From Chalciporus piperatus (taxonomy: Eukaryota; Basidiomycota; Agaricomycetes; Boletales; Boletaceae): 21,143 nt of DNA. Location of the stretch: assembly GCA_038093975.1 (NCBI GenBank), contig JBBPTG010000354.1, positions 1 to 21,143 of the forward strand, given 5' to 3'. The position numbers were made by a program, and so were the translations under genes. Below, one piece after another: positions 1 to 21,143 of this stretch. The notes beneath the pieces are model-generated. The model was not told the origin of the DNA, did no database searches, and saw only the letters and a program-made list of their open reading frames with translations. Each line of letters opens with the position of its first letter. Within the stretch, counting starts at the first letter, position 1.

Positions 1-381
1 ACACAGGTCTTATCTCCGCTATCTTATAAACTCCGCCTCCCACAAACGTGGAAGATCCACCCCGTGTTTCATGCTTCTCTGTTATCACCCTATCGCGAAA
101 ACCCCGTACACGGACCGAACTTCCCGGCTCCACCACCTGACTTGATAGAAGGCGAAGAAGAGTATGAGATCGAAAAGATTCTCCGACACCAAAGTTTCTC
201 CGGACGCCACTCGTACCTGGTTCGCTGGAAAGGATATACTGCTGACGAAGATCGCTGGCTCAAAGAAACAGACCTTACCCACGCCAAGGATGTTCTTGAA
301 AACTATAAAAAAGCTCATCCATCCGCCTTCCCTTCTTCCTCAAGATCCCCATCTTCTGTCAGACGCAAAACTCGCCGCTGA
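1..381 (+). CDS. pol: E1 integrase C-terminus with chromodomain (5' partial)
   Basis: The frame is open from the first base to the TGA at 379-381. The start lies outside the window, so the GTG at 64 is not a start. The first residues carry the segment typical of Ty3/gypsy integrase tails, KLRLPQTWKIHPVFHASLL, which in complete proteins follows the GPY/F module. About 30 residues later comes a chromodomain: EEYEIEKIL, then YLVRWKGY, then DRWLKETDL, ending near NYKKAHPS. Chromodomains of this class (chromoviruses) bind modified histone tails and steer integration. The tail is short and basic (RRKTRR). Another ORF begins 4 nt after the stop. Confidence 0.9.
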   Translation, partial: TQVLSPLSYKLRLPQTWKIHPVFHASLLSPYRENPVHGPNFPAPPPDLIEGEEEYEIEKILRHQSFSGRHSYLVRWKGYTADEDRWLKETDLTHAKDVLENYKKAHPSAFPSSSRSPSSVRRKTRR

Positions 382-385
382 AACT

Positions 386-1552
386 ATGTCTGCTCCCACT
401 ACCCCTTCGTCGACCACTATGTCTTCCATCTCTTCTCTATCTCGTTCTTCCTCTTCTCCTACTTACCCCCCTGGTTTACCTATTCGTTCTCTACCTATTC
501 AACCCACTCGTCCCTCTTCCCCCGAACCCGCTAGCCCAACCGTCGCTGAAGCTGGATGGAATACCACTGGTCTTCCACTAAACTCCGCTGGATGGCCAGT
601 CTTGCAGGAAGACCTAGATGCCCCCACTCATATTGCCGCTATTCCCACCGTCAGAGTCTTACCCATTGAGTTACCACTCACCGCTCATCGTCTTCGTGAC
701 GAGTTGATGGACAATGCCGTCATGGACCGTATGTCCCAATTCTTACTTGACTCACGTCTCTCTGTACCCATCGGCGCCCACCTTGATCTGGGGTCACCCC
801 TCTTTGCCCTCTACCGTGCCTACCTGCAAGCATCCCGTCTTGCCAATCTTCCTCCTTCCCTGACGACGGTTCACCAAGCTCATTCAGAAGCTGCCTCCCT
901 CCGCAACATCCACGGTGATCTAATTACCAACCTCAGCATTGCTCTCTATGAGCTACGGATGCCGGAGTTTCTGAATGACCTAGACCGCTACCTCAGAGAA
1001 TCCGCCTCTGCGGCTCAATCTCCAACCCCTGTCATCGGAGTTTCTACCTCATCTCTCCCCTCGTCGACTCCTTCCGCGTCTAGCTCCCCTTTGAACGATG
1101 AAGAGGAAGCAGTCTTCTTTCGTGCAGAACGTAACCACATTACCTCGCAACGACAACGGACTGGCACCATACCTCTATCCACCTCACATCCCCAGTACCA
1201 CGATGCCTGCTTCGTATGTCACCGACTGGGCCATATACGTATCCACTGTCCCGTATACCAGTGTCCCACGTGCTTCCGCTGGGCACCCGGTCACATTCAA
1301 GGTCGTTGCCCACTTAGGCGTGGACAGAGACATACAACCACGCCACCTGTTGCACCCTCTTCCCGTTCCCGCCGATCAACCAATACCAATCGAGCTGCTC
1401 GACGCCCCCCTCCACTCTATACCCGTATCTCGGGTGAGGCTTATTCACGCGACGACGACGACGCCACTCTCTATGACGGAGATGATCCAACCGACGATGT
1501 CGGATATGCAAACATGACAGGTTCTCCAGGTCATTACGGGTTAAACATTTGA
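386..1552 (+). CDS. E1 accessory ORF downstream of pol: Ser/Pro-rich protein with two zinc knuckles
   Basis: This is a 388-residue ORF from the ATG at 386, five bases after the pol TGA. The open frame reaches further upstream, but that part overlaps the chromodomain in another frame and is not likely coding. The N-terminus (about residues 1-50) is Ser/Thr/Pro-rich. A mid region (about 100-210) looks helical. A canonical CX2CX4HX4C knuckle lies at C275, C278, H283 and C288, followed by CX2CX6HX4C at C293, C296, H303 and C308. The tail is Arg-rich, then acidic. The knuckle pair resembles the one in E2 Gag, so a Gag-like RNA-binding protein encoded 3' of pol is a reasonable inference. Function is not known. 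The TGA-to-ATG spacing would allow termination-reinitiation. Confidence 0.75.
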   Translation: MSAPTTPSSTTMSSISSLSRSSSSPTYPPGLPIRSLPIQPTRPSSPEPASPTVAEAGWNTTGLPLNSAGWPVLQEDLDAPTHIAAIPTVRVLPIELPLTAHRLRDELMDNAVMDRMSQFLLDSRLSVPIGAHLDLGSPLFALYRAYLQASRLANLPPSLTTVHQAHSEAASLRNIHGDLITNLSIALYELRMPEFLNDLDRYLRESASAAQSPTPVIGVSTSSLPSSTPSASSSPLNDEEEAVFFRAERNHITSQRQRTGTIPLSTSHPQYHDACFVCHRLGHIRIHCPVYQCPTCFRWAPGHIQGRCPLRRGQRHTTTPPVAPSSRSRRSTNTNRAARRPPPLYTRISGEAYSRDDDDATLYDGDDPTDDVGYANMTGSPGHYGLNI

Positions 1553-1587
1553 CTAGTTTTTATCTTCGTCGACGACTTGATTCTAAT

Positions 1588-1597
1588 ACGGGGGTAA
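1588..1597 (+). other. E1 polypurine tract candidate
   Basis: A G-run (ACGGGGGTAA) lies directly before the LTR start TGTTACG. E2 has the analogous AGAGAGGGGGTAG at 9972-9984. It would prime plus-strand DNA synthesis. Confidence 0.6.
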
Positions 1598-1653
1598 TGT
1601 TACGATCACTCATTCTTTCTTTCTTTGTTACCTTGTACTAAGTCCTAGTCGCT

Positions 1654-1664
1654 GGTTCGAGTCC
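1654..1664 (+). promoter_or_regulatory. Pol III B-box-like sequence in the E1 LTR
   Basis: GGTTCGAGTCC is an exact match to the tRNA T-arm/B-box consensus (GGTTCGANTCC). Short flanking inverted repeats (CCTAG at 1644, CTAGG at 1668) resemble the end of a tRNA acceptor stem. I cannot draw a full cloverleaf or find a clear A-box upstream, so a tRNA gene is not called. Confidence 0.4.
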
Positions 1665-1847
1665 TGCCTAGGCCTCTCATTTCTTACCTTGCTTTAGTCA
1701 GCAAACATTCCTTAATGTTCTTTCACCTTCCACGCTTCGTCATCGCTGACTCGTATGCTTACCGAGCATGACTCATTCCTATTCGTCATGACTTGTTCTT
1801 ACGTATTCTGACTTGTTCTATGCCTGCCCTTAACTCGTTTCTTCACT

Positions 1848-1855
1848 TATATAAA
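1848..1855 (+). promoter_or_regulatory. TATA box in the E1 LTR
   Basis: TATATAAA lies 250 bp inside the LTR, as expected for an LTR promoter. Transcription of a 5' copy would start roughly 30 bp downstream. Confidence 0.55.
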
Positions 1856-2008
1856 CCCTCGAGTTTCCTCCTGTAACCCTAACTTAGACCTACGCAATCT
1901 AGCTTGGTCATTCCTCGCCTCCTTTGAACCCTCTGAGAGTCACCGTCCCACTCTTGAACGGACGCTAGGCTTTAACGTGGACATCCCATCGTTAGGCTAC
2001 CTTTGAAA

Positions 2009-2013
2009 CCCTT
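2009..2013. repeat. Target-site duplication of E2, left copy (CCCTT)
   Basis: CCCTT directly precedes the E2 5' LTR and recurs directly after its 3' LTR at 10461-10465. Five bases is the usual Ty3/gypsy duplication length. Confidence 0.95.
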
Positions 2014-2116
2014 TGTTACGAACGCTCCATTCCTTATCCTAATCATCCCTACACTCCATTACGCTTACTAGGTTTCTCTTCGTTTCGTGGACTTAGTCGT
2101 TTCACTTTCTCTTTTG

Positions 2117-2142
2117 TTATCTTATCTTATCGCATCACGTGA
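2117..2142 (+). promoter_or_regulatory. GATA triplet and E-box in the E2 LTR
   Basis: Three TTATC (GATAA on the minus strand) repeats with a 5-bp period occupy 2117-2131. They are followed by the palindrome TCACGTGA at 2135-2142. GATAA is the core site of AreA/Nit2-type nitrogen regulators, and CACGTG binds bHLH factors. Both are kept in the other LTR copies. Function is inferred only. Confidence 0.4.
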
Positions 2143-2184
2143 CTTACTTACATAAGCTAGGTCTAGACCTTCGCTTACTAACTG

Positions 2185-2298
2185 ATGACTCATCGCTTAC
2201 TCGTCAGCATCAGTCAGCATTACTCATCATATGACTCACGCTTACTCATTCCGCAGTAGAGCTAGTTACGCCATTGGCTAGTAGTCAGTATGAGTCAT
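2185..2298 (+). promoter_or_regulatory. Three Gcn4/CpcA-type sites in the E2 LTR
   Basis: Perfect RTGACTCAY matches occur at 2185-2193 (ATGACTCAT), 2231-2239 (ATGACTCAC) and 2290-2298 (reverse strand). All three survive in the solo LTR and the E3 LTR. Fungal bZIP activators of the amino-acid starvation response bind this sequence. Confidence 0.5.
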
Positions 2299-2352
2299 AC
2301 CCAGTCACCTACGATAAGGTTTAGCCACAACATGTACAAACATTGACAATAG

Positions 2353-2360
2353 TATATAAA
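2353..2360 (+). promoter_or_regulatory. TATA box of the E2 promoter
   Basis: TATATAAA lies 35 bp upstream of the predicted transcript start at 2388. Spacing and sequence are identical in E3 (15081-15088, minus strand) and in the solo LTR. Confidence 0.75.
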
Positions 2361-2387
2361 CCCGGGTCAACAAGCACTGGACTCCCC

Positions 2388-2398
2388 AGTCTTGTTCT
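2388..2398 (+). other. Predicted self-primer: first 11 nt of the E2 transcript
   Basis: AGTCTTGTTCT is the exact reverse complement of the 11 nt at 2492-2502 behind the LTR. Its position, 35 bp below TATA, fits a transcription start. In Tf1 the first 11 nt of the mRNA fold back, pair with the primer site and are cleaved to prime minus-strand synthesis. Confidence 0.75.
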
Positions 2399-2491
2399 CC
2401 TGGAGTTTCCTCATCGAACCTCAGCCAAGTTCATCGGCTCGCTATTGTCTAGTGTGAGTCTTAGCTCTTAGTTGAGTTGAGTCGTTTCATT

Positions 2492-2502
2492 AGAACAAGA
2501 CT
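2492..2502 (+). other. Primer binding site for self-priming
   Basis: AGAACAAGACT starts two bases after the LTR end (TT spacer, 2490-2491). It pairs with 2388-2398 over all 11 positions. It lacks the TGG start of most tRNA-primed sites. The same sequence and spacing occur in E3 (14939-14949). Confidence 0.8.
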
Positions 2503-2632
2503 AATATTTTCTTTTGTCTTAGCGTCTCGTCGCTACCACACGTGTCCTTGTACGCCACTTCAACCGTTGATCACTAGTGGGTACCGCGCTGCTTGTTCGC
2601 GCCTTGTCATCGCTGACCTTGTTTTTGAATAA

Positions 2633-3598
2633 GTGTCGAGCAACCCCGCCGCATCTCAGCGCGCCGCGTCCCCTGTACCTTCCATCCAGTGGAACGGTAT
2701 ACTTGATCTCCCCGCCGTCGAGAACAACCTCGACTTCACCAGCGTCATCAGAAACCTCGAACGAGCTGCAGAGGTCTATCCCGGCTTCACCAGCATCATC
2801 GACGACCTCGAACGAGAGAACGCTCGTGTCCAGGAAGACTACGCTCGTACTCAGGCGTTACACGCTGAGAGACAAAGGGAGACCATCGAGAAGTACTCAG
2901 TGCCGATAGTCCCAGAGCCAGACTATTCGGATCTCTACGTTGATTGGTTGGAACCTCCGGTAATTCCCTCTTACCCACACCATCTTCCATCTGAGGTTTA
3001 CATTCACCCTCTCGGTACCCTTCGGTTACCTCATCATCCCGCCAATCTCCAGATCGGTACTCGTCGACTTCCGTCACTCCCTCCCATCGAGGCTATTCGG
3101 GCACCGTTGCCACCCAACCCCCAGCAGATACTAGCCGACGCCTTCGGCGTTGAAGAGTTATACTACCGTGCCTCCTCCATCCCCAGAGCCCCAACCCCGC
3201 TCGCTGAGCCCGTCGATTGGACAGGCATCGACGAGGATATTTCTGCTCTTCAACACAAATTTCCCATTGGAGTCTCTGGTCGTACGGAAAGTTTCCGCCG
3301 CGCTCTCTATCACACGCTTATATCCCCGGCAGGTGAGAAGGCGATTCGAGAGAACATTGACGATCGGGTACGTCAACGCCGACGAAGCGACAGGTTACTT
3401 AGAGGTATCCCTGAGGACGCCGGTACTCGTATTAAGAAGAGAGTATCAACCCCGCGTCCTACTCGGCGCACTCGCTGCCATAAGCCTCTCGTCCCTCTTA
3501 GGAAGATCCGCCCAGCACAGCTTACAGGCCTTCCTGCTACTTTTATACCTCATCTTCGGCCACGTAATTCTCTCAGACGACCTTCGCGTTACCTTTGA
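2633..3598 (+). CDS. E2 leader ORF 1: 321 residues without any ATG
   Basis: The frame opens right after a TAA (2630-2632), starts at a GTG and contains no methionine codon. The protein has a near repeat FTSVIRNLER / FTSIIDDLER (about residues 36-65), then charged coiled-coil-like sequence. A Pro-rich middle follows, and the C-terminus from about residue 245 is Arg-rich. E3 has the same ORF (323 residues, one extra Pro-Ser step). Translation would need a near-cognate start or reinitiation. The last 449 nt overlap leader ORF 2 in the next frame. A candidate intron (3333-3393, GTGAGA...ACAG) would join the first ~233 residues in frame to ORF 2. No family is recognised. A capsid-associated or matrix-like role is possible but unsupported. 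Confidence 0.5.
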   Translation: MSSNPAASQRAASPVPSIQWNGILDLPAVENNLDFTSVIRNLERAAEVYPGFTSIIDDLERENARVQEDYARTQALHAERQRETIEKYSVPIVPEPDYSDLYVDWLEPPVIPSYPHHLPSEVYIHPLGTLRLPHHPANLQIGTRRLPSLPPIEAIRAPLPPNPQQILADAFGVEELYYRASSIPRAPTPLAEPVDWTGIDEDISALQHKFPIGVSGRTESFRRALYHTLISPAGEKAIRENIDDRVRQRRRSDRLLRGIPEDAGTRIKKRVSTPRPTRRTRCHKPLVPLRKIRPAQLTGLPATFIPHLRPRNSLRRPSRYL

Positions 3599-3890
3599 CT
3601 TCGCCTATATTCTAGTATCGCACAGAAATCGTCCGATAGCACCACCTACTCCTCCCCTTTCTCCTGTTGTATCACAAGCAGAATTAGAAGAAGATAGAGA
3701 ATCGGTACCAGGATTAGTAGAGTCTGACAGTGAAGACGAAGGAGGACTAAGAGAGACAAACGCACCAGGAGTGCAACTGTACTATCCCGCGCCTCATTCC
3801 ATCAGAAGAAGCATTCCACCGCCACCTTATCAAAGAGACGCCCCTGCTTCGTTATCAGGAGAAACCCTTGAAGGATCTCAGGAGATCTGA
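3150..3890 (+). CDS. E2 leader ORF 2: membrane-segment and PPPY-containing frame without ATG
   Basis: The open frame ends 43 nt before gag and contains no ATG (a TTG at 3150 is the first near-cognate). The part likely to be real starts near 3394, where a candidate spliced junction would enter from ORF 1. It holds hydrophobic stretches (for example LQAFLLLLYLIFGHVIL, ~3515-3570) and an acidic Ser/Glu/Asp patch (SDSEDEGG). Near the end is SIPPPPYQ, which contains a PPxY motif; PPxY motifs recruit Nedd4-type ubiquitin ligases and act as budding late domains in some viruses. The E3 copy differs at many residues in the hydrophobic part yet stays hydrophobic and open. I infer a membrane-associated product, but its expression is unproven. 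Confidence 0.45.
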   Translation: MKSYTTVPPPSPEPQPRSLSPSIGQASTRIFLLFNTNFPLESLVVRKVSAALSITRLYPRQVRRRFERTLTIGYVNADEATGYLEVSLRTPVLVLRREYQPRVLLGALAAISLSSLLGRSAQHSLQAFLLLLYLIFGHVILSDDLRVTFDFAYILVSHRNRPIAPPTPPLSPVVSQAELEEDRESVPGLVESDSEDEGGLRETNAPGVQLYYPAPHSIRRSIPPPPYQRDAPASLSGETLEGSQEI

Positions 3891-3933
3891 AATAAAAATC
3901 TAGTTTTTCCCTTTCCATTCTAGTGCATCAAAA

Positions 3934-5127
3934 ATGTCGGTTCTCGCCCCAGACTTAGCAGCTGCCTTAACAGGCATTCTCGGACATCGTGACGCGTCCA
4001 TACGGGATCTTGGAACGCAGTTGAGACTCGCGTTAGAAGACATGACGGATCAGATTACCAACGCTCAAAGGGTAAACCAAAACCTAAACAATAATATCTT
4101 GCAGCTCGAAGCGCAAGTACAAGCCATAGTGCCTGGTGCAATACTAGCCCCTACGGTCGGGCCTAGCGGACCTAAGTTATCCAAAATCGTCAAAGATCCA
4201 GGAGATTATGACGGATCTAGAGGAAAGAAGTTCGAAGAATGGTGGACAAGAGTCCGCGCATGGCTAGATGAAAACAACACCGTGTTAACCGGAATGACGG
4301 CGATCAGAGCTATCCTTAGTCGAATGACAGGAGGAGACGCCGCTACTTTCTCACGAGCCATGACACATGACATCTTGGAAAATGGAACCACGTATACTTC
4401 CGCCGAGTTTCATAAACGAATCACCGATCAATTCCGCTCGGGTAACGAAGTGGAATACCACCGCAATCAGATCAAGAATCTGAAACAAGGCAAGATGTCT
4501 ATGGAGAAATTCCTTACCACATTCCAGACTCATCGCCTTATGGACGATTGGAACGATGCGCGACACATCGAACTTCTAGAACTAAACGCAGATCCAGAGA
4601 TCACACATCGGATCTTAATGGAAAAAGGACGACTCGACAAATATGACACATATGTCGAAGAACTACGCCTCCTTGCAGGAAGGAAACAGCTTATCTCCAT
4701 GATCAAGACAGGAACCGCAGGTGATACCCCGCGATATAAATATACCAACACGGGCACACAACCGGGTCGTGGTGCCCCAATGGATATAGGTTCTGCCGAG
4801 ATTGAAGAAGGCGAGATAGAAGAAGAAGAAGCACCATCTGCCGTGAAGGCGGCCACAAGCAATTTCAAAGAAAAGAAACAAGGAAATTGTTGGAACTGTG
4901 GGAAACCGGGACATCCGAAACAGCAATGTCCGGTACCTAGTACCAAATGCAAGGGCTGTGGTTGGTCAAGAGGCGAACACAAACGTGCCTGTAAACTTCA
5001 GAAGAGACAGGTAAGAGAACTGTCTACTGAATCTAACCCTCTTGAAGGCCGTTCATTCGACGAAATGAAGGCTTACTTCTACGATATGAAAGATATCGAA
5101 ATGAAGGGAAAAGGCAAAGCGGCCTGA
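3934..5127 (+). CDS. gag: E2 Gag with two zinc knuckles
   Basis: 397 residues from the first ATG of the predicted transcript, in a good context (AAAAATGT). The N-terminus (about 1-70) is coiled-coil-like. Next comes a typical Ty3/gypsy capsid region with KFEEWWTRVRAWL, followed by QFRSGNEVEYHRNQIKNLKQG around the middle. An acidic linker (EEGEIEEEEA) precedes the nucleocapsid. The knuckles are CX2CX4HX4C at C319, C322, H327 and C332, then CX2CX6HX3C at C339, C342, H349 and C353. Gag forms the particle and binds the genomic RNA. The last codons contain a -1 slippery heptamer, so Pol is expected as a Gag-Pol fusion. The ORF is intact here, unlike in E3. Confidence 0.9.
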   Translation: MSVLAPDLAAALTGILGHRDASIRDLGTQLRLALEDMTDQITNAQRVNQNLNNNILQLEAQVQAIVPGAILAPTVGPSGPKLSKIVKDPGDYDGSRGKKFEEWWTRVRAWLDENNTVLTGMTAIRAILSRMTGGDAATFSRAMTHDILENGTTYTSAEFHKRITDQFRSGNEVEYHRNQIKNLKQGKMSMEKFLTTFQTHRLMDDWNDARHIELLELNADPEITHRILMEKGRLDKYDTYVEELRLLAGRKQLISMIKTGTAGDTPRYKYTNTGTQPGRGAPMDIGSAEIEEGEIEEEEAPSAVKAATSNFKEKKQGNCWNCGKPGHPKQQCPVPSTKCKGCGWSRGEHKRACKLQKRQVRELSTESNPLEGRSFDEMKAYFYDMKDIEMKGKGKAA

Positions 5128-5149
5128 ATGATCTGGGCAAACGGACCGC
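5106..5149 (+). promoter_or_regulatory. Predicted -1 ribosomal frameshift signal between gag and pol
   Basis: GGGAAAA at 5106-5112 fits X_XXY_YYZ in the gag frame (G GGA AAA). After a 6-nt spacer, GCGGCC (5119-5124) can pair with GGACCGC (5143-5149), with one bulged A and an 18-nt loop that contains the gag stop. The pol frame is open from 5046. Both parts are identical in E3. Confidence 0.6.
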
Positions 5150-7422
5150 AACTAACTCGTTAGGAAAATCTGTAAACTATCCACACAGTCAAACGGGGTC
5201 TCATGTTGATCATGAGCTTGGCCTGGACTCTAGTCAGGTGCTTAATTCCGTTTCCATAATCCGATATCTTTCCGAAAACCCAGGACCACGTTTCATTCGC
5301 ACGACAGATCGAGAATTGAAGCTATCTACTTCCATCGCTTCGCAACGCCTCCCTTCTGCTTTCACACGAGCAGAGGCACTTCTTGATTCAGGAGCTAACG
5401 CTATCTTCGTTGATCGGAGATGGATTGACAAAATCAAACTACCCCTCGTGCAACTCAGACATCCACTTACGGTATACAACGTGGACGGAACACATAACTC
5501 CGCTGGACAGATAACACACTGTGCGGAAATCATTATTCATTTCAACGGACATCGTGAGAAGGCCATTGCAGAAGTCACTGATCTCGGAAAGAATCAGGTG
5601 ATATTAGGATACGCATGGCTGAAGCAACACAATCCGGAGATAGATTGGAACAAAGGAACGGTCCACATGACACGTTGTCCTTGGTCTTGTTCCGTCTTAC
5701 GAGATAAACCACCGTTCGCACGTCAACTTGATGATGAAGAACGAAATTCCCTTCGGCACATCAACGCCGCAAAGAAGGATGCACCTGAACCGAAAACGGA
5801 AAAGATCCCGGAAGAACTTGTGCCAAAAGAATACCACAAGTATATTCACCTGTTCAAGAAGAAGGAATCTGAACGCATGCCAACCCGTAAGCCGTGGGAT
5901 CATGCAATTGACTTGAAAGACACTTACAAGCCGAAAAAGGGTCGTCTCATCCCACTCTCTGTCACGGAACAAGAAGAAGTCAGCGCATTCATTGATGATC
6001 AGCTCAAGAAAGGATACATTCGTCCTTCCAAATCTGAGCAGACTTCTCCCGTGTTCTTCGTTCCTAAGAAAGATGGCAAGAAACGCATGGTTCAAGATTA
6101 CCGTTATCTGAATGAACACACGGTGAAAAACAATTATCCGCTACCCCTCATTTCCCAATTGGTTGATAAACTGAAAGGCGCAAAACTGTTTACCAAAATG
6201 GACTTGCGTTGGGGATACAACAACATCCGCATCAAAGAAGGCGATGAATCTAAAGCCGCATTCGTATGCTTCCGTGGCGCCTTCGAACCCTTGGTAATGT
6301 ACTTCGGATTATGCAATTCTCCTGCAACATTCCAAACTATGATGAACGACATCTTCTCGGATGTGGAAGACGCCGTTGTTGTCTACATTGATGACATCAT
6401 GATCTTTACCAAATCCGACGACCCTGCTGTCCATGCCAAAATAGTCAGAGAAGTTCTTCGTCGCCTAGAAGAAAATGACCTTTTCGTCAAACCAGAGAAA
6501 TGTGTCTTCCATACCAAAGAAGTAGAATTCTTGGGAATGACAATTACTCCCGAGGGAATCAGGATGGACGACGATAAGGTCAAGGCGATTACCGAATGGC
6601 CAACTCCGACAAATGTCAGAGGTGTCAGAAGCTTTCTCGGATTAGCAAATTTCTATCGTCGCTTCATTCAGGATTACGCTCAAGTGGCTAGACCCTTGAA
6701 TGACCTTACCAAGAAGGATGTGAAATTCGTATGGGAAGAAGCGCAGAGGAACACCTTCAACACATTGAAACAGAAGTTCATCACTGCTCCCATACTCGCT
6801 TTCCCAGACAATAACAAACGCTTCCGTCTAGAATCGGATGCATCTAATTATGCCACGGGTGCTGTTCTATCTATAGAACAAGGAGACAAATGGCATCCCG
6901 TCGCGTTCTCTTCCCACTCCATGTCACCGGAAGAACGCAACTATCCCATCGTGGATAAAGAGATGCTAAGCGTTATCAGAAGTCTAGAACAATGGAGGCA
7001 TTATCTGGAAGGTTCCAAGCACGAGTTTGAAATCTGGAATGATCACGCGAACCTTCAGTTCTTCATGACTCGGCAAGATCTAAATCGTCGCCAAGCACGT
7101 TGGTCTCAATATCTTAGCCGATTCAATTTCAAATGGTTACACAAGGCAGGTTCCCAAATGGGAAAAGCCGATGCCTTATCAAGAAGAGAAGATCACGCAA
7201 TCGGTATCGAAGCAGATAACAAAGCTGTCCTTGTAATACCTCCGGACAGAATAGCTGCCACGTCAACTGTTCAACTCTCAACCGATTCCGATCTAATCAA
7301 GAACAAAATCAGAAAAGCAACCTTCAAAATACGCGAGACAGAAGTCATGAGACTCTGTAAAGAACACGGCATTTGTGAAGAATCTGATGGAATCCTGATT
7401 GACAAGAAAGGAAGGCTGTACG
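5112..7422 (+). CDS. pol: E2 Pol, first part: protease, reverse transcriptase, RNase H (interrupted)
   Basis: The start is set at the predicted frameshift. The frame is open upstream of the GTG at 5238 without an ATG, which supports a Gag-Pol fusion. Counting from 5238, the protease motif LLDSGAN has its catalytic Asp at 50. Reverse transcriptase shows KKDGKKRMVQDYRYLN and the catalytic YIDD at 383-386. RNase H follows, with its first catalytic Asp at 534 (RLESDAS), the Glu in DKEML and the Asp in NDHAN. The reading frame runs into a solo LTR at 7423 and stops at 7449-7451. Because the LTR plus one duplication is exactly 480 bp, the two halves of pol are still in the same phase, but the stop inside the LTR ends translation. 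The enzyme set copies the RNA into DNA inside the particle. Confidence 0.93.
7418..7422. repeat. Target-site duplication of the solo LTR (GTACG), left copy
   Basis: GTACG flanks the solo LTR on both sides (7418-7422 and 7898-7902), showing an integration rather than a rearrangement. Confidence 0.95.
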
Positions 7423-7897
7423 TGTTACGAACGCTCCATTCCTTATCCTAATCATCCCTACATTCCATTACGCTTACTAGGTTTCTCTTCGTTTCTTGGA
7501 CTTAGTCGTTTCACTTTCTCTTTTGTTATCTTATCTTATCGTGTCACGTGACTTACTTACATAAGCTAGGTCTAGACCTTCGCTTACTACTGATGACTCA
7601 CCGCTCACTCGTCAGCATCAGTCAGCATTACTCATCATATGACTCACGCTTACTCATTCCGCAGTAGAGTTAGTTACGCCATTGGCTAGTAGTCAGTATG
7701 AGTCATACCCAGTCACTTACGATAAGGTTTAACCACAACATGTACAAACATTGACAATAGTATATAAACCCGGGTCAACAAGCACTGGACTCCCCAGTCT
7801 TGTTCTCCTGGAGTTTCCTCATCGAACCTCAGCCAAGTTCATCGGCTCGCCATTGTCTAGTGTGAGTCTTAGCTCTTAGTTGAGTTGAGTCGTTTCA
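7423..7897 (+). mobile_element. Solo LTR of the E2/E3 family inside E2 pol
   Basis: 475 bp, same orientation as E2, beginning TGTTACG and ending TTTCA. It carries all LTR motifs: three Gcn4-type sites, TATA, and the AGTCTTGTTCT start at 7796-7806. It differs from the E2 LTRs at roughly ten positions, including a 1-bp deletion, so it came from another copy of the family. A full element presumably inserted between the RNase H and integrase regions and then lost its inside by LTR-LTR recombination. It breaks Pol and brings a promoter that could transcribe the integrase half. Confidence 0.95.
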
Positions 7898-7902
7898 GTA
7901 CG

Positions 7903-9320
7903 TTCCTGAAGAAGAAGAACTCCGCATGGAGATTATTCGACTTCATCACGACACGCCCGTTGCTGGACATCCCGGATATGAAAAGACAATCGAACTGCTA
8001 CAGCGCAGCTACGCTTGGCCAGGAATGGCTACGCTCGTAAAAGACTATGTCTCACGCTGTGACAGATGTGCACGTTTCAAAGGGATAAACTACGCTCCTT
8101 CCGGAAAGCTCTGCCCCCTTGAAGTTCCAGATCTTCCCTGGGAACATATCTCTGCAGATTTCACTACCGATCTGCCACTCTCGAATGGATTCGATTCTAT
8201 TCTTGTCGTTGTTGACAGATTCTCCAAAGAAGTCGAATTCATTCCCTGCAACAAGACGGTCACCGCTCTCGACACCGCCCGTCTTTACCTAACCCATGTA
8301 TGGAAACATCATGGACTTCCTAAAACCATCATATCGGACCGAGGTCCGCAATTCGCATCTCAAGTGATGAAAGACATATGCAAACGTCTTGGCATTACGC
8401 CCAAACTCTCCACCGCCTTTCATCCACAGACTGATGGACAAACTGAACGTATGAATCGAGATCTACAACAGTATCTCCGCCTATTCACGTCAGAAAAACA
8501 AGAAGAATGGACTGATTGGTTACCAATTGCGCAATTCTCATACAACTCGAAAAAGCAAGCTTCTACATCTAAGGCACCTTTCAACGTCACACACACATAT
8601 TCTCCAAGGATGGGAATAGAGAATTACACGTCTAAAGCGCCTGCTGCAACGGACTTTGTTGACACGCTTGCCAACACGTTGAAAGAAACCAAGGATAACA
8701 TAATAGAAGCTCAGAAGCATATGAAAGCGCAGGCCGACAAACACCGTTCTGAATCACCATCTTACGAAATTGGTCAGAAAGTCTGGTTGTCTACAGCTAA
8801 TCTCCGCCTGGCGCAGAGATCTAAGAAACTTTCCCCACGATGGTTGGGCCCTTACGAAATCACAACCTTGATTGGACGGAACGCACTACGTCTGAAGCTT
8901 CCGCGTACCATGAAAATTCACCCCGTCGTTAATATTTCACGTGTCAAACCATATAAGGACAGGTTACGGAAGCAAACCGTTGACAAGCCTGGGCCTGTGA
9001 TTGTGACAGAAGACAGAGATGATGAATATGAGGTGGATTATATCGTTGATTCTCGTTTACAGGGAAAAACCCTGAAATACCTTGTGCACTGGAAAGGCTA
9101 TGCGGAATCTGATCGGACATGGGAACCACGATCGAATCTCAAGAATGCACAGGATGCAATACGGGAATTCAACAAGATACATCCGTCCGCTCCACGATTC
9201 CTTCGCATGTCACGGAGTCTATTCGAGTCACTGTTCCAGCCGTATGACAACTTAACGAGTCAGGTGGATGATGGACAAATCAATTGGTTGAATACCGTGC
9301 CGGATACCGAAAAGGTATAA
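7903..9320 (+). CDS. pol: E2 Pol, second part: integrase with chromodomain (separated by solo LTR)
   Basis: The native sequence resumes at 7903. The first ATG is at 7926, used here for numbering. The HHCC zinc-binding region (LHHDTPVAGH, then CDRC) is followed by the catalytic triad D78 (SADFTTDL), D138 (ISDRGPQF) and E174 (DGQTERMN), a D-X59-D-X35-E spacing. Next come the GPY/F module (RWLGPYEI) and the conserved IHPVVNISRVKPY. A chromodomain lies at about 368-422 (YEVDYIVDS, then YLVHWKGY, then TWEPRSNL). The protein inserts the DNA copy and probably reads chromatin marks. It is cut off from its N-terminal Pol partners by the solo LTR, so this copy cannot make a full polyprotein, although it could be expressed from the solo LTR promoter. 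Confidence 0.93.
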
Positions 9321-9383
9321 GAGACTGATGTTTGACGGTCTTCACTCTCACGGTCTCTCTTCCACAAACCACCATCACCACCA

Positions 9384-9950
9384 ATGGATCTCAACGATGT
9401 CTACGCTTGGGAGAGTGTCCTCCGCGACATCTTCATTCGGAACTTCACTAGGGATCGAGGCAACTTCGTCCTCTCCCTCCTCTTTATACTCTTCGTCATC
9501 TGCAACGGCTGGATCCTCCGCATGCTCATCCCCTCCTTCCTCGCTTTCTTCGCCATTGTCGTCGTCACCATCGCCATTCAATATCTCATGTTCGCTCGGA
9601 TGATCGTGACCAGACGATCCACGTCTATCGAGGTTAACTGGGACTGGACGACAAGGTGGATGAAGCTCGTCGTATGGCACCCGGATCTGAGCAAGTGGGA
9701 CAACGTGATAGAGGTACAACAGGAGAATCCTGATCAGCAAGAATGGCCCACAAATTGGCCTGATCTCGCTCAACCTCCTATTCCCGACCCTGCACTCGTA
9801 GGTGCTCCCCACCCTATCCCTGTCGATGAAAACGATGGTAACCCATTCGAACCACCAGTAACTTGGACAAACAACAACCTTCAGGTTGCTACTGCTCCGC
9901 CAGCAAATGGAGTACCGTGGATGAATCAAGGTCCACTCGTCGAAGTCTGA
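9384..9950 (+). CDS. E2 third ORF: 188-residue two-helix membrane protein
   Basis: This ATG-initiated ORF (strong context CACCAATGG) lies 63 nt after pol and 34 nt before the 3' LTR. A short amphipathic N-terminus leads into two hydrophobic segments, about residues 28-45 (FVLSLLFILFVICNGWIL) and 48-70. They form a hairpin closed by positive charges (RMIVTRR). The remaining ~110 residues are Trp/Pro-rich and look soluble. There is no signal-peptide cleavage motif and no Cys pattern of known envelope proteins, so the position is env-like but homology is not shown. Expression would need a subgenomic or spliced RNA, or an internal promoter. Whether E3 had it cannot be seen. No family is recognised. 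Confidence 0.65.
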   Translation: MDLNDVYAWESVLRDIFIRNFTRDRGNFVLSLLFILFVICNGWILRMLIPSFLAFFAIVVVTIAIQYLMFARMIVTRRSTSIEVNWDWTTRWMKLVVWHPDLSKWDNVIEVQQENPDQQEWPTNWPDLAQPPIPDPALVGAPHPIPVDENDGNPFEPPVTWTNNNLQVATAPPANGVPWMNQGPLVEV

Positions 9951-9971
9951 TCATCTAGGAATACGATCCAT

Positions 9972-9984
9972 AGAGAGGGGGTAG
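9972..9984 (+). other. E2 polypurine tract
   Basis: AGAGAGGGGGTAG lies directly before the 3' LTR, the expected plus-strand primer position. Confidence 0.75.
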
Positions 9985-10460
9985 TGTTACGAACGCTCCA
10001 TTCCTTATCCTAATCATCCCTACATTCCATTACGCTTACTAGGTTTCTCTTCGTTTCGTGGACTTAATCGTTTCACTTTCTCTTTTGTTATCTTATCTTA
10101 TCGCATCACGTGACTTACTTACATAAGCTAGGTCTAGACCTTCGCTTACTAACTGATGACTCATCGCTTACTCGTCAGCATCAGTCAGCATTACTCATCA
10201 TATGACTCACGCTTACTCATTCCGCAGTAGAGCTAGTTACGCCATTGGCTAGTAGTCAGTATGAGTCATACCCAGTCACCTACGATAAGGTTTAGCCACA
10301 ACATGTACAAACATTGACAATAGTATATAAACCCGGGTCAACAAGCACTGGACTCCCCAGTCTTGTTCTCCTGGAGTTTCCTCATCGAACCTCAGCCAAG
10401 TTCATCGGCTCGCTATTGTCTATTGTGAGTCTTAGCTCTTAGTTGAGTTGAGTCGTTTCA
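9985..10460 (+). repeat. E2 3' LTR (476 bp)
   Basis: It is a direct repeat of 2014-2489 with three mismatches and no indel by my alignment. It carries the same TATA, start, Gcn4-type and GATA motifs. Confidence 0.97.
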
Positions 10461-10465
10461 CCCTT
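10461..10465. repeat. Target-site duplication of E2, right copy (CCCTT)
   Basis: Matches 2009-2013. The E1 LTR continues directly after it. Confidence 0.95.
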
Positions 10466-10520
10466 GTCCTTGACTAGGCTTTTACGTCTACGCTTTGACC
10501 TACCCGGTACAAGCGTAACA
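10466..10520 (+). repeat. E1 3' LTR, right part
   Basis: 55 bp ending CGTAACA, the inverted match of the E1 LTR start TGTTACG at 1598. It is immediately followed by E3 pol sequence (TAGAG at 10521-10525 is the expected E1 target duplication, whose partner lies left of the window). Confidence 0.88.
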
Positions 10521-12336
10521 TAGAGTGGGAAGAGAATGCGATGGGATGCCATTTGTCTCCTTGTTCTATAGATAGAACAGCACCCGTGGCGTAATTAGAT
10601 GCATCCGATTCTAGACGGAAGCGTTTGTCATTGTCTGGGAAAGCGACTCGGAGTATGGGAGCAGTGATGAACTTCTGTTTCAATGTGTTGAAGGCGTTCC
10701 TCTGCGCATCTTCCCACGCGAATTTCACATCCTTCTTGGTAAGGTCATTCAAGGGTCTAGCCACTTGAGCGTAGTCTTGAATGAAACGGCGATAGAAGTT
10801 TGCTAACCCAAGAAAGCTTCTGACACCTCTAACATTTGTCGGAGTTGGCCATTCGGTGATTGCCTTGACCTTATCGTCGTCCATCCTGATTCCCTCGGGA
10901 GTAATTGTCATTCCCAAGAATTCTACTTCTTTGGTGTGGAAGACACATTTCTCTGGTTTGACAAAGAGGTCATTCTCTTCTAGGCGACGAAGAACTTCTC
11001 TGACTATTTTGGCATGGACAGCAGGGTCGTCGGATTTGGTAAAGATCATGATGTCATCAATGTAGACAACAACGGCGTCTTCCACATCCGAGAAGATGTC
11101 GTTCATCATAGTTTGGAATGTTGCAGGAGAATTGCATAATCCGAAGTACATTACCAAGGGTTCGAAGGCGCCACGGAAGCATACGAATGCGGCTTTAGAT
11201 TCATCGCCTTCTTTGATGCGGATGTTGTTGTATCCCCAACGCAAGTCCATTTTGGTAAACAGTTTTGCGCCTTTCAGTTTATCAACCAATTGGGAAATGA
11301 GGGGTAGCGGATAATTGTTTTTCACCGTGTGTTCATTCAGATAACGGTAATCTTGAACCATGCGTTTCTTGCCATCTTTCTTAGGAACGAAGAACACGGG
11401 AGAAGTCTGCTCAGATTTGGAAGGACGAATGTATCCTTTCTTGAGCTGATCATCAATGAATGCGCTGACTTCTTCTTGTTCCGTGACAGAGAGTGGGATG
11501 AGACGACCCTTTTTCGGCTTGTAAGTGTCTTTCAAGTCAATTGCATGATCCCACGGCTTACGGGTTGGCATGCGTTCAGATTCCTTCTTCTTGAACAGGT
11601 GAATATACTTGTGGTATTCTTTTGGCACAAGTTCTTCCGGGATCTTTTCCATTTTCGGTTCAGGTGCATCCTTCTTTGCGGCGTTGATGTGCCGAAGGGA
11701 ATTTCGTTCTTCATCATCAAGTTGACGTGCGAACGGTGGTTTATCTCGTAAGACGGAACAAGACCAAGGACAACGTGTCATGTGGACCGTTCCTTTGTTC
11801 CAATCTATCTCCGGATTGTGTTGCTTCAGCCATGCGTATCCTAATATCACCTGATTCTTTCCGAGATCAGTGACTTCTGCAATGGCCTTCTCACGATGTC
11901 CGTTGAAATGAATAATGATTTCCGCACAGTGTGTTATCTGTCCAGCGGAGTTATGTGTTCCGTCCACGTTGTATACCGTAAGTGGATGTCTGAGTTGCAC
12001 GAGGGGTAGTTTGATTTTGTCAATCCATCTCCGATCAACGAAGATAGCGTTAGCTCCTGAATCAAGAAGTGCCTCTGCTCGTGTGAAAGCAGAAGGGAGG
12101 CGTTGCGAAGCGATGGAAGTAGATAGCTTCAATTCTCGATCTGTCGTGCGAATGAAACGTGGTCCTGGGTTTTCGGAAAGATATCGGATTATGGAAACGG
12201 AATTAAGCACCTGACTAGAGTCCAGGCCAAGCTCATGATCAACATGAGACCCCGTTTGACTGTGTGGATAGTTTACAGATTTTCCTAACGAGTTAGTTGC
12301 GGTCCGTTTGCCCAGATCATTCAGGCCGCTTTGCCT
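10521..12336 (-). CDS. pol: E3 Pol, N-terminal part: protease, reverse transcriptase, start of RNase H (truncated by E1)
   Basis: It is collinear with E2 Pol, with only a handful of residue differences. The same DSG protease site, YIDD reverse transcriptase site and the first RNase H Asp are present. An in-frame 6-bp insertion (CGAGTC) adds Arg-Val just before the RNase H domain. The frame stays open to FSSHSM, where E1 LTR sequence begins. Translation then reads through the E1/LTR junction to a stop at 10474. The -1 slippery heptamer is conserved at 12336-12342. The product would lack most of RNase H and all of integrase. Confidence 0.9.
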
Positions 12337-13503
12337 TTTCCCTTCATTTCGATATCTTTCATATCGTAGAAGTAAGCCTTCATTTCGTCGAATGAACGGC
12401 CTTCAAGAGGGTTAGATTCAGTAGACAGTTCTCTTACCTGTCTCTTCTGAAGTTTACAGGCACGTTTGTGTTCGCCTCTTGACCAACCACAGCCCTTGCA
12501 TTTGGTACTAGGTACCGGACATTGCTGTTTCGGATGTCCCGGTTTCCCACAGTTCCAACAATTTCCTTGTTTCTTTTCTTTGAAATTGCTTGTGGCCGCC
12601 TTCACGGCAGATGGTGCTTCTTCTTCTTCTATCTCGCCTTCTTCAATCTCGGCAGAACCTATATCCATTGGGGCACCACGACCCGGTTGTGTGCCCGTGT
12701 TGGTATATTTATATCGCGGGGTATCACCTGCGGTTCCTGTCTTGATCATGGAGATAAGCTGTTTCCTTCCTGCAAGGAGGCGTAGTTCTTCGACATATGT
12801 GTCATATTTGTCGAGTCGTCCTTTTTCCATTAAGATCCGATGTGTGATCTCTGGATCTGCGTTTAGTTCTAGAAGTTCGATGTGTCGCGCATCGTTCCAA
12901 TCGTCCATAAGGCGATGAGTCTGGAATGTGGTAAGGAATTTCTCCATAGACATCTTGCCTTGTTTCAGATTCTTGATCTGATTGCGGTGATATTCCACTT
13001 CGTTACCCGAACGGAATTGATCGGTGATACGTTTATGGAACTCGGCGGAAGTATATGTGGTTCCGTTTTCCAAGATGTCATGTGTCATGGCTCGTGAGAA
13101 AGTAGCGGCGTCTCCTCCTGTCATTCGACTAAGGATAGCTCTGATCGCCGTCATTCCGACTAACACGGTGTCGTTTTCATCTAGCCATGCGCGGACTCTT
13201 GTCCACCATTCTTCGAACTTCTTTCCTCTAGCTCCGTCATAGTCTCCTGGGTCTTTGACGATCTTGGATAACTTAGGTCCGCTAGGTCCGACCGTAGGAG
13301 CTAGTATTGCGCCAGGCACTTGGATGGCTTGTACTTGCGCTTCAAGCTGCAAGATATTATTGTTTAGATTTTGATTTAACCTTTGAGCGTTAGTAAGCTG
13401 ATCCGTCATGGTTTCTAACGCTAGTCTCAATTGCGTTCCAAGATCCCGTATGGACGCGTCACGATGTCCGAGAATGCCTGTCAAGGCGGGCGAGAACCGA
13501 CAT
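12321..13503 (-). pseudogene. gag: E3 gag, frameshifted near its start
   Basis: The ATG homologous to the E2 gag start is at 13503-13501. Fourteen bases present in E2 after codon 5 are missing, so translation from this ATG stops after 14 codons. The gag frame itself is otherwise open (a GTG lies at 13514) to the same stop as E2, and it has the same two zinc knuckles and acidic linker. From the capsid region onward it is nearly identical to E2. It also has one extra Gln codon (AIQVPG). Unless a non-AUG start or the internal ATG at codon MTDQ is used, Gag is not made. Confidence 0.8.
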
Positions 13504-13544
13504 TCTTGATGCACTAGAATGGAAGGGATAAAACTAGATTTATT

Positions 13545-14285
13545 TCAGATCTCCTGAGATCCTTCAAGGGTTTCTCCTGATAACGAAGCAGGGGTGTCTC
13601 TCTGATAAGGTGGCGGTGGAATGCTTCTTCTGATGGAATGAGGCGCGGGATAGTAAAGTTGCACTCCTGGTACGTTCGTTTCTCTTAGTCCTCCTTCTTC
13701 TTCGCTATCTGATTCTACTAATCCTGGTACCGATTCTCTGTCTTCTTCTAACTCTGCTTGTGATATAACAGGGGAAAGGGGAGGAGTAGGCGGGGTTACA
13801 ACACGGTTTCTGTGTGTTACAAGAATATAGGCGAAGTCAAAGGTAACGCGAAGGTCGTCTGAGAGAAGTACGTGGCCGAAGGTAAGGTACGAAAGTAGGA
13901 GGGAGACCAGTAAGCTGCGCTGCACGAATTCTCCTAAGTGGAACAAGAGGCTTAGAGCTACGAGTGCGGCGAGTAGGACGCGGGGTTGGTACTCTCTCCT
14001 TAATACGTATATCGGCGTCCTCTGGGATACCTCTAAGTAACCTGTTGCTTCGTCGGCGTTCACGTATCCGATCGTTAACGTTCTCTCGAATCGCGTTCTC
14101 ACCTGCCGGGGATATAAGCGTGTGATAGAGAGCGCGGCGGAAACTTTCCGTACGGCCAGAGATTCCAATGGGGAATTGGTGTTGAAGAGCAGAAAGATCC
14201 TCGTCAATGCCTGTCCAATCGACGGGCTCAGCGAGCGGGGTTGGGGCTCTGGGGATGGAGGAGGCACGGTAGTATAACTCTTCAA
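13545..14285 (-). CDS. E3 leader ORF 2 (246 residues, no ATG start)
   Basis: It has the same length and frame as the E2 copy. Hydrophobic segments (for example SLLVSLLLSYLTFGHVLL), the acidic patch and SIPPPPYQ are kept, although the hydrophobic stretch has about 18% nucleotide differences from E2 and no indel. Keeping openness, hydrophobicity and the PPPY motif through this divergence argues for a translated product. Confidence 0.42.
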   Translation of the reverse strand: MKSYTTVPPPSPEPQPRSLSPSIGQALTRIFLLFNTNSPLESLAVRKVSAALSITRLYPRQVRTRFERTLTIGYVNADEATGYLEVSQRTPIYVLRREYQPRVLLAALVALSLLFHLGEFVQRSLLVSLLLSYLTFGHVLLSDDLRVTFDFAYILVTHRNRVVTPPTPPLSPVISQAELEEDRESVPGLVESDSEEEGGLRETNVPGVQLYYPAPHSIRRSIPPPPYQRDTPASLSGETLEGSQEI

Positions 14286-14808
14286 CGCCGAAGGCGTCGG
14301 CTAGTATCTGTTGGGGGTTGGGCGGCAACGGTGCCCGAATAGCCTCGATGGGAGGGAGCGACGGAAGTCGACGAGTGCCGATCTGAAGATTGGCGGGATG
14401 ATGAGGTAACCGACTCGGAAGGGTACCGAGAGGGTGAATATAAACCTCAGAAGGTAAATGGTATGGGTAGGAGGGAATTACCGGAGGTTCTACCCAATCA
14501 ACGTAAAGATCCGAATAGTCAGGCTCTGGGACTATCGGCGTTGAGTACTTCTCAATGAGCTCCCTTTCTCTCTCAGCGTGTAACGCCTGAGTATGAGCGT
14601 AGTCTTCCTGGACACGAGCGTTCTCTCGCTCAAGGTCATCGATGATGCTGGTGAAGCCGGGATAGACCTCTACAGCTCGTTCGAGGTTTCTGATGACGCT
14701 AGTGAAGTCGAGGTTGTTCTCGACGGCGGGGAGATCAAGTATACCGTTCCACTGGATGGAAGGTACAGGGGACGCGGCGCGCTGAGATGCGGCGGGGTTG
14801 CTCGACAC
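13837..14808 (-). CDS. E3 leader ORF 1 (323 residues, no in-frame ATG)
   Basis: Homologue of the E2 leader ORF 1, opening at the same GTG after a stop. One out-of-frame ATG has arisen at 14639-14637. The candidate intron donor (GTGAGA) and acceptor (ACAG, with a second TTAG) are conserved. Differences from E2 cluster in the C-terminal Arg-rich part. Confidence 0.45.
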   Translation of the reverse strand: MSSNPAASQRAASPVPSIQWNGILDLPAVENNLDFTSVIRNLERAVEVYPGFTSIIDDLERENARVQEDYAHTQALHAERERELIEKYSTPIVPEPDYSDLYVDWVEPPVIPSYPYHLPSEVYIHPLGTLPSRLPHHPANLQIGTRRLPSLPPIEAIRAPLPPNPQQILADAFGVEELYYRASSIPRAPTPLAEPVDWTGIDEDLSALQHQFPIGISGRTESFRRALYHTLISPAGENAIRENVNDRIRERRRSNRLLRGIPEDADIRIKERVPTPRPTRRTRSSKPLVPLRRIRAAQLTGLPPTFVPYLRPRTSLRRPSRYL

Positions 14809-14938
14809 TTATTCAGAAACAAGGTCAGCGATGACAAGGCGCGAACAAGCAGCGCGGTACCCACTAGTGATCAACGGTTGAAGTGGCGTACAAGAACACG
14901 TGTGGTAGCGACGAGACGCTAAGACAAAAGAAAATATT

Positions 14939-14949
14939 AGTCTTGTTCT
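14939..14949 (-). other. E3 primer binding site for self-priming
   Basis: On the minus strand it reads AGAACAAGACT, two bases behind the LTR. It pairs exactly with the predicted transcript start at 15053-15043. Confidence 0.75.
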
Positions 14950-14951
14950 AA

Positions 14952-15427
14952 TGAAACGACTCAACTCAACTAAGAGCTAAGACTCACACTAGACAATAGC
15001 GAGCCGATGTACTTGGCTGAGGTTCGATGAGGAAACTCCAGGAGAACAAGACTGGGGAGTCCAGTGCTTGTCGACCCGGGTTTATATACTATTGTCAATG
15101 TTTGTACATGTTGTGGCTAAACCTTATCGTAGGTGACTGGGTATGACTCATACTGACTACTAGCCAATGGCGTAACTAGCTCTACTGCGGAATGAGTAAG
15201 CGTGAGTCATATGATGAGTAATGCTGACTGATGCTGACGAGTGAGCGGTGAGTCATCAGTTAGTAAGCGAAGGTCTAGACCTAGCTTATGTAAGTAAGTC
15301 ACGTGATGCGATAAGATAAGATAACAAAAGAGAAAGTGAAACGACTAAGTCCACGAGACGAAGAGAAACCTAGTAAGCGTAATGGAATGTAGGGATGATT
15401 AGGATAAGGAATGGAGCGTTCGTAACA
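14952..15427 (-). repeat. E3 5' LTR (476 bp)
   Basis: Inverted copy of the E2 LTR with about six mismatches to the E2 5' LTR. TATA (15088-15081), transcript start (15053-15043), GATA, E-box and Gcn4-type sites are all conserved. It ends at host sequence GTAAC. Confidence 0.95.
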
Positions 15428-15432
15428 GTAAC
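15428..15432. repeat. Presumed right target-site duplication of E3 (GTAAC)
   Basis: The five bases directly outside the E3 5' LTR. The matching copy would lie left of the window beyond the E3 3' LTR. Confidence 0.5.
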
Positions 15433-17186
15433 CACAATGAATCCGACGGCTCAGCCGCTTCATGGGCTCAAGGGGACGACGATAGCGCCGATGGCCAGGA
15501 AAGCGACGATGATCTACTCAACACGATTAGCCACGATGCTGCAAAGTTGAAGAAAACACTTGCCCAGGAAGTAGGTGACCGTGTTACCACAGCTGACAGG
15601 TATATGGTGCTGACAATGAGGCAATGTTAACCCTACCTTCACCACATAGATCCCGCAGATGGCTGTGGCCGCTGTTCCGTCTCGCGGGGCATCAACTACA
15701 GACAAGAGCACTGAGTTGACTGCTGCCATTCCTGCCAAAGTGACAGTTAGTAGTCTCATGGCATCCACTGGCAGGCTGCAGCGACTCGGAATGGGACTGA
15801 CGATCAATTTCAACAGGTCGTTGGGCCCGGCGCTCGTAAGAGGGAGGCACGCCTTGCATTGGAAGTAAGTGGGTGGCGTATTCAACATTGAAAAGAGTGC
15901 GTACACTAACTCGGAAATAACATCTACTATAGCGTGCCGAGGTCATCGGAGAAAAGCACGAAAAAGGACAAAGTGACGAAGAAGAAGAAACCGGTCAGGA
16001 CGGCGTGGCGACGGTCATGGCCGACGCAGGTGAGGCAGGTGACACGAAGCCGCACATCGGCGCGCGCGCTGACCGCTATGCCATCTATCATCCATCGCTC
16101 ACAACTGAGCTCGTGCTGCCCGACTCTGAGCACTCTGCGCTGTCAATCAAGGCGCAGGCCCCGCATATTCAAGAGCTTATCCAAAATTCCATCGACTGGT
16201 TCCTCAAAGAGATCGCGTTCGAGAAGGGATTCCCCTTGGCCAAGGACAAGCGGTGGCTGGCCATCCACGCTTTCAGGGATACGGCCAAGGAGATGGGACT
16301 ATTGGACATCGCGAACAGGATGGCCGCGGATATGAAATATGTTTTGCGTCTGGCAAACCTGGTACGTGACGCCGCATGTTATTGTGCGAGTATACTAACG
16401 CTGACTCGTATTACAGGCGGAAGGTCGGCTTGCTACGTGGCGCCAAAATTTCAAGAGAGTAGCACAGCCAATTGTCATCAGTGGGTACGGGCTCAAGAAA
16501 GGTTGTGGCCCCCTGGTCGAAAGGTTATTGAAGCTGGACAATTTCATTTACGCACTGGGCCCGAAGGTAAGTATTTCATCAATTCATCATGGTATACAGT
16601 GCCCGCACTGATGAGGATTCCTAGGGAGACGCGCTTCGTTTCGAGCCGTTCTGTAACTCCGTAATCCTAGAGGTCCTGCGTGCGACCGTGTTCAATGGAC
16701 CGAACTCCTTGGGGTTCAAGTACACCGACCACTTTGTCTCGGTGCTCGACGGGCATGAGGATGAGTTGGAGCTGCCAAGTGGCCTGGTGGCTTTCGCGGC
16801 CACGGCGGTGAGCCCCATCAATTTTATTGTCTAGCTTCGATAGTAGTACTAATGTTGTGACAGGTTTACTCTGTGCTGAGCGACTGGCGCAACGGAACTG
16901 GACCGCGCGATTCGGAGAAGGCCTCGTTCATCCAAGATGCTCATTATCAAGTTTACTCGAAATACAAACAACTTTTACGCTTCATCTTCACGACCGGCGG
17001 CGACGAGGGGCACAAGAGATACCACGCGCTCATGTCCCGCATGTACCGCGATGTCATGTACGTATTCAATTGCTTCGTTCATTGGTGTGCTCGAGGCTGA
17101 AAGAAAATAGTGTTGATGGTACAGAGACCGACACTCAGCTGATGCTTGCTCAGGTGGATCTCGAAGGTATGGCAACATCAATGTAG
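15433..17186 (+). CDS. DUF6532-like host gene, 5' part cut off by E3
   Basis: Exons I can support: 15433-15570 (acidic, reads straight out of the E3 boundary), one starting at about 15754-15775 and ending at 15864, then 15933-16361, 16417-16566, 16625-16807, 16864-17057 and a short last exon ending near 17186. Introns are 55-80 bp (one maybe ~200) with GTAAGT/GTACGT/GTGAGC donors, and several have CTAAC branch sites. The protein runs from a charged, disordered N-terminus (EEEETGQDG) to a folded helical region (WFLKEIAFEKGFPLAKDKRW to LMSRMYRDVM). This matches my memory of DUF6532 proteins of Agaricomycetes, including the late LPSGLVAFAATAVYSVLSDW segment. Function is unknown. No start codon is visible, so upstream exons were probably separated by the E3 insertion. 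The 3' end is uncertain. Confidence 0.6.
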
Positions 17187-17401
17187 GAGGGTCTCGAGAC
17201 GCCGGGGTAATCTGGTGTATGTACGATTCAATATCTACCAATATCTACTGTCAAGGACATTAGTGTGCCAATGCATACATTTCCGTGAAAATGTACATGT
17301 GGGATGGGACTAAAACTATGTAATAGAAATGTGTCTGAATGTGGACATTATCTCGCATTTGCGAGCTAATGCGGATTTGGGGTTTTCCTGATGGTTGGCA
17401 G

Positions 17402-19244
17402 TCTGCATCTCTCCATCGAACGACGTCGTGGCAGCTGCAGGAGAATATGGAAAGATCTCGTTCTGGCGCGCTCCACAGCGGAGCGACGAGAACCAGGTAT
17501 GTCATCGACTAGCTGTCCTTCAGCATCCGCTAACCCGCATCCACAGTCGAGCGAACCTACTCCTCGTGTACCATCCGTATCAACCGAGATCATCACTCCT
17601 ACACATCGTCCACAGGTTCGTACATCCCGTCTCAGTTCACTCCTTGCTTACCGACACGGGGAAACGTCTGCTTAGCCGCGCAATAACCGACCGCAGATCT
17701 TCCGTAACCCCCTGAACTATTTTGTGAAGGTCATAAATCGTCTGCAATTCTCGCGAACGACCAGGGACGATCCGCAGGATAGACCACGTGAACCGACGAC
17801 GAACTTGAACGAGGGCATCGAATCTAGGGTTACACTGAATGTTGCGTCGTCCCGGACGGGCCAGGTTAGTTCATTGGTCTCCGTGGCATGGAAGCGATCC
17901 ATTGACACGAAGTGACCACCGTCCCATCTACCACACATTAGATCGTTCAACTGCCGGCAGAACCGCCTTCAATACCACATACCTCAGCACCACTCGATCT
18001 CACACCATATATAGCTAGACTCGACGACCGATACTTGGAGGGTGGGAGCTTCGGCGATGTGTATAGATGCCGCTACATGCGGGGTACAGGTGCCAATATT
18101 GAGGTCACAGCATTTCTGGGTATGAATGTCTGCGCCTCCTACTCACATACCTTCTTCCAGGTGGCTGTAAAATCATTCCGTTTCCACTTCACGTTGGAAG
18201 AAGGGAGTAACGCTAACCATGCCGTCAGGGTAATTAGACACAACCATTTCATCTCGAAGGGCAGATATATGCTTACTATAAATGTAATATTTAGATGGTT
18301 CGTCGAGAACTCGGGATATGGAGGAGGCTGGATCATCCCAACATTGTTCCATTCCTGGGTACTGCGACCGGGATTGGGATGCAAGGTTCACTGGCACTGG
18401 TCTCTGCGTGGATGCCGAATGGGAGTCTTCACAGGTTCCTCGAAAATCACGGGGAACAACTCCATGTCGCCCACCAACTCCAGTTTGTACGTCGCCCATG
18501 TGTCCCCTTATCGGTCTACTCATCCATCCATTCATGACAGTTGTTGGACATTGCCAATGGGCTCGATTACCGTACGTCGGCATCACCAATTGTCGGGGTA
18601 TTTTGCTGACCACACACTTGATAGTGCACTCCTTCCCTAGGAGTCCAATAATTCACGGGGACCTCAATGGCGTAAGTCAAAGCGATGCGCCGAAATCCAG
18701 ATTTGCTGACTGTGATGTAGAACAACGTGCTCGTGGATGGCACTTTCATCGCTCGCTTAGCTGATTTTGGATATTCTACGGTGGTGGGGAACATACCTGA
18801 AGCGTTGGTGTACCTCCAGAGGTCCACTGCACGACCAGGTGCAATACGATGGGGTGCACCTGAACTGATTCTTGCTGAAGAAGATGAGGCACCCGAGAGG
18901 ACCCCCAAGAGCGACATCTACTCTTTCGGATGCCTCACTCTACAGGTTCGTCGAAGCGAAATGTACATAGTTTGTACACGCTTATCTTCTCTCAGGTTCT
19001 GTCAGGCAAACAACCATGGTCGGAGGTTCGGGAGGAGGGTGTGATCGCTGTGCGAATGTCCAGGGGACAGAAACCCAAGCGTCCGGAATCGCGGGCGATG
19101 GATGATCGTCACTGGGATTTCATTCAACGTTGCTGGTCCTCGGACGAGGAGCGGCCAACAGCGAGGATGTTGGCCTCTGATCTTCAGGAATATTTGAGCG
19201 CTTGTCCGCAATCTCCCTCTCTTCGTGATATGTTTTCTTCGTGA
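17402..19244 (+). CDS. Protein kinase (TKL-like) with a WD40-like N-terminal exon
   Basis: Phase-consistent exons: ~17402-17496, 17547-17615, 17697-17864, 17942-18103, 18161-18229, 18295-18486, 18541-18571, 18625-18671, 18721-18945 and 18996-19244. The first exon resembles one WD40 blade (CISPSNDVVAAAGEYGKISFW) and needs an upstream exon I cannot find. The 17547-17864 exons are linker-like. The kinase domain is complete. It has a Gly loop (EGGSFGDVYRC), Lys in VAVK, Glu in RREL, catalytic HGDLNG (the Arg of HRD is Gly), NNVLV, DFG in ADFGYS, APE in GAPELIL and a C-lobe ending EERPTARMLASDL. All catalytic residues are present, so activity is likely. Similar kinases form large families in mushroom genomes, and the substrate is unknown. 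The 18103 donor (GTCACA) is weak. The stop is TGA at 19242-19244. Confidence 0.75.
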
Positions 19245-19839
19245 CATACTTACTTCATTGGCATCATAAAGGATCATCGATCATCAGTTGGTTGTACCTC
19301 AGACTGGGACTATGTATTCGTTATCTGTACCACCAGTGCTCTGTGCCAAATTTAATCTGTGCAATGTATTCTATTCATTTTGTTCACAAGGTAGCAACTT
19401 CAAGTATGGAGACATTCTGTGCTCCCATGGAATTAGTCTCAGCACCAGTCGTGCAGGTAAACCACTCAATGGGCCCGTGGATCTGGGGGGTGTCGAAGAG
19501 CTTGTCCGGGACGCTGGGTATGTAGATTGGCTGCCTGCCGCCACGTTCGCGAGCTTAGTGAGCGCAGCTCAGGTGCGACCCAACCTCTACCCGACCGATT
19601 ATCCAAATGATATATGTACCGAGGGGCACCCTGTTGAAACGAATCATGTTCGTGGCAAGAGCCATCCCTCGCGAGCTTGTCACCGAAAGTTCGACCCGGC
19701 GGAAGCACAGTACCTTCCCTGAGCGGACCGGAGTTACATGCGAATCAAGACTATCCAACATTCATAGTATTATACCCCGCCGAACTAACAAGTGAACATA
19801 ATCACACTGCAGGGATGTATGTTAGTAGATAACAACTTA
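19245..19839. other. Intergenic region between convergent genes
   Basis: 595 bp between the kinase stop and the Dna2 stop. A 144-codon plus-strand frame (19288-19722) starts at TTG, has no recognisable domain and no splice logic, and is not called. I see no repeat or RNA gene. Both genes' 3' UTRs should lie here. Confidence 0.5.
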
Positions 19840-21124
19840 TCACAACTCCCCATTAACAACGTCCTGCAATATCGGTCGCCCTTTCAACACTCCATCCCGG
19901 ATAGGTGTTCTTGCCTTCTTCGGCGGTGTCCCCATCGCGATAGTGTACCCACCAGCATCCCGGTCCGGACTCAGCTGCTCTCCTGGTCTCTTCCCACCAC
20001 GCCTACCGACAATTTCGATCTTCGGGTGCTCAAGCGTGGGATGCAAACACTCCGCGCCTTCAGGCAACTCCAACATCCACTTCCGCGCATCCATGAGTTC
20101 CAGAAACCCTGCCAACAACGGTGTTGTACCGAGCGTTTTCCGCGAACCAATGATGATCAACTTCGATTGCGCACGTGTAAACGACACGTTGACTCGTCGC
20201 CAATCTTTCAGTAGATCTCCGACCTGAGAAAGAAGGTTTCAGTTGTGTGCCAAGGTCTGCATGGTGATAGAATAAGACGCACCTGGCCGAGATCGTTTGA
20301 TTTCACCATCGATATGATGACACAGTCCTTGTCCCTCCCCTGACTCTTGTCGGCTGTCAAAATCTCGATGTCCTTCTTTCCCTGAAGGAGATGGGATAAA
20401 AGCTTGATCTGCTGACGATATAAAGACATGATCCCGATCTGCCGTTCCTGGATGCCGCTACCAAGAAGCGCTTCGGTGATTTGGTAAACGAGTTTGCCTT
20501 CGACTTCGTTTTGGACCAAGTCACCGACTCGGGAGTCGAATGCAGGAATACGGTCCGTGTCAACGAAGACTGCCTTGCAACTGTTGCATCATGTAAGCTC
20601 GAGCTCAGTAACAAAAACCAAACTCCGAGATGGCACTCACTTCTCATCCAACAGTCGAGAAAGCCAACATCTACCCTCGGCGCACAAACACCCACCTGCA
20701 ACCCGAAGGGTATCGATAAACGTTCTATCAGGCAGTACGAGACTCCGTTTCGCAACGGCTTCTGAACCACATCGAAGCCGATCTCCGTAGATAAGCTTGT
20801 TCGACAAGACCATGATGTCCTCGTTCATGCGATACTGCTGGGTGAGGTCCACGACGGCATGTGGATGGGCTTCCGAAAGCCTTCGGAACAGGGAGGTTTC
20901 CAGTCCACCCTTTCTCGCTGCCGGATTGCGCACCTATAGACACGTCTAAGATCTCAATATTCGTGGATCGGAGAACGACACTTACGAGTGGAGGTAGCTG
21001 GAAGTGATCCCCGACGAGCACAAACTTGTCTGCGAAGCGTAACGGACCGAGACATGTCGGCAACGTTATCTGGGACGCCTCATCCACGATACAATAATCG
21101 AATGTTCGTCGAGAAAACAAAGGA
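19840..21124 (-). CDS. dna2: Dna2-type DNA replication helicase/nuclease, C-terminal part (runs off right edge)
   Basis: Minus-strand exons: 21124-20986, 20933-20641, 20580-20283 and 20223-19840, with introns of about 52-60 bp (donors GTAAGT, GTGAGT, GTGCGT). They encode superfamily 1 helicase motifs in order: [38 protein letters not shown] and [18 protein letters not shown]. Sequence between motifs ([26 protein letters not shown]) fits Dna2 rather than Upf1 or Sen1. Dna2 trims long Okazaki flaps and resects double-strand breaks together with a RecQ helicase. The tail after motif VI (about 95 residues, Gly/Pro/Lys/Arg-rich with PPKKART) may carry a nuclear signal. The N-terminal nuclease and motif I lie beyond the window. 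A partial intron occupies 21125-21143. Confidence 0.88.
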
Positions 21125-21143
21125 CTGTCGAGGATTCAGGACC

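Follow-up and report, generated by a model that had tools for sequence, protein, structure and literature searches.

How are ribosomes brought to the gag gene of a retrotransposon when two long open reading frames (ORFs) fill most of the 1.5 kb in front of it, and from which codons are these ORFs started when the same 1.5 kb has no ATG in any frame? The question arises from an element lying in a stretch of 21,143 nt from the fungus Chalciporus piperatus (contig JBBPTG010000354.1 of assembly GCA_038093975.1), henceforth the window. A first-pass annotation of this DNA had proposed that selection keeps AUG codons out of the leader so that ribosomes scan through to the gag AUG, and that the leader proteins are made from non-AUG codons. 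Comparison of the element with its relatives in the same genome sustains the former proposal, while the latter is probably wrong for the first ORF, for which an AUG assembled by splicing is the best reading.

Anatomy of the Element and Its Relatives

The features of the element are collected in table 1. A transcript start at 2388 is supported by the TATA box lying upstream of it and by the complementarity of the predicted RNA 5' end to the primer-binding site, which is exact over 11/11 nt (2388-2398 against 2492-2502) and was also read in a second family and in a third relative, L056. Judged by this complementarity and by the order of the Pfam matches along pol (RVT_1, RT_RNaseH and rve, then Chromo), the element is a self-primed, Tf1-like chromodomain retrotransposon of the Ty3/gypsy type. 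Its gag matches Retrotrans_gag and a zinc knuckle, both below Pfam's cut-off. ORF3 matches no Pfam family; 76 matches to it are present in the genome when fragments are counted, and distant relatives with 29-40% identity occur elsewhere in the same genome. The window's own copy is broken, because a solo LTR with GTACG duplications sits in its pol.

Table 1. Features of the element and of its leader, in window coordinates
Feature	Position	Strand	Basis or remark
Target-site duplication CCCTT	2009-2013 and 10461-10465		Flanks the element
5' LTR, 476 nt	2014..2489	+	Repeat table; ends read from the sequence
TATA box	2353..2360	+	Read from the sequence
Predicted RNA 5' end, AGTCTTGTTCT	2388..2398	+	Complementary to the primer-binding site; Tf1-type self-priming
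Putative exon 1 (R/U5)	2388..2453	+	Bounded by the intron a donor
Putative intron a, 69 nt	2454..2522	+	GTGAGT..CTAAT..TTAG; covers both the end of the LTR and the primer-binding site
Primer-binding site, AGAACAAGACT	2492..2502	+	Sequence; directly after the LTR
Putative exon 2, 54 nt	2523..2576	+	Ends in the A that would open the created AUG
Predicted intron b, 57 nt	2577..2633	+	GTGGGT donor, CTGAC branch site, AAG acceptor
Predicted split start codon	2576 (A) and 2634-2635 (TG)	+	
ORF1, 321 codons	2634..3598	+	Created Met included; no internal Met codon
ORF2, 251 codons stop to stop	3135..3890	+	+1 frame relative to ORF1; hydrophobic middle
gag	3934..5127	+	Its ATG is the first after 2388
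pol	5127..9320 (approximate start)	+	Protease, RT, RNase H, integrase, chromodomain; the solo LTR lies within it
Solo LTR of the same family	7423..7897	+	Within pol; duplication GTACG
ORF3	9384..9950	+	Downstream of pol; long hydrophobic segment
3' LTR	9985..10460	+	
Leader of E3, the second copy in the window	13504..15053	-	One ATG

Two further elements share the window. E3 (10474-15427) lies in the opposite orientation and has an open frame that stops within the RNase H region. Positions 1-1560 apparently hold the end of another element, with a chromodomain-like end recognised by eye and then a separate ORF of 388 codons, which has a cysteine-rich, zinc-knuckle-like spacing and no Pfam match.

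The genome searched comprises 35.5 Mb in 484 contigs. The leader has at least 41 matches (40 of 145 candidates scored), and more copies were added from protein searches, giving 63 loci: 48 full-length leaders of the window family, 12 copies that are partial or strongly broken and 3 loci of the second family. This second family has a gag that is about 50% identical to that of the window family and its own leader, LTR and self-priming sequence; its near-full leaders number at least 26 (40 of 86 candidates scored), of which the sequence was read for 14. The third relative, L056, has a gag at 54%, is broken and holds an inserted piece of LTR.

Absence of ATG from the Leader

The leader of the window's element (2388-3933, 1,546 nt) has no ATG and 27 CAT. 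Base composition would predict 19.0 ATG and dinucleotides 10.9, and zero was reached in none of 5,000 first-order simulations; among the 64 triplets, ATG ranks lowest relative to expectation (z -4.0). Near-cognate triplets present no clear depletion in the leader, and the adjoining gag has a normal number of ATG, 25 vs 22 expected. The longest stretch without ATG on either strand of the window, 2332-3933 when counted from ATG to ATG, contains the leader. The absence of ATG from the plus strand and its restriction to that strand, as well as the single ATG in the leader of E3, are all as the first-pass annotation had reported them.

Within one copy, synonymous shuffles alone did not make the absence of out-of-frame ATG significant (P 0.09, 0.25 and 0.14); the case rests on the entire leader and on many copies. 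When the count is extended to the family, 37 of the 48 full-length leaders are free of ATG and 11 carry one or more, with 22 ATGs altogether, eight of which belong to the degraded copy L055, against a mean of 25.7 CAT. The second family has the same property, with 1,028 nt from the predicted start to gag lacking any ATG, and nine of the 12 leaders read are ATG-free over their first 1,015 nt (the remaining three carry one to three). L056 has 23 ATGs between its predicted RNA start and gag; being broken, with this number of ATGs, it backs the introns discussed below, not the design of a leader free of AUG.

Selection on the Leader ORFs and on New ATGs

Both leader ORFs are under purifying selection, and are thus coding. 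In the window family (L053 and L055 being left out of these and of the variant tests), the part of ORF1 lying outside the overlap has dN/dS of 0.34 between subfamilies and of 0.12 and 0.15 within them, the corresponding part of ORF2 has 0.14, and the wrong frames of the leader range from 0.88 to 2.2. Within the overlap, values between subfamilies are 0.37 for ORF1, 0.59 for ORF2 and 1.54 for the third frame. The leader ORF of the second family has 0.24 vs 1.06 and 1.22 for its other frames. The overlap of ORF1 and ORF2 extends for 464 nt and is constrained in both frames, since shared changes that are non-synonymous in both number 9 vs 19.2 expected in 3411-3598, 8 vs 13.4 in 3225-3410 and 2 vs 6.0 in 3135-3224. 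Of the 48 family copies, 43 have an intact ORF1 and 46 an intact ORF2. The previously given length of 321 codons stands for ORF1; that of 246 codons for ORF2 does not, the frame having 251 from stop to stop.

The variants segregating among the copies indicate that the absence of AUG is itself selected. Variants common to at least two copies create an ATG in 2 of 482 cases vs 18.8 expected (Poisson P 1.3e-6), one of the two, at 2900, being a case in which the ATG is actually read in one copy only, whereas singleton variants do so in 11 of 310 cases vs 12.2 expected; the two classes differ (Fisher P 0.001). When only those new triplets are compared for which more than 6 cases are expected, shared variants avoid none as strongly as ATG. 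Shared changes creating CAT are also low (17 vs 26.5 expected) and those creating TAA are low in both classes (5 vs 16.6 for singletons, 9 vs 24.1 for shared), so part of the ATG deficit may correspond to general constraint or to an imperfect expectation. The contrast between singletons and shared variants is what would be expected if AUGs arose freely after insertion and were purged when elements replicate. With the strand-specific absence in two families and the rarity with which shared variants create ATG, the scanning of ribosomes to the gag AUG, as proposed earlier, is well supported.

The leader proteins have few recognisable relatives. Neither ORF1 nor ORF2 matched a Pfam family, and ORF1 has no match at E 0.001 among 5.8 billion predicted proteins; gag found 40 relatives at 23-44% identity in the protein search, with uninformative names and context. 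Homology between the leader proteins of the two families was not detected, in a comparison weakened by shallow profiles, with effective sequence numbers of 1.1-1.2. Predicted structures were poor, with mean pLDDT of 48.5 for ORF1 and 38.7 for ORF2, and were not used for fold searches.

A separate aspect of variation concerns the two subfamilies, which among the leaders L001-L060 diverge by 21.5% in the part covered by ORF1 alone vs 7% in the overlap and ORF2, and have ORF2 variants in common. This suggests recombination between copies.

A Probable Start Codon Assembled by Splicing

How, then, is ORF1 started? When splice pairs able to create an in-frame ATG for ORF1 were enumerated, five were obtained, among them 2577-2633, where the sequence reads ...CACTA/GTGGGT ... 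CTGAC ... AATAAG/TGTCG... The removal of these 57 nt would produce ATG TCG AGC at the exact opening of ORF1, with A at -3. The signals A|GTGGGT, CTGAC and AG|TG are conserved in 48/48 copies, as is the length of 57 nt, while the base preceding the donor's A and the interior of the intron vary. The AAG acceptor of the window family is of a rarer type. Counterparts are present in both diverged relatives: the second family has A|GTGCGT, TTAAC and AG|TG in 12/12 leaders (50 nt in ten, 51 nt in two), and L056 has A|GTAGGT, CTGAC and AACAG|TG with 53 nt. A strict search (GTRNGT donor, branch site, in-frame ATG creation, 45-75 nt) returned exactly one intron per leader in the window family, the second family and L056, and with a simulated upstream part it did so in 4, 2 and 0 of 4,000 trials, respectively. 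In the flanking DNA of the window outside the elements, a pattern search also recognises candidate introns of 50-76 nt that carry these signals. Another donor considered as partner for the ORF1 acceptor, GTGTGA at 2452, was rejected because it has lost its GT in 6/48 copies.

The genome contains a probable direct footprint of such splicing, in a single copy. The second-family join, predicted beforehand, was found once, with one mismatch located away from the join, in L073. This copy differs in length from L061 by one single-base gap and by one gap corresponding exactly to the predicted 50 nt, is 99.2% identical to L062, and opens at the created ATG an ORF of 258 codons, after which the next ATG is that of gag; the unspliced leader frame of this family comprises 262 codons and ends 8 nt before the gag ATG. 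L073 is the sole case of intron loss among the 14 second-family leaders read, and the remaining 12 of the 26 span 1,028-1,029 nt, leaving no room for such a loss. The simplest reading of L073 is a retrocopied spliced RNA. The corresponding join of the window family is absent from the genome at up to three mismatches, and from the conserved signals we infer that intron b is spliced in this family too.

Upstream of intron b, a putative intron a spans the end of the LTR and the primer-binding site. Its GTGAGT (2454) and TTAG (2522) are conserved in 48/48 copies, and the classes of donor, branch site and acceptor are kept in 47/47 when L055, in which the branch site differs, is set aside; L056 has GTAAGT..TTAAC..CCCTAG at the same place, and no counterpart was seen by eye in the second family. 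Since the removal of intron a would take away the primer-binding site, an RNA spliced there could not be primed, so this intron may act as a bar to the copying of spliced RNA. Such a role would explain the lack of intron-less copies in the window family, and fits the finding of a spliced copy only in the family in which intron a was not seen. The join of intron a has no exact match in the genome, its near matches being acceptor regions or a rearranged repeat.

That repeat (L077:1-3401, with at least 30 long matches among 40 scored of 95 candidates) was considered as a carrier of the spliced join of intron a, but on inspection it turned out to be a rearranged element lying in TCGTC-rich sequence and was not counted. 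It has an LTR-like start resembling that of the window family, numerous internal repeats and pieces of leader in which exon 2 and intron b are included, and apparently constitutes a rearranged non-autonomous derivative.

A Proposed Model: One Leader and Two Alternative Messages

The observations above lead to a model in which the same leader would serve two alternative messages. In the unspliced RNA, which has no AUG before gag, scanning ribosomes would cover some 1.5 kb before meeting the gag AUG and produce Gag; selection for such scanning would clear AUGs from every frame of the leader, its genes included. When intron b is removed, the final A of exon 2 would be joined to the TG of exon 3, creating the AUG that starts ORF1. 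Splicing would thereby decide whether the transcript yields Gag or the leader protein, and the fully spliced RNA of the window family, deprived of its primer-binding site with intron a, could not be copied back. We consider this model as a whole highly probable, the scanning and the regulation by splicing within it being inferred.

The reading that had been put forward earlier, in which unspliced RNA is translated into ORF1 from a near-cognate codon, such as the GTG at 2633, and leaky scanning leads to gag as in rice tungro bacilliform virus, draws on the fact that this GTG follows directly the TAA preceding ORF1 in 48/48 copies, and on the use of near-cognate starts in fungi, for which effects of upstream AUGs through mRNA decay are described as well (PMC5487733, PMC7049704). 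Yet both GTG and TAA are accounted for by the splice acceptor AAG/TG, the context of the GTG is poor, with T at -3, and conservation extends to the donor, to the A preceding it and to the branch site, while in the genome one second-family copy has the spliced join, with ATG at the same place. A near-cognate start for ORF1 thus appears improbable, in favour of the conserved 57-nt intron that makes an AUG at its first codon.

Still less probable is the possibility that splicing removes the leader before the translation of gag, so that the missing ATGs would reflect something else. We looked for such a splice, which the first-pass annotation had named as a refuting result. In its favour are the GTGAGT at 2454, a strong donor, and an acceptor-like, pyrimidine-rich CATTCTAG lying 10 nt before the gag ATG. 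However, pattern searches found no conserved branch site before the AG of CATTCTAG, and inspection by eye found no such acceptor before the gag of the second family. Moreover, were the leader missing from the gag RNA, nothing would account for the clearing of AUG from every frame of 1.5 kb of coding sequence on one strand only.

The Start of ORF2

None of the enumerated splices gives ORF2 an AUG, so a non-AUG start, a frameshift or reinitiation must operate. The earlier claim of non-AUG starts for the leader proteins, given up for ORF1, may therefore still hold for ORF2. Splices joining ORF1 to ORF2 were also considered and rejected: the 13 combinations all depart from the donor at 3282, and both frames are constrained through the overlap. 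A reading compatible with the model of two alternative messages, and concerning ORF2 alone, is that ORF1 and ORF2 form one expression unit, ORF2 being reached by a +1 frameshift or by a near-cognate start on the spliced ORF1 message. The position of ORF2 in the +1 frame, the 464 nt shared with ORF1 under double constraint (9 vs 19.2 in 3411-3598) and the lack of an AUG from any enumerated splice speak for this reading; a known +1 slippery site was not recognised by eye, and the second family has one long leader ORF plus a shorter overlapping one in another frame, which speak against it. On balance we judge its chances to be slightly short of even.

A broader proposition would combine all these elements: three proteins (ORF1, ORF2 and Gag) would be obtained from a leader with no genomic AUG before gag, with splicing making the sole upstream AUG, ORF2 following by frameshift or non-AUG start and intron a keeping the message from being copied, and the same switch would have been kept in families with leader proteins that are not recognisably related. 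This proposition is tentative, and we are more inclined to doubt it than to accept it. If true, splicing would separate messages from genomes.

Should the model of two alternative messages be correct, it would present a route by which a compact retroelement may accommodate accessory genes upstream of gag without blocking gag: AUGs are purged, and the spliceosome assembles the missing one. Leader genes of such a kind would easily escape gene finders in which an ATG is a requirement. Moreover, the intron-less copy, the contrast between singleton and shared variants and the related families render testable the long-standing question of how the transcripts of LTR elements are divided between message and genome.

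Comparison with Known Systems

The integrase of Tf1 has a chromodomain, as has the integrase here, and to our knowledge leader genes, a leader free of AUG and leader introns are not features of Tf1. The self-priming known for Tf1 and proposed for Tj1, as described in PMC4600332, relies on an RNA 5' end complementary to the primer-binding site, as predicted for the present element.

The closest parallel for the leader itself lies in the Caulimoviridae. Scanning through AUG-free ORFs is reported as established for rice tungro bacilliform virus (RTBV) and predicted for badnaviruses (PMC5902531), which like the present element are reverse-transcribing and have leader genes without internal AUG, with about 900 nt to be scanned to their main ORF. 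Long upstream ORFs without internal AUG are found in both the window family and the second family. In contrast, the ORF I of RTBV starts at AUU, while here the comparative and genomic evidence does not point to a non-AUG start of the first ORF on unspliced RNA, and an AUG is apparently supplied by splicing; moreover, the present element is an LTR retrotransposon, with 1.0-1.5 kb free of AUG.

A donor, a branch site and an acceptor that are conserved are features that the element has in common with spliced LTR elements. BARE and copia are described as having pools of spliced and unspliced RNA with different products, the copying of spliced RNA being avoided (PMC3735527); their splicing truncates or removes pol and favours Gag, whereas here splicing would create the start codon of an upstream gene and the unspliced RNA would yield Gag. 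Drosophila gypsy expresses its env from a spliced mRNA (PMC4276936), and thus offers a case in which an extra gene of a Ty3/gypsy-type element depends on splicing, but env lies downstream of pol and not upstream of gag, and the account given in that source does not describe a start codon made by the splice.

A literature search, in which subscription journals were thinly covered, found no LTR retrotransposon with a leader gene deriving its start codon from splicing. Splice-made start codons may be possible in the env messages of insect elements. There are cellular genes, too, in which an intron splits the start codon and the start depends on splicing. What would distinguish the present element from these cellular genes is that its unspliced RNA would serve to express another gene, and that the whole leader is selected to lack AUG.
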